From Nitrospirota bacterium (GTDB lineage: Bacteria; Nitrospinota_A; UBA7883): a stretch of DNA of 64,000 nucleotides. The DNA lies in assembly GCA_024275315.1 (NCBI GenBank), contig JAJRZK010000050.1:1-64000 (forward strand), read 5' to 3'. Positions 1 through 64,000 of this stretch are shown piece by piece (positions within the stretch are counted from its first letter, which is position 1; each line of letters starts with the position of its first letter). The notes under the pieces were generated by a model. It ran no database searches. It was not told the origin of the DNA and saw nothing but the letters and a program-made list of their open reading frames with translations. Made by a program: the position numbers and the translations under genes.

Positions 1-203
1 AGAACGTTCTTTGAACGGCTCAGCCCGCCGTAGAAAAGCGCGAGACCGGGCAGGGTCATCAACACTACCATGGCCGTGGCCGTCAGCAACCAGGCGACCG
101 AGCCTGTGTCTATCGCCAGGAGCGTTTCCCCGGCGAATGCCGTGTCGACGTTGAGAAGCGACCCCATCAAAAATATGAAAAGATAAACCATGAATTTCGT
201 CAT
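1..203 (-). CDS. amtB: Ammonium transporter, N-terminal part (truncated by window edge)
   Basis: Reverse-strand translation MTKFMVYLFIFLMGSLLNVDTAFAGETLLAIDTGSVAWLLTATAMVVLMTLPGLALFYGGLSRSKNV: signal peptide plus the Amt N-terminal motif (TATxxVxLMTxPGLALFYGG). Confidence 0.93.
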   Translation of the reverse strand, partial: MTKFMVYLFIFLMGSLLNVDTAFAGETLLAIDTGSVAWLLTATAMVVLMTLPGLALFYGGLSRSKNV

Positions 204-214
204 TTCCGCCTCCG

Positions 215-382
215 TTAAATGGCTTCTTCGCCGCGTTCGCCGGTGCGGATGCGCACCACTTCTTCTATCGATGAGACAAAGATTTTCCCGTCACCTGTTT
301 TATCCGTAGAGGCTGTCTGCGCGATCCTGCCCATGGCCTTCTCTATCCTGGACGGCTTGAGGATGGCTGTAATTTTTCCCAT
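215..382 (-). CDS. Truncated/half P-II (GlnK/GlnB-like) protein, 55 aa
   Basis: ATG..TAA on minus strand, read by hand: [55 protein letters not shown]. It carries the P-II C-terminal signature ([23 protein letters not shown]), has no T-loop, and lies 11 bp upstream of amtB. Confidence 0.85.
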   Translation of the reverse strand: [55 protein letters not shown]

Positions 383-390
383 AACTGTTC

Positions 391-624
391 TCATTCAATT
401 ATTTTCACTTTCATGTCAGCGCTAAAAGGTTTGCCAATCAGATATTCAAAGCGCATGCCCAAAGATAACACTTGATATATCAATAGAATATATACGTGCA
501 CACAGACGATGCAGACAAAATAGACAAATATGACAGGAATGAGTGTCAGTATAATGTTATTAATGTCAGGCGGCTGGCGTTCAGGTGTAGATGGATGTTC
601 GTTCCTGACATACCATTTGCCCAT
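391..624 (-). CDS. Small predicted single-TM membrane protein (77 aa), hypothetical
   Basis: ORF with a long hydrophobic stretch (NNIILTLIPVIFVYFVCIVCVHVYILLIYQVL); ends 8 nt before the half P-II start. Confidence 0.45.
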   Translation of the reverse strand: MGKWYVRNEHPSTPERQPPDINNIILTLIPVIFVYFVCIVCVHVYILLIYQVLSLGMRFEYLIGKPFSADMKVKIIE

Positions 625-730
625 GATGAGGTCGTTGGGGTGATCGGGGCTGGCAGAAAAGTCAAGTTGCGTGATATATCAAGGCGCGACTATTGACAAT
701 ATCTCTCTTCGGCAGGAAAAGGAGCTACTG

Positions 731-1228
731 TTATGAGGACCTTGAGGGTGTGCCCCAGTCGTCTTTCCTGACAGATGCGCTGATGTCTTGCACACACGTA
801 ATGTTGCTTAACGCGTCGAAATGCAATTTTAAAACCTGGCTTATTTTGAATGTTTCAATCTTGCTCTCATCGACCTGAAAAAATTTGAACACTGCGCTGT
901 GGGAAACATTCGGTTGGTGCTTTCGCCTCTCCTTGCCCCTGAAGCGGAACTGGTTATACTTTGCCCAGGTCAGCTGGACGAAACCTATGGCCAGAATGAT
1001 CACCAAATAGAGCAATAGTTGCTCCCGCAGGCCAACATAGCCCCCAAGCTTTACCATGTGGTAATAGAATTGGTGAAATCCGAGCAACCAAAAAATCAGC
1101 GTAATAATAGGTGACCAAAGGTATACCCACAATAGCCAGAACGCAAAAGTGAGAAACGCGTGGGTATATTTTTGCAACCCCGTTTGTAAATGGGGCGATT
1201 CAATAATCAGATCGTTTTTTTCAATCAT
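731..1228 (-). CDS. pgaD: PgaD-like poly-beta-1,6-GlcNAc biosynthesis protein
   Basis: 165 aa, LIIESPHLQTG..FWLLWVYLWSPIITLIFW pattern of PgaD with two TM segments; next to pgaABC. Confidence 0.8.
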   Translation of the reverse strand: MIEKNDLIIESPHLQTGLQKYTHAFLTFAFWLLWVYLWSPIITLIFWLLGFHQFYYHMVKLGGYVGLREQLLLYLVIILAIGFVQLTWAKYNQFRFRGKERRKHQPNVSHSAVFKFFQVDESKIETFKISQVLKLHFDALSNITCVQDISASVRKDDWGTPSRSS

Positions 1229-1415
1229 GTGAAATACTGTTGGGTTAATAAATCTAACTTTTGCTGGTTTTCATGAATCTGACATTATAACATAATAATC
1301 CGAGTAACCAAGAATAAATATTGCTGGTAAAGTTAAACCATTCTAAGTGGGATTGTTTGAGCGCAGTGTGATAGACTTCATCTACCTATTGGTAGCGATT
1401 GAAAAGTATTGACTT

Positions 1416-3863
1416 ATGACTTGTTTTTTTACTCGAATAGCGTTTATACTGGTTATAATTTTCACCTGTCCCGGTTATTCCTGGGCAGGCGACCAGAAAA
1501 CATCCAACCAGGATGAATACCGTCGTCTGATAGAACGCGCTCGCAAAGGTGAATTCCGCCCAGCCATCGAATTTCTTGAAAACCGTATCAAGGTTGAAGG
1601 GATAACCCAGAAGGTTGTTGGCGATCTGATAACAATTTATCAATGGGCCGGAATGAATGAAGCCGCGGGAAAATATTTGGGAGAAATAGACATCGATACC
1701 GCTCCTGGTTATGTATTGCAATCCATGGCGAGAGTCGCAAGGGATACGGGGAACAAGCGTCTGGCGATCGATTTGTATACGAAAATAATAGAAAAGTTTC
1801 CCGAAAAACTTGTTGGCTATATAGGCAAGGCGTGGACATACGCCGACATCAAAAACTGGAATCAGGCCCTGGATACATTGATTGTTGTGAAAGACGCCGG
1901 GTGGGACGACCCGGAATATCTTAGCGTCCTGGCTCATGTTTACGACGCCTCGGGAGACACGCTACAGGCGTTCTGGACGTATAACCACCTGGTGTCAGTC
2001 AAGCCGGAATTGAGTTTTCCGAGGCAAAGGAGAATTCTTCTTTTGTCGTCGCTAGGCGCCTCGGGTCTTGCGCTGGAGCTTGCCGGCACCGAACCGGGCG
2101 TCCTGTCTGAAATCGACCTGGATAAAATAAAAAGCGATCGGGCGGCGTTGCAGGTCCATTATGGCCAGATCATACCGGAAAGCGACGCTGTCCGTTTTGA
2201 CGAGACCGATATCGCGATAAAAATGCTTGAAAGCAATATGAAATCTTTCAAGGGCAAAGAGGGCAGGTTTTACAGGGATTATTATCTTCGCGCCAGATTC
2301 GACAGGTTGATAGCCCTTCGCGACCGTTCGAGGATGACAGCGGTTATAACCGAGTTTGAAAATATGCAGAGTGAGGGATTGAAATTTCCTGTGTACATCT
2401 GGATCATGGCAGGTGACGCATACCTTTACCTAGAAGAGCCTGAAAAGGCTCTTGATTGCTACACGAACGCGCAAAAGCTCGATCCGAAATCGTTCAATAT
2501 ACGCCTTTCCATGGCATATACGTTGATAGAACTCGATGAGTTCGACGACGCCAGGCCAATACTGAAACAGTTGGCCAAAAATGAGCCTCCATACCGGATC
2601 AACCGAAAGGGAAAAAAACCGGTATACGGCGAGAACAACCGAAAACTCCGCGCCGATTTCGCCATAGGGCTTGAACGGGCCTTTTCAGACGACCTGCAAG
2701 GCGCACAGGACTGGTTTGAAGATATGACAGCAAGAGCCCCATATAACGAAGATCTCCGCCAGGCGCTGGCCTATGTCTATCTATGGCGCGGCTGGCCCCG
2801 GATGGCGCTTGACGAGTTCGAAAAAACGCTGGGCATAAAACCGGATCTGATGGAAGCCAGGCTGGGTAGAGCTTTCGCCTTGATTGATCTGCGAAGATAC
2901 GCCGAAAGCGAAAAACCGGTGCTGGACCTTAACGAGCGCTATCCTGAGAATAAGCGGGTTCAAAAGCTTTCTCGGGCTTTTAGGGCAAATGAGGATAACA
3001 GGCTCACAATTTCTTTCAACTGGGGCAACGGCGCCCGGTCCGAGCCCGGTTCCGAGAGCCTGGCGATAAAATCACGGTTTACTTTCGCTCCGATAAATTT
3101 CAATACCAGGTTTTTTGTTCAGGAATATTATGAAGAAGCCGACATTCTTGGAGATTGGGCCAGCTACCAAAGAGAAGGCGCCGGGGTTGAGTTCGGTGGT
3201 GAAAACGTTTCCATGATGGGCGAGGTCTATTATGAGCGCAGCGATTTGGCGCAGTTCGGTTTTGCAGGTTCGCTTAATTTTTCGCCCAACGATTATTTAA
3301 ACGCAGGAATCAGTTACGACAGCTTCAGTCACAATGTTCCGCTCCGCGCGTCATTGGCGGGGGTCGGCGGCCGGGAAACGGGTTTCCACGCGTCTTTGCG
3401 CCACAGCGAGCTTTTAAGGGCGGATGTGTCCGGAAATTACCTGGAGTTCAGCGACGGCAACCGGCGGCGCAGCGGATCCTTCACAATAACATGGTCGCCC
3501 ATCTATACAAGCCATTTCAAGGTCCCAGTCTCCGTGAACCTGTATACATCAACAAACAGCGAAAAAGGGCGCCCCTATTTCAACCCATCCAGTGATTTGT
3601 CGATCAGCGGCACTGCCACTTTGCGATGGCTCGTTTACAGGAGATACACAAGATCGTTCCAGAACAATCTTGAAATCAACTATGGCTCCTATAAACAGGA
3701 CGGGTTTGAGGCGGGGGAGATATGGTCTGTCAGCTATGAGCATGCATGGAACTTCAGCGACGCTTTGACCCTGTCTTACAGGATCGCCAGATTTTTGAGA
3801 TTGTATGACGGTGTTTATGAAAGAAGCACATACCTCTACGGTCAGATGAGCTGGAGGTTTTAA
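1416..3863 (+). CDS. pgaA: Poly-beta-1,6-GlcNAc export porin PgaA (TPR + beta-barrel)
   Basis: Signal peptide, TPR repeats, C-terminal barrel ending in aromatic residues (YGQMSWRF); upstream of pgaB/pgaC. Confidence 0.88.
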   Translation: MTCFFTRIAFILVIIFTCPGYSWAGDQKTSNQDEYRRLIERARKGEFRPAIEFLENRIKVEGITQKVVGDLITIYQWAGMNEAAGKYLGEIDIDTAPGYVLQSMARVARDTGNKRLAIDLYTKIIEKFPEKLVGYIGKAWTYADIKNWNQALDTLIVVKDAGWDDPEYLSVLAHVYDASGDTLQAFWTYNHLVSVKPELSFPRQRRILLLSSLGASGLALELAGTEPGVLSEIDLDKIKSDRAALQVHYGQIIPESDAVRFDETDIAIKMLESNMKSFKGKEGRFYRDYYLRARFDRLIALRDRSRMTAVITEFENMQSEGLKFPVYIWIMAGDAYLYLEEPEKALDCYTNAQKLDPKSFNIRLSMAYTLIELDEFDDARPILKQLAKNEPPYRINRKGKKPVYGENNRKLRADFAIGLERAFSDDLQGAQDWFEDMTARAPYNEDLRQALAYVYLWRGWPRMALDEFEKTLGIKPDLMEARLGRAFALIDLRRYAESEKPVLDLNERYPENKRVQKLSRAFRANEDNRLTISFNWGNGARSEPGSESLAIKSRFTFAPINFNTRFFVQEYYEEADILGDWASYQREGAGVEFGGENVSMMGEVYYERSDLAQFGFAGSLNFSPNDYLNAGISYDSFSHNVPLRASLAGVGGRETGFHASLRHSELLRADVSGNYLEFSDGNRRRSGSFTITWSPIYTSHFKVPVSVNLYTSTNSEKGRPYFNPSSDLSISGTATLRWLVYRRYTRSFQNNLEINYGSYKQDGFEAGEIWSVSYEHAWNFSDALTLSYRIARFLRLYDGVYERSTYLYGQMSWRF

Positions 3864-3868
3864 CACAG

Positions 3869-5833
3869 ATGCTCGCGCGAAACTCTGTTGTTCTGACGCT
3901 AATCTTCGCCACGCTCATGGGTGTGCGCCCCTCTTTGGCTTCCGGAGAGTTTATCGCTCTTTCATATCATGATGTTCGCGACGATTTGTATGACGACCTG
4001 GATGAAGATTCGGCCGCGGTGGGAACATTGAACCTCATCAGACATTTTTCATGGCTGAAGGACAAAGGGTATAACGTGGTGAGCGTCGATGATCTGATCG
4101 CCGCCGCCGATGGCTTAAGGCCGTTACCTGAAAAAGCCGTGCTTCTCACCTTCGACGACGGATACACAAGCATGTATACCAAAGTGTTTCCATTGCTCAA
4201 GCTGTTCAACTATCCGGCGACGCTGGCGATTATGGGTTCATGGATCGAGCAGGCCGGCAGCGGGGCGGAACAGATAGAGTATGGGATCACCACGGTTCCA
4301 GCCGAAAAGTTTTTGACCTGGGACCAGATAAAAGAGATGAGAGACTCCGGCCTGGTGGAAATCGCGTCTCACAGCTATAACCTGCACCGCGGCCTCGTCG
4401 GAAACCCCCAGGGCAACACACAACCGGCGGCGGTCACTCTCGCCTGGAACAAAACCACGGGCGAATATGAAACGGTCCAGAGTCTTCGCCGGCGTCTGCG
4501 TGAGGATATGGGGCGGACAGTCGAGCTTTTCGAGCGGATGCTCGGCAAACGGCCCCGCGTGATGGTCTGGCCATTCGGAGCGTACAACCAGATCTGTGTC
4601 CAGGAGGCGGCCCGTGCGGCGATGCCGATTTCCATCGGGCTTGAGGAGGGGTTGAACAATGTAAAGGACCTGACTGTGATCAAGCGGATATTTATTGAAA
4701 AAAACATGAGCCTCGGTGATTTCGCGTACGAGGTAAGGGTGGCGGGAATTGTGAACGACCCGATCCGCGTGGCTCATGTCGATCTTGATTTTGTGTTCGA
4801 TCCGGACCCGAAGCAAAGGAGCAGAAATCTTGACAAACTGATAGAACGTATTCACCTGCTTAAGATAAACACCGTTTTCCTGCAGGCTTTCGCCGACCCG
4901 GACGGTGACGGTGTGGCCGATGCGCTTTATTTTCCCAACAGGCGCTTGCCAACCCGTATGGACCTGTTCAACAGGGTGGCCTGGCAACTAAGGACACGCG
5001 CTGATGTGAATGTGTACGCCTGGATGCCGGTATTGGGGTTCAGGATTCCCGATGAAAAGCTCATGCGCAGGATATCGATGCGGGAATATGCGGGGGACGC
5101 GGCTATTCCAAGCCGGGACCAGTACAAGCGGCTCTCGCCGTTTCATCCGGAGGCGAGAAAAATAATAAAAGAGATTTACGAAGACCTGGCGAAAAGGGCT
5201 TCTTTCTCGGGGCTTTTGTTTCACGATGACGCTTTCATAAGGGACAACGAGGACGCGGGCTCCCATGCGGCGGATGAATACGCCAAATGGGGTCTGAACA
5301 TGCCGATCCCGGCGATACTAGAGGATGAAGACGCCTTGAAGAAATGGACGCGAATGAAAACGGAATACCTGGCGGACTTCATCGATGAACTCACGGAGAT
5401 TGTCAGGGTTTACCGGCCAGAGATAAAAACAGCCAGAAACATGTACGCCATGCCGCTGATCGATCCGCAAAGCGAGCGCTGGTTTGCCCAATCGTTTGAA
5501 ATTTTTTTGAAAAGATATGATCACACAGCTCTGATGGCGATGCCATACATGGAAAAAGCCTCCGATCCCGGCCAATGGATCGAGGATATCGCAAAGCTCG
5601 CCGCAAGCTATCCCGGCGGGCTCGAAAAAACGATCTTCGAGCTTCAAAGTGTGGATTGGAGAAACGGCAAACCCGTTCCGGAAAAAACTCTGTTGGAGCA
5701 TATGGGAATTCTGCAGAAGGCTGGGGCTGTGAATTATGGATATTATCCAGATGATTTCATCAAAAACCACCCCGCGCTCAATGAAATCAAAAAAGGCGTT
5801 TCTTTATCCACCTTTCCTTATGTCAAACGATAA
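3869..5833 (+). CDS. pgaB: Poly-beta-1,6-GlcNAc N-deacetylase PgaB
   Basis: Polysaccharide deacetylase motifs (LTFDDGYTSMY, SHSYNLHRG, WPFGAYN) followed by the PgaB C-terminal glycosidase-like domain (VDLDFVFDPDPKQRSRNLDKLIERI). Confidence 0.93.
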   Translation: MLARNSVVLTLIFATLMGVRPSLASGEFIALSYHDVRDDLYDDLDEDSAAVGTLNLIRHFSWLKDKGYNVVSVDDLIAAADGLRPLPEKAVLLTFDDGYTSMYTKVFPLLKLFNYPATLAIMGSWIEQAGSGAEQIEYGITTVPAEKFLTWDQIKEMRDSGLVEIASHSYNLHRGLVGNPQGNTQPAAVTLAWNKTTGEYETVQSLRRRLREDMGRTVELFERMLGKRPRVMVWPFGAYNQICVQEAARAAMPISIGLEEGLNNVKDLTVIKRIFIEKNMSLGDFAYEVRVAGIVNDPIRVAHVDLDFVFDPDPKQRSRNLDKLIERIHLLKINTVFLQAFADPDGDGVADALYFPNRRLPTRMDLFNRVAWQLRTRADVNVYAWMPVLGFRIPDEKLMRRISMREYAGDAAIPSRDQYKRLSPFHPEARKIIKEIYEDLAKRASFSGLLFHDDAFIRDNEDAGSHAADEYAKWGLNMPIPAILEDEDALKKWTRMKTEYLADFIDELTEIVRVYRPEIKTARNMYAMPLIDPQSERWFAQSFEIFLKRYDHTALMAMPYMEKASDPGQWIEDIAKLAASYPGGLEKTIFELQSVDWRNGKPVPEKTLLEHMGILQKAGAVNYGYYPDDFIKNHPALNEIKKGVSLSTFPYVKR

Positions 5834-5862
5834 CGCATTGCTCGCGGGGGGGGGAGTGATCG

Positions 5863-7110
5863 GTGAGCGGATTTCTTAATTTCGTTTATTACTACCCGCT
5901 GTTTATGGCGTTCCTGTGGATGATCGGGTCGATATACTATTTTTTCCACTGGGAAGACGGCGGCAGAAAAGATTACACAAAACCGCCGAAGCTGGACAGA
6001 TATCCCGGGGTGTCGATCCTCGTCCCGTGCCACAACGAGTCTGAAAACATCGAGGAATCTGTGCGGTATTGTCTTAATGTCGAGTATCCGACATTTGAAA
6101 TAATACTGATCAATGACGGAAGCACGGACAACACCGGGGAAATTCTGGACCGGTTGGCGTGTCAGAACAAAAATGTCCGGGTCATCCATCTTGCCACGAA
6201 CCAGGGCAAGGCCATGGCCATGAACATGGGCGCCCTCGCCTCGAATTACGAATATCTGATCTGCATAGATGGCGACGCGATTTTGGACAAGCATTCTATT
6301 GTATGGATCATACGCCACTTTATAACGGGCCCTCGCGTGGGCGCAGTGACGGGTAACCCGAGGATCCGCACCAGGTCTACCCTGCTTGGTAAAATACAGG
6401 TGGGTGAGTTCTCTTCGATAATCGGTGTGATAAAAAGGGCCCAGCGGGTGTATGGCCGCGTTTTCACCGTTTCGGGGGTTGTGGCCGGATTCAGCAAAAC
6501 CGCCCTGCACAGAGTCGGCTTTTGGGACACCGATATGATTACCGAGGATGTGGATATAAGCTGGAAATTGCAGCTTGCTTTCTGGGATGTGCGATATGAG
6601 CCCAACGCGCTTTGCTGGATACTCAACCCCGAAACGTTGCGCGGTTTGTGGGCTCAGAGGCTCAGGTGGGCGCAGGGGGGGAGCGAGGTTTTGCTCAAGA
6701 ACTTTCCCAGAATCATCGATTGCGGAGTGAAATGCCGCAGGATGTGGATGATAATCATCGAGTTCATAATAAGTGTCGCATGGTCCTACGCCGTGTTTTT
6801 AGTCCTGCTTTTCTGGCTGATCGGCCTTGTGGCGCCATTGCCCGACTTTTTGTATATAAAGTCGATTCTTCCCGGCTGGACAGGTGTGGTCCTGGGAGCG
6901 GCTTGCCTTCTGCAATTTGCAACAGGGTTCATCATAGACAGCCGTTTCGAAAGCAGACTCGGGAAATACTACTACTGGATAATCTGGTACCCGATGGTCT
7001 ACTGGCTGATCAACGTTCTTACCCTGGTTTGCGGATTTCCGAAAGCCTGCTACCGCAGAATCAACAAAACCAGGGCCATTTGGAAAAGCCCCGACAGAGG
7101 GGTGCGGTAG
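5863..7110 (+). CDS. pgaC: Poly-beta-1,6-GlcNAc synthase PgaC (GT2)
   Basis: GT2 motifs (VPCHNESENIEES, INDGSTDNT, TEDVDISWKLQ, QRLRWAQGG) and TM segments; GTG start. Confidence 0.93.
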   Translation: MSGFLNFVYYYPLFMAFLWMIGSIYYFFHWEDGGRKDYTKPPKLDRYPGVSILVPCHNESENIEESVRYCLNVEYPTFEIILINDGSTDNTGEILDRLACQNKNVRVIHLATNQGKAMAMNMGALASNYEYLICIDGDAILDKHSIVWIIRHFITGPRVGAVTGNPRIRTRSTLLGKIQVGEFSSIIGVIKRAQRVYGRVFTVSGVVAGFSKTALHRVGFWDTDMITEDVDISWKLQLAFWDVRYEPNALCWILNPETLRGLWAQRLRWAQGGSEVLLKNFPRIIDCGVKCRRMWMIIIEFIISVAWSYAVFLVLLFWLIGLVAPLPDFLYIKSILPGWTGVVLGAACLLQFATGFIIDSRFESRLGKYYYWIIWYPMVYWLINVLTLVCGFPKACYRRINKTRAIWKSPDRGVR

Positions 7111-7206
7111 AGTGTGAAGGCTTCCGGCTTATTCCATTTGCCTATGATGCGTCACATGCGACGCTGATATCTGCGATCAATGTGGGAAGCTAAACATTGA
7201 AAAATC

Positions 7207-7296
<90 letters not shown>

Positions 7297-7360
7297 ATAC
7301 GAGATTGGAAAGTATAGCCTGATTAATCGCCGAACTCCACAAATACTCTTGGGGTAGTCC

Positions 7361-8164
7361 TTATTTTCTCAGAATATCTCCCACTTTGCGCATCCAGTCG
7401 AGTTCTTCGTCGGTCATTGGTCCTTTTTCCACGGCCTCCAGGGCGTGACGCATCTGGTCATCGTCGGCGGGGCCGGTCAGGCAGATGTCCACTCCCTGGT
7501 TCGACAGGGCGAACCGGTAGCAGTCTCCGGCTGTTGGAACGTCAAGCCCACCCAGCCTGGATGGGGTCGCTTTTATAATCTGTTTCCATGATGTGACTGT
7601 AAAGGCGACTGTGCCCGGCCTTTCCGGGGCGCCTTTGGGGGGGAGTTTCGGGAATACGTCTGTTTCGGCTCCTCTATGAATCGCGTTGTAGCGCACATGC
7701 AAAAAATCGGAGAATATTTCATTGGCGAAAGTCGGGAAGTTTGGCCGATGATGACCGGTTACGCCGATAAACCGGACGACCCCTCTTTCCTTTAGTGACA
7801 GGGCGGTGTCAAGTTGCAGGCTGGGGGATACTTTCCGGTTTTTGCGCAGAAAAAATTGCAGTCCGTCAATATAGTCGGTGTTCAGGGCTTTACGGGCGCG
7901 GTCAACACAGCTTCTTATCATGGGTCCTGTCGGGATCAGGCTGGTGATGGTCAGGAAAACTTTTTCGCGGTTGCTGGCGAAAATGTTTCTCAGCCCGTCG
8001 CGCATGCCGGATTTGCGCATCCAGGCCCAGTAGAAGTAGTTCACGCCGCGGTCGAAGGCTTCTTCCACAGCTTTTGCTCCGATTCCATAACTTGCTCCCA
8101 CTCCCAAAGGTCCCACAGGGACTCCTGTCCTCCCCAGCACGCGGGGTTTGAAATCGTCACTCAT
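7361..8164 (-). CDS. Aldo/keto reductase family protein
   Basis: MSDDFKPRVLGRTGVPVGPLGVGASYGIG... with LKERGVVRFIGVTGHH; the track ORF extends to 8179 but the start at 8164 (MSDDF) is more likely. Confidence 0.75.
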   Translation of the reverse strand: MSDDFKPRVLGRTGVPVGPLGVGASYGIGAKAVEEAFDRGVNYFYWAWMRKSGMRDGLRNIFASNREKVFLTITSLIPTGPMIRSCVDRARKALNTDYIDGLQFFLRKNRKVSPSLQLDTALSLKERGVVRFIGVTGHHRPNFPTFANEIFSDFLHVRYNAIHRGAETDVFPKLPPKGAPERPGTVAFTVTSWKQIIKATPSRLGGLDVPTAGDCYRFALSNQGVDICLTGPADDDQMRHALEAVEKGPMTDEELDWMRKVGDILRK

Positions 8165-8289
8165 AACGTAGCGCTCCATATGGTTGACTGTCGAAGGGGT
8201 CTGGTGGACGGTCCCACGGGGACTCCAGGTCCCACGGGGACTCCGGTTCGCGGGGACTCCGGTTCGCGGGGTTTGAAATCATCGCTCAT
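8161..8289 (-). other. Mini-ORF (42 aa) created by duplication of the AKR gene 5' end; stop overlaps the AKR start (ATGA)
   Basis: MSDDFKPREPESPRTGVPVGPGVPVGPSTRPLRQSTIWSATL* repeats MSDDFKPR and RTGVPVGP of the AKR N-terminus. Confidence 0.7.
8210..8271. repeat. Short tandem repeats ggtcccacggggactcc / ggttcgcggggactcc (16-17 bp units)
   Basis: Read directly: two ggtcccacggggactcc units followed by one full and one partial ggttcgcggggactcc unit. Confidence 0.85.
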
Positions 8290-8348
8290 AACGTGGCGCT
8301 CCAGTGGTTGACGGGTGATGATGGAATTATACAGCCACTTGCGGCTGT

Positions 8349-10577
8349 TTATCTTTTTTTCCTTTTGATCCTTTGTTTGCCTTTTGTTTCGGAGGATTGT
8401 TTTCTGCGATGTTTTTGTGGTTTTAAAGAGCCGGTCTGGTCGATGCTACGGTTCTTTTTTTCGGGTATCCACTCGAAATCTATCTGCCGTCTTGGTTCAG
8501 AGACGTTTGTCACCTTGATTCGAACCTTGTCGCCCAGCCTGAAGCGCCGGTTTGTCCGTTCTCCTGTCAAAGTGTGTTCCTGTTCGCTATACACATAGTA
8601 ATCGTCGTGGATCGATGTTATATGCACAAGCCCCTCGACGGCGGGTTCCGTAATTTCCACGAAGAATCCGAACGCGGTCACACCGGATATGATTCCATCG
8701 AAAACGTCGCCGATTCTGCCGGCCATGTACTGGGTCTGTTTAAGTTTTATGATGTCGCGCTCTGCCTCTTCGGCTTTGCGTTCCGCGACGGAGCAACTTT
8801 CGCAGATGGCTGGTGTCAGCTCCGCCCAATAATCTTTTCTGTTTTTCCTGCGTATTATATCTTTTATCAGGCGGTGGACTATCAAGTCCGGATAGCGCCT
8901 GATGGGGCTGGTGAAATGTGTGTAATTGTCGAAAGCCAGGGCGAAATGGCCTATGTTTTCAGGCGAGTATCGGGCCTGTTTCATGGAGCGCAACAGAACG
9001 TGGGTGACCAGCTTTTCTTCCGGCCGGCCGGCGGCTTCGCCCAATATCTTTTGCATGTCTTTCGCCGTTATCCGGTCGTTGGTGGTGAAGCGGTACCCGA
9101 GCGTTGCGACAAACTCCTTGAAATCCTCGATTTTCACCGGATCCGGCTTGTCATGGACCCGGAATATGGCGGGGACGCCGGCCTTCATCAGCCGTTCGGC
9201 CACAGCCTGGTTGGCCGCCAGCATAAACTCTTCTATGATTCTGTGCGCCACGTTTCGCTCGGCTCTGATGATATTTTCCGGTCGGCCTGTCATGTCCAGC
9301 GTTATAAGAGGCTCGGGCAGGTCAAAGTCTATGGCGCCGTTTTTCTGGCGTCGTTTCCGCAGTATCGCCGCCAGGGTCTCCATGTTTCGAAAATCCTCCA
9401 CCAGGTCATGGTACCGGCGCATGGTTTTGTCGTCTTTTTTCTCCAGTATGGCCGCTACATCGGTGTAGGTCATTCTCTCCACCGTCCGGATCACCGACTC
9501 TGTGATATCTCTCTTTACCAGCTCGCCTTTTCTGTCGAAAATCATGACGCAACTCAGGGTGAGCCTGTCCACTTTCGGGTTGAGCGAGCAGATATCGTTG
9601 GACAGCTCGAATGGAAGCATCGGTATGACTGTCCCCGGGAAATAGACCGACACGGCGCGTTTGAGCGCTTCACGGTCCAACGCCGAATTTTCGATTACAT
9701 AGTGGGAGACGTCGGCGATATGGACACCCAGCCTCCACCGGCCACCGGCCAGTTTTTCCACTTCTACGGCGTCATCGAAATCCTTCGCTGTTTCGCCGTC
9801 GATGGTTACGATCCGCCTGTCCCTGAAATCGGCTCTTTTGCCTGACCACGCACGTTTGCCCTTGTCGGGAGGTTTCGTCACGGCTCTGGCTTCGCTTAGC
9901 ACCGAGGAGGGAAACTCCGACCGGAGGTGAAACCTGGCCATGGCGATTTTTATCTCCACCTTGGGGTCGTCTGTGTCTCCAAGGATTTCTATGACTTTAC
10001 CCTGGGGGTGGCGGGTTTTGGATGGATAGCTGGTAATTTCCACGACCACCGCTGTCCCGTCGGCCGTGTCCATCGTTTCTCCGGGGGGGATGTGTATATC
10101 CCGCACCATGCGCCGCTCGAAAGGGACCACGAACCCGCCTTGGCGAGCTCGTTCGAACATCCCCGCGACTGTTCTGTTGGCGCGTTCGAGCACCCGGATT
10201 ACCCTTCCTTCACGTCGTCCGTCGCGTTTGGTGGTCTCCACCCTGCATACAACACGGTCTCCATGCATCGCTTCGTCGAAATTCCTGGCGTTCAGGAATA
10301 CGTCGCTTTGCGCCGGATCGTCCGGGATGACGAACCCGAACCCGTCCCGATGACCCTGCACGACGCCGGTGACGAGGTTCATTTTGCCGGGAAGCCCGTA
10401 TCGGTTCCCCTTGATCCTGACGATATCGCCGGTCTCCACAAGCGCCCTTATGCGCCGTCTGATTTGCGCCCGCTCCTGGTTCGGCGTCCCCAGCCGGGAG
10501 ATTATCTCCCTCATGGTAAGAGGGTTGGTAAGCAGGCGTTTAACCTTGGTTTTAAGTTTTATGTCGTGTTTTTTCAT
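8349..10577 (-). CDS. rnr: Ribonuclease R
   Basis: 742 aa RNB family: DDAVEVEKLAGGRWRLGVHIADVSHYV, HFTSPIRRYPDLIVHRLI, C-terminal S1 domain and basic tail. Confidence 0.95.
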   Translation of the reverse strand: MKKHDIKLKTKVKRLLTNPLTMREIISRLGTPNQERAQIRRRIRALVETGDIVRIKGNRYGLPGKMNLVTGVVQGHRDGFGFVIPDDPAQSDVFLNARNFDEAMHGDRVVCRVETTKRDGRREGRVIRVLERANRTVAGMFERARQGGFVVPFERRMVRDIHIPPGETMDTADGTAVVVEITSYPSKTRHPQGKVIEILGDTDDPKVEIKIAMARFHLRSEFPSSVLSEARAVTKPPDKGKRAWSGKRADFRDRRIVTIDGETAKDFDDAVEVEKLAGGRWRLGVHIADVSHYVIENSALDREALKRAVSVYFPGTVIPMLPFELSNDICSLNPKVDRLTLSCVMIFDRKGELVKRDITESVIRTVERMTYTDVAAILEKKDDKTMRRYHDLVEDFRNMETLAAILRKRRQKNGAIDFDLPEPLITLDMTGRPENIIRAERNVAHRIIEEFMLAANQAVAERLMKAGVPAIFRVHDKPDPVKIEDFKEFVATLGYRFTTNDRITAKDMQKILGEAAGRPEEKLVTHVLLRSMKQARYSPENIGHFALAFDNYTHFTSPIRRYPDLIVHRLIKDIIRRKNRKDYWAELTPAICESCSVAERKAEEAERDIIKLKQTQYMAGRIGDVFDGIISGVTAFGFFVEITEPAVEGLVHITSIHDDYYVYSEQEHTLTGERTNRRFRLGDKVRIKVTNVSEPRRQIDFEWIPEKKNRSIDQTGSLKPQKHRRKQSSETKGKQRIKRKKR

Positions 10578-10832
10578 CGGCGGCGGCCATGGTGATGAAT
10601 TGGCGATATGACATCGTTATGCGTTTGAATCATTTTTGCCTCATAATTAGGATTTGGCCAGTGCATTTATAAGAGCCGTAGTCGCATCCCGAGTCCATCT
10701 GAAATATAGCAGAGCACAGCGAAAACGCCCTGCACGTCTTGTGAAAATCACCAAAACGTGTTAAAATATAACAGTTTATATGATAATCCGTACATTTAGA
10801 AAGATTTTTTCAAGGTTTTTGGGTTTTTTTGG

Positions 10833-11909
10833 ATGTGGTTGCATAAAAACGAGCTGAGCCAGGACGAAAAAAGAGTCCGGTCGCTGTACAAGGCGTTGCG
10901 CGACGAGCTTGACCAGTATCTGATAGAATTCGCCCTGGTGGATTCATACGAAAACTTCCGCAAAAGCGGCCAGCCGTATCCGTTCGTGGAAAAACGGGAG
11001 CTTAAACCCCGCGCCAAGGTGATGGAAGTTGAAAACTCGCTGATGAACAGCTTCATAGTCATATTTTTCGAAGGCGCGATCCCGCCCAAACTGCAAAAAT
11101 ATATCAGGTATTTTTCCAGCAACAAAGTCACGAAAGAAAATCTCGGGGAACTGAAGCTTACCGGGCTGAACTTCGCCGACAGGTTCCAGAAGCAGATGAA
11201 ATATTTCGAGAGCAACAGGTTCTACAACCTGTTTCGCTCTTTGATGCCGGTCGATTACGCGCTTCTTATCAAGCGTGACACGTCGGTCAAACATAAAAAC
11301 AGGTTCATTCTGAGCCATTTTCATGTTCGCGTGGATTGGCTCATCGACAGCGCCGCCGAATCCCTGGGCAAGGAGCTTCGTTACGTGTCGAAGGATCTTT
11401 ATGAGAAAGGAGAAAATTTCTCCCAGATAATGGGCGAGAAGCTTTTTGAATATTATTCGTTTCACCATTCGGTGTCCGGCCGCCGCACGGCGGCGATGCT
11501 GGCGGCCCAGCTTTTGCGCCAATCCAACCTCTACAGCACCGTTTTTGTCTCGTCGTCCGAGAGCAGGACATTGACCCGGATATCGGAAGACGGCGTCAGC
11601 AAAGCGTGCCTGATACAGCTCGACAACAACGCCATCGAGCAGATAGAAAAACATCCCAACGGCAACCCGAATTTCTCCAAGCATTTTCTGGTTCACAGAA
11701 CAAAAGACTACGGCCTGGCGCGTTTCAAGGTGGTGTACCAGACCAATGAACACTCCACCCCGCCTCCCGACGGGAAACTGCGCGAGCTCAAGCCGGACGT
11801 GCAATGGCTTCGTATCCGCAACCAGCTCCTGCTACCGAACTTCACAGACACCAAGGTGCGCCCGATCCGGTATCAGATTATATATGACCAGCAGGACCCG
11901 CTGTCCTGA
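10833..11909 (+). CDS. Hypothetical protein (358 aa), family not recognised
   Basis: Long ORF with good coding appearance, flanked by AT-rich upstream DNA; no motif recognised. Confidence 0.6.
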   Translation: MWLHKNELSQDEKRVRSLYKALRDELDQYLIEFALVDSYENFRKSGQPYPFVEKRELKPRAKVMEVENSLMNSFIVIFFEGAIPPKLQKYIRYFSSNKVTKENLGELKLTGLNFADRFQKQMKYFESNRFYNLFRSLMPVDYALLIKRDTSVKHKNRFILSHFHVRVDWLIDSAAESLGKELRYVSKDLYEKGENFSQIMGEKLFEYYSFHHSVSGRRTAAMLAAQLLRQSNLYSTVFVSSSESRTLTRISEDGVSKACLIQLDNNAIEQIEKHPNGNPNFSKHFLVHRTKDYGLARFKVVYQTNEHSTPPPDGKLRELKPDVQWLRIRNQLLLPNFTDTKVRPIRYQIIYDQQDPLS

Positions 11910-12028
11910 GTTTCGGGGTTGGTGTCTTGTTTCCATTACGAAACCGGTTTTGTATGGTCGGCACGTGCGGTTATGGAGTATAATCCGCGCTTTTGCTATA
12001 ATTGATTTGCGGACGGTATTGAGCTTTT

Positions 12029-12409
12029 ATGAAACCAAAGAAATATACTTGCGAAGGGTGCCCCGGGCTTTGTTGCAGTGACCTGGAGGAATCCATCACC
12101 AAACCGAGAACCATCGATGACTGGGACAACCTGAAGTGGGAACTGCATTTTTCCAACACGAAGGCGTTTATCCGGAACAGGCGGTGGTACAAACTCACCC
12201 TGGGGACGTGCATATACCTGGACGAGAACAAACGTTGCACCATATACGAGCGACGGCCGCAGGTGTGCCGCGACCACAACCCGCCCGGTTGCGAGTTTTA
12301 TGGTTCCATTTACGACACAATTTTTGAAACCCCGGAACAGCTCGACGCGTATATAAAAAAGGAAAAAAGAAAAAGGAAAAACAAAAAGCGGAAATCCGTC
12401 TCATCATAA
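12029..12409 (+). CDS. YkgJ family cysteine cluster protein
   Basis: CEGCPGLCC ... CIYLDENKRCTIYERRPQVCRDH motif spacing of the zinc/iron-chelating YkgJ (CxxCxxxxCC) family. Confidence 0.85.
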   Translation: MKPKKYTCEGCPGLCCSDLEESITKPRTIDDWDNLKWELHFSNTKAFIRNRRWYKLTLGTCIYLDENKRCTIYERRPQVCRDHNPPGCEFYGSIYDTIFETPEQLDAYIKKEKRKRKNKKRKSVSS

Positions 12410-12526
12410 CCTATGGATTTTTAGGCCGTTTACGAAATGGCGCAGGCTGTGGCGCAACCGGCTCCGTGAATCAGACAACAGGGTTTATCGTTTCACCAAT
12501 AATCAGAATTTAATTGGGTTGGCTTT

Positions 12527-13348
12527 ATGACACATAAGAATCTGTTTATCGCGATAGGGATCATCCTCCTGACCGGCCTCAACGCTCGTGACTCGTTTTC
12601 CGAGGAGAGCGTTCTGCCCGTGATAAAAACCGAGCTCGGCCTTAGTGGCGTCTATTTCAACTATGAAGAGCCGGGACTGATGAAAGAGACCGGCGCCCTG
12701 GCGGGCGTTCATGGAAGTTTTACCGCCCATGTGCCACAGGGGCGGATAATGCTTCGGGCGGAGGCGGAGTATTTCGGCGGTCAGCTCGCCTATGACGGGT
12801 CGTACAGCGACGGAACCCTCCTTAAGGCCAAGTCGAATGATTTTCTGGTCGGTCTGCGCGGCATGGTGGGCAGGGATTTTGTTTCCGACAATTACGCCGT
12901 CACACCGTTTATCGGCATGGGCTGGAGATACTGGAACGATAAAGTCCAGGATTCCGGCGGGTACGAGCGGCGGATACAATATATCTATTCCCCCATCGGC
13001 GTCCGATGGGAGATTGTCCCGGACGACTCATGGCGGTACGGGTTCGTGGCTGAATACGATTTCCTGTGGCAGGGTAACGTAAAAAGCTTTCTCAGCGACG
13101 TGGGTTCCGCGTACAGCGATATAGAGAACAAGCAACAGATGGGTAGCGGCTACGGAATCAGGTTTTCAAACTATTACGAGATATTGTTCACTAGCTGGTC
13201 CGTCAAGCTGGAACCTTTCGTCCGGTACTGGAGCTTCAGGGATTCGGAATCCACCCTGTCGTATGTCCAGGGCGAGGGAACGCTGGAGTTTTACGAGCCG
13301 GAGAACCGTACGTTCGTGGCTGGGCTGGGTATATCGGCAGGTTTTTGA
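12527..13348 (+). CDS. Predicted outer membrane beta-barrel protein
   Basis: N-terminal signal-like segment, alternating hydrophobic/aromatic strands, C-terminal GLGISAGF. Confidence 0.6.
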   Translation: MTHKNLFIAIGIILLTGLNARDSFSEESVLPVIKTELGLSGVYFNYEEPGLMKETGALAGVHGSFTAHVPQGRIMLRAEAEYFGGQLAYDGSYSDGTLLKAKSNDFLVGLRGMVGRDFVSDNYAVTPFIGMGWRYWNDKVQDSGGYERRIQYIYSPIGVRWEIVPDDSWRYGFVAEYDFLWQGNVKSFLSDVGSAYSDIENKQQMGSGYGIRFSNYYEILFTSWSVKLEPFVRYWSFRDSESTLSYVQGEGTLEFYEPENRTFVAGLGISAGF

Positions 13349-13360
13349 CAGCGCGACGTT

Positions 13361-14242
13361 TCACCCTTTCAGCAGAGGGAACCCCATTTCCTGTCTCAAC
13401 GCGATATAAGCCTCGGCGCATTTGCGGGCGATGGCGCGGACCCGGCCTATGTAACCGGTTCGTTCGGTGACCGATATGGCGCCGCGGGCGTCGAGCATAT
13501 TGAACGCATGACTGCATTTCAGGCAGAAATCGTACGCAGGCAGAACCAGGCCCTGGTCGATCAGGCGATGGCTCTGTCGCTCGTATTCGTCGAACCATTT
13601 CTGGTGCAGAGCGATATCGGCGTGGTTGAAGTTGTAGTCGGAAAATTCCACCTCCGTCCTGTGATGCACGTCGCCATAGGTTACGTTGTCGGACCATTTC
13701 AGGTCGTAAACGTTGTCGCAATTCTGCAGGTACATCGTGATCCGCTCCAGCCCATAGGTCAGCTCTGCGGTGACGGGTTTTAAATCTATCCCGCCGCACT
13801 GCTGAAAATAGGTGAACTGGGTTATCTCCATCCCGTCGAGCCACACCTCCCATCCAAGACCCCATGCGCCCAGCGTGGGGGACTCCCAGTCGTCTTCAAC
13901 GAACCTGATGTCGTGCTGTTCCGGCCTGACGCCCAGGTCTGTCAGCGATTCAAGATAGAGGTCCTGCGTGTTTTCAGGGTTGGGTTTCAACACTACCTGG
14001 AATTGGTAATAATGTTGCAACCGGTTGGGGTTTTCCCCGTATCGCCCGTCGGTGGGGCGGCGGGATGGTTCCACGTACGCCGCGTTCCAGGGTTCCGGTC
14101 CCAAAGCGCGAAGAAACGTGTGGGGATTGAACGTTCCGGCGCCAACCTCCAGGTCGCAAGGCTGAACAAGCAATACGCCCCGTTTGGCCCAGAAGTTCTG
14201 GAGTCTTAGTATTACTTCCTGAAACAGCATTTGTGATTCCAC
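13361..14242 (-). CDS. glyQ: Glycyl-tRNA synthetase alpha subunit
   Basis: 293 aa: [76 protein letters not shown]. Confidence 0.97.
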
Positions 14243-14439
14243 GTTTAAAAAGATTCAGGTACGATACATCGACTTTCACAAGTTTGCAACAGCCGCAGGC
14301 TGGCTGTCATGGGTTATGATGCGAGATGTTTCCCTGTCGACCATAAAATGATGGAATATATAACTCTGATATATTACCATCGCAGGCAGAAGCGTTAACC
14401 TGTTTATTTTATTGGGGGTCCGGTTGGTGTGAGCGGACA

Positions 14440-17166
14440 ATGCCCGCCAAGGAGCCGGATATAAGTATAATTATAAATAGTAGTAAAAACATATATTCCC
14501 AAAAAGTATCCACAAGGGCTCTGAAGAGCCGATACATACTCGCTCTGGCTCTTATCGCCATTCTCGCCACCGCCGTTTTCATCGGAATGTACCTCGTTAT
14601 CAAGACCACCGAATCGTCCGCCGCGCTGATCAACGTCAGCGGCCGCCAGCGGATGCTGTCCCAGAGAATAGGGTTGTTTGCCCATGACCTTCTGCATGAA
14701 AAGGACGAATCGGTTCGCAATCAATGCCGCAAAGACCTCTTGCTGACCGCCGATATAATGGAAAAGTCCCACAAAGCCCTGTTGGATGGAGACGAAAAGC
14801 TGAACCTGCCGGGTAAATCATCGCCGGAGATACGGGCTATCTACTATGAAAACCCTTTGAACCTGGACAGAAAAGTAACAACATACATCGCGGCCGCGAG
14901 GAAATTGGCCTCCAGCCCGCCAGAAGAGCTGACCCACACCAACCCCTCCATGCAGACAATAGAGGACAACGCTCGCTTTGCGTTGCTACAGTCCCTTGAC
15001 ACTGTTGTCGCGCAGTATCAGAAAGAGAGCGAAGAGAAAATCGAGTGGTTGATAATCATGGCGTTGTCCGCCCTGGGCCTGCTCCTGGCCACACTGGTGG
15101 TGGAAGGGAAGATAATCTTCGCTCCTCTGGTTCGCAGGATAGAATCGGAAGCCGGCGCCCTGGAGTTGAGCGAACAGAAACTGCGGGATATCACCTCCAC
15201 CCTGGGCGAAGGCGTCATCGTGTCGGACAAAGAGGGGCGCCTTTCTTTTATGAACCCGGAAGCGGAACGTTTGACCGGGTGGACGGAGGCGGAAGTTGTC
15301 GGCAAGCCTATTTACAAAACCTTCGAGGTTTTTAACAAGGAAGGGGAACCGATCAGGGCCGAGGACAGGTCCGTGATGAAAACAATCACCAGGGGGGAGA
15401 CAGTTCGGGAGCACGAATGCCTGCTAAAGCGCAAGGATCAGAAAATGATGCCCATGGCCCTTGTTACCACACCTATAAAGAAAGGAGGTGAAATCATAGG
15501 CGCCGTCGCGGCGTTTCACGACATAATGGAGCGTAAGCTGGCGGAACAGGCTCTCAAGAACAAGGCGGAGCAGGTTCGCCTGCTGCAGGAAATTGCCATC
15601 GCCGCTAATGAGGCCGCCACCGTGGACGAGGCCATCCTGATTTGCCTGGACAAGGTATGCGCATATACGGGATGGGAAGTGGGACATGCGTACATACCCG
15701 ATTCCTCGGGGATATTGATATCCTCTGGATTGTGGCGCATGAACGATCCGGAGGAGTTCGAAGACTTTCGTAAAATCACCGCTGAGACAACGTTCAAACC
15801 CGGAGAAGGGTTGCCAGGGCGAGTGTATGAAAGTGGGAAGCCGGCCTGGATTTCCGATCTGGAGAAGGACGAGAATTTCCCCAGAATAAAAATGCTAAAG
15901 GAGATCAAGGTAAAAGCCGGGTTTGCGTTTCCGGTCCTGGAGGGGAAAAAAGTTGTCACCGTGCTGGAGTTTTTCGCCAAAACAACAAAACAACCCGACT
16001 ACTCCCTGCTGGCTACCATTGGCTATTTGGCCACGCAACTAGGAAGGGTCACCGAGCGCAAGCGGGCGGAGGAAGCACTCCGCACCCTGGGCAAAGCCAT
16101 CAAGGAGACCGGTGAAATGATCGTCATCACCGACGAAAACGGTATAATTCAATATATCAACTCGTCCGTTGAAAGAATAATGGGGTACAGGCCGGACGAG
16201 GTAATAGGCACCACTCCCCGGGTGCTGAAAGCGGGGGAGGGGTCCAGCGATGTATGGGAGACGATCCGGTCTGGCGCTGTCTGGCACGGGGAGATAGTCA
16301 ACAGGAAAAAATCGGGTCAGCTCTATGACGAGGAGCTTACCATATCTCCGGTGCGCAACGAACAGGGGCGGATCACCAATTATGTCGCGATAAAACGCGA
16401 CATAACCCGGCGCAAACAATCGGAAAAAGAGCTCAGGCAGGCCAGGGACGAAGCGGAAAAATCAACGAAGCTCAAGGACGACTTTGTCTCGCTGGTCGCT
16501 CACGACCTGCGGGCTCCTTTCAATTCCATCCTCGGTATGCTCCGCTTGTTGCAATCGGATAAATCACAACCCATGTCCGACAGGCAGTCCGTGGTGATAA
16601 AAAGGGTGCTGGCCAACGGTGAAAACATGGTCAACATGATCGACAAATTGCTCGATATAAGCAGGCTCCAGGCGGGTAAAATCATTCCGAGAAAAACAAG
16701 GGTAGACGCTCATGTCGTGGTGGCGGCCTCGGTGGCGAGCCTGAACTATATCGCCTCTGAAAAGGGAATCAGGCTGATCAACAACGTGCCGTTTGGATCC
16801 GAGGTCATCGCCGACGCGGACATGCTCGGCGAGGTTGTCAAGAACCTGGTGTCAAACGCGATCAAATTCTGTAACAAGGATGACACCATAACCATATTCA
16901 TCCCCACGGGCAAGCCGGCCACCATAGCCGTAAAGGACACAGGGCCCGGTATAGCCGACGACTTGCTGGATAATCTGTTCCGACACGATATAAAAACCTC
17001 TACCATAGGAACCGACGGCGAGTTCGGCACAGGGCTGGGGTTGCCCCTTAGCCGGGACATAATGAAAGCTCACGGGGGTGACCTGATCGTTGAAACCGGC
17101 CCGGACAAGGGGAGCGTGTTTTTTGCCGAACTGCCAGACGTGTCTGATCGCGCCCTGCAACCATAA
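14440..17166 (+). CDS. Sensor histidine kinase with PilJ/NarX-type N-terminal sensor, PAS, GAF, PAS, HisKA, HATPase
   Basis: INVSGRQRMLSQRI (P-box-like motif), PAS domains, HisKA VSLVAHDLRAPFNSILGML, HATPase GTGLGLPLSRDIMKAHGG. Confidence 0.88.
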   Translation: MPAKEPDISIIINSSKNIYSQKVSTRALKSRYILALALIAILATAVFIGMYLVIKTTESSAALINVSGRQRMLSQRIGLFAHDLLHEKDESVRNQCRKDLLLTADIMEKSHKALLDGDEKLNLPGKSSPEIRAIYYENPLNLDRKVTTYIAAARKLASSPPEELTHTNPSMQTIEDNARFALLQSLDTVVAQYQKESEEKIEWLIIMALSALGLLLATLVVEGKIIFAPLVRRIESEAGALELSEQKLRDITSTLGEGVIVSDKEGRLSFMNPEAERLTGWTEAEVVGKPIYKTFEVFNKEGEPIRAEDRSVMKTITRGETVREHECLLKRKDQKMMPMALVTTPIKKGGEIIGAVAAFHDIMERKLAEQALKNKAEQVRLLQEIAIAANEAATVDEAILICLDKVCAYTGWEVGHAYIPDSSGILISSGLWRMNDPEEFEDFRKITAETTFKPGEGLPGRVYESGKPAWISDLEKDENFPRIKMLKEIKVKAGFAFPVLEGKKVVTVLEFFAKTTKQPDYSLLATIGYLATQLGRVTERKRAEEALRTLGKAIKETGEMIVITDENGIIQYINSSVERIMGYRPDEVIGTTPRVLKAGEGSSDVWETIRSGAVWHGEIVNRKKSGQLYDEELTISPVRNEQGRITNYVAIKRDITRRKQSEKELRQARDEAEKSTKLKDDFVSLVAHDLRAPFNSILGMLRLLQSDKSQPMSDRQSVVIKRVLANGENMVNMIDKLLDISRLQAGKIIPRKTRVDAHVVVAASVASLNYIASEKGIRLINNVPFGSEVIADADMLGEVVKNLVSNAIKFCNKDDTITIFIPTGKPATIAVKDTGPGIADDLLDNLFRHDIKTSTIGTDGEFGTGLGLPLSRDIMKAHGGDLIVETGPDKGSVFFAELPDVSDRALQP

Positions 17167-17321
17167 ATATACTCGTAAATATACCCGGTCGTTCGCGGTG
17201 GGCTTGCATGTAAAGGCGCGCCACGGCAAGGCCGACCCGCTCAACATGTCGGCGCAAACGGTTTGCAGGGGTATAATGAATCCGGGATTCAGTCCACGCT
17301 CCAGCCAGGTTATGCGTTAAT

Positions 17322-17780
17322 ATGTTAAGCAGTATGATAATCGACGATGGAGCCTGGCAAATGAAAAGTTACAGAAAGGAATTGTGGTTCAATATCCCCG
17401 CCCGACGCGGGTTCAGCGATATAACCCCGCAGGTGGAGCAGTGTCTGCGTGAAAGTGGCGTAAAAGAGGGTATTGTTCTTTGCAACGCCATGCACATAAC
17501 AGCTTCCGTGTTTATAAACGACAACGAATCCGGCCTGCATCACGATTATGAAAAATGGCTGGAAAAGCTGGCCCCCCACGAACCTGTCTCATCTTACCGC
17601 CATAACGACACCGGCGAGGACAACGCCGACGCTCACCTGAAGCGGCAGGTCATGGGCAGGGAGGTGGTCGTGGCGGTCACTGAGGGCAGGCTCGATTTCG
17701 GACCCTGGGAAAGAATTTTCTACGGCGAGTTCGACGGGCGCAGAAAAAAAAGAATGTTGGTGAAAATCATAGGGGATTAG
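17322..17780 (+). CDS. YjbQ/UPF0047 family protein
   Basis: [36 protein letters not shown]... [51 protein letters not shown]. Confidence 0.88.
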
Positions 17781-17832
17781 ATGGTCAAGTGTTTTTGAAC
17801 AAGGCTCCGGGGTCTGCCATACGGAAAGGGAA

Positions 17833-18747
17833 ATGAGCGTGGAAACCATATCGCGGCCCGTGATTTTCGGGGAAATTCTGTTCGACCTGTTTCCGGGAGG
17901 TGTCGAAACGCTCGGCGGGGCTCCGTTCAACGTTGCGTGGAACCTTGCCATGTTCGGGATGAACCCGCTTTTTATCAGCAGGGTGGGGGACGATCGCCGA
18001 GGTGAAACCGCCCTTGAAGCCATGCGTGAATGCGGCATGGACACAAGCGGGGTTCAGGTAGACAATGAAAAACAGACCGGCGTGGTGGAGGTAAAGATGG
18101 ACGACTCCTCCCACACGTTCGACATATTGCCCGATCAGGCGTATGACCATATCGAGCCATCTGACAACACGATGAGCGCAATTGAAAACGGCTCGTTTTC
18201 ACTGCTGTACCATGGCACACTCATCAACAGGTCGGAAAAATCGGCCATGGCGTTGCAAACCGTTTCCAGCAAATCCAACATTCCCGCTTTTGTGGATGTA
18301 AACCTTCGAAAACCGTGGAGCAGTGGAGATTCCGCGCGAAAAGCCGTCAAAGGCGCCCGGTGGGTGAAGCTTAACAACGAGGAGCTGGACCAGGTTATGG
18401 GAAGCTGTTCCACCGACGGAGAAAACCTCGAAGCGCTGGCGGAATATTTCAGGGCCGAAACGGGTGTCGAGCTTCTGATGGTGACGATGGGAGAGCGGGG
18501 CGCCTTTTTTGTCACTGAGAGCAGGATCGACAGATACGGACCCGGGCCGGCGACAGGCCTCATCGACACCGTCGGAGCCGGAGACGCCTTCAGCGCGGTG
18601 GTGATAACGGGGCTGATCCTTCGCTGGTCCCCTGAGACCATGTTGAAAAGAGCCGTGTCGTTCGCCGCGGACGTTTGCCGGATTCGGGGAGGCGTAAGCG
18701 CCGACCGGTCCATATACCAGCGTCATTACAAAAACTGGGGGCTGTAG
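17833..18747 (+). CDS. PfkB family carbohydrate kinase (probable fructokinase)
   Basis: GEILFDLFPGGVETLGGAPFNVAWNLA; DTVGAGDAFSAVV PfkB signature; next to sucrose genes. Confidence 0.87.
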   Translation: MSVETISRPVIFGEILFDLFPGGVETLGGAPFNVAWNLAMFGMNPLFISRVGDDRRGETALEAMRECGMDTSGVQVDNEKQTGVVEVKMDDSSHTFDILPDQAYDHIEPSDNTMSAIENGSFSLLYHGTLINRSEKSAMALQTVSSKSNIPAFVDVNLRKPWSSGDSARKAVKGARWVKLNNEELDQVMGSCSTDGENLEALAEYFRAETGVELLMVTMGERGAFFVTESRIDRYGPGPATGLIDTVGAGDAFSAVVITGLILRWSPETMLKRAVSFAADVCRIRGGVSADRSIYQRHYKNWGL

Positions 18748-18749
18748 AA

Positions 18750-20906
18750 ATGTCGCCCGAGGCGAAGCTGTACATAGCCATGATAAGCCCCCATGGCCTG
18801 ATGCGGTCGAAGAACATGGAGCTTGGCAAAGACGCGGACACCGGCGGCCAGATCAAGTATGTGCTGGAACTGGCCAGGGCGCTGGTGGACCATCCCGACG
18901 TGGAGAAAGTGGACGTGATAACGCGCCTCGTGGCCGATTCGAGGGTCGGGCCCGAGTATGGCCGGCCAAAAGAGGAGATCGCCCCCGGGGCGAATATCGT
19001 CCGCATACCGTGCGGGCCGCGCAGATATCTTCGCAAGGAGGCGCTGTGGCCCTACCTGGATGTTTTCGCCGATAATATCTTCAAGTACTTCAGAAGCATG
19101 GGACGCGCCCCGAACCTTTTGCACGCCCATTACGCCGACGCCGGATACGTCGGCTCGAAGCTGGCGGGAGTTATGGGGATTCCCCTGGCCTACACCGGCC
19201 ATTCGCTGGGCAGGGTCAAGCGGCTCCGTTTCCTGGAGCAGGGGATGAAAATCGCTTCCATGGAAAACCGGTACCACATAGGCAGACGCATAGACGCGGA
19301 GGAGACCACGCTGGACAACGCAGCTTTCGTGGTGGCCAGCACAAACCAGGAGGTGGAGGAACAATACCAGCTTTATGATAACTATCAGCCCAGAAGGATG
19401 GTGGTCATTCCGCCGGGTGTGGATCTGGAAAGGTTCAAGCCCCCCACACGGTTCTGGAACGAATATCCGCCGATCTGGTATGAAATCTGCCGGTTTCTCA
19501 AAGACCAGGGCAAACCGATCATACTGGCCATGTCACGGCCAGACGCCAGGAAAAACATCTCCACCCTGATAAAAGCTTTCGGGGAAAACCAGGAACTTCG
19601 GGCGGCGGCCAACCTGGTGATTATCGCAGGGTCGAGGGAAGACATAAGCGCAATGGAAAAGGGCGCAAGAGAGATCTTCACAGAAATATTTTCGCTTGTG
19701 GACCGTTACGACCTGTACGGCCAGGTGGCGTATCCAAAAAACCGCGATCACGAGGAGCCTCCTGTCATATACAGGATAGCGGCGAAAAGCAAGGGTGTGC
19801 TGGTCAACCCCGCCATTACCGAACCTTTCGGGTTAACGCTGATAGAGGCCGCCGCCAGCGGACTGCCTGTCGTCGCCACGCGAGACGGCGGGCCGCGGGA
19901 TATAATAGGCATGTGTAAAAACGGATTGCTCATAGACCCGTCGGACCATAAAAAAATGGGCGAGGCGATTCTCCACGCCATATCCGACAAGGCGCGCTGG
20001 CGGCGATGGTCAAGAAACGGCGTTAACGGAGCCAACAGGCGTTATTCATGGGCGGGGCATGTCACCAAGTACATAAAGACCGCCAGAAAAGTTATAACCC
20101 AATACGACGCCAGGCGCATGCGGCCGGCGCACAAGGGAAGCCTGGTGCTGACCGACCGCGTGCTTGTCTGCGATATCGACAACACCCTGATAGGCGATGA
20201 AAAGGCGCTTGCGACGCTTTTGGACAGGTTGGGCGGGGAAGGTGATCATGTCGGTTTCGGAGTCGCTACGGGACGAAGCCTTGAGCTTACGCTGAAGGTG
20301 CTCAAACAGTGGAAAGTGCCCCGGCCCAACCTGATGATCACCTCTGTCGGCAGTCAGATTTTCTATGGACAAAACCTGATGGAGGAGCAGGGGTGGAAAA
20401 ATCATATAAACTACAGATGGCGGCCGGACAGGATAAGAGAGCTGATGGAAGGGTTGCCCGGGCTGAAGCCGCAACCGAAAGAGGGGCAGGGCACGCACAA
20501 GATCAGCTATTTTGTCGATCCCGGCAAAGCGCCCAGACCGAGGGAAATCGCCCGATCGCTTCGCCGCGCGGGGGTTCCTGTCAACGTCGTATACTCCCAC
20601 CAGGCCTACCTGGACGTGCTTCCTGTAAGGGCGTCCAAAGGGTCGGCCCTGCGCTATTTCGCGGCGAAATGGGCCATTCCGCTGGAGCGGTTCTTAGTGG
20701 CTGGCGATTCGGGCAACGATGAAGAGATGCTAAGCGGAAACACAATGGGTGTTGTTGTCAGCAATCACAGCCCGGAGTTGAACAAGCTCAGGGGGCGGCA
20801 CAACGTATATTTTTCCAGGGGCGCCCATGCGTGGGGTATCATTGAGGCGCTGGAGTATTATGATTTTTTCGGGGATATGAAGCCTGAAACGCAACAATTA
20901 CCGTAG
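18750..20906 (+). CDS. Sucrose-phosphate synthase with C-terminal HAD (sucrose-phosphate phosphatase-like) domain
   Basis: SPS N-terminus MISPHGLMRSKNMELGKDADTGGQIKYVLELARAL, GT-B region EPFGLTLIEAAASGLP, HAD motifs CDIDNT / ATGRS / KGSALRYFA / GDSGNDEEM. ATG at 18750, 2 nt after the upstream stop. Confidence 0.9.
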   Translation: MSPEAKLYIAMISPHGLMRSKNMELGKDADTGGQIKYVLELARALVDHPDVEKVDVITRLVADSRVGPEYGRPKEEIAPGANIVRIPCGPRRYLRKEALWPYLDVFADNIFKYFRSMGRAPNLLHAHYADAGYVGSKLAGVMGIPLAYTGHSLGRVKRLRFLEQGMKIASMENRYHIGRRIDAEETTLDNAAFVVASTNQEVEEQYQLYDNYQPRRMVVIPPGVDLERFKPPTRFWNEYPPIWYEICRFLKDQGKPIILAMSRPDARKNISTLIKAFGENQELRAAANLVIIAGSREDISAMEKGAREIFTEIFSLVDRYDLYGQVAYPKNRDHEEPPVIYRIAAKSKGVLVNPAITEPFGLTLIEAAASGLPVVATRDGGPRDIIGMCKNGLLIDPSDHKKMGEAILHAISDKARWRRWSRNGVNGANRRYSWAGHVTKYIKTARKVITQYDARRMRPAHKGSLVLTDRVLVCDIDNTLIGDEKALATLLDRLGGEGDHVGFGVATGRSLELTLKVLKQWKVPRPNLMITSVGSQIFYGQNLMEEQGWKNHINYRWRPDRIRELMEGLPGLKPQPKEGQGTHKISYFVDPGKAPRPREIARSLRRAGVPVNVVYSHQAYLDVLPVRASKGSALRYFAAKWAIPLERFLVAGDSGNDEEMLSGNTMGVVVSNHSPELNKLRGRHNVYFSRGAHAWGIIEALEYYDFFGDMKPETQQLP

Positions 20907-20912
20907 ACGAAT

Positions 20913-23297
20913 ATGGACAAACAGTTTGCAGACTACGTAAACCAGACCAGCGACCAGGCGCGCCTTCTCATGAGACGATTCATGGATCATGGCAAGCAGA
21001 TGATGCTTCGCACGGAATTGTGGGAGCTGTTCAAGGAGTTCTGCGGGGAGGAGGGTAACGAGCCTTTGCTGGACTCGCCCCTCGCCGTGACCATACACGC
21101 CTCCCAGGAAGCGGTGCTGAGCCATCCCTGGATATACCTGGCGGTTCGATCCAGGGTGGCGCGATGGGAATACATAAGGATCCACGTGGATAATCTGTCG
21201 ATGGAAAACGTTACAGTGTCGAAATTTCTCTGCCTCAAGGAGCAGATGGTCAGCGGCCACGACAGCCTGTTTACGCTGGAGGTGGACCTCGGCCCTTTCG
21301 GGAGAGGTTTTCCCAGGCTCCGGGAGTCCCGATCCATAGGCAGGGGTGTGGAGTTTTTAAACAGGAAGCTCAGCTCGGAGCTGTTCATCGGGTCCGGAGA
21401 GGGCAGCAAACCCTTGCTCGAATTTTTGAGAGTCCATCAATGCCAGGGTGTGCAACTGATGCTCAACGGTTCCATTAAAACCACCCATGATCTGCGCCAG
21501 GCGCTTCGCAGGGCGGAGGACTATCTGGAGACCAGGCCGAAAGACGACGCGTGGGACCAGGTGAGGGTAAAGATGGAGATGTTCGGTTTCCAGCCGGGCT
21601 GGGGCAGGACGGTCGAAAGAATGCGATACACCCTGCGCCAGTTGTTGGACATATTGGAGGCGCCCGACCCTTCGACGTTGGAGACGTTTCTTGGTTCGAT
21701 ACCGATGATTTTCAACATCGTCATTATCTCACCCCACGGATATTTCGGACAGAAAGACGTTCTCGGACTTCCGGACACGGGCGGGCAGGTGGTCTATATT
21801 CTAGACCAGGTGCGCGCCCTGGAAAAGGAGATGCGCCGTCGCCTGTCGGAGCAGGGGTTGAGCATTGAACCACAGGTGCTTGTTGTCACCAGGCTGATCC
21901 CGGAATCGGGGGGGACCACGTGCGACCAGAGAATGGAAAAAATCGAAGGGACGCAAAACGCCCGTATCCTGCGGGTGCCGTTTCGCTACAGCTCCGGGGA
22001 GATGGTCAACCACTGGATATCCCGTTTCGAGGTGTGGCCTTTTCTGGAGCGGTTCGCCCTGGAGGTGGAGGAAGAGTCGCAAAAGGAGCTGTCGTGCAGG
22101 CCCGACCTTATCATCGGCAACTATTCCGACGGGAACATTGTGGCGTCACTGCTTTCCGGCAGGCTCGGCGTGACCCAGTGCAACATAGCCCACGCCCTGG
22201 AAAAGACCAAGTATCTTTACTCGGACCTGTTCTGGAGGGACAACGAGGAGAAATACCATTTCTCCTGCCAGTTCACCGCCGATCTTATCGCGATGAACAC
22301 CGCCGATTTTATTATTACCAGCACCTACCAGGAAATCGCCGGTAAAGCCGACAGCGTGGGCCAGTATGAAAGCTACGGGTCGTTTACCATGCCGGGGCTT
22401 TACCGGGTGGTCAACGGTATCGATATGTTCGACCCGAAGTTTAATATAGTCTCGCCCGGCGCCGATTCTTCCATTTATTTCCCCTATTCAAAGAAAAAGC
22501 TCCGGATGAAAAAGTTTCGCAAACAGCTGGATGACCTGATATTCGGAGGGCGTGACACACCCGACTCGCGCGGGTCGTACGAGGAGGCGGATAAACCCAT
22601 TATCTTTACCATGGCCAGGCTGGATCATATCAAGAACATCGCCGGTTTCGTTCAGTGGTACGCGTTGTCCAAAAGGCTGAGGGAGCTTGCCAACATTCTG
22701 GTCATCGGCGGGAAAATAGACCCGGACAACTCCAATGACGCAGAGGAGCGCGAGCAGATAAAGAAACTGCACCACATCATCGACGAACATTCGCTGGAGG
22801 GGCATGTCCGATGGCTGGGGATTCATATGGACAAGAAGATGTCCGGCGAGCTGTACCGGCGCGTCGCCGACAGCAAAGGCGCTTTTGTCCAGCCCGCTTT
22901 GTTCGAGGCTTTCGGGCTGACGGTCATCGAGGCGATGGTGTCCGGTTTGCCCACGTTCGCCACATGTTTCGGCGGGCCGCTTGAGATAATAGAAAATGGC
23001 GTTTCGGGGTTTCATATCGACCCGAACAACGGTGATGGAGCGGCAAAGGTGATGGTCGAATTTTTTGAAAGGACGAAAGATGATCCGTCGTATTGGAACG
23101 ATATTTCCCGAAATAGCGTCGACAGGGTCATGAAACGGTATACCTGGGAGTTATATGCGGAGCGAATGATGACTCTTTCGAGGGTGTACGGTTTCTGGAA
23201 ATTCGTCACCAACCTTGAAAGAGACGAAACGCGGCGTTACCTGGAGATGCTGTACGGTTTGCAATTCAGGACGCTGGCGCAAAACGTGCCGCACTAG
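20913..23297 (+). CDS. Sucrose synthase
   Basis: 794 aa: ISPHGYFGQKDVLGLPDTGGQVVYILDQVRALE; CNIAHALEKTKYLYSD; EAFGLTVIEAMVSGLPTFATCFGGPLEII. Confidence 0.95.
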   Translation: MDKQFADYVNQTSDQARLLMRRFMDHGKQMMLRTELWELFKEFCGEEGNEPLLDSPLAVTIHASQEAVLSHPWIYLAVRSRVARWEYIRIHVDNLSMENVTVSKFLCLKEQMVSGHDSLFTLEVDLGPFGRGFPRLRESRSIGRGVEFLNRKLSSELFIGSGEGSKPLLEFLRVHQCQGVQLMLNGSIKTTHDLRQALRRAEDYLETRPKDDAWDQVRVKMEMFGFQPGWGRTVERMRYTLRQLLDILEAPDPSTLETFLGSIPMIFNIVIISPHGYFGQKDVLGLPDTGGQVVYILDQVRALEKEMRRRLSEQGLSIEPQVLVVTRLIPESGGTTCDQRMEKIEGTQNARILRVPFRYSSGEMVNHWISRFEVWPFLERFALEVEEESQKELSCRPDLIIGNYSDGNIVASLLSGRLGVTQCNIAHALEKTKYLYSDLFWRDNEEKYHFSCQFTADLIAMNTADFIITSTYQEIAGKADSVGQYESYGSFTMPGLYRVVNGIDMFDPKFNIVSPGADSSIYFPYSKKKLRMKKFRKQLDDLIFGGRDTPDSRGSYEEADKPIIFTMARLDHIKNIAGFVQWYALSKRLRELANILVIGGKIDPDNSNDAEEREQIKKLHHIIDEHSLEGHVRWLGIHMDKKMSGELYRRVADSKGAFVQPALFEAFGLTVIEAMVSGLPTFATCFGGPLEIIENGVSGFHIDPNNGDGAAKVMVEFFERTKDDPSYWNDISRNSVDRVMKRYTWELYAERMMTLSRVYGFWKFVTNLERDETRRYLEMLYGLQFRTLAQNVPH

Positions 23298-23320
23298 GTT
23301 TGCTTTGGAAAAGGTGTTGG

Positions 23321-23384
23321 GGACACTTCGTGTCCATGACACTTTGTGTTCACGACACCCCGTGTCCATGACACTTCGTGTTAT
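23321..23384. repeat. Four tandem 16-bp palindromic units between convergent genes
   Basis: ggacacttcgtgtcca / tgacactttgtgttca / cgacaccccgtgtcca / tgacacttcgtgttat; unit 1 contains GGACAC-ttc-GTGTCC. Confidence 0.9.
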
Positions 23385-24640
23385 TGCACACCCCGGGCTA
23401 GGGTGGTGGAGGCTATCTTGTCCATGGCGAGGCAATACGAGCTTTCGCGCATGGAGACTTTGTTGTCCACGGAATAGCGTTTTACTTTTTCATAGGCCTC
23501 CGTAAGCTTTTCCGTCAGACGGCTGTTGACCAGATCCCTTTTCCAGTAGAACCCCTCCCGGTTTTGCACCCACTCGTAATAGGAGACTATCACGCCGCCT
23601 GCGTTGGCGAGGATGTCTGGAATGATAACCGTTCCCTTGTCGAGCAGAGTCCGCTCCGCCTCATCTGAAACCGGGGCGTTGGCTCCTTCCACTATCAGTT
23701 TGGCCGACACCCTTTCGACGTTATCCTTGCGGACAGTGTGCCCAAGGGAGCAGGGAATGAAAACGTCGCAAGGGCATTTTAAAATATCCACCAGGGGTTT
23801 GCCGCCGAGAAAACCGGAGACCGTTTTGGCCTTTTTTTTGTGTTCCACAAGAGCGTCAATATCCAGCCCGCCCCGGTTTTCGACACATCCCCGGGAGTCG
23901 CTGACGGCCACGATAGCCGCCCCGCTTTTGTAAAGGTCTATGGCGGCCTGGACGCCGACGTTTCCAAACCCTTCTATCGAGACCTTCGGGCTGGTTATCT
24001 TAAGGTCCTTCATCGCCAGCAGAGTTATCGTCACAACTCCAGCCCCTGTCGCTTCTTTCCTTCCGATAGACCCACCCAGCGCGACAGGTTTTCCCGTGAC
24101 CACCGCCCTTGCGTCTTCACGGTGTTTGCGGTATTCGTCGTACATCCAGGCCATTTCCCGTTGACCGGAGTTGACGTCCGGCGCCGGTATATCCACGTTC
24201 GGCCCGATCTCGTTTATGATCCTGTGGGTATATTTCCGTATCAGCCTTTCCGACTCCGTCCTGGTAAGCTTGTGGGGGTCGACGCATATGCCCCCCTTGG
24301 CCCCCCCGAAGGGGATATCCACAAGCGAGGTTTTCAGGGTCATCAATGTCGCCAGGGCCTTGATGTCGCTGATGTCCACCGTGGGATGAAGCCTGATACC
24401 TCCCTTGTATGGTCCCAGGGTTTCCGAGTGCTGGACACGGTAGCTTTGGAACACGTCGATTGTGCCGTCGTCCATTCCAATTATTGTTTTGAACCGTATG
24501 ATCTTGTCGGAGATGGCGATTCTTTCGACCATCTTCTCGTTAGGATACTTTTTATTGAAATCGAGCCTGTCACCGATACGGCGCATAAGGCTAATTATAT
24601 TGTCATAAGCGTCGGCCATCGTATCCCCCGGGCGTATCAT
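23381..24640 (-). CDS. Glu/Leu/Phe/Val dehydrogenase
   Basis: 419 aa: GPYKGGIRLHPTVDISDIKALATLMTLKTSLVDIPFGGAKGGICVDP; SIEGFGNVGVQAA; PDILANAGGVIVSYYEWVQN. Confidence 0.95.
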   Translation of the reverse strand: MIRPGDTMADAYDNIISLMRRIGDRLDFNKKYPNEKMVERIAISDKIIRFKTIIGMDDGTIDVFQSYRVQHSETLGPYKGGIRLHPTVDISDIKALATLMTLKTSLVDIPFGGAKGGICVDPHKLTRTESERLIRKYTHRIINEIGPNVDIPAPDVNSGQREMAWMYDEYRKHREDARAVVTGKPVALGGSIGRKEATGAGVVTITLLAMKDLKITSPKVSIEGFGNVGVQAAIDLYKSGAAIVAVSDSRGCVENRGGLDIDALVEHKKKAKTVSGFLGGKPLVDILKCPCDVFIPCSLGHTVRKDNVERVSAKLIVEGANAPVSDEAERTLLDKGTVIIPDILANAGGVIVSYYEWVQNREGFYWKRDLVNSRLTEKLTEAYEKVKRYSVDNKVSMRESSYCLAMDKIASTTLARGVQ

Positions 24641-24814
24641 GGTTTGAGAAAAAATCGGCGCGTCTGGGCATTTTGAATTTACCGCATCTTCGTTTTAATT
24701 GCCAGAATATAACATGGGAAACTGATAAATTGTCGGGCGTTAAGTGCTAAAATGCAAATTTGAAACATATGATCCTTATTTACTGGCAAAAAATAATCAA
24801 GGCAAACGAATAAT

Positions 24815-25930
24815 ATGAGTCTTTGGGACTGGATTGGCGGGAGACGGAGAGAGGAAACCGCAAGCGACGATGAGTTCGTTAATTCGTTGTACCGTAAAAT
24901 TCTGGGCAGGGCTCCTGACGAAAACGGCAGAAGACACTACCTGAACCTGCTGGACTCGGGCAGAATGACCCGTGACGACTTGACAGAGGCGATTTACAGC
25001 TCCGAAGAATACCAGGCGAAAACCGGTGTGCGGAAAAACAAGTACAGCCACCACAAGATCCTGTCAGGATTCGTCTCCCTGTTTTCAGCCGATCCGTTTT
25101 TGCCCTATGTCGAAAAAAATCCCTTCGAAGGTCCGCAACTTTGCAAGCTGGTGGATCCCAGATTGTGGCTCGACGAGGAATGGATAGCCATGGCGAGGGA
25201 CCTGAAGGTGATCACCACCGATCCGGAACGGATGCACCGCAAGGGGTTTGAATGGACACACACCATATACGGACTTTCAAAGCTGGGCGCCCTGAATGAA
25301 AACGCGCGTTGCCTGGGGGTGGGAAGCGGTCACGAAGTGTTGTCCTACTGGCTCGCCAACCACACGGCTCATGTAATATCCACCGATCTGTTCCAGGAGA
25401 AGACGGACTGGGCGAAAGCCGGTGGCAGGGAAGGGGACCCCGCCGTCCTGAGAGACCCGCAGAAATACGCCCCCTTTCCATACCGGGAGGGGAGGCTGAC
25501 TTTCAAGAAAATGGACGGACGGCGTCTCGAGTTCGACGACAACTCTTTTGATATAATATTTTCGATCTCCGCGATCGAACATTTCGGCGGCCATGACCAG
25601 GCGGCCAAATCCATGAGGGAAATAGGGCGTACATTGAAACCGGGTGGCGTCGCGGTGATTGTCACGGAGATTACGCTTAACAACAGGAGTCACCGGGAGT
25701 TTTTCAGCGTGGATCAACTGCTCGAATATATAGTCGCCCCTTCCGGCCTGAAACTGGCTCAGGCCCCGGTTTTCGAGGCTCCGGAATATGCGATCGACAA
25801 CCCGCTGGTAATGCCTGCGGAAAGCCGAATGTACCCACACCTGGTGCTTAAAATCAAAAATGTGGTATTTACATCCGTAATACTTTTTATGCGTAAAAGC
25901 CGGGACGAGCCAGATGAAACAGCGCGATAG
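24815..25930 (+). CDS. DUF4214 domain fused to class I SAM-dependent methyltransferase
   Basis: N-term DDEFVNSLYRKILGRAPDENGRRHYLNLLDSGRMTRDDLTEAIYSSEEYQ (DUF4214-like); C-term LGVGSGHEVLSYWLAN...DNSFDIIFSISAIEHFGG...LKPGGVAVIVTE. Confidence 0.82.
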   Translation: MSLWDWIGGRRREETASDDEFVNSLYRKILGRAPDENGRRHYLNLLDSGRMTRDDLTEAIYSSEEYQAKTGVRKNKYSHHKILSGFVSLFSADPFLPYVEKNPFEGPQLCKLVDPRLWLDEEWIAMARDLKVITTDPERMHRKGFEWTHTIYGLSKLGALNENARCLGVGSGHEVLSYWLANHTAHVISTDLFQEKTDWAKAGGREGDPAVLRDPQKYAPFPYREGRLTFKKMDGRRLEFDDNSFDIIFSISAIEHFGGHDQAAKSMREIGRTLKPGGVAVIVTEITLNNRSHREFFSVDQLLEYIVAPSGLKLAQAPVFEAPEYAIDNPLVMPAESRMYPHLVLKIKNVVFTSVILFMRKSRDEPDETAR

Positions 25931-27224
25931 AAAAAAAATGGCTGTCATAACGCTTGGTTGCCAGATGAACAGGCATGACTCCGAGCGTATCGCGGGCGCC
26001 CTGGAGTATGACGTGACGGAAAAAAGGGAAGACGCCGATTTCCTGCTGATAAACACATGCACTGTCCGGGACAAGGCCGAGCAGAAGTTTTTTTCGCTTC
26101 TCGGGAGGCTTCGCCCGTTGAAGGCCAATAACCGTAACCTGGTCATAGGTGTGGCAGGATGCGTGGCGCAGGACAGGGGGGAGGATATCATCAGGCGAGA
26201 ACCCATGGTGGACCTGGTGATAGGCACCCGCGCCATGGACAGGACCCCGGAGATGCTGGAGCGGTTTTACGAGACCGGCGAGCCGCAGGTGGATACGTCC
26301 GACTCATCAACACATGACGAGTATCCGATGAAGCGGGAGTCTGAAATCAGCGCCTGGGTCTCCATTATGCAAGGTTGCGACAATCGTTGTTCATACTGCA
26401 TCGTGCCCGACACCCGCGGCAGGGAGACAAGCCGCCCGGCGGAGTCGATACTGGGAGAAATACGCGCCCTGGCCAGGGATGGTTACAAGGAGGTTACGTT
26501 ACTGGGGCAGAATGTGAACAGCTATGGAGCCGGTCTTTGGCCACGTATGGATTTTGCCCGGCTTTTGCGACAGGTGTCGGGTGTGGACGGGCTGGAGCGG
26601 ATCAGGTTCGTAACCTCGCACCCCAAAGACCTGACCGACGATTTGATAAACGCGATGGGGGAATTGCCCAACGTGGCCCCGGCTCTGCACCTTCCGATGC
26701 AATCTGGCTCGGACAGGGTGCTGGATATGATGAGGCGGGGGTACACCGTGGATCATTATTTCGACCGGATGGAGAAATTGCGCGCGAAGGTGGCCGATAT
26801 CGCAATCACATCAGACATAATCGTGGGCTTCCCCGGGGAAACGGAGGAGGATTTCGAGGCGACGGCCGCCGCCATACACCGGGCCCGGTTCGATAACATA
26901 TTCCTGTTTAAATTCTCACCGCGCAGGGGAACCCCTGCGGCCGAACTCGGGGGCAGGGTCGATCCCGTGGTTCTGGGGGCCCGGTTTGATCGTATAATGA
27001 GGATTCAGAAAAAAATCACGGCGGAAAAACACGAGGCCTGGGTAGGCAGGGAAGTGGATATAATCGTAGAGGGGCCGAGCAAAAAAAACCAGGCTGTTTA
27101 TACGGGCAGAACGGCGCATAATTTGCTGGTTCATTTTCAGTCCCATATTGATTACACCGGAAAGACCATCCGTGTTAGAATTAAACAGGCGGGGAATTAC
27201 AGTCTGCGTGGTATCCACTGCTGA
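25914..27224 (+). CDS. miaB: tRNA-2-methylthio-N6-dimethylallyladenosine synthase
   Basis: LGCQMNRHDSERIAG, radical SAM CDNRCSYCIVPDTRGRETSR, C-terminal TRAM-like region. Confidence 0.95.
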   Translation: MKQRDRKKMAVITLGCQMNRHDSERIAGALEYDVTEKREDADFLLINTCTVRDKAEQKFFSLLGRLRPLKANNRNLVIGVAGCVAQDRGEDIIRREPMVDLVIGTRAMDRTPEMLERFYETGEPQVDTSDSSTHDEYPMKRESEISAWVSIMQGCDNRCSYCIVPDTRGRETSRPAESILGEIRALARDGYKEVTLLGQNVNSYGAGLWPRMDFARLLRQVSGVDGLERIRFVTSHPKDLTDDLINAMGELPNVAPALHLPMQSGSDRVLDMMRRGYTVDHYFDRMEKLRAKVADIAITSDIIVGFPGETEEDFEATAAAIHRARFDNIFLFKFSPRRGTPAAELGGRVDPVVLGARFDRIMRIQKKITAEKHEAWVGREVDIIVEGPSKKNQAVYTGRTAHNLLVHFQSHIDYTGKTIRVRIKQAGNYSLRGIHC

Positions 27225-27248
27225 CATAACGTAAGTGCACATGTTCAC

Positions 27249-27776
27249 TTGAAAGGATGTAGGTCCATGACCGATCCAGACGGAATGGTGGAGATGAAGG
27301 TGGAAGGGCTGGTGTTCGATCCACTCACAAACACACCCATTATCATTTTGAAGGACACGAAGGGGGACAAGTCATTGCCGATATGGGTTGGATACCCCGA
27401 GGCGACGGCTATCGCTCTTCAGATGGAGTCGGTGGTTACACCCCGGCCGATGACGCATGACCTTATCAGGAACATCCTGGCCGGGATGCGGGTCAATGTG
27501 GTGCATATATGTGTTAACTACCTTAAAGACAACACTTTTTATGGTGTCATCAAGCTGGACACGGCAGACGGCATTATAGATGTGGATTCCCGTCCTTCCG
27601 ACGCGATCGCGGTGGCTTTGCGCGTGGAGGCTCCGATCTATGTCACAAACAAGGTGCTAGAGAGCGCCAAAGATTTCGAAATGAATATTTCGCAGGAGCA
27701 GATAGAGGACGAGGACCAGTTCAAAAAATGGCTAAACAGCGTCAAGCCCAGTGATTTTGGTCATTTGGACCAATAG
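27249..27776 (+). CDS. Bifunctional nuclease (DUF151) family protein
   Basis: VEGLVFDPLTNTPIIILKDTKGDKSLPIWVGYPEATAIALQME...RPMTHDLI...IDVDSRPSDAIAVALR. Confidence 0.92.
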   Translation: MKGCRSMTDPDGMVEMKVEGLVFDPLTNTPIIILKDTKGDKSLPIWVGYPEATAIALQMESVVTPRPMTHDLIRNILAGMRVNVVHICVNYLKDNTFYGVIKLDTADGIIDVDSRPSDAIAVALRVEAPIYVTNKVLESAKDFEMNISQEQIEDEDQFKKWLNSVKPSDFGHLDQ

Positions 27777-27889
27777 CCCGCATGTTTGCGCCATCGAGAT
27801 GAGAAAATCGAACCTCCCTGTTGCGCCAGGAGCCATCTGGCCGATATAATCTGAACCGAATTCTCTTATGCTCATTTGATTTTGTGGAA

Positions 27890-29776
27890 ATGAAAAAAAA
27901 GATCGAATTTTCCTTGAACCCACTGCCGCCATTTGTCTTTCCAGCCGTTTGTTTCCTGTTGATTGCCGCCCTGTTTATAAACCCGCGGACGGCCATCGGC
28001 GACACTGACAATATGGAAATTTTCCATGAGGGCGTGCTTTTGTCTGTAGAGAAGAAGGCCAACAAGGGAATTATCAACATAGGAGAGGAACACGGGGTTA
28101 AGCGGGGCGACAGGCTGGTGGTTATCCGTCCCGGCAAAAAGGTCGAAGATCCCAGGAGCGGCAAGCTTATCGCCGTGGAACAGACCGTGATCGGGGAGGT
28201 AAAAGTGATTTCCACCAGTTCAGCCGTGTCGGATGTGAAGCTGACCAGGCATGGTCAGAACATGAAACAGGGCGACCTGGTGCGCCGCCGTACGTCGGCT
28301 CCGCACGGTGTGGAGGCCAGGGCCGTGGGGTTCAGGAAAATAGAGATCCTGTGGGCGGCGCAACGCGAACCTGAGATCAAGCTATACAAGATATACCGCT
28401 CCGACTCGGAGGATGGTCCCTTCTCCCCCGTGGGGACAGAAAGATCGAGCGTGGAAGTGATGTTTACCGACAAGCACTCCTCGAAATCACCCATGGAGGA
28501 TAACAAGAGATATTATTACCAGGTAGCCGCTTTTAACAGGTTCGGCGTACCCAGCTCCATGTCCGAAGTTGTATCAGCCGTAACTCCGGGCGCTCCGTCA
28601 TATCCGGAAGGGCTCACGGCGGAGTCGGGCCAGATCCGCTTTGTCACACTAAGATGGACACCGCACCCGAACAAGGAGGTGTCCGGATACCGGCTGTACC
28701 GCGGTGAGGCCGAGGATGGCCCTTACGAGATGATATACGAGGTGAAAAAACGCGATATCACCGAATATGTGGACAGAAACAACGGCTCTGAAAGCTCGCC
28801 CGGACTTCAGGACTCGAAAACATACTTTTACAAAATCACGGCGCTTAGCCCTTTCGGCGATGAGGGGCTCGCGTGCGATCCCGTCAAAGCCACAACCGCC
28901 GATCCTCCATCGGTCCCGACCGGTTTGACGGTGGAGGGGTGGCGCGCCGGAATAGCGCCGATAAAATGGGATGTTCATCCCGACAAAACCGTTCGGGGAT
29001 ACCTGATATTCAGAGCGAACCGGAAAGATGGTCCCTATGTCAAGGTGGTGGATATCAATGACAGAGAATCGAACTCCTACGTGGATGGCGGCAGAGAGGG
29101 TATCCTCGGTGAGGAAAAAAAACTGGAAAACGCCCACCTCTATTTCTACAGGATACTGGCGTACAACATAGTTGGGTCCTACTCGCAGATGAGCGAGCCC
29201 GTATCCATAATGACAAAACCTGTGCCAAGCCCAACGGAAAACCTGGTCGCCATCAGTGGCAGGCCGCGCCAGGTTCCTCTGGCGTGGAGGAAAAACCCGG
29301 AAGTCGACATCAAGGAATACCATATCTACAGGGCGGATTCGAAAGACGGCGAGTTCAGAAAAATAGCGGAGGTAACGGCGCAAACAGATCATTACCTGGA
29401 CAAGAAACTTAAGGACAATCACGAGTACCGTTATAAAATCCGAGCGATCGACTCCGACAACCTCGAGGGCGAATTCTCAAAAATCGTGACGGCCACCACC
29501 AAGAGTATGCCAAGCGCTATCACGGGATTCACCTGGACGATGGAAAACGACAGGGCGGTGCTCCAATGGGACAGGAGCGAGGATGTCGACATCAAGGAAT
29601 ACCATATCTACAGGAAAAGTTTTTTTGGATGGAAAAAAGTGTACAGTACCAGCGAGCCTTTTTTTATCCTGGATATGAAAAAGGGGGACTCGGATGATTA
29701 CTCAGTGTCGGCGATAGACTCTGACAATCTGGAAGGTCCCCGAAGCGATCCTCTCACCGTAACCATACAGAAATAG
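27890..29776 (+). CDS. Exported multi-domain fibronectin type III protein
   Basis: MKKKIEFSLNPLPPFVFPAVCFLLIAALFI membrane/signal segment, then about four FnIII repeats (e.g. KEYHIYRADSKDGEF..AIDSDNLEG). Track ORF begins at 27821. Confidence 0.8.
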   Translation: MKKKIEFSLNPLPPFVFPAVCFLLIAALFINPRTAIGDTDNMEIFHEGVLLSVEKKANKGIINIGEEHGVKRGDRLVVIRPGKKVEDPRSGKLIAVEQTVIGEVKVISTSSAVSDVKLTRHGQNMKQGDLVRRRTSAPHGVEARAVGFRKIEILWAAQREPEIKLYKIYRSDSEDGPFSPVGTERSSVEVMFTDKHSSKSPMEDNKRYYYQVAAFNRFGVPSSMSEVVSAVTPGAPSYPEGLTAESGQIRFVTLRWTPHPNKEVSGYRLYRGEAEDGPYEMIYEVKKRDITEYVDRNNGSESSPGLQDSKTYFYKITALSPFGDEGLACDPVKATTADPPSVPTGLTVEGWRAGIAPIKWDVHPDKTVRGYLIFRANRKDGPYVKVVDINDRESNSYVDGGREGILGEEKKLENAHLYFYRILAYNIVGSYSQMSEPVSIMTKPVPSPTENLVAISGRPRQVPLAWRKNPEVDIKEYHIYRADSKDGEFRKIAEVTAQTDHYLDKKLKDNHEYRYKIRAIDSDNLEGEFSKIVTATTKSMPSAITGFTWTMENDRAVLQWDRSEDVDIKEYHIYRKSFFGWKKVYSTSEPFFILDMKKGDSDDYSVSAIDSDNLEGPRSDPLTVTIQK

Positions 29777-29806
29777 GCGCGCAAACGTTGTTTTTCGACA
29801 AACTGC

Positions 29807-30223
29807 ATGAAACTTGATAAATCCCTTGTGCACCTGCACCATATCAGCAGTCATTTCACCAGCGCAATGTATCCGGCCGCGTCGATACTGCTCACGATAT
29901 TTATCGTGACAGGAGCGCGCAGGTTTGAGCAGGCGGCCTTTTATTGCATCGTATTCGGCGTTCTGGCCGGGCCTTTTGTTTACGCGTCCGGGGTGATCGA
30001 CTGGAAAAACAGGTTCAAGGCGCGCCACACCAGGATATTCGACCACAAGCTTGTAACCGGCGTTATTCTGCTGTTGTTATCGGTCGTGATAATCACGTCC
30101 AGGATCGTTTTTCCGGATATCGCCATCGCCGGAACCACCGCGGGCTGGGGCTACCTGGCTCTGGTTTACGCCGCCACGGCCGCCGCCGCGTATCTTGGTC
30201 ATCTTGGGAGCAAGTTCATCTAG
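29807..30223 (+). CDS. Multi-TM membrane protein, DUF2231-like
   Basis: 138 aa with about four TM helices and a His-rich N-terminus (LVHLHHISSHFTSAMYPAASILL). Confidence 0.55.
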   Translation: MKLDKSLVHLHHISSHFTSAMYPAASILLTIFIVTGARRFEQAAFYCIVFGVLAGPFVYASGVIDWKNRFKARHTRIFDHKLVTGVILLLLSVVIITSRIVFPDIAIAGTTAGWGYLALVYAATAAAAYLGHLGSKFI

Positions 30224-30235
30224 CGGGGGAGGGAA

Positions 30236-30475
30236 ATGCCAGACAACAAGAAGCTTATCAAGGGTTTGAAAGCCAAAATCGAGGCCATCGTCATCGCTAT
30301 CCCGAGGGAGATAGAAGCTTATGAATATTATATGGAGATGGCGGCCCAGTATGAAGACCAGGCGTCCAGGGAGATGTTTGAATTCCTGGCGAAACAGGAA
30401 ATGGCGCACAAGGATTCACTTGAAAAAATATTGACCGATCTTGAAAAACAGCTTGAAAAGGCCCGGACCGGATGA
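30236..30475 (+). CDS. Half-ferritin/rubrerythrin-like two-helix protein (79 aa)
   Basis: IPREIEAYEYYMEMAAQYEDQASREMFEFLAKQEMAHKDSLEKIL: one E...E-x-x-H half of a ferritin-like diiron bundle. Confidence 0.7.
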   Translation: MPDNKKLIKGLKAKIEAIVIAIPREIEAYEYYMEMAAQYEDQASREMFEFLAKQEMAHKDSLEKILTDLEKQLEKARTG

Positions 30476-30529
30476 AACAATCGGCGTGGAAAACAAGGCC
30501 GCAAACAACCATTAATTTAGAGGTTATCT

Positions 30530-30688
30530 ATGAATAAATATATTTGTGACATTTGCGGATACATTTATGACCCGGCCGACGGAGACCCGGACAGCGGGAT
30601 CGATCCGGGAACGGCTTTTGAGGCTATACCTGAAGACTGGGAATGCCCGGAGTGCGGCGTAAGGAAAGACCAGTTTACAAAGTTGTAG
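30530..30688 (+). CDS. Rubredoxin (52 aa; below the ORF-track cutoff)
   Basis: Hand-translated [52 protein letters not shown]; CxxCGY and CPxCG rubredoxin knuckles. Confidence 0.97.
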
Positions 30689-30782
30689 TAAACAGGCCGA
30701 AGATAAAAACCACTCTATGATCGAAAATACGCCTTTCCCGGGAAAACCGTGGTTGCGCGTCAGTCCCGCCTCGTGATCGGGG

Positions 30783-32990
30783 TTACTTTTTCACAACGGT
30801 CGGCATTGTAATCGCCATTCCGTGTCTTACCTTGTTCAGTTGTATTTCCGGATTGTATATCTGCACGAGCCACAAAGGGGCGCCATGCTCTTTTACGCTC
30901 AAATCCCAGAGAGACTGGTTGCGCTTGACTGTCACCACCTTGCTTTCCTCGACCTTGTACACCTCGAAAAAATCCTCGAAAAGCTGCATATGATACTCAA
31001 GACGCTTTGTCTCGAACTCTTTTTGGCCGACCCTGGTCAAAGGAACTTTTATCAACGCCCCGATTTTAAGGTTTCGCCGGATGCCTTTATGGTTCAGTTT
31101 CAACAGGCTCCTGACAGGCACCTTTAACCATTCGGCGTAATGACCAAGCGTCTCTTCCGGACGGACTGTGAGCCTGCCGATGTTGTTTCTCAGCAGTTTA
31201 ATAGCGAAAAACTCCGCCTTCAGCGCAGGCCTTGGCCCGTTGTCCCGATCGATTACACCTGATGGCGAAACCTCCGCCGCCGTATCTCCGGGCGCGCTGT
31301 GGCTGGTGTCTGTGTCGCCTCGCGCCGGGCCCGTGTCGAACGAGGCGCTGACAACACCTGGGACCAGGGCGAGCTTCTGACCCGGGTAGATTGTGGGCCT
31401 GCTCAGCCCGTTTATGCGAATAAGAGCGGCGGCTGTTGTCCCGTGTCTTTTGGCTATGGCCGAAAGGTTGTCACCCCTCTTTACATAGTAATGTCCCCCC
31501 GTGACCGGAGATGAATCATACGCGCGGGATTTTGCGCTCTTGCGCGTGTCGCCACGGGCGTTTCCCGGTATACGCAGCTTTTGGCCGACCCGGATAAGCG
31601 ATGAGCTTAGCTGGTTTATATCCCTGATAGCGTATACGGAGGATTTATACCGGCGGGCGATGGTCGACAATGTGTCACCGCGCATCACGTGGTGAAACCC
31701 GTTATGCTTCTGCGCCGAATGTCCATGAGGGCCGGAGATCGCGGCTATGGCCTCTGCGTACCTGGCGCCCATCCCCTCAGGCGCTCTTAGCCTGAATCCC
31801 TTTGGTATATATCGATGGCCTTTCCAGACGGAGTTGCGTAACGCCCGGTTGTATTTGCGCATCGTGTCGATGGAAACACCAAGCCGGTCGGCCAATTTTC
31901 TGGCGGGCAGATAGCTGGTTACCGTAACTTCCTCATACCTGTTCTCCGGCAAAAAATCTATGTCGCCGAAATAGCGTATGTAGTTGCGCGAAACATCCAG
32001 CGCGGCCAGAAATTCCGCATAGAAATTCATCGAGGCGAATCCGAAAATGCGGCTACGGTACCGCTGGATAATAACGGCGATATCGTTGCCGTACTTCTTT
32101 TTCGCCCGCAACATGCCGCTAAGCCCGTGGTTGTATGCGGTTATGGCAAGCGGCCATGAGCCAAGCTCCTCATAATTACGCTTAAGCAGTTTCGCCGCCG
32201 CCCGTGTTGATATTATCGGGTCGCGCCGCTCGTCCACCGTGTAATTGATTCGCAGAAAAAGCCGGCCGGTGCCCCGGGTGAACTGCCATATGCCGGCCGC
32301 GCCCGCGCTGGAATATGCGTTGTAGTTGAAAGACGACTCCACGTGGGGCAGGGCGGTGAGCTCTTCGGGCAGGCCGTAGGAGCGAAAGATCGAACGCATG
32401 CGGTCGATATACAGCCCGGAAAGCTTCAGCCCCTCCTTGAACCGGTCCGCCTGGCCAAGCTGGCTCCTTACGTTTCGCATGGCCTTGAAATATTTCTTGT
32501 ATCCTCGCACACCGGTGAATTTCGCCGCTATCAGCCTCTCTTCACGGCTGGTGGGTTTGCCTTTGTTGCGGTAAAGTTTCTGCAGGATGGAGGATATCCT
32601 CCTTTTCCGTTTTTTGATATATCTGCGGACATGCGACGAGCCGGGTTTCGGGTTCCTGAATTTTTTGGATAAATCCACGACTTCATAAATAATTCCCAGC
32701 TTATCCCTGTCGTGGATCACCACCTGTCTCGTCGTGTACCGGGAGTATATTTTTTTCCAGAACTCGACCCTGTCGCGAAGCTTGGGTGGTACCGGGAAAT
32801 ACGATGATGAACGTCCGGCTGACGGTCGCCTGGATCCGCGAGCGGTATGGATGTAGGCGGTTCTGGGAGAATCGGGACCAAGGGTGTCGAGGAAATTGTT
32901 CAACCCCGGATCACGTGAGGCTCCGGCTGGCGCGACAGTGAGGACAAGACATACCGCGGCCAAAAAAACCGGTAAATGAACATCCCTCAT
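30783..32990 (-). CDS. Membrane-bound lytic murein transglycosylase D-like, SLT + multiple LysM
   Basis: LPHVESSFNYNAYSSAGAAGIWQFTRGTGR (SLT), HHVMRGDTLSTIARRYKSS and HYYVKRGDNLSAIAKRHGTT LysM repeats. Confidence 0.92.
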   Translation of the reverse strand: MRDVHLPVFLAAVCLVLTVAPAGASRDPGLNNFLDTLGPDSPRTAYIHTARGSRRPSAGRSSSYFPVPPKLRDRVEFWKKIYSRYTTRQVVIHDRDKLGIIYEVVDLSKKFRNPKPGSSHVRRYIKKRKRRISSILQKLYRNKGKPTSREERLIAAKFTGVRGYKKYFKAMRNVRSQLGQADRFKEGLKLSGLYIDRMRSIFRSYGLPEELTALPHVESSFNYNAYSSAGAAGIWQFTRGTGRLFLRINYTVDERRDPIISTRAAAKLLKRNYEELGSWPLAITAYNHGLSGMLRAKKKYGNDIAVIIQRYRSRIFGFASMNFYAEFLAALDVSRNYIRYFGDIDFLPENRYEEVTVTSYLPARKLADRLGVSIDTMRKYNRALRNSVWKGHRYIPKGFRLRAPEGMGARYAEAIAAISGPHGHSAQKHNGFHHVMRGDTLSTIARRYKSSVYAIRDINQLSSSLIRVGQKLRIPGNARGDTRKSAKSRAYDSSPVTGGHYYVKRGDNLSAIAKRHGTTAAALIRINGLSRPTIYPGQKLALVPGVVSASFDTGPARGDTDTSHSAPGDTAAEVSPSGVIDRDNGPRPALKAEFFAIKLLRNNIGRLTVRPEETLGHYAEWLKVPVRSLLKLNHKGIRRNLKIGALIKVPLTRVGQKEFETKRLEYHMQLFEDFFEVYKVEESKVVTVKRNQSLWDLSVKEHGAPLWLVQIYNPEIQLNKVRHGMAITMPTVVKK

Positions 32991-33091
32991 GCGGTATTAA
33001 TTAACCATAAAGTAAGCAAATTACATATAATTTACAATAGTTTTCGTCATATAACAAGCTTATATGTGCAAACCCTATCGCAGAAAGATAG

Positions 33092-33119
33092 TTGACGCTA
33101 CATGCTATCCTGATATAGT
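33092..33119 (+). promoter_or_regulatory. Candidate sigma70 promoter upstream of parC
   Basis: TTGACG-N16-TATAGT in AT-rich DNA about 93 bp before the parC start. Confidence 0.45.
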
Positions 33120-33211
33120 AGGCAAGATGTATGTTATATTATGTTATCTTATGTCAATTGGCCTAAATATATTTAAAGCACGTAACCTGCAACCAGACGT
33201 TATTTTCTCAT

Positions 33212-35590
33212 ATGTCGACGAAATCGAAGAGTAAAAAATCAGCCGCGCCGGCGGAGGTTCCGCCGCAAGACACGGCGGTCCAGGACGAGCTGGAATCGAG
33301 ATTCCTCTCGTACGCGCTGTCGACGATAGTGTCGAGAGCTTTGCCGGATGTCCGTGACGGGTTGAAACCGGTTCACCGGCGGGTGCTCTATTCCATGAGC
33401 CAGTTGCGGCTGGATCATGATTCCCGGTTCAGAAAATCGGCGGCGGTTGTGGGCGACGTCATAGGCAAATATCATCCGCACGGCGACCAGGCGTCTTATG
33501 AGACCATGGTTCGGATGGCCCAGGATTTTTCTTTGCGATATCCGCTGGTGGAGGGGCAGGGTAACTTCGGCAACATCGATGGCGACCCGGCCGCCGCCAT
33601 GCGCTATACCGAGGCGCGCCTGACGAAAATCGCCGGAGAGCTTCTTACGGATCTGAAAAAGGAGACCGTCGATTTCGTTCCCACGTACGACTCCACTCTG
33701 ATGGAGCCCCGTCTTTTGCCGGCGAGGTTCCCGAACCTGATGGTGAACGGCTCTGCGGGGATCGCGGTGGGGATCGCCACCAACATCCCGCCCCACAACC
33801 TGGCTGAAACTGTAAATGCTCTTATAGCGCTGATAGACAACCCGAAGCTGGGTGTGAAGGACCTTGTCAGGTATATCAAGGGTCCCGATTTCCCCACAGG
33901 CGCGCAGTTGCTCGCCACCAGATATCAGCTTCTCGAAGTGTACGAGACCGGACGTGGATCACTGAAGGTAAGAGGGGAGTGGAAAATCGAAAAACTCCCC
34001 AGAAACAAGTGGTCTATCGTCATAACCTCCATCCCGTACACCGTTAACAAAACCAGCCTGATAGAAAAGATCGCCGACCATATCGTATCCAAACGGCTCC
34101 CGGCCCTGGTGGACATACGGGACGAGTCCACCGAGACGATACGCGTGGTGCTCGAGCCGAAAAACCAGACGGTGGACGCGGACAAGGTGATGAGCTTTCT
34201 GTTCAAGCATACGGATTTGCAGATCAACTTCCCTGTGAACATGACAGCGTTGACGCCGGAATCGATTCCGTTGCGCCATTCGTTGAAACAGATGTTGCAA
34301 TCGTTTCTCGACTTCCGGTTCGACACCTGCCAGAAGCGCCTGACATACGAGCTGAAGGTTATTGAACAGCGATTGCATATACTGGTCGCGCTGGCCAAAA
34401 TATACAAATATCTGGATGAAGCCATCGCCATAATCAGAAAATCCAAAATCCGCGATGAGGCGCGAAAAGGGCTGATGAAACGTTTCGCCCTTGACGAAAC
34501 CCAGGCCAACGCGGTGCTGGACCTGCGCCTGTCCGCCCTGGTCGGGCTGGAGATATCCAAGATACGAAAGGAAAAAGCGGAGAAAGAGGCGGAGCGGGAG
34601 ATAATCAGGTCGGTGCTTGGGAGCCGGGCCAGGTTGTGGAAACTGGTAAAAAAAGAGCTCAACGAGATAAAGAAGACATACTCCGACCCGCGCAGGACCA
34701 AGGTGATCGCGTCTATCGAACCGGAGACGGAATACAGGGCGGAGGATTTTATAGAGCACGAGTTCACCCATGTGATAGTCTCCCGCGACGGATGGGTGCG
34801 GAGGGTAAAGAACATCACCCGGCCGGAGACGTTGCGGTTTAAGACCGGTGACTGTCTTCACGCGTGGATACCTATGAACACTGCCGACCTGGTCTGCTTT
34901 TTCACATCCGCGGGGAAGGTGTACTGTGTCCACGCGCTGGAGATTGCGCAGACCACCGGGTTCGGCGAACCGGTGCAGTCGATGTTCCGTTTCGCCGACA
35001 AGGAGCGGGTGGTGTCGGTCATGGGAATGACAACCGGCCCGACCGGAGGAGAAAAAGCGGCGGCCAACGACGCTCCTGCCGCCAACAGTCAAAGAGGCCT
35101 GTTCGACCGGCTCGACAGCAAAGCTGTCCAGGGGATCTATGGGCAGATCACGGCGCCTGGCGAAGAGCTTCTGGTGGTCACGGAAAATGGGATGGGGTTC
35201 AGGTTCGCATCCGACGCGCTTGGCGTTACGAACCGGAATGGAAGAAAACTGGCCAACTGCAAAGGCGACGACGCGGTGCTGGGGGTGTCTGTAGCGGGCA
35301 AACCACTGTTGTTCACACTCTCCAGCGACGGGCGCGGCCTTCTTTGCGATGTCGGGGAGATATCCCTGTTAAGCGGCCCCGGTTCCGGCGTTCGCCTGAT
35401 GAAGCTCAAACCGGGGGCGAGACTGCGCGGATACAAGCTGGCGGGGCTGAAAGACAGCGTGACGCTGACCTATGTGACAGGCAAGGACGATACCATAAAG
35501 GTTCGGGACCTCGAGAAAGGGGCGCGTGGCTCTGTCGGCCGGGTTGTCGCCGCAAAAAGAAAGAAGCTGGTGGGGTTGTTGAGGGGGTAG
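33212..35590 (+). CDS. parC: DNA topoisomerase IV subunit A (ParC/GyrA family)
   Basis: [49 protein letters not shown] (catalytic Tyr). Confidence 0.9.
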
Positions 35591-35593
35591 ACC

Positions 35594-37501
35594 ATGGCGA
35601 AGGATTATTCCGCAAAAGACATAGACGTGCTCGAAGGGCTCGAGCCGGTCCGGGTTCGGCCCGGAATGTATATCGGCGGAACGGACCTCTCCGGCCTGCA
35701 TCACCTGGTGTGGGAGGTGGTCGACAACGCCGTGGACGAGGCGATCAACGGACACTGTGACCGCATAACCATAACCATCAGGGCCGACGGCGGCTTGATG
35801 GTGGAGGATAACGGGCGCGGAATACCCATAGACAAGCATCCGAAACACAAAAAACCGGCGCTGGAAATCATTTTGACCACGCTCCATTCCGGGGCGAAAT
35901 TTTCCAGCAAAAGCTATACGTCATCCGGCGGGTTGCATGGTGTGGGGGTGTCTGTGGTTAACGCCCTGTCGGAGCGGATGGAGGTCACTGTAAAAAGAGG
36001 CGGGGCGTTGTGGCGCCAGGAATTTAGGCGGGGCCGCGTGTCGTCCAGGTTGACAAAGGGGGGGAAAGCCAAGGGGACCGGCACGAAAATCACCTTCTAT
36101 CCCGATTCTGAAATTTTCAGCAGGAGAAGGTTTAACAGCAAGCTGATAATGGAGCGGGCCGAGACCAAGGCGTTTTTAAACTCCGGGCTCACCATCGAGG
36201 TGATAGACGAGGTGTCGGGTGTGTCGAAACAGTTTCATTACGAAAACGGGATCCGCGATTACCTTGTAAAGCTTCTTGCCGGACGAAAGAGGGTGGGGAC
36301 AGATTATTTTTACCACCATGGGAGGAACGGGCTCCAGGTGGAATGCGCCGTGCAATGGACCGAGGAGACGGAGTCGAAAATATACTCATACGCCAACTCC
36401 GTATATACCGCCGATGGCGGCACTCACGAGACCGGTCTTCGAAACGCCCTGACCAAGGCGCTTCGCGCCTACATTGAAAGGCGCAACGGAAAGGGCAAAC
36501 CACAGCAGATCACCGCCGAGGACACCCGGGAGGGGCTGAGCGCGGTGCTGTCCGTGTTCCTGTCGAATCCGCAGTTCCAGGGGCAGACGAAAGAGAAGCT
36601 GAACAACCCGGAGGTGCTGAGCGGCGTGGAGAGCTCGATCCGGACAGCGTTTGAAAAGTATCTGCTGGAGCATCCCTCCATCGCCGAGTCGATCGTGACC
36701 AGGGTGACCCTCGCCGCGCAGGCGAGGTTGGCTTCCCGGTCGGCTAAAGACCAGGTGATGCGAAAGACAGCTATCAGCCATCGGCTGACGTTGCCGGGGA
36801 AGCTGGCCGATTGCGCGTCCACGGATCCGTCCGTGTGCGAGCTTTTCATCGTGGAGGGAGATTCCGCCGGAGGCTCGTCGAAACAGGCGCGTGACAGGAA
36901 AACCCAGGCCGTGCTTCCGATAAGGGGCAAAATCCTCAACGTGGAAAACGCCACCGCCGAAAAAATGGCTAACAACAACGAGATAAAATCGCTGGTAACG
37001 TCCATAGGAGCCGGGATGGGCGCCACTTTTGACTATTCAAGGTTGCGGTACGGCAAGATCATTATAATGACCGACGCCGACGTTGACGGGGCGCATATCA
37101 GCGCTCTGCTTCTGACCTTTTTTTACCGCTACATGCCGAAACTGTTCGAAAAAGGGCATATATACCTGGCCCAGCCTCCGCTTTTCAGGATTGAGTTCGG
37201 CAAGGATTTTTACTATGCCTATGACGACGCCGGGAAAGAAAGGATCATAAAAGAGCGGAAAGCGAAACGGGAGCCTGAAATCCATCGATACAAGGGACTG
37301 GGGGAAATGCCCGCGGTGATCCTCAAGGATACGACCATGGACCCCGCCAAACGGAAGCTTTTACGGATGCGTGTGGCCGACGCCGAAGCCACGGACCGCG
37401 CGTTTTCACGCCTGATGGGCAAAGACGCCTCCGCCAGGTACGAGTTCATCCGGGAAAACTCCGAAACGTTCGTGAAAAGCGGGGGCTCGCTGGACGTGTA
37501 A
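35594..37501 (+). CDS. parE: DNA topoisomerase IV subunit B (ParE/GyrB family)
   Basis: LEGLEPVRVRPGMYIGGTDLSGLHHLVWEVVDNAVDEA; FIVEGDSAGGSSKQARDRKTQAVLPIRGKILNVE. Confidence 0.92.
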   Translation: MAKDYSAKDIDVLEGLEPVRVRPGMYIGGTDLSGLHHLVWEVVDNAVDEAINGHCDRITITIRADGGLMVEDNGRGIPIDKHPKHKKPALEIILTTLHSGAKFSSKSYTSSGGLHGVGVSVVNALSERMEVTVKRGGALWRQEFRRGRVSSRLTKGGKAKGTGTKITFYPDSEIFSRRRFNSKLIMERAETKAFLNSGLTIEVIDEVSGVSKQFHYENGIRDYLVKLLAGRKRVGTDYFYHHGRNGLQVECAVQWTEETESKIYSYANSVYTADGGTHETGLRNALTKALRAYIERRNGKGKPQQITAEDTREGLSAVLSVFLSNPQFQGQTKEKLNNPEVLSGVESSIRTAFEKYLLEHPSIAESIVTRVTLAAQARLASRSAKDQVMRKTAISHRLTLPGKLADCASTDPSVCELFIVEGDSAGGSSKQARDRKTQAVLPIRGKILNVENATAEKMANNNEIKSLVTSIGAGMGATFDYSRLRYGKIIIMTDADVDGAHISALLLTFFYRYMPKLFEKGHIYLAQPPLFRIEFGKDFYYAYDDAGKERIIKERKAKREPEIHRYKGLGEMPAVILKDTTMDPAKRKLLRMRVADAEATDRAFSRLMGKDASARYEFIRENSETFVKSGGSLDV

Positions 37502-37630
37502 CGGCAGAATATACAAAGATATGCGATGATATCCCGTAGTTTACATAATATATCTTATCGGAAGTGAGGGAGCTGGTGCAGTTGATGAACTATGCAACAA
37601 TTGGGATATCACGCCATTGGTCAAAAATCT

Positions 37631-37885
37631 TTAGCGTTTCATTTTTTCTGGCATCGAATTGAATTTGTCTATTTTGTTGCCAGCAATTTTCTCCCATTCC
37701 GCAAACTTGATAATTTTGCCGTCTTTAACAAATAGCCAATGTTTTTTCAAGCCTGTATATGCACCATACCTGTTTTTGGCGTTGAAATAAACTCTTGTCT
37801 CATAACCATATAAACCCTCCTTTTTTCGTTGCGCCCGCATTGTAGTCTCATGGGGTTCTCCTATGATGTTTATCTCATTATTCAA
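37631..37885 (-). CDS. Hypothetical protein (84 aa), possibly a C-terminal fragment
   Basis: VYFNAKNRYGAYTGLKKHWLFVKDGKIIKFAEWEK; no signal peptide. Confidence 0.35.
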   Translation of the reverse strand: MNNEINIIGEPHETTMRAQRKKEGLYGYETRVYFNAKNRYGAYTGLKKHWLFVKDGKIIKFAEWEKIAGNKIDKFNSMPEKMKR

Positions 37886-37896
37886 TTTTGCATATT

Positions 37897-38299
37897 TTAC
37901 AGACGGTCAAAAAGCCAGTCAACAGAACCATCATTGTCCTCATCCATAGCCATAGTGTTATTTGAATTTGAAAAAGTTATGTTTTCAATAGATTCGTTGG
38001 ACTCGGTGGCGACAAAAGCGCCATTGCATGTAAGTTCAGTGGTAGTCAGTACGTATATAGTAACATCTGTTTTTGTGTAAGATCCGCTATCTGTACAAGC
38101 TGGAGACTTCAAGACTACCGGATACTATTCCTCCATAAAGACTCCCATCGGTTGTTAATATTGGCAAAGCAATTCCGTTTATTGCGGTGAGTCTCCATGA
38201 TCCAACAAATGGGTCATTGGATGAGGTTCCGTCCCCACCACATTGAACGCTGTAAACCAAGCCTAAAGTCAGTACGAATGCTAAAATTATCTTTTTCAT
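37897..38299 (-). pseudogene. Frame-disrupted lipoprotein-like gene
   Basis: MKKIILAFVLTLGLVYSVQCGGDGTSSNDPFVGSWRLTAINGIALPILTTDGSLYGG... stops near 38087; the adjacent frame continues PACTDSGSYTKTDVTIYVLTTTELTCNGAFVATES... The two ORFs overlap at 38087-38112. Confidence 0.45.
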
Positions 38300-38305
38300 A
38301 CTAAA

Positions 38306-38347
38306 AAAGGGGTCGGCACAAAAGGGGTCAAGTCTTGTATTTTGACA
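38306..38347. repeat. ggggtc-rich element (aaaaaggggtcggcacaaaaggggtcaagtcttgtattttgacatt)
   Basis: Two copies of aaaaggggtc directly upstream of the disrupted lipoprotein; resembles sequences flanking some IS200/REP-type transposases. Confidence 0.4.
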
Positions 38348-38602
38348 TTTTCTGGATTTGCCAACTCATTTTCTCCAAGCCGCCGGAGTGACGTTGTAGA
38401 AGTATCAAATGATACTGTAGATGTCAATAATTATTATGTCATGCAGGCTTGTACGACCATCCATCCGGGACGTTCCCAATCTCCCGTTGCTGATTGCAAA
38501 TTCGGCGAACCTGCGCACGGCCATTTAATTGCTTTGACTTTATGGGCTGATTATCTGTTTGTCTTGTGGTAAGCTTTCGGGAAATAATACAAATAAGGGA
38601 TC

Positions 38603-38944
38603 GTGACGGTCATGGTTGAGAATATAAAATATTTTATTAACAACTACGATTTCGACATGCTTATGGCCTGGATCAGCAAGGCGTCGGAAGACCCTTTGGG
38701 AGTTATGCTGAACCCCTGGATATTGATCCCGGTGGTGATCGTTGTGGGAATGATGGCCCATCCGAAAACAACGGAGCTGGCCCAGTGGCTCGTCTCCTAC
38801 GTTCCGGCTGTCGGATATCTATTCGTCACGGGCGTGGTGCTGAGCAACGACGTAATCAGCAACATAGGGCCTTTTGTCATGGCCATGGCCGCGTTTTTCA
38901 TGATTATCGGCTGGCTTATTTACACACAACTGCTCAACAACTGA
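38603..38944 (+). CDS. Small membrane protein (113 aa), hypothetical
   Basis: Three hydrophobic segments; GTG or internal ATG (38612) start. Confidence 0.5.
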   Translation: MTVMVENIKYFINNYDFDMLMAWISKASEDPLGVMLNPWILIPVVIVVGMMAHPKTTELAQWLVSYVPAVGYLFVTGVVLSNDVISNIGPFVMAMAAFFMIIGWLIYTQLLNN

Positions 38945-38960
38945 CAACGGGGATAAAACA

Positions 38961-39404
38961 CTAGCAGGATATCTCAGCGTAATATTCCCTGATCTCTTCT
39001 TTCGGCATTATATTGTCGGATTTGTCGGTTCGCTTCATCCCGCCCCTGGAATTTCTCCACACGTCGTCCTTTGAAGATTCTTCGAGCTCGTCGTCGCGCA
39101 AGTATCCGTATTGCTCCCAAACACTTTGTATAAATTCGACCTTGTCTTCGGGCATGTCGATAACAGTGCCCGGAACCGGTATCGTGGCCACTATCCGCCC
39201 ATGTTCGCTATATATCTCGTTCAGGGAGGGAAGGATCGGGCCGAAAGACCACGCCTGAAAATCCTCTTCGAACAACGGAGCGTTGAAAGTCCCCAGGCTC
39301 CACGCCTGGGCGAAATAAACCAGCCTTTGCAACTTGATCTGGGTCATACCGGTTTCGGAAAGTTTTAGAAAACGTTGCGCTACCGCTTCCCCGGTTATTT
39401 GCAT
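38961..39404 (-). CDS. Panacea/SocA (DUF4065) domain protein
   Basis: KLQRLVYFAQAWSLGTFNAPLFEEDFQAWSFGPILPSLNEIYSEHG matches the Panacea/SocA core pattern. Confidence 0.85.
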   Translation of the reverse strand: MQITGEAVAQRFLKLSETGMTQIKLQRLVYFAQAWSLGTFNAPLFEEDFQAWSFGPILPSLNEIYSEHGRIVATIPVPGTVIDMPEDKVEFIQSVWEQYGYLRDDELEESSKDDVWRNSRGGMKRTDKSDNIMPKEEIREYYAEISC

Positions 39405-39481
39405 GGCTGAATTCCTGGTTTAGTTTGGCAAACTCTCTTTAAAATGCATTGTATAGATATGTAACATTTCCGTCAAGAGCG

Positions 39482-41995
39482 TCACCGCGCCACGATATTC
39501 ACAAGCTTGCCGGGAACAACTACCACTTTTTGTATTGTCTTGCCCTTGATAAAGTCGGCGACTTTCTCGTTGGCCAGGGCCATTTTTTCCATATCCTCCC
39601 TGGATATGTCCACCGGAGCGTTTAATCTTCCCCGCAACTTGCCGTTGACCTGTATAACGATAACTATGCTCTCCTCCACCAGGCAACGCGGATCCGCCTT
39701 TGGCCAGGGGTGGTCGATGACATATCCATTGTTCCCCATCCTCTCCCAAAGCTCGTCCGACAGATGTGGCGTGAACGGCTGAAGCATGACGACCATCGCC
39801 TCCGCCGCCTCGCGAAACACGGCGCAGGCCACCGGGTCGTCAGTCGGTTTCAAAGCCGTCGTCAGCTTGTTCAACAGCTCCATGATCCTGGCGATGGAGG
39901 TGTTGAAGTGGAACTTCTCGAAATCTGCGGTGACTCTGGCTATGGTTTTGTGGGTCGTTCGCCTCAGGTCGGCCAGATTACCAGGCAGTCCGTCAAGCCC
40001 TTCAGGTGGCTCCCCTCCCCCTCTGATCGTATCGATGTTGGTGTCGATCAGCCTGTAGACCCTGCCGAGAAACCTGAAGGCGCCGTCGATGCCGTCATCG
40101 CTCCATTCCAGATCACGCTCCGGCGGAGAGGCGAACAGGATGAACAGCCTGGTCGCGTCCGAGCCGTATCGCTGGGCCATATCGTCCAGGGGGACAACGT
40201 TCCCTTTGGATTTGCTCATCTTCGCCCCGTCCTTGATCACCATCCCCTGGGTCAGCAACCGGCTGAACGGCTCCGCCACGCCCACCGCGCCTATATCCTT
40301 GAGAAACCGGGTGAAAAACCGCGCGTACAGCAGGTGCAAGATGGCGTGCTCTATCCCCCCGACGTACTGATCCACCGGCATCCAGTAATCCACATCCTCC
40401 ATGTCCGCCATCGTCGTATCGCACCGGGCCGAGGTATACCTGTTGAAATACCAGGACGAACACATGAACGTGTCCATCGTATCTGTTTCGCGTTTTGCCG
40501 GGCCATCGCATTTCGGGCACCGGGTGTTTATGAAGGAATCCAGGCCGGAGATGGGCGACAACCCGTTTTCGGGAAACTCGATATCCGTCGGCAGGACAAC
40601 CGGCAACTGGTCGTCCGGCACACGGACGACACCGCACTCGCCGCAATGCACTATGGGTATGGGCGCCCCCCAGTAGCGCTGACGGGACACGCCCCAGTCC
40701 CGGAGCCGGTAGTTGACAGTTCGTTTTCCTATACCCTTGTCCTGCAGATACGCCACCACCCTGTCGATCCCCTCTTCTCGGTTGTGCAATCCGTCGAAAG
40801 GACCGGAGTTGACCATCACCCCGTCGCCGGTATACGCCTCGACAAGGGCGTCACTGTCCAGCTCGAGCTGTTCCGGGGTTTTGTTTACGCTCTCCTCGTC
40901 CGGAGAAATGACCAGCTTTATATCCAGATCATATTTTGTGGCGAACTCGAAATCACGCTGATCGTGGGCTGGGACGGACATGATAGCCCCGGACCCGTAC
41001 TCGATCAACACGAAGTTGGCTATCCATATCGGTATCAGCTCGCCACTCAGGGGATTCGTGGCGTAACGACCCGTGAACACCCCGCTTTTCTCCACCCCGT
41101 CGGCGGTGCGCTCTGTCTTGTCCTGGGCGATGGTCTGTTTTACAAAGTTTTTCACGTCGTTTTCCAGCTCCGTGCCTTTGGCAAGCTCCATTGCCAGCGG
41201 ATGCTCCGGCGCGAGCGCCATGAACGTGGCTCCATAAAGCGTGTCGGGCCTGGTGGTGAACACCTTGATGACGCCGCCCCCTTCGATCGGGAAATCTACC
41301 TCCGCACCGTATGATTTGCCGATCCAGTTTTTCTGCATCGTCAGCACCCGGTCGGGCCACTGTCCCTCAAGCTCATTTAATCCCGTCAGCAGGTCTTCGG
41401 CGTAATCGGTGATTTTCAGGAACCAGCCCACCCTCTCCTGTTGTTCGACCGTACAGTCGCATCGCCAGCAATTGCCCTCTACAACCTGTTCGTTGGCCAG
41501 CACCGTGTGGCAATGGGCGCACCAGTTTACGAATGATTTTTTCTGGTACGCCTTGCCCTCGTCGAACATCCGGGCGAAAATCCATTGCGTCCATCTGTAA
41601 TATCCCGGATGGCTCGTGGCCACCTCTCTGCTCCAGTCGTATGATATCCCCATCAGGTCGAACTGGCGCCGCATCTCGTCGATATTGTTACGGGTCCAGA
41701 TGTATGGATGGCTTTTGTGCTGTATGGCGGCGTTTTCAGCGGGCATGCCGAACGAGTCCCACCCGATGGGGTGAAGCACGTTGAACCCGTCCATCCGTTT
41801 TCGCCTGGCTATGGCGTCGCCTATGGCATAGTTGCGAAGGTGCCCCACATGCAACTTGCCGGAGGGGTACGGAAACATTTCGAGGAGATAGTATTTTGGT
41901 TTGGATTTGTCCCGCTTGACATGGAAAATCCCGTCGTCACGCCACTTTTGCCGCCATTTGGCCTCTATGGCCCTGAAATCGTAAAAACCAGGCAT
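39482..41995 (-). CDS. leuS: Leucyl-tRNA synthetase
   Basis: 837 aa: MFPYPSGKLHVGHLRNYAIGDAIARRKRM; GAKMSKSKGNVVPLD. Confidence 0.97.
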   Translation of the reverse strand: MPGFYDFRAIEAKWRQKWRDDGIFHVKRDKSKPKYYLLEMFPYPSGKLHVGHLRNYAIGDAIARRKRMDGFNVLHPIGWDSFGMPAENAAIQHKSHPYIWTRNNIDEMRRQFDLMGISYDWSREVATSHPGYYRWTQWIFARMFDEGKAYQKKSFVNWCAHCHTVLANEQVVEGNCWRCDCTVEQQERVGWFLKITDYAEDLLTGLNELEGQWPDRVLTMQKNWIGKSYGAEVDFPIEGGGVIKVFTTRPDTLYGATFMALAPEHPLAMELAKGTELENDVKNFVKQTIAQDKTERTADGVEKSGVFTGRYATNPLSGELIPIWIANFVLIEYGSGAIMSVPAHDQRDFEFATKYDLDIKLVISPDEESVNKTPEQLELDSDALVEAYTGDGVMVNSGPFDGLHNREEGIDRVVAYLQDKGIGKRTVNYRLRDWGVSRQRYWGAPIPIVHCGECGVVRVPDDQLPVVLPTDIEFPENGLSPISGLDSFINTRCPKCDGPAKRETDTMDTFMCSSWYFNRYTSARCDTTMADMEDVDYWMPVDQYVGGIEHAILHLLYARFFTRFLKDIGAVGVAEPFSRLLTQGMVIKDGAKMSKSKGNVVPLDDMAQRYGSDATRLFILFASPPERDLEWSDDGIDGAFRFLGRVYRLIDTNIDTIRGGGEPPEGLDGLPGNLADLRRTTHKTIARVTADFEKFHFNTSIARIMELLNKLTTALKPTDDPVACAVFREAAEAMVVMLQPFTPHLSDELWERMGNNGYVIDHPWPKADPRCLVEESIVIVIQVNGKLRGRLNAPVDISREDMEKMALANEKVADFIKGKTIQKVVVVPGKLVNIVAR

Positions 41996-42053
41996 CTTCT
42001 AGGTGTCCATCCTGAAAAAGTTTATTAAACCATATTCCCGCAAGGGTGTTAAT

Positions 42054-42533
42054 TTATTCTGACGAGTCGCGCTTGCCAGATTTTTTCCCGGTGATATTGC
42101 GCAACTCTATTTTTATTACGCCCACCCGGCTGGCGTCTTTCTCGCCGAATTCATAGCTCTCGTCCGAGTATTGTGACATGAGTATTTTCAACGCTTCGCG
42201 CTTTTCCACGCTGTCCTCGACGATCACGGCCCTCCCCTCCCCTATCACGGATTCGTATGTCGCGCTCCAGTCACACCCTTTTTCGGCCCTGAAGATCTCG
42301 TGCGCTCCGACGAACTCCACGCACGCGTTAGGGTTTTTCCTGATGATATCGATCTTGCGGCCTTTCAGGGCGCAGTGGATATACACCGTGTCGTCGCGGA
42401 ATCCGAAGTTTACCGGGAAAACGTATGGAAAACCATTGTCGCAAAGCCCAACGTGGCATATTCTCGCCCTCCGGATAATTTTCACTATCCCTGTCTTGTC
42501 GGTAACCTCCAGTTCGGTCCTGCGCATATGCAT
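42054..42533 (-). CDS. Pyridoxamine 5'-phosphate oxidase family protein
   Basis: RICHVGLCDNGFPYVFPVNFGFRDDTVYIHCALKGRKIDIIRKNPNACVEFVG. Confidence 0.85.
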   Translation of the reverse strand: MHMRRTELEVTDKTGIVKIIRRARICHVGLCDNGFPYVFPVNFGFRDDTVYIHCALKGRKIDIIRKNPNACVEFVGAHEIFRAEKGCDWSATYESVIGEGRAVIVEDSVEKREALKILMSQYSDESYEFGEKDASRVGVIKIELRNITGKKSGKRDSSE

Positions 42534-42735
42534 ATCCTCACGATGAAAAGGCGTATTTTACACGATACTTGCTGTCAGGCGCCATTTTGCCTGCACATGG
42601 CCCGGGTTTGCGCCAGCGGCTCCGGATCGGTGCGCTTAAAACAATTCTTTAACATGCCTTACAGGGATATATAATGAAACGATTACGAATCGAACGCCGG
42701 GGTTTGCGCGTCGGCTGATTGCAGGTGTACTCTAA

Positions 42736-43056
42736 TTGCGCGGCAATAACCCTTTTGGTTGGATAATATTGTTGGCCTATGGTGGCGGGGCGGCGTGGTA
42801 CGCCAACGACGTGATGGAAATATACAACGCCACGCAGTCAGGAGAAATGTACCCGTTTCTGCTTGGCGCCGGGAACCTGCCGGCCACAGCTTTTTCGATC
42901 GGCGGCGCGTTGTACTGGTTTGCTTTCGGCTTGGACAGGTCCGGGACCATTGCTTCTATCGGCGGGTATGTCGCCGCCGGCGCGCACATGGTGTTTTTTG
43001 CGTATAAAGTGTGGCTGGGACCTCTTATATGGGCTATGAACAACTTGGTGGAATAA
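42736..43056 (+). CDS. Small membrane protein (106 aa), hypothetical
   Basis: Several hydrophobic segments; TTG start, directly upstream of lemA. Confidence 0.5.
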   Translation: MRGNNPFGWIILLAYGGGAAWYANDVMEIYNATQSGEMYPFLLGAGNLPATAFSIGGALYWFAFGLDRSGTIASIGGYVAAGAHMVFFAYKVWLGPLIWAMNNLVE

Positions 43057-43070
43057 ACAGGGGATAGATC

Positions 43071-43622
43071 ATGGAAGGATGGATAGTTCTGGTAATCATC
43101 ATTGGATTGATCGGTTTCGTTATTTCTATTTACAACAGTCTGGTCAGGCTCCGCGCCCAGGTGAAAAACGCCTGGAGCCAGATAGACGTGCAACTCAAAC
43201 GGCGATACGACCTGATACCCAACCTCGTGGAGGTGGTCAAGGACTATATGAGCTATGAGCAGGAGACCCTGCAAAAGGTGGTGCAGGCGCGCTCTGAAGC
43301 GATGAAGGCTACAAACATAGGCGACAAGGCGAAGAAGGAAGGGATGCTCACCGAGGCGCTCAAAAGCCTTTTTGCGCTGTCTGAAAACTATCCCGATCTG
43401 AAGGCGAACCAGAACGTAATCAGCCTCCAGGAAGAGCTGACATCGACAGAAAACAAGATATCGTTCTCACGCCAGTTTTACAACGATTCTGTGATGGCGA
43501 TGAACATCAGGTGCGAGACGTTCCCGTCGAATATTATCGCGGGGATGTTCAACTTTTCCAAGGAGGAGTTTTTCCAGGTGGCCGAAACGGAGAAAGCTCC
43601 GGTAAAAGTCAACCTGCGCTGA
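43071..43622 (+). CDS. lemA: LemA family protein
   Basis: IYNSLVRLRAQVKNAWSQIDVQLKRRYDLIPNLVEVVKDYMSYEQETLQKVVQARS. Confidence 0.95.
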   Translation: MEGWIVLVIIIGLIGFVISIYNSLVRLRAQVKNAWSQIDVQLKRRYDLIPNLVEVVKDYMSYEQETLQKVVQARSEAMKATNIGDKAKKEGMLTEALKSLFALSENYPDLKANQNVISLQEELTSTENKISFSRQFYNDSVMAMNIRCETFPSNIIAGMFNFSKEEFFQVAETEKAPVKVNLR

Positions 43623-43653
43623 CCGGTTTTTCACGACTGCCCCTACGGTTGCC

Positions 43654-44796
43654 ATGAGAAAAAAAGCCAGGGTCACCTGCCCCAACTGCGGCTACGAAAA
43701 CCGTGCAAAAGCGGTTCAGTGCAATTTGTGCCACGAGTTGATGCCCGTCGCCGTCACAACCGGAGCGATTCCGCCCGTTCCACAAGCTCCGCCAACCTCG
43801 CAACCCCTGGCCGGCGGTTTCGATCTGGAAAACACGGCCGCTTTCACGGGCGATCAGGCGGCGGACGGCGAACGGGAAGGTTCGGCGGAAATCGCGACGA
43901 CCCGCCGATCCTCTTTTTATGAACAGCAGGAACAGAACAAAAGAAACTCCGACTTGCTCCTTTTCGGGCTGGTGTTCATCCTGACGCTTCTCGGCGCGGT
44001 GATAGGCGCCGGTGTAATGGGTGACCCTGTCGCAGGCGCCATGGTGGCGTTCGTACTGGCGTGCTTTTTGGGATTGTACAGCCTCATGTCGGGCAAAAAT
44101 CTGGTTATGTCGATGAGCGGCGCCAAAAGGATCACGCACAACGAAACGCCGCAGCTTTTCAATATCGTCGAGGAGATGAAGATAGCGTCCGGCCTGCCCA
44201 TGCCGGAGGTTTACTATATCGACTCGCCCGCTCCCAACGCTTTTGCCACGGGACGCGACCCCGACCATTCTGCCATAGCTGTAACCAGGGGGTTGATGGA
44301 AAAACTCAACCGGGACGAGTTGCAGGGGGTCATAGCCCACGAGATGAGCCATATCAGAAATTTTGATATCCGCTACGCGATGCTGGCGGGGGTGCTGGTG
44401 GGGTCGATCGCCCTTATCAGCGACGCGTTTCTGCGGGGTGGCTCCAGGGGTGGCCGGGGCGGGAGCGCGCCTTTGATGATCCTGGCCATAGCGCTCGCCA
44501 TCATCGCCCCCATAAGCGCCTACATGATGCAGATGGCGATATCACGCAGGAGGGAGTTTCTGGCCGACGCTTCGGCTGTGGAGCTTACACGCAACCCGGA
44601 CGGCCTGGCTTCGGCGCTGTCAAAAATAGCCCTCGATCCGGAGCCTTTAAAAGCCGCGAACCGGGCCACCCAGCATATGTATATCATCAACCCGGTGAAG
44701 AACTTCAGCATGAAATCGGGCTCCCTCATGTCCACGCATCCGCCCACCGAGGCGCGTATCAGGGCGCTTCGACGCATGGGCGCGAGCATGAGATAA
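43654..44796 (+). CDS. htpX: HtpX-like M48 zinc metalloprotease with N-terminal zinc ribbon
   Basis: CPNCGYENRAKAVQCNLC ribbon; M48 region PEVYYIDSPAPNAFATGRDPDHSAIAVTRGLMEKLNRDELQGVIAHEMSHIRN (HEMSH). Confidence 0.93.
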   Translation: MRKKARVTCPNCGYENRAKAVQCNLCHELMPVAVTTGAIPPVPQAPPTSQPLAGGFDLENTAAFTGDQAADGEREGSAEIATTRRSSFYEQQEQNKRNSDLLLFGLVFILTLLGAVIGAGVMGDPVAGAMVAFVLACFLGLYSLMSGKNLVMSMSGAKRITHNETPQLFNIVEEMKIASGLPMPEVYYIDSPAPNAFATGRDPDHSAIAVTRGLMEKLNRDELQGVIAHEMSHIRNFDIRYAMLAGVLVGSIALISDAFLRGGSRGGRGGSAPLMILAIALAIIAPISAYMMQMAISRRREFLADASAVELTRNPDGLASALSKIALDPEPLKAANRATQHMYIINPVKNFSMKSGSLMSTHPPTEARIRALRRMGASMR

Positions 44797-44899
44797 GCGC
44801 GTAGATCACATGCCACGCGCCTGATTGCGGATATCTTCTGCGGGCAAATTAACCTCTCCCCTGGACGTGTCCGGAACCACCCTCCCCTGGCCCATTTCG

Positions 44900-46180
44900 T
44901 CAACGGAGGGGTGGCTCTTTTCCCTTTCCCTTACGTCGCTTCTCCACGACAGGGGCGAGGGTTTCGGCCGCCAGCAGGTTCCCCATGAAGCTCATATGCC
45001 CGTTCCAGGGCCACAGGAAATAAAAACGTGTCCGGTTGTCCTTGTCAAAACGGGGCGTCAGATCAACGAACTCCAACCCGTTGGCTCTGGCGGCGGCGGC
45101 GAAAAAATCGGCGACCGGGTTGTGGCCATTGGCTTTGTGGAACCGGATAGCCCTCTGCGTGGGGAACAGAGCGATGACAAGCCCGATTTTTTTCTCCCGT
45201 GTGAACCCGGCAAGTTTTTCAAGATCGCGTGTGTAATAAAGTTTTAACTTTTCCAGTGTGCGCTTTCTGGATTCGTCGAACCACATGCCGGAAGCTTTCG
45301 ACCTCCCCTGTTTAGGGTCTCCAATATATTTCCTGCGGCTTTTTCCGGCGTTAACCTCGCGCGACAACGTCTCCGCCTGTCTGGACAACTGTCCGCTTAT
45401 GGTCAGCTTTATTCCCCGGGCCATGCGTAACAGGGCGATATCTCTCGCCCCTTCCCTGAGAAAGAGACGCACCCTGTAACCAAAGGTGTCTGGCCAGACG
45501 GTGTCGGGATCGGACGGGCGGGCATATTTGAGCTCCTCGTAATCCGGCACATCGTTATCAAGAACCTGCAGGATTACGAGGTCGGGGTCGGAGCGATACC
45601 CTTTTTCAACAAACATCTCCAGTTCCTGGCGCAACGTATAGCCGCTGACTCCCGCGTTCAACACTTCATATTCGCCACCCGCGTTGTTGTTGTTCAAAAT
45701 CTCCTCAAGCAGGTTCGGGTATGTTTCATGGTTGTTGAGGTATGGCCCAAAGGTAAATGAATCGCCAAGGCAGTATATCCTGTAAACGTCCGCCTGTTTG
45801 ACTGTGGAAATCTCCGTTTTTCTTCGCAACCCCACGCTGTTGGTCACCACCCTGTACGGATGATCGATGGATTGCAGATAAATGTAATCGACATCGGGAT
45901 CCAGGTCGGCGACCGGCTTTACGGCGCCGGGGACAATGGCGCGCAAACGGCGAATTCTTTCGTATTTGTCCAGGAAAGGGCTGGTGACCCGGTTTTTTTT
46001 TTCGCCGGCGGGTATCAACGTGTCCGGAGTATTGTAGACGAAAGGCTCGTATTCGACAGGCGCTGATCCGAAATCATCATAATTGAACAAAACCGCCCGC
46101 GCGGCCAGCTCCAGAAAACCGACACCTAACACAATCACACCTGCCCATATGGCAAGTAAACGCAAAGCTGATGTTTTCAT
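44900..46180 (-). CDS. SGNH/GDSL hydrolase-type membrane-anchored protein
   Basis: IYCLGDSFTFGPYLNNHETYPNLLEEIL block I; VLNAGVSGYTLRQELEMF block II. Confidence 0.75.
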   Translation of the reverse strand: MKTSALRLLAIWAGVIVLGVGFLELAARAVLFNYDDFGSAPVEYEPFVYNTPDTLIPAGEKKNRVTSPFLDKYERIRRLRAIVPGAVKPVADLDPDVDYIYLQSIDHPYRVVTNSVGLRRKTEISTVKQADVYRIYCLGDSFTFGPYLNNHETYPNLLEEILNNNNAGGEYEVLNAGVSGYTLRQELEMFVEKGYRSDPDLVILQVLDNDVPDYEELKYARPSDPDTVWPDTFGYRVRLFLREGARDIALLRMARGIKLTISGQLSRQAETLSREVNAGKSRRKYIGDPKQGRSKASGMWFDESRKRTLEKLKLYYTRDLEKLAGFTREKKIGLVIALFPTQRAIRFHKANGHNPVADFFAAAARANGLEFVDLTPRFDKDNRTRFYFLWPWNGHMSFMGNLLAAETLAPVVEKRRKGKGKEPPLR

Positions 46181-46321
46181 CGTATGACAGGTTTTACATG
46201 TATGGCTTCAGAGCAGGCATTCTACAATTCCCCGGCGATTAATCAAACAATTTAACTCTGATGCCAGACGCCTGGTGGCATCATGATTGCTATCATAATA
46301 CCGCAAGGGTGCAATTAAACG

Positions 46322-46759
46322 GTGTTTCAGGTGAAAATGGCATATAGAACCTTTTCAGCGACGAGTTTGGCGGCAATTTTTGCCTGGTTCGCCCTGGCTA
46401 CGCCTGTCATGGGCCAAAACGCCAGCCAGCTTTTACCCGTATATCTCGATCAGCAAAACGGGTTTGTCTATTTTCTGGTACAGAACAACGGCTCCAAAAC
46501 CATATACAACCTGTTCGGCTGGGTGTATGGCTCCGGATCGCCTTCGCGAAAGGGGGTTTACCTTATCAACAACCCGAACCAGGAAGGGATGAAAATCTCA
46601 CTGGGAGAGCATGTCCCCGGCTCCGCCGCGATGTACAGGTTCCCTGTCACGGCGGACAACATGGATTTTACCGAATACAGGCTCGCGGTGAACACCCTGA
46701 GCCTGAGATACCCGACCCGCGCTCATTACAAGATCCTGAGGTTTTTCAAATCCCCATGA
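46322..46759 (+). CDS. Secreted hypothetical protein (145 aa)
   Basis: Signal-peptide-like N-terminus (LAAIFAWFALATPVMGQ). Confidence 0.5.
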   Translation: MFQVKMAYRTFSATSLAAIFAWFALATPVMGQNASQLLPVYLDQQNGFVYFLVQNNGSKTIYNLFGWVYGSGSPSRKGVYLINNPNQEGMKISLGEHVPGSAAMYRFPVTADNMDFTEYRLAVNTLSLRYPTRAHYKILRFFKSP

Positions 46760-47427
46760 TAAAACGAATAATATTTGTCGCTATCGCGTTGCATGCGGCG
46801 TCCATCGTAGCTTTCGGTGACGAAATGGAACCGAGGGAAAACAGGGTCGTTTTCGGATCGTTCCATACAGGACAGGATATGCGTCTGTTCAACGCCTCCC
46901 ACACCGGCTATACAAAAGCCGAAGAGGTCGACTGGATAAAATTTAACGCAGATATATTCGACTACACAAAAATATGGGCTCCCCTGCCCGAAAAAAGAGC
47001 GCTGGCCCGCAGGACGTTGTCCCACATAAAAGTGATCGAAATGACGAAAGGCAAGCAGGCGTGCCAAAGCTCTCCAAGATCGCTCTTCCTGAAATCTCCC
47101 GGCGCGGGGGGCAAGCTTTCTGTCTTCAGGTTGTATGCATACGAGTTCATTATCTGTGATAACACAAAACTGCTCAGCCCGGACGACATGATAAAACAGT
47201 ATGTGGACAAATATGGAATGTACGATGAAAAAGATTTCGACCGAAAAATGATCATCTACAAGAATGTCCTGAATCGTTACAGATTGGGTATTCGTCCCTA
47301 TTATGGCGACAAGGGTGAAAGCGGGTTGGTCATGACGGTTGTCGACGATGATGTCTTTACGGAGACATATATAGCCTGGAGGGGAACTCTCCGGACCGCC
47401 AACGAAAAAATCAGAAACCTTTTCTAA
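46756..47427 (+). CDS. Secreted hypothetical protein (223 aa), overlapping the upstream gene by 4 nt
   Basis: Signal peptide MIKRIIFVAIALHAASIVAFGD; ATGA overlap indicates translational coupling. Confidence 0.55.
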   Translation: MIKRIIFVAIALHAASIVAFGDEMEPRENRVVFGSFHTGQDMRLFNASHTGYTKAEEVDWIKFNADIFDYTKIWAPLPEKRALARRTLSHIKVIEMTKGKQACQSSPRSLFLKSPGAGGKLSVFRLYAYEFIICDNTKLLSPDDMIKQYVDKYGMYDEKDFDRKMIIYKNVLNRYRLGIRPYYGDKGESGLVMTVVDDDVFTETYIAWRGTLRTANEKIRNLF

Positions 47428-47598
47428 CCAACCACCTGACAGGAAGCGGGTTGCAAAATTAATCCAGATATATATCTATATAAATCAATATATAACCATA
47501 AATAATTGAAGTAATATATTAGCATTACCTGGCTGGTTCCAATATATCTCTCAAGTGATTTTTCCTCTGTTCCGATAAGAAGTTGAGCGGAGGTAAGA

Positions 47599-47925
47599 AT
47601 GGATTTCAGGCTGACATCGTATAACGCGTTTATAGCCGGATCACCCAGGGCCCCCATGTCCCGGGAGGAGTACCAGGCCACGACCAGGCCGGTGTCCGGC
47701 ATGACGAGAAACCTCGCGGGCGACACAGTTGATTTTTCTTCCAGCCCGGGCAGACAGAGCCTCATAAATGCTCTTGGCGCTAGATTTGGCGGATCCGGAC
47801 ATTTTAACCTCGTCAACACGCTTATTCCGTCACGCAACACGCTCGGCTTCTCGACGGGATTGTACGCAGGAGTGGGAGAACTCCCCGCGCACAAGGTAAA
47901 GTCTCTTATCAACAAATACGTGTAA
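47599..47925 (+). CDS. Hypothetical protein (108 aa)
   Basis: Preceded by a good Shine-Dalgarno (gcggaggtaagaATG); no family recognised. Confidence 0.4.
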   Translation: MDFRLTSYNAFIAGSPRAPMSREEYQATTRPVSGMTRNLAGDTVDFSSSPGRQSLINALGARFGGSGHFNLVNTLIPSRNTLGFSTGLYAGVGELPAHKVKSLINKYV

Positions 47926-47992
47926 CCCTTTAACAGGTCGGCTATTCTGGTTAATATAACCGTATTTGGCGTCTCTTTTCACTTCTTATTGC

Positions 47993-48104
47993 GCTATCCA
48001 TAAGCAGGGTATGTGTGGTATCGTCTGCCACCTAAACAAAACCTTGAACCAAAACAAGTCATAGTTGCTATCCAGAGGCAGGGCGTATGTGGTATCTTTT
48101 GCCA
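47993..48104. repeat. Pair of 38-bp imperfect direct repeats, 74 bp apart
   Basis: 47993-48030 gctatccataagcagggtatgtgtggtatcgtctgcca; 48067-48104 gctatccagaggcagggcgtatgtggtatcttttgcca. Confidence 0.9.
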
Positions 48105-48136
48105 GAAACAATGTAACGCAAATCAAGGTGGACCAC

Positions 48137-49000
48137 ATGCCAAATTCTGAGCTCGAAACATACATACAAAACCAGAGACGCAACTGGAACTCCGTCGCGG
48201 CGGCCTGGGAAAGGTGGGACCAATGGCTTCATAAAACCATGCTTGTTTATGACGAGCTGCTGGTGGATCGGTCTGGTGTGAAAAAAGGGGGCCGCGTGCT
48301 GGATCTGGGTTCCGGCACAGGCTATCCTGCCATCAGGGCGGCGCAGGTCACCGGTCCCGACGGTGAAGTCGTGGGGCTGGACATAGCCGAGAAGATGCTC
48401 GATGTCGCCCGGCGCAAGGCGGACTCGCTCGGGCTGGGGCATATAACGTTCCAGCGATGCGACGTAGGTTCATTACCGTTCGACGACGCAAGTTTTGATT
48501 CTGTCACATCCCGGTTTTGCCTGATGTTTCTGCCAGATCCGGCGACTACTCTTAGGGAGATCAGCCGCGTTATCAGCCCTGGTGGCGGGTTCGCCTCCTC
48601 TGTGTGGGGGGCGCCGGAGAAGAACCCGTCGTTTACCGCTTCGGCCGGGGTGTTGAAGGAATTCTCGGACGCTCCCCCTCCCGATCCCAAGGCGCCCGGG
48701 ATGTTCCGGATGGGACAGCCCGGGGAGTTGGCGGCCATGCTGGAGCAATCCGGTTTTACCAACGTGCGCGAAGAAGAGGTGACTGTCCAATGGTGTTTTG
48801 CGTCGAGCGATGAATATATATCCAACCTCAAGGAGATGGCGGCTCCGTTCAAGGTTATGCTCGACAAGTTATCCGCGGAAGACCTGGCGCGGGCCGAGGA
48901 GAAAATAAAGCATGCGTTGCGGCGGTTCGAGGGTGACGATGGCCGTATAAACCTGGACGCCACATCGCTGGTGGTTTCGGGCGTCAAAGGACATGCGTAA
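48137..49000 (+). CDS. Class I SAM-dependent methyltransferase (UbiE-like)
   Basis: VLDLGSGTGYPAIRAAQVTGPDGEVVGLDIAEKMLDVARRKADSLGL; start MPNSELETY at 48137. Confidence 0.88.
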   Translation: MPNSELETYIQNQRRNWNSVAAAWERWDQWLHKTMLVYDELLVDRSGVKKGGRVLDLGSGTGYPAIRAAQVTGPDGEVVGLDIAEKMLDVARRKADSLGLGHITFQRCDVGSLPFDDASFDSVTSRFCLMFLPDPATTLREISRVISPGGGFASSVWGAPEKNPSFTASAGVLKEFSDAPPPDPKAPGMFRMGQPGELAAMLEQSGFTNVREEEVTVQWCFASSDEYISNLKEMAAPFKVMLDKLSAEDLARAEEKIKHALRRFEGDDGRINLDATSLVVSGVKGHA

Positions 49001-49004
49001 CCTG

Positions 49005-49036
49005 ACAGGTGTGACCTGGCACAGGTCCAACCTGCG
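49005..49036. repeat. Two tandem 16-bp palindromic units
   Basis: acaggtgtgacctggc / acaggtccaacctgcg; each has CAGGT-NNN-ACCTG. Confidence 0.8.
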
Positions 49037-49041
49037 GCCGG

Positions 49042-49070
49042 TTGACAATCACATATCTATTGGATATCTT
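49042..49070 (+). promoter_or_regulatory. Candidate sigma70 promoter upstream of thiC
   Basis: TTGACA-N17-TATCTT. Confidence 0.5.
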
Positions 49071-49144
49071 GGAATTGACTTAACGATATACATCTGGCCC
49101 CGGGCGCAATCAGACCGGATCTAAAGTTCTGAGGATTCTTCTGT

Positions 49145-50434
49145 ATGACCACGCAATTAATAGAAGCTCGAAAAGGCGTAATCACACACGTGATGGAGAC
49201 CGTCGCCATACGTGAAGGTGTAGAGCCGGAATTTTTAAGGTCGGGTATCGCCGACGGTTCCATCGTAATCACCAGGAACAACCGGAGTAATAGCGACGGG
49301 CTTGGTGTGGGCTCCGGCCTGCGGGTGAAGGTGAACGCGAACATCGGCTCGTCCCGCGACGATGCGGACATGGATAACGAGCTGGAAAAAGCGGCGATCG
49401 CGGTGGCCGCGGGGGCGGACGCGATCATGGACCTTTCGACCGGAGGTGACATACGGGCCATAAGAAAGGCGATCCTCGACCGGATAAAAGTTCCTCTCGG
49501 CACGGTTCCCATATACCAGTGCGCCGCCGAAAATATCCTGAAAGGCAAACATCTGCTGGACATGACCGCCGACGACCTGTTTTCCGCCATAGAAGACCAT
49601 GGCCGGGACGGTGTGGATTTTATCACCGTGCATTGCGGCGTCACCAGAGAATCGGTCAGGCGGTTTCGCGAAGAGGGACGGCTTTTGGACATCGTGAGCC
49701 GGGGCGGATCGATCCACGCCAAAATGATCGATTACCATCGGGAGGAGAACCCGTTATACGAGCGGTTCGACCGGCTCATAGAGATAGCCAGGGAATATGA
49801 CATGACGTTGAGCCTTGGCGACGGCATGCGTCCCGGCTGTCTGGCGGACGCGACGGACAGGGCGCAGGTGCAGGAGACGGTGATCCTGGGTGAGCTGGGC
49901 AAACGCGCCCGGGACGCCGGTGTGCAGGTTATGATAGAAGGCCCCGGCCACATGCCGCTGGATCAGATATCGTCCAACATGAAGCTACAGAAGCGGTTAT
50001 GCAACAACGCTCCTTTTTATGTGCTCGGTCCTTTGGTGACGGATATAGCCCCCGGTTACGACCACATCACATCCGCCATCGGCGGCGCCATCGCGGCGGC
50101 GTCCGGGGCGGATTTTCTTTGTTATGTCACACCGGCGGAGCATCTGAGGTTGCCCACGATTGAAGATGTGAAACAAGGTGTGATCGCCGCCCGCATCGCC
50201 GCCCACGCAGGTGACATCGCAAGGGGTACTGGGTCCGCCCGTGACTGGGACGACAAAATGGCCATCGCCAGAAAAAACCTGGACTGGCAGGGGCAGTGCG
50301 ATCTTTCCATCGATCCGGAGACATCCAGGCGGCGCAGGGCCGAAACCAACCCGGAGGACGATAGCGTGTGCACCATGTGTTCCGCCCTGTGCTCCATCAA
50401 GACCGGCTCGGAGATGGTTGGAAAACGGTCTTGA
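49145..50434 (+). CDS. thiC: Phosphomethylpyrimidine synthase ThiC
   Basis: MTTQLIEARKGVITHVMETVAIREGVEPEFLRSGIADGSIVITRN; MIEGPGHMPLDQI; C-terminal Cys cluster CTMCSALC. Confidence 0.95.
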   Translation: MTTQLIEARKGVITHVMETVAIREGVEPEFLRSGIADGSIVITRNNRSNSDGLGVGSGLRVKVNANIGSSRDDADMDNELEKAAIAVAAGADAIMDLSTGGDIRAIRKAILDRIKVPLGTVPIYQCAAENILKGKHLLDMTADDLFSAIEDHGRDGVDFITVHCGVTRESVRRFREEGRLLDIVSRGGSIHAKMIDYHREENPLYERFDRLIEIAREYDMTLSLGDGMRPGCLADATDRAQVQETVILGELGKRARDAGVQVMIEGPGHMPLDQISSNMKLQKRLCNNAPFYVLGPLVTDIAPGYDHITSAIGGAIAAASGADFLCYVTPAEHLRLPTIEDVKQGVIAARIAAHAGDIARGTGSARDWDDKMAIARKNLDWQGQCDLSIDPETSRRRRAETNPEDDSVCTMCSALCSIKTGSEMVGKRS

Positions 50435-51159
50435 GGCATTTTCTGGCGCCGGCGGAAAACTTCGACGGGGCGACGGTCCGGCTGGTCGCTGGTGAAGCTC
50501 ATCATATCCGAACAGTTCTCAGGATGACCCCCGGTGACAGGATAATTGTTTCTGTTGAAAATGTCGGCGAGTTCGACTGTTCCATCACACAGGTGGAACG
50601 TGATCTTGTCATCGCCGATATTTTGTCCAAACTCGAGAAACCACGGGACCGGCGGCCTGGTGTCACCCTTGCCCAGGTTGTTCCCAAGGGGAAAAAAATG
50701 GACGATATCGTTCGCATCGCGTGTGAACTGGGCGTGGAACGGATCATACCCGTTGTCTCTGAAAGGCGCCAGGGCAGACTGACCGCGGACGCCGCCGCGA
50801 AAAAAACATCCAGATGGCGCTCGATCGCCGACGCGGCGGCAAAACAGTCTCGCGCAGGGTCCCCGTCCAGGGTAAGCCACCCGATAGACGTAACATCTCT
50901 CCCTGGGGAAGTTTCCGACGGGCTTCGCGTCGCTCTTTGGGAGAAAGAGACCAAAACCCTCAAATCTACGCTGTCGAGCGAGCCCGATCCAAAATCCGTA
51001 CTGATCCTCGCCGGACCGGAAGGCGGGCTGACAGAAGCCGAAATCTATTCGCTCCGGTCCGGGGGATTTGTAACCGCATCGCTGGGATCAAGAATCCTGC
51101 GAACCCAGACCGCCGGTATAGCAGGCGTTATCGCCGCCATGTATCAGTATGGCGACTAG
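50431..51159 (+). CDS. rsmE: 16S rRNA (uracil1498-N3)-methyltransferase RsmE
   Basis: GEAHHIRTVLRMTPGDRI...VPKGKKMDDIVRIACELGVERIIPVVSER...LILAGPEGGLTEAE...SLGSRILRTQTA. Probable TTG start at 50431 overlapping the thiC stop (TTGA). Confidence 0.92.
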   Translation: MRHFLAPAENFDGATVRLVAGEAHHIRTVLRMTPGDRIIVSVENVGEFDCSITQVERDLVIADILSKLEKPRDRRPGVTLAQVVPKGKKMDDIVRIACELGVERIIPVVSERRQGRLTADAAAKKTSRWRSIADAAAKQSRAGSPSRVSHPIDVTSLPGEVSDGLRVALWEKETKTLKSTLSSEPDPKSVLILAGPEGGLTEAEIYSLRSGGFVTASLGSRILRTQTAGIAGVIAAMYQYGD

Positions 51160-51186
51160 CTAAAATAATCTTCCCGGGAAAGCTGG

Positions 51187-53391
51187 TTAGCGGGTCATTT
51201 TCAGGAACATCTCGTAAGGCATGTCGACCCTGGTCCAGTCGACATAAAGATCGGCGTGACCCAGGTAAAGAACGCGTAGTTCCACAGCGTCTGATTTTTC
51301 ATCCGCTATGTTTATCGGCGCCGTGAACTCACGCCAGACCCCCACTTCCTTGAAATCCCCGCTGTTCAGTGTTCGCCGGGCGATAACCCTTTTTCCATAA
51401 TCGGATGTCACTTCGATCACCGCGACCGGCCCGTCGGTTATACGGTCGATTTTCATTCTGAACACCCCCACGTACAACCCCCGTACAAGCGAGAGGTAGG
51501 GACCATACACCAGGATACCCTCCCGGGTTTTCCCCGATACGGCTTTTCGCACTTCGCCATATGGAGAGCTTTCGTCCCGCGCGTTTTCGCCTACTATCTT
51601 GGGCATTTGTTTGGCGTTGGATGTGGTGAAATAATCGATATAACGCTCGTAATCGAGCTTTTTGTCATATCCCCGTTTAAGGACAAAAACACCGTCATCC
51701 TCGAACACGGTTCCGTAATTCTTCAATTTGAGGACTTCGGATGTCATGGCGTATTGCGATGGACGCATGTATTCCACGTTGGGTTTCATATCCACGACTA
51801 TATAATCAAAAGCCATCTTCTTGAATATACCCCACTTAAGGCTTCTGAGCAGGTGCGTTACGGGGCGATGATGCAGGAGAGTGAAAGGACCCTGGCTCGC
51901 CAGCGTCGACGCGCTGTAGGGGATTTTTTCCAACACCCCACGGGCTCTGGCGGCATGTTCCCTGTGTTGGTCGGTGATAAAACCGGCCCAGGACGAGTAT
52001 ACAGGCAGGGCGCCATAATCTTTGACCATATAGAGGTTGACAAAGATCATGTAGACCGCCAGCAAAGAGACGGCTTTCGCCCCGGGTCTTTGCCCGAACA
52101 ACGCGGGGATTCCCGATTTTGTCGAGCTTATCGTGTAGAGAAAAAAGGCGGCGAACAGAATCAACAACGGTTTCCCGGCTCCTCCCATCCTTATCCTGAC
52201 ACCAGATATTGTAAAATCAAATGGGCCGGCGAGCGAATAGTGCAAAATGACGATACAGTAGACGATCACCACCCCGCCGGAGACAACCCTGACAACCGGC
52301 GCAACCCTGCTTACAGACGATGCGATCAGGGGCGTCTTTTCCAGTTGGCCAAACACTTTATGAATGTTCGCCAGCGCAAATACCGTCGCCAACGTCCACA
52401 TGGGAATGATCAGGAGGGGATAGTGATGAGTCAGCCCCACGAGCTGGCTTCTCTTGGCCAGGTACAGCTCCATGGTGGGGGGGAGGAGCATCAAGATCCC
52501 TACAGGAGAAAAGACGGGAAGAAATCCGTACTGAAGCAGTAAAGACAACCACCGCTCCCGGTTTCCGTCGCTCCAGGTCATGGGTCTCCAGAACACACCC
52601 GCCGGGTCTTTTAAAAAGTTTATAATCATTTCCGGCAAAGCCCCCCCTATCCACCCATACTGGCTCGCATAGCCGTATTCGGTTTCGCCCGTAAACGCAG
52701 GATAGGCCACCTTGAACACCAGCGCCGCGTAAAGACCGCAAAAAACCAGCGTATAGATCCCCTTGCGGTATTCGCGTTCCATCAGCGCCGCGTAGAGCCC
52801 AAGCAAGGCGAACAGTATGAAAGAATCCTCTTTGCACGCGACAAGCGCCGCGCCGAAAAGGAAATAGAGCCGCCATCGTTTGGTGATCATCGCGTAAAAA
52901 GCGCCGAACAAAAACAGAGGCTCGTGGGATATCATGTGGTAGTCGAAAAGATTTGCGTAATGCAGTTTGCCGTTAACAAGGTATCCGATCACGATCATCA
53001 GCGCGACCCATTCATTTCTCAGGTAGTGGCGGGCGATCAAAAACAGCGGAATACCCGCCAGGCCGATCGTCAGCGATTGCCAGATAAAAGTGAACCAGTA
53101 TCCGTCGCTGAAAATGTAATAACCGGTCAGCACAAGCAGTATCGGCGCGAAATGATCCGACCAGTAGTTGACATGGTCCACGTTGGAGTACATGAATTTG
53201 CCGTTGGACGTGTTGTAACTGGCCGAATCTATATGGCCATAATCGAGGCTGCAATGCATGTTTTCCCACCGGTCTATCGACAGGTGGGAGAAATACCCGA
53301 TGTATAAAGCCACAGCCATGACAAGAAACACTTTTGCCACGGCCGAAGCGGCTACATCCGTGTCGCCTGCGGTCAGGTCGGTTTCATTCAT
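51187..53391 (-). CDS. DUF2079-like large membrane protein
   Basis: Many TM segments; DHFAPILLVLTGYYIFSDGYWFTFIWQSLTIGLAGIPLFLIAR pattern typical of DUF2079 proteins. Confidence 0.75.
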   Translation of the reverse strand: MNETDLTAGDTDVAASAVAKVFLVMAVALYIGYFSHLSIDRWENMHCSLDYGHIDSASYNTSNGKFMYSNVDHVNYWSDHFAPILLVLTGYYIFSDGYWFTFIWQSLTIGLAGIPLFLIARHYLRNEWVALMIVIGYLVNGKLHYANLFDYHMISHEPLFLFGAFYAMITKRWRLYFLFGAALVACKEDSFILFALLGLYAALMEREYRKGIYTLVFCGLYAALVFKVAYPAFTGETEYGYASQYGWIGGALPEMIINFLKDPAGVFWRPMTWSDGNRERWLSLLLQYGFLPVFSPVGILMLLPPTMELYLAKRSQLVGLTHHYPLLIIPMWTLATVFALANIHKVFGQLEKTPLIASSVSRVAPVVRVVSGGVVIVYCIVILHYSLAGPFDFTISGVRIRMGGAGKPLLILFAAFFLYTISSTKSGIPALFGQRPGAKAVSLLAVYMIFVNLYMVKDYGALPVYSSWAGFITDQHREHAARARGVLEKIPYSASTLASQGPFTLLHHRPVTHLLRSLKWGIFKKMAFDYIVVDMKPNVEYMRPSQYAMTSEVLKLKNYGTVFEDDGVFVLKRGYDKKLDYERYIDYFTTSNAKQMPKIVGENARDESSPYGEVRKAVSGKTREGILVYGPYLSLVRGLYVGVFRMKIDRITDGPVAVIEVTSDYGKRVIARRTLNSGDFKEVGVWREFTAPINIADEKSDAVELRVLYLGHADLYVDWTRVDMPYEMFLKMTR

Positions 53392-53558
53392 AGCGCAACG
53401 TTTCGGGTAAAATAAAAAAGTATAAAATTATAACAGACCCTATGGACAATAACACGCAAGCCGCGCAAAGCCGGGCTTGACGGCGATTGACGGGACGAGT
53501 ACATTTTCATACCAGCCATGCCGCAAGGTGGCCGATGGAAAAACGAAGATAAACAACC

Positions 53559-54716
53559 GTGAAATATAACAAGCATATATCCAGCAGATCGAAAGTTATC
53601 CCGTCGTTTATCGTGATGGATATCCTGGAAAAAGCCAAATCGATGGAGGCGGCCGGGATAGACATTGTTCACTTTGAGATAGGCGAACCAGATTTCGACA
53701 CCCCGGAACCGATCAAAAAAGCGGGGATAGAAGCTATACGTAAGGGCAAAACCAAATATACCCATTCCCTTGGCCTTCACGAGCTTCGCAAGGCGGTGGC
53801 GAAACATACGCTCATGGAGTATGGGGTCGGGGTGGACCCGGAACGGGTGTTCGTGGCGTCCGGCACGTCCAACGCTCTTTTTCTCATTCTCGCCGCCATG
53901 CTGGAGAAGGGTGACGAGGTGATTATGCCCGATCCGTGCTACTCGTGTTATCCCAATTTCGTTTCGTTCCTGGGCGGCAAGCCGGTGAAGGCGCGTGTAA
54001 GGGAAAAAGACCGGTTCGAGCTGACTCCGGAAATGGTGGCGAAAAAAATCACGGGCAGAACAAGGGCGATCCTGATAAACTCCCCCGCCAACCCCACGGG
54101 CATGGTCATAAAGCCCGATGTGATCAGGGAGATAACGCGCCTGGGACCTATGATAATCTCCGATGAAATCTATCATGGCATCGTATATGACAGCGAGGCT
54201 CACTCTGTCCTGGAGTATACGGACAACGCCTTTGTCATTAACGGGTTTTCCAAACGAAACGCGATGACCGGTTGGCGGCTGGGTTATGCGATATGTCCCC
54301 CGGAGTATGTCAGGCCGATACAGAAGATGCAACAGAACTTCAATATCTCCGCGAACTCGTTCGTCCAGTGGGGCGGGATTGCGGCGTTGCAAAAGGGGGG
54401 GCCGTATGTGGAAAAGATGCGCAAGGTGTTAGACGAAAGGCGACGGTTTCTCGTGCGGGGTCTGGCCGATATCGGGTTGGGGCTGTCTCATCCCCCCCAG
54501 GGGGCGTTCTACGCCTTCACCAACGCCTCGAAAAATGGCAAGAACTCCATGAAACTGGCGCTGGAAATACTCGACAAGGCTCATGTGGCGGTCACTCCCG
54601 GCATAGATTTCGGCAAGGGAGGCGAAGGGTATCTGAGGTTTAGCTACACAAGCTCCATCGACAACATCCGCGAAGGGATAAAGAGGCTCGACGGATTTCT
54701 GAACACCGGAGGATAA
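53559..54716 (+). CDS. Pyridoxal phosphate-dependent aminotransferase (class I/II)
   Basis: FEIGEPDFDTPEPIKKA; NSPANPTGMVI; FSKRNAMTGWRLGY with PLP lysine. Confidence 0.94.
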   Translation: MKYNKHISSRSKVIPSFIVMDILEKAKSMEAAGIDIVHFEIGEPDFDTPEPIKKAGIEAIRKGKTKYTHSLGLHELRKAVAKHTLMEYGVGVDPERVFVASGTSNALFLILAAMLEKGDEVIMPDPCYSCYPNFVSFLGGKPVKARVREKDRFELTPEMVAKKITGRTRAILINSPANPTGMVIKPDVIREITRLGPMIISDEIYHGIVYDSEAHSVLEYTDNAFVINGFSKRNAMTGWRLGYAICPPEYVRPIQKMQQNFNISANSFVQWGGIAALQKGGPYVEKMRKVLDERRRFLVRGLADIGLGLSHPPQGAFYAFTNASKNGKNSMKLALEILDKAHVAVTPGIDFGKGGEGYLRFSYTSSIDNIREGIKRLDGFLNTGG

Positions 54717-54724
54717 CAGCAGAG

Positions 54725-56728
54725 TCAGCAGCTGTAGCTAAGCGGAAGGTAAATGGTGACTTTCACACCCTGTCCCTCGCCGGGGCTGGAGATTTCCATC
54801 CTTCCGTTATGATGTTCGACAATCAGTTTGGCGATGGTTAACCCGAGGCCCATGCCTCCGCCCATGAATTTGTATTGGCTGGTGTGATGAAGGTCTTCGT
54901 CTTCCACGGAAAAATATGGATTGGTGACAGCGTCGAGTTCCTCGGCGGAAATGCCGATCCCCTGGTCGGCGATTTCCAATATCGCCACCTCCCCATCTAT
55001 CCAGCCGGTCAGATTGATGGTTTTACCGTCTTCTGAATATTTGATTGCGTTGGACAGCACCTCGTTCAGCGCCCGCTGTATAAGGTCATGATCGCATTCG
55101 TAAAAAATATCTCCGCCAATAGCGGACAGGTCCACATCGAGAGTCACCACCCTGTTTTTGTCATGTATCATGGTGCGTGACACATCAACACAGGAAAGCA
55201 CGATTGCCCGCAGGCTGTAGCTCTGTCCACGGATCGATTCCCGGTCTTTCAACTGGAGTTTGGACATGAACGATGTGGCGGACAATATATTGTCGATTTT
55301 TCCGTACGCCTCCTTCAACACGTTTTTAGCCATTTGCATATCCTTCTTTTCGGCAGAGGTTCCCGCAATATTTTCCAGCAATGTTATGACAAGCTGGATA
55401 TGGGTCAAAGGCGTGCTCAACTCGTGGGATGTGATGGCGGAGAAGTAGTCCCTGGCTTTGCTCAATCTCAGGCTGGCCTTTTGCGTGCGTTTGCGCTCTG
55501 ATATATCCAGCATCACTCCGTTCCAGGTGATATCGCCGTTTTCCGCGCGATTTACCGAGGCTGTGTTTTGAATCCACCGGATCTGCCCGTCTGGACGTGT
55601 GATTCGATATTCAATGTTCAGGCCGGTTTTGTGCAACGCCGATTTTTCAGTCTCCCTGGCGACCGCCTCTCTGTCGTCGGGGTGGACGCTTTTGAAATAT
55701 TTGTCTGGATCGGCCTTCCATTCCTCCGGATCCATCCCCCAGATGTCCCGCACGTTGCTGGAGATAAAAGTGAATCGCCCCGCTCCTCCCAGTGGAGCCT
55801 CATACTGGAAAACAACGCCGGGTATGGCTGATGTGATTTGGCGAAATTTCTCCTCGCTTTTCTGAAGCTTCTCCTGGCTCAGTGCGATCTTGTCGGCCAT
55901 GTCGTTGAAGGCGTCCCCCAGAGCGCCTAAATTGCCCGGAAGCGCTCCGATACGCCTATCGTAGTCGCCCCCTGTGAATTCCGTCATGGCGGCAACAAGA
56001 GTTTTTAACGGTGTGTGTATATATATTCTAACGAATATTATTACAATTATCAACAAGGACATGATCGCTATAACATGAACCCTCAACGCGCTCGAAAAGT
56101 GCTCCCACGTCCTTGCGGAGATTATCGACGCCGGCATCTTTATGCTCAGGATGCCGCGAAGATCGCCCACTTTGTAATCGTAAGCGGTGTTGTACATCGC
56201 GCGAATGGTTTCCGGCGCGTCCTCTTTTTTGCCGTGGCATTTCAGGCAGTATTTTTCAATCCATATGGGACGCGCGTACAGGTAGTATGTCTCACCGCTG
56301 GAGTTTACATATGGCTCGAAATAGACATTTTGATTGCGATTATTGCGAAAACGCTCTATTGCGACCAGCTCGTTTTTGTCTGCGGCCTGGTTCGGGTTGC
56401 GGGGCCTGTCGGATACGTTGTTGATGGAAAATCCGGAACTGTCCCAGTTGGCCAGGTCTTTTGAAATCCTGTTCATGGCGTGAGCCGGAAGGAAACCTAC
56501 CGTATCAGGCGTCAGAGGCAATCCGCTTTCCAGAAACTGCTTGTGATAGACACGCCGGGTGGCCATGGCCATCGCCCGCAGTTTTTCCGCATTGTCAAAC
56601 AGGTCGTCGATGCTGTTTTGTTTTATGGTCCTGTAGTAAACATACTCGATGTATGAATATCCTGAAAGAAGGACCGTTATGATTGCGATCAGCAACCCGG
56701 AGCGAATCCCCAATAGCGCGTCCCCCAT
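54725..56728 (-). CDS. Sensor histidine kinase with periplasmic DUF3365 (Tll0287-like) c-heme domain, HAMP, PAS
   Basis: ARPIWIEKYCLKCHGKKEDAPETIRAMYNTAYDYKVGDLRGILSIKMP (CxxCH), HAMP, PAS/PAC, HisKA ITSHELSTPLTHIQLVI, HATPase GMGLGLTIAKLIVEHHNG. Confidence 0.9.
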   Translation of the reverse strand: MGDALLGIRSGLLIAIITVLLSGYSYIEYVYYRTIKQNSIDDLFDNAEKLRAMAMATRRVYHKQFLESGLPLTPDTVGFLPAHAMNRISKDLANWDSSGFSINNVSDRPRNPNQAADKNELVAIERFRNNRNQNVYFEPYVNSSGETYYLYARPIWIEKYCLKCHGKKEDAPETIRAMYNTAYDYKVGDLRGILSIKMPASIISARTWEHFSSALRVHVIAIMSLLIIVIIFVRIYIHTPLKTLVAAMTEFTGGDYDRRIGALPGNLGALGDAFNDMADKIALSQEKLQKSEEKFRQITSAIPGVVFQYEAPLGGAGRFTFISSNVRDIWGMDPEEWKADPDKYFKSVHPDDREAVARETEKSALHKTGLNIEYRITRPDGQIRWIQNTASVNRAENGDITWNGVMLDISERKRTQKASLRLSKARDYFSAITSHELSTPLTHIQLVITLLENIAGTSAEKKDMQMAKNVLKEAYGKIDNILSATSFMSKLQLKDRESIRGQSYSLRAIVLSCVDVSRTMIHDKNRVVTLDVDLSAIGGDIFYECDHDLIQRALNEVLSNAIKYSEDGKTINLTGWIDGEVAILEIADQGIGISAEELDAVTNPYFSVEDEDLHHTSQYKFMGGGMGLGLTIAKLIVEHHNGRMEISSPGEGQGVKVTIYLPLSYSC

Positions 56729-56831
56729 CTCATCGAAAAATTACCTGCATTAAATCATGATAACATACCGGGAACGCACGATATCGGAATGTTTCTGGTC
56801 CCTGAACGGCTGGTCTATTCCGCCAGGCCGG

Positions 56832-57911
56832 TCAGCGGGCGAGTGTTCGTGATCGAATCACGGAAAACGCGGTATTCATAATAAATATTACCACCACCAC
56901 CATGTTCCCCAGGGCGCCCCAGGTCTGGGCCATTTGGATTTGGGTTATGTCACCTAGAATCCTTACGGCGACCGTTATATGAAGCAATCCCATGTGAACA
57001 TAGAAAATGGGATGGTATGTGACCGGTATCCCGACGACGGAAGGAAATATTATCGGCGCGTGGCCGAATATCATGGAAAAGGCGAATCCCAGGAAAATGG
57101 AATGGAGAATGGCGTCGTAATATGTATCCGGGAACCATTGACCTGTAATGACGCCTATCGACCCGCCTACACCCAGCCAGAAATAGCCGGACAGCACACA
57201 CGCCCCGATGAACCTGGTCACCCCTTCCGAGTTTATGGATTTGCGGGCGATGTCAAAACGCGCCAGCCATAACACGATCCCGATCATGCCAGCCCCGGCC
57301 AGGCGTACCCCCGCTTCCTCGTTAAAACCCGCCGTGACCACTCCGGCCATATATACGATGATTATCAGATAAAAAACGGATTTTGACATGGCGGAAGGCT
57401 GAGTGAACCGGCTCAGGTCCAGCCTCTCCCCGGCTATGGTAAGAGTTACGAACGCCGCCCACCACAACGCGACCTCGTATATCTGGCTCCCCATCAGCCA
57501 ATAAACGTTTCCGGCCAGCAACGCCACCGCCCCTAACCCCATCACGGCGACAAACATCATCGGTTGCAACCGCAACGCCATCGCAGACACCATCACCATA
57601 ACCGCCGACCCTGCGACAAACAACGCCATCGCTATAAACGGCGGCGCTCCGAAAACCAGGGACAACCCCCCGGCTCCCATGCACAACGGGGCCATGTACG
57701 CCCACCATCTCCCAAGAGCCACCGACCTCTCCAGCCCGATGACCGTTCCCAGGAATCCGCAGACCATCAGGGGACCATGAGCGTCCGAAAGGTCTCTGAC
57801 CGGTTCGGGCAAATCAAACCCCAGCCGGAGAATGCCGGCCGCCATGCCCGTAAGCAAAGACAACATCCCGACAGCCATCAAGGGGTACCTGATAATGGTT
57901 AGGAATCTCAT
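56832..57911 (-). CDS. Multi-TM protein, NnrS-like
   Basis: SDAHGPLMVCGFLGTVIGLERSVALGR, FGHAPIIFPSVVGIPVTYHPIFYVHMGLLHITVAVRI; start MRFLTIIRY at 57911 avoids overlap with the upstream gene. Confidence 0.6.
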   Translation of the reverse strand: MRFLTIIRYPLMAVGMLSLLTGMAAGILRLGFDLPEPVRDLSDAHGPLMVCGFLGTVIGLERSVALGRWWAYMAPLCMGAGGLSLVFGAPPFIAMALFVAGSAVMVMVSAMALRLQPMMFVAVMGLGAVALLAGNVYWLMGSQIYEVALWWAAFVTLTIAGERLDLSRFTQPSAMSKSVFYLIIIVYMAGVVTAGFNEEAGVRLAGAGMIGIVLWLARFDIARKSINSEGVTRFIGACVLSGYFWLGVGGSIGVITGQWFPDTYYDAILHSIFLGFAFSMIFGHAPIIFPSVVGIPVTYHPIFYVHMGLLHITVAVRILGDITQIQMAQTWGALGNMVVVVIFIMNTAFSVIRSRTLAR

Positions 57912-57943
57912 TCGCTCGAGGGTTGTTTTTTTAAATGTTCGTG

Positions 57944-58246
57944 TCAGGATTGTCCAAGGTGTTTCCGGGCAATGTCGGACATCATTTCCGGTGTCCAGGG
58001 GGGATCCCACACGAGGTTGACGAGAGCCTTTGTATCGCCGGGAAGCTTTCGCCGCACGGCCTCCTGGGCCTGCTCGCGCAAATATTCTCCCATCGGACAG
58101 ACGCGGCTGGTCATGGTCATGGAAATCTCGATTTTATCGCTCTTGATATCGACGTCATACACGAGACCGAGATCCACAATGTTAATCCCGACCTCCGGAT
58201 CGATAACACCTGTAAGATAATTCAGTATTTCCTGTTTTGTGTTCAT
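57944..58246 (-). CDS. MIP18/SufT-like (DUF59) iron-sulfur assembly factor
   Basis: VIDPEVGINIVDLGLVYDVDIKSDKIEISMTMTSRVCPMGEYLREQAQ. Confidence 0.92.
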   Translation of the reverse strand: MNTKQEILNYLTGVIDPEVGINIVDLGLVYDVDIKSDKIEISMTMTSRVCPMGEYLREQAQEAVRRKLPGDTKALVNLVWDPPWTPEMMSDIARKHLGQS

Positions 58247-58268
58247 GAATGTCCTGGTAAAATATGGA

Positions 58269-59663
58269 TTATTTCCCGCCTACAGGCGCGGTCAGTTTTT
58301 TCGCGTCGAACAGCCTGTCCAGCTCCGCTTTTGTCAACAGCCTCTGTTCGAGAACTATTTCGGGTATGGTCCTGCCTTGCTCTATGGCTTGCTTGGCCAG
58401 TTTTGAAGCCTTGTCGTAACCTATGATGGGGTTTAAAAACGTGGCCAGGCTCGGGCTTTGGTACGCGTACCACCGGCACCTGTCACGGTTTACGGTTATG
58501 CCGGCGACGCACTTGTCGTTAAGTGTTTTAATGCCATTGCACAATATTTTAAGCGATTCGATCAGCGCGTATCCGGTCACCGGCATGGTGACGTTGAGCT
58601 CGAGCTGGGCCGATTGGGCCGCCATGAAAATCGTCTGGTGATTGCCGAACACTTTCAGGCAAACCATGTTCACCGCCTCGCAAACGCTGGGGTTCACCTT
58701 CCCCGGCATTATCGACGACCCTGGTTCTACAGCGGGAAGGTTAAGCTCGTTCAGGCCAGTCATGGGACCGGAGCTCATCAGCCTGAGGTCGTTGCATATC
58801 CGGTGGACGTCTATGGCAAGTGTCTGCAAAGCCGATGAAACATGACTGATATCCGTCGTGCTGTGGGTGGCCTCCACACCGTTTGCGGTCACGCGGAACT
58901 TTTCGCCGGTGGCCTTGTTCAGATGTCTGATAATCAGCTTTCGGAATTTCGGGCTGGTGTTGACACCGGTGCCGACCGCGTTGCCGCCCACCCCCAACTC
59001 CCTGATGAAATCAAGGGTGTCTCTCAGGCGACGGCCGTCTTTTTCCATGGAATAGGCGAAAGCGGAGAACACCTGGCCCATTCGCACCGGAACGGCGTCC
59101 TGCAGGTGTGTCCTGCCCCCCTTGATGATCTTGTCGAATTTTCTGGCCTTGGCCGCAAGGCCGCGTCTGAACCTGTCCACCTCCGCGACAAGCGCCCTGA
59201 TGAGAGGGAGCGCGGCGACCCGAATCGACGACGGAAAAACATTGTTGGTGGATTGCCCCATGTTCACATGGTCGTTGGGGTGGACCAGCTTTCTATCGCC
59301 CCGGACACCGCCTAGTATCTCCTCCGCCCTGTTCCCGATAACCTCGTTTGCGTTCATGTTCGACGAGGTGCCGGATCCGGCGGCGAAAATATCGACAGGA
59401 AACTCATCGTCGAACCTGCCATCCGCAACCTCGCGGCAGGCCTTGACAATCGCCCTCCCCTTCTTTTTTGATAACAACCCGAGGTCCATATTCGCCTCGG
59501 CGCACGCAAGTTTGATCAACGCCAGGGCTTTTATCTGCTCCGTAGGGATACGGTGACCGCTGATGGGGAAATTGTTTACGGACCGGGTTGTGTGAACCCC
59601 GTAATACGCTTCTTCGGGGACGTTGAATTCGCCCAACGAGTCTTTTTCGATCCTGTATTTCAT
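58269..59663 (-). CDS. fumC: Class II fumarate hydratase / aspartase family
   Basis: 464 aa with GSSIMPGKVNP signature, SGTSSNMNANEVIGNRA, VHPNDHVNMGQSTNNVFP. Confidence 0.9.
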   Translation of the reverse strand: MKYRIEKDSLGEFNVPEEAYYGVHTTRSVNNFPISGHRIPTEQIKALALIKLACAEANMDLGLLSKKKGRAIVKACREVADGRFDDEFPVDIFAAGSGTSSNMNANEVIGNRAEEILGGVRGDRKLVHPNDHVNMGQSTNNVFPSSIRVAALPLIRALVAEVDRFRRGLAAKARKFDKIIKGGRTHLQDAVPVRMGQVFSAFAYSMEKDGRRLRDTLDFIRELGVGGNAVGTGVNTSPKFRKLIIRHLNKATGEKFRVTANGVEATHSTTDISHVSSALQTLAIDVHRICNDLRLMSSGPMTGLNELNLPAVEPGSSIMPGKVNPSVCEAVNMVCLKVFGNHQTIFMAAQSAQLELNVTMPVTGYALIESLKILCNGIKTLNDKCVAGITVNRDRCRWYAYQSPSLATFLNPIIGYDKASKLAKQAIEQGRTIPEIVLEQRLLTKAELDRLFDAKKLTAPVGGK

Positions 59664-59743
59664 TTTCCGTTACCTCGTAAAGTATTTTTCATCCGCCGCC
59701 GCTCATTATCCTATCCACCCGGGCTGACTTGCAACAGCATCCA

Positions 59744-59818
59744 GGTATGCACAGCATACCAAGCATGCACAGCATACCAAGCATGCACAGCATACCAAGC
59801 ATGCACAGCATACCAGAT
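59744..59818. repeat. Four tandem 18-bp units (atgcacagcataccaagc)
   Basis: Read directly; begins with the palindrome GGTATGC-ACA-GCATACC. Intergenic between divergent fumC and a sensor kinase. Confidence 0.95.
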
Positions 59819-59970
59819 ATGCGCCGACTATCTTGTTAACTTGAAGCAACATCCCCTGTGGCTGTTTTTTATAATTGCATGGTGTCCACATGGTCGTCGT
59901 TTACTATATAATGCAACTCGCGGCGAATGGTTCTCATTATTTCCGTAACAACCCGGTAAGGTAACAGATC

Positions 59971-62769
59971 TTGAAAAAGCACCTGAAGACGATTGTAGCG
60001 ATTTTGGTTCTATCGCTTGTTGTCGTGGGCGCATGGCTGTTTTACAGCCATGACGTCGTCGTCGAAAAAAACAAGTTTGAAAAGATGGAGTCGAGCAACG
60101 TCGATCTCTACGCAAAAACGATCGCGCACCATTTCGGAATGATTGTTACGGACTTGCTGTTCCTGGCCGAGATGCAACAGGAAAGCTTCAATGACGACGA
60201 CACTGACGGATCGTTGACAAGGGTGGGCGACTTTCTTCTGGCGCTTCTTAGGGCGAAACATTTTTATCACCAGGCGAGGTATATCGACAGCTCCGGGATG
60301 GAGGTCAGCAGGGTCGACATGACAAATGGAACTCCCGCCCTGGTTCCGAAGGACAAGCTCCAGTACAAGGGAGACAGGTACTATTTCAAGGAAACCATGC
60401 AGCTCGACAAGGGTGATGTCTATATATCCCGTTTCGACCTGAACATAGAGCATGGAGTGATTGAAAAGCCCCCCTCCCCCGTCATCAGGTTCGCCATGCC
60501 AGTGTTCGACCGGGAAGGTGTAAAGCGCGGCATCGTGATAGTCAATTATAAAGGGAACCTGATATTGCAAAGCCTCGCTTCTGTTTCGTCGGGGCACGCC
60601 GGATCGGTTATGCTTCTCGATTCGGACGGTTACTGGCTGTACGGAGCCGAAAAAAGTGATCTGTTCGGGTTCATGTATGAAGAGAGAAAGGATCGGTCGT
60701 TCGCCAAGACATACCCGAAACAGTGGGAGATGATAAGACGCGCCGAAACGGGACAATTCCTCGCTGACGAGGGACTTTTTACATTCCGCACGATACATCC
60801 GTACCTTGACAGCCGCAAAGCCATCAGCGGCAACGGTGCGGTCTGGAGCGATAGTATATCCGGACCTGGAGATCGCGGTTCGTCGGACAGGGAATATAGC
60901 TGGAAAATAGTCTCCCTGCTAAAACCAACCCTGCTCCAATCGGAATCCAGCGCGCTTTTTACGAAGCTGGTGATGTTATACGGTCTTCTGGTAGCCCTGT
61001 TGGTGGCTGGCTCGAAGCTGGTCGATTCGTTTTTCAGGCGGACGGCGATTCTGCCCAAGGGTTATCTATCACCGGTGACGCTTCTGCTTTCTTCCGCCGT
61101 CGCGCTTTTTTTTGGCGAGATGATGGTGATGAGCGTCATGCCTGTTTTCCAGCCGCTGTCGCCAGCCATGGAGGCCGCTGTCGATTCGCTCCTGCTATCG
61201 ATGCTGGTGATGCCGATGTTCTATTTTCTTTTGTTCCGTCCCCTTATTCTTCATATAGAACGGCGCAGGCGCGCAGAGGATAAACACAAGGAATCGGAGG
61301 AGAAATATCACCAGGTGATAGAAGCCGCCAACGACGCCATATTTATATCCGACGCGTCCACCGGGGTCGTCTCCGAGGCCAACTTGATGTCCGAGAAGCT
61401 GACCGGTATTGAGCATGACAAGATAATAGGGATGAATCTGTCGGCCCTGTTTCCCATCGACAGGGCGAATAAATACATCAGCTTTTACCACGACCACCTG
61501 GAAAAGGGAAAAATCATATCCGAAGATATCGAAATCATACACAAAAGCGGAAGACGTATCCCGGTGGACATACGGGCAAGCAAGACGACCGCCGACGGCA
61601 GAGAAATCGCCATCAGCATTTTCAGGGACATGGCGGTGCAGAAAAGAATTGAACGCCAGATCAAGGACACAAAACAGTTCCTTGAAAAAGTAATGGAAAG
61701 CGTCTCCAACGCCATTTTCGTAGTCAGCCTTCATGGACACTACACCATGGTCAATCACGGCGCAGAGGAGATAAGTGGCTATAAGGCGGATGAACTCGTG
61801 GGAAAATCGTTCTCTTCAATCCTGGAGCCGGGGTCGAGAAAAAAGATGAAAGCGTATTTTATAAAATCTTCGCAACTGGGACATACTGTGCGGCAATGTG
61901 AAGCGAATATAATCACAAAAAACGGCAAAACACGCTCCGTCATTTTCAGCCTGGCGCCACTTTATTATGAGGGGAAAATAGCCAGCGTGGTGGGAGCCGC
62001 GGCGGATATCACACAGTTGAAGGATATGGAGAAACATCGCGAAGAGCTGATGAAAAACCTGAAACGCGCCTATAACGAGCTGAAGGATTTTGCGTATATA
62101 GTGTCACACGACCTCAAGGCCCCGTTGCGTGGTATCAGCTCGCTGGCGCAATGGACAGCGCAGGATTACGCCGACAAACTAGATGACGAGGGGAGGGAAA
62201 ACCTCAAGTTGCTTGTAAGCAGAACGAAAAGGATGCACAACCTGATAAACGGGATATTGCAATATTCCCGGGTCGGCAGACTGGGTCCATATTACCAGCG
62301 GATCAATACGGGCGATATAACCAGAGAAATTATTGAGACCATAGACCCGCCCGAAAATATTTTATTTGAAATAGACGAGGATATGCCGGAAATAGTATAC
62401 GACAAAACCCATTTTCACCAGATCATGCAAAACCTGCTCTCCAACGCCATAAACAATATGGACAAGCCAGATGGCGAGATAGCGATATCGTGCGACCATG
62501 AGAAAAACGGATATTTCGTGTTTCACGTAAAAGACAACGGGCGTGGCATCGATAAAAAACATTTTGAGCGCATTTTCAAGATATTTCAAAGCCTTAGCTC
62601 CAGAGACGAGACAGAGGCCACCGGTATCGGGCTGTCACTAGTCAAAAAAATCGTTGAAACCAACGGCGGATCGGTAGATGTAGAATCAAGCCCGGGAGCC
62701 GGAACCGAGTTCAGCTTTTCTATTCCGGACGAACTGCAGATAAATTTTGATGAAAACAACGATCAATAA
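59971..62769 (+). CDS. Membrane sensor histidine kinase (Cache-like periplasmic domain, two PAS, HisKA, HATPase)
   Basis: N-terminal TM, periplasmic sensor region, PAS motifs, HisKA YIVSHDLKAPLRGISSLAQW, HATPase GIGLSLVKKIVETNGG; TTG start. Confidence 0.88.
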   Translation: MKKHLKTIVAILVLSLVVVGAWLFYSHDVVVEKNKFEKMESSNVDLYAKTIAHHFGMIVTDLLFLAEMQQESFNDDDTDGSLTRVGDFLLALLRAKHFYHQARYIDSSGMEVSRVDMTNGTPALVPKDKLQYKGDRYYFKETMQLDKGDVYISRFDLNIEHGVIEKPPSPVIRFAMPVFDREGVKRGIVIVNYKGNLILQSLASVSSGHAGSVMLLDSDGYWLYGAEKSDLFGFMYEERKDRSFAKTYPKQWEMIRRAETGQFLADEGLFTFRTIHPYLDSRKAISGNGAVWSDSISGPGDRGSSDREYSWKIVSLLKPTLLQSESSALFTKLVMLYGLLVALLVAGSKLVDSFFRRTAILPKGYLSPVTLLLSSAVALFFGEMMVMSVMPVFQPLSPAMEAAVDSLLLSMLVMPMFYFLLFRPLILHIERRRRAEDKHKESEEKYHQVIEAANDAIFISDASTGVVSEANLMSEKLTGIEHDKIIGMNLSALFPIDRANKYISFYHDHLEKGKIISEDIEIIHKSGRRIPVDIRASKTTADGREIAISIFRDMAVQKRIERQIKDTKQFLEKVMESVSNAIFVVSLHGHYTMVNHGAEEISGYKADELVGKSFSSILEPGSRKKMKAYFIKSSQLGHTVRQCEANIITKNGKTRSVIFSLAPLYYEGKIASVVGAAADITQLKDMEKHREELMKNLKRAYNELKDFAYIVSHDLKAPLRGISSLAQWTAQDYADKLDDEGRENLKLLVSRTKRMHNLINGILQYSRVGRLGPYYQRINTGDITREIIETIDPPENILFEIDEDMPEIVYDKTHFHQIMQNLLSNAINNMDKPDGEIAISCDHEKNGYFVFHVKDNGRGIDKKHFERIFKIFQSLSSRDETEATGIGLSLVKKIVETNGGSVDVESSPGAGTEFSFSIPDELQINFDENNDQ

Positions 62770-62806
62770 GATATAATGCTCGGATATCCTGGATGGTAAA
62801 ATCATT

Positions 62807-63238
62807 ATGAGAAGAGATGTGCACATACTTCTGGTCGAGGACGACATCATAGACGTCAAGACCGTCAAAAGAGCCTTCAAGGAAAACAAGATAATCAACC
62901 CTCTTCGCATAACGTCCAACGGTGAGGAAGCGCTGAAGTATTTGCGGCGCCAGGGCAAATACTCCAACCCGGAAGACTCTCCCAGACCGTCGATCATACT
63001 GCTGGACCTGAACATGCCGGTCATGAATGGTGTGGAGTTTCTCAAGGCCATCAGGGCCGATGAGGATCTTAAAAGCCTGACGGTGATAGTGCTTACCACG
63101 TCAAAAGAAGAAAACGACAGGGTTGAAAGCTACAAGCTCAACGTCGCCGGATATATAATCAAGCCTGTTGAATTTGAAAAATTCGTTGAAGCGGTCAAGG
63201 TGATCGACCTTTATTGGTCTTTGAACGAGCTTCCCTGA
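62807..63238 (+). CDS. Response regulator (Rcp1-like single REC domain)
   Basis: HILLVEDDIIDVKTVKRAFKENKIINPLRITSNGEEALKYLRRQG...PSIILLDLNMPVMNGVEFLK...IKPVEFEKFVEAV. Confidence 0.93.
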   Translation: MRRDVHILLVEDDIIDVKTVKRAFKENKIINPLRITSNGEEALKYLRRQGKYSNPEDSPRPSIILLDLNMPVMNGVEFLKAIRADEDLKSLTVIVLTTSKEENDRVESYKLNVAGYIIKPVEFEKFVEAVKVIDLYWSLNELP

Positions 63239-63258
63239 CGCAAGGCAGTTTTCGGCGG

Positions 63259-64000
63259 ATGAACGAAAAACAGTACAATCTCCTGGTGGTTGAGGACGAC
63301 CAGGTGGATCTCCAGGCGTTCAAAAGACTTGTAAAAAGTAAGCACCTTCCATACATCGTCACGTTCGCCTCTTCTATAAAAGAAGCCAAACGGCATCTGG
63401 CCGACAACAAGTTCGACCTGATCCTTCTGGACTACAACCTTGGCGACGGAACGGGGCTTGAAATTCTCGAGGAGATAAAAAGGACCCCCATCGTTTTCGT
63501 TACCGGTAGCGGCGACGAGGAAACAGCGGTTCACGCGATGAAAATGGGCGCGTACGACTACCTCATAAAGGATCCGGAGCGCAATTATCTCACCGTTCTG
63601 CCGTCGACCGTTCAAAATGTTATTTCCAGGAAATGGTCGGAAGACGCCTTGCACGAAAGCGAGGAGAGGTTTCGCAACGCGTTTAAATACGCCGCGGCGG
63701 GAATGGTCATCTGCGGCCTGGACTTCAAAATAATAAAAGCCAACGCCAAATTCTGCGACATGGTCGGATATACCGAAAGTGAATTGCAGAAAATGACCTT
63801 CGCGGAAATCACCGATTCTGACGACATCGGCATGAGTCTGAAGCAGGCGGAGCGAATGCTCAAGGGCGAAATCAGTTTTTTGCAGACGGACAAGAAATAC
63901 ATCCATAAAAGCGGGAAAACCGTGTGGGGGACGTTAAGCGCGTCTGTTCTGCGGTCCGCGGAAGGTGTTCCACGATATTTTCAGGCGCATGTGCAGGATA
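63259..64000 (+). CDS. REC-PAS protein, C-terminus beyond window (probable hybrid sensor)
   Basis: MNEKQYNLLVVEDDQVDLQAFKRLV...LILLDYNLGDGTGLEIL...KDPERNYL then PAS ESEERFRNAFKYAAAGMVICGLDFKIIKAN. Confidence 0.88.
   Translation, partial: MNEKQYNLLVVEDDQVDLQAFKRLVKSKHLPYIVTFASSIKEAKRHLADNKFDLILLDYNLGDGTGLEILEEIKRTPIVFVTGSGDEETAVHAMKMGAYDYLIKDPERNYLTVLPSTVQNVISRKWSEDALHESEERFRNAFKYAAAGMVICGLDFKIIKANAKFCDMVGYTESELQKMTFAEITDSDDIGMSLKQAERMLKGEISFLQTDKKYIHKSGKTVWGTLSASVLRSAEGVPRYFQAHVQD

Follow-up and report, generated by a model that had tools for sequence, protein, structure and literature searches.

We found that glnK2, a short P-II gene directly upstream of the ammonium transporter gene amtB2, is very probably a degenerate paralogue of glnK that was copied onto amtB2, lost an internal segment in frame, and decayed. 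It most likely represents ordinary gene decay and not a new minimal P-II family, and a functional mini-P-II is unlikely. A first-pass annotation of this DNA had made two proposals: a glnK that decayed after losing an internal segment in frame, or a minimal P-II-like protein that could oligomerise without T-loop signalling. Our results support the first proposal, because the gene retains residues 1-13 and 71-112 of the intact paralogue glnK1 and lacks the 171 bp in between. They speak against the second, given near-neutral changes, an altered B-loop, and a search of 24 genomes of the phylum that found no other intact short P-II. The window, i.e., the whole stretch of 64,000 nucleotides that was analysed, starts at the end of a contig (C42) of a genome assembled into 2.9 Mb and 63 contigs, and the features under study lie close to that end (Table 1).

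Table 1. Features at the start of the window (positions counted from its first letter).
Feature	Positions	Strand	Basis
Overlap of contigs C42 and C39, 343 bp, 2 mismatches	1..343	.	contig comparison
amtB2 5' end, first 67 codons, signal peptide; rest on contig C39	3..203	-	ORF and overlap
Strong RBS of amtB2 (CGGAGGCGG), identical to the amtB1 RBS	204..214	-	-10.1 kcal/mol
glnK2, P-II (GlnK) gene remnant, 55 aa	215..382	-	Pfam match and glnK1 alignment
Deletion junction, codons 13/14 of glnK2	343..344	-	glnK1 alignment, contig overlap
Leader upstream of glnK2, about 27 nt homologous to the glnK1 leader, RBS degenerated	383..409	-	glnK1 comparison and duplex energy

GlnK and GlnB are canonical P-II proteins (PF00543) of 112 residues, usually encoded in a glnK-amtB operon. 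They arose by internal duplication of one beta-alpha-beta unit, and their T-loop (residues 37-55, with Tyr51) binds targets. The ORF of glnK2 is complete and its translation matches exactly the one reported in the first-pass annotation, as does its place immediately before amtB: the start of amtB2 lies 11 bases past the stop of glnK2, and amtB2 leaves the window at its edge. The P-II profile matches glnK2 with an E-value of 4.6e-8 and 33.8 bits, above the curated cut-off of 25, which excludes a chance resemblance. This match covers only positions 57-102 of the 102 in the profile, and the best match to a solved structure spans P-II residues 60-112, in line with the gapless fit to the second half of P-II that had been claimed earlier. 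The start of the protein also aligns weakly with residues 1-20 of that structure, which bears out the remark that it resembles the first strand as well. An alternative in-frame ATG upstream, at 394, would extend the protein to 59 aa; we set the start at 382 because of the homology to glnK1. The stop of a 77-aa ORF with hydrophobic stretches (391-624, minus strand) overlaps this upstream ATG; a search for family matches to this ORF gave none, and it is probably not a gene. Further upstream are pgaD (731-1228, minus strand) and then pgaA (1416-3863, plus strand).

The comparison with glnK1 defines what was lost. This gene (contig C11, 52302-52637) encodes 112 aa, scores 114.9 bits against the P-II profile, and forms an intact pair with amtB1, so that the full-length glnK that the first-pass annotation proposed to look for elsewhere in the genome does exist. 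The genome has further full-length P-II genes on contigs C61, where glnK is paired with amtB3, C6, where the P-II gene stands apart, and C37, as well as more divergent P-II-like genes. Codons 1-13 of glnK2 align with GlnK residues 1-13 and codons 14-55 with residues 71-112, such that 171 bp (57 codons, 14-70) are gone in frame, and with them helix 1, strand 2, the entire T-loop, and strand 3. The earlier statement that the first half and the T-loop are absent thus holds for residues 14-70. The two ends of the deletion are structurally equivalent points in the internal beta-alpha-beta repeats of P-II, and an imperfect direct repeat (GAGGAGGTCA / GAGAAGGCCA) is found at the exact 171-bp spacing (9 of 12 bases), although a spacing of 168 scores as well as 171. 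A deletion that joins such equivalent points explains the double resemblance of the protein, in which strand 1 belongs to the first half and the second half supplies helix 2 and strand 4. By sequence, glnK2 encodes one beta-alpha-beta unit, as opposed to the double beta-alpha-beta, ferredoxin-like trimer fold of P-II.

How did this copy come to precede amtB2? In the retained part, glnK2 and glnK1 are identical at 150 of 168 nt and share 75% of their amino acids. Over the stretch that runs from the junction across the amtB leader (signal peptide), the glnK1-amtB1 and glnK2-amtB2 operons are 81-96% identical, whereas the bodies of amtB1 and amtB2 are only 51-63% identical. Conversely, the body of amtB2 is 78-83% identical to its orthologue in G006, a genome of the same family and another genus, with a leader that is only 66% identical. 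Since the front segments are far more alike than the transporter bodies, the simplest reading is that the front of glnK1-amtB1 was copied onto amtB2 in this lineage after the split from G006, and the pattern suggests that the two operons underwent ectopic gene conversion. The same difference between the fronts of both operons and the amtB bodies behind them is apparent when locus L012 (2303-2733) is set beside positions 1-382 of the window. Besides the intact glnK1-amtB1 pair, the genome retains a second transporter gene, amtB2, which is old and divergent. A segment beginning about 27 nt ahead of glnK1 and ending near codon 27 of amtB1 would have been copied, fairly recently, onto the front of amtB2, and the glnK copy would then have shed its 171 bp between the imperfect direct repeats and accumulated mostly amino-acid-changing substitutions. 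glnK2 is a direct paralogue of glnK1 with the same leader and the same spacing to amtB, from which the intact glnK1 differs in preceding a different amtB. The first-pass annotation had taken the intact C-terminal signature and the preserved spacing as arguments against decay; if the copying was recent, both came with the glnK1-amtB1 leader segment and show youth, not selection.

The substitutions point to relaxed selection. Over the 55 retained codons, glnK2 and glnK1 differ by 18 nt, about 12.5 of them nonsynonymous and 5.5 synonymous, for a dN/dS of 0.66; this compares paralogues, in the one genome available for the genus. The intact glnK of relatives give values of about 0.04-0.13 against glnK1, where dS could be estimated. 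Twelve nonsynonymous changes in 18 fit neutrality (P 0.22) and do not fit an omega of 0.13 (P 0.0015). At nearly all changed residues glnK1 agrees with the relatives, which places the changes on the glnK2 branch. They include G84D and I86T, which turn the conserved B-loop TGKIGDGK into TDKTGDGK at two residues shared by all six intact P-II proteins in the alignment. The RBS has weakened too, with a duplex energy of -2.7 kcal/mol for glnK2 vs -5.3 for glnK1. The clean reading frame, also advanced earlier against random decay, carries no such weight, because the ORF stays open in 36% of copies when 18 random substitutions are simulated under neutrality.

The 3' end of the gene is where something might still be maintained. 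On C42, all three substitutions in the last 26 codons are synonymous. Under neutrality the probability of this is about 0.01, for a stretch picked after the fact; this gives a weak hint of constraint, although the copy on contig C39 has a further change within the same codons, from Gly to Cys. One could imagine that the remnant is kept only as a leader, with translation of its 3' end aiding the translation of amtB2 or the stability of its mRNA. The 3' end and its spacing to the strong RBS of amtB2 are preserved in this genome and roughly so in the remnant of G006, as this idea would have it. We nevertheless regard it as quite unlikely, because amtB2 has its own strong RBS and does not obviously need coupling, the identity is equally well explained by recent copying, and an Rfam search for RNA elements before amtB2 found none that is known. 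Scans for sigma-70 and sigma-54 promoters gave nothing convincing or above chance. At most, the 3' end of a decaying glnK2 might still be used as leader sequence of amtB2.

The position of the deletion so close to a contig end calls for care. The first base of C39 corresponds to position 343 of the window, i.e., to the first base after the junction, and the two contigs differ by a Gly to Cys change at the C-terminus of glnK2 and a Thr to Ala change in the leader of amtB2. Once they are joined, glnK2 (55 aa) is followed by amtB2 (a 441-aa ammonium transporter) and by multihaem cytochromes. Two cytochrome genes of this type lie directly downstream of amtB2 (L010, 1569-4487); they have weak similarity to hydrazine dehydrogenase/HAO-type proteins and to NrfH, and the region past amtB2 is also conserved in G006. 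The differences between the contigs suggest that two haplotypes are present in the assembly. A contig that starts exactly at the junction, 343 bp from the end of C42, is what one expects where an assembly graph branches or where some cells differ upstream, e.g., by carrying a longer glnK2. It is thus possible that the deletion is polymorphic; an assembly artefact is less likely. An explanation based entirely on this, in which the population has a full-length glnK2 and the short form reflects either a minority allele or a misjoin close to the contig end, is unlikely: a search of the contigs of the genome for an N-terminal glnK2 fragment that would betray a hidden full-length copy found none, the roughly 10 imperfect bases shared at the junction would probably not suffice to cause a misjoin with k-mers of the usual size, and the degenerate substitutions are present on both C42 and C39.

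Comparison with relatives favours decay at this locus. In G006 (contig C20), a glnK remnant lies directly before the orthologous amtB2; it is frameshifted, has no usable start and has lost its 5' part, and it still contains traces of the T-loop region. It resembles glnK2 in being a broken P-II gene at the same place, and differs from it by its frameshift and lost 5' part, where glnK2 has a clean in-frame deletion. The first-pass annotation had asked whether close relatives have a full-length glnK at this position; the outcome is intermediate, as the gene of G006 is broken and yet retains those T-loop traces. The remnant, at about 390-587 of L134, amounts to a second loss of glnK at the locus. 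In G001, two tandem amtB genes stand behind a single glnK, with none between them. Among 24 genomes of the phylum, one of them from the genus, we found no other intact short P-II, and all other matches are full length, fragments at contig edges, or broken. A conserved minimal P-II family was accordingly rejected, as no comparable intact ORF was found in the genus, family, order, class, or phylum. Short matches on C39 of this genome and on contig C112 of G019 were discarded as contig-edge fragments, and that on contig C106 of G012 as a frameshifted gene (L152, 3769-3912), which is another broken P-II gene in the same phylum. Nearly all P-II genes near amtB are full length in the 80 loci examined; the only short one among them, a 47-aa internal ORF (L079), was set aside since it overlaps a longer P-II frame and looks like a frameshift. 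In a literature search with partial journal coverage, none of the papers listed describes a half-length P-II.

Could the peptide nevertheless work? Homology at residues 1-13 and 71-112, the C-terminal signature, and the place before amtB liken glnK2 to canonical GlnK/GlnB, from which it departs by the missing residues 14-70, altered B-loop, half length, and weak translation signal. Its frame, start codon, and spacing to amtB2 are all preserved, which favours function, as does the lack of nonsynonymous change at the 3' end on C42. Moreover, a deletion between repeats leaves, in principle, one beta-alpha-beta unit. Such a chimeric unit could oligomerise, or join GlnK trimers, and modulate AmtB/GlnK without T-loop signalling. 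There is a precedent for a small protein acting on this system: sP36 of Methanosarcina mazei (61 aa) has been shown experimentally to act on AmtB1 and GlnK1 (PMC10714827). It is like glnK2 in being a small protein associated with AmtB/GlnK, and we claim no relation between the two. Against this stand the near-neutral substitutions with changed B-loop residues, the weakened RBS, and the lack of an orthologous short ORF in the 24 genomes of the phylum, where the G006 remnant is broken. AlphaFold2 models, although weak evidence as low-confidence, single-chain predictions that are too uncertain to settle the matter, go in the same direction: the 55-mer is modelled as a single helix, with no sheet (pLDDT 62.6, pTM 0.34). 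The model of glnK1, built from an alignment just as thin, shows the expected beta-alpha-beta-beta-alpha-beta order (pLDDT 66.2, pTM 0.54). We consider a functional minimal P-II very unlikely. It is highly improbable that the single-repeat protein is expressed as a T-loop-free modulator, e.g., one that joins GlnK trimers or dampens the action of GlnK on amtB2.

If glnK2 is a decayed paralogue, it would be expected neither to plug AmtB nor to sense ATP or 2-oxoglutarate, since it lacks the T-loop, the nucleotide site of the first half, and the complete ferredoxin-like fold. A working peptide would be a P-II with one repeat, and it would test naturally how far the fold can be reduced; nothing that we found favours it. 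The case also carries a caution for the identification of small proteins. A gene that was recently copied and then lost a segment in frame can keep its reading frame open, its signature intact, and its operon spacing conserved, and these three features do not by themselves prove a functional mini-protein.
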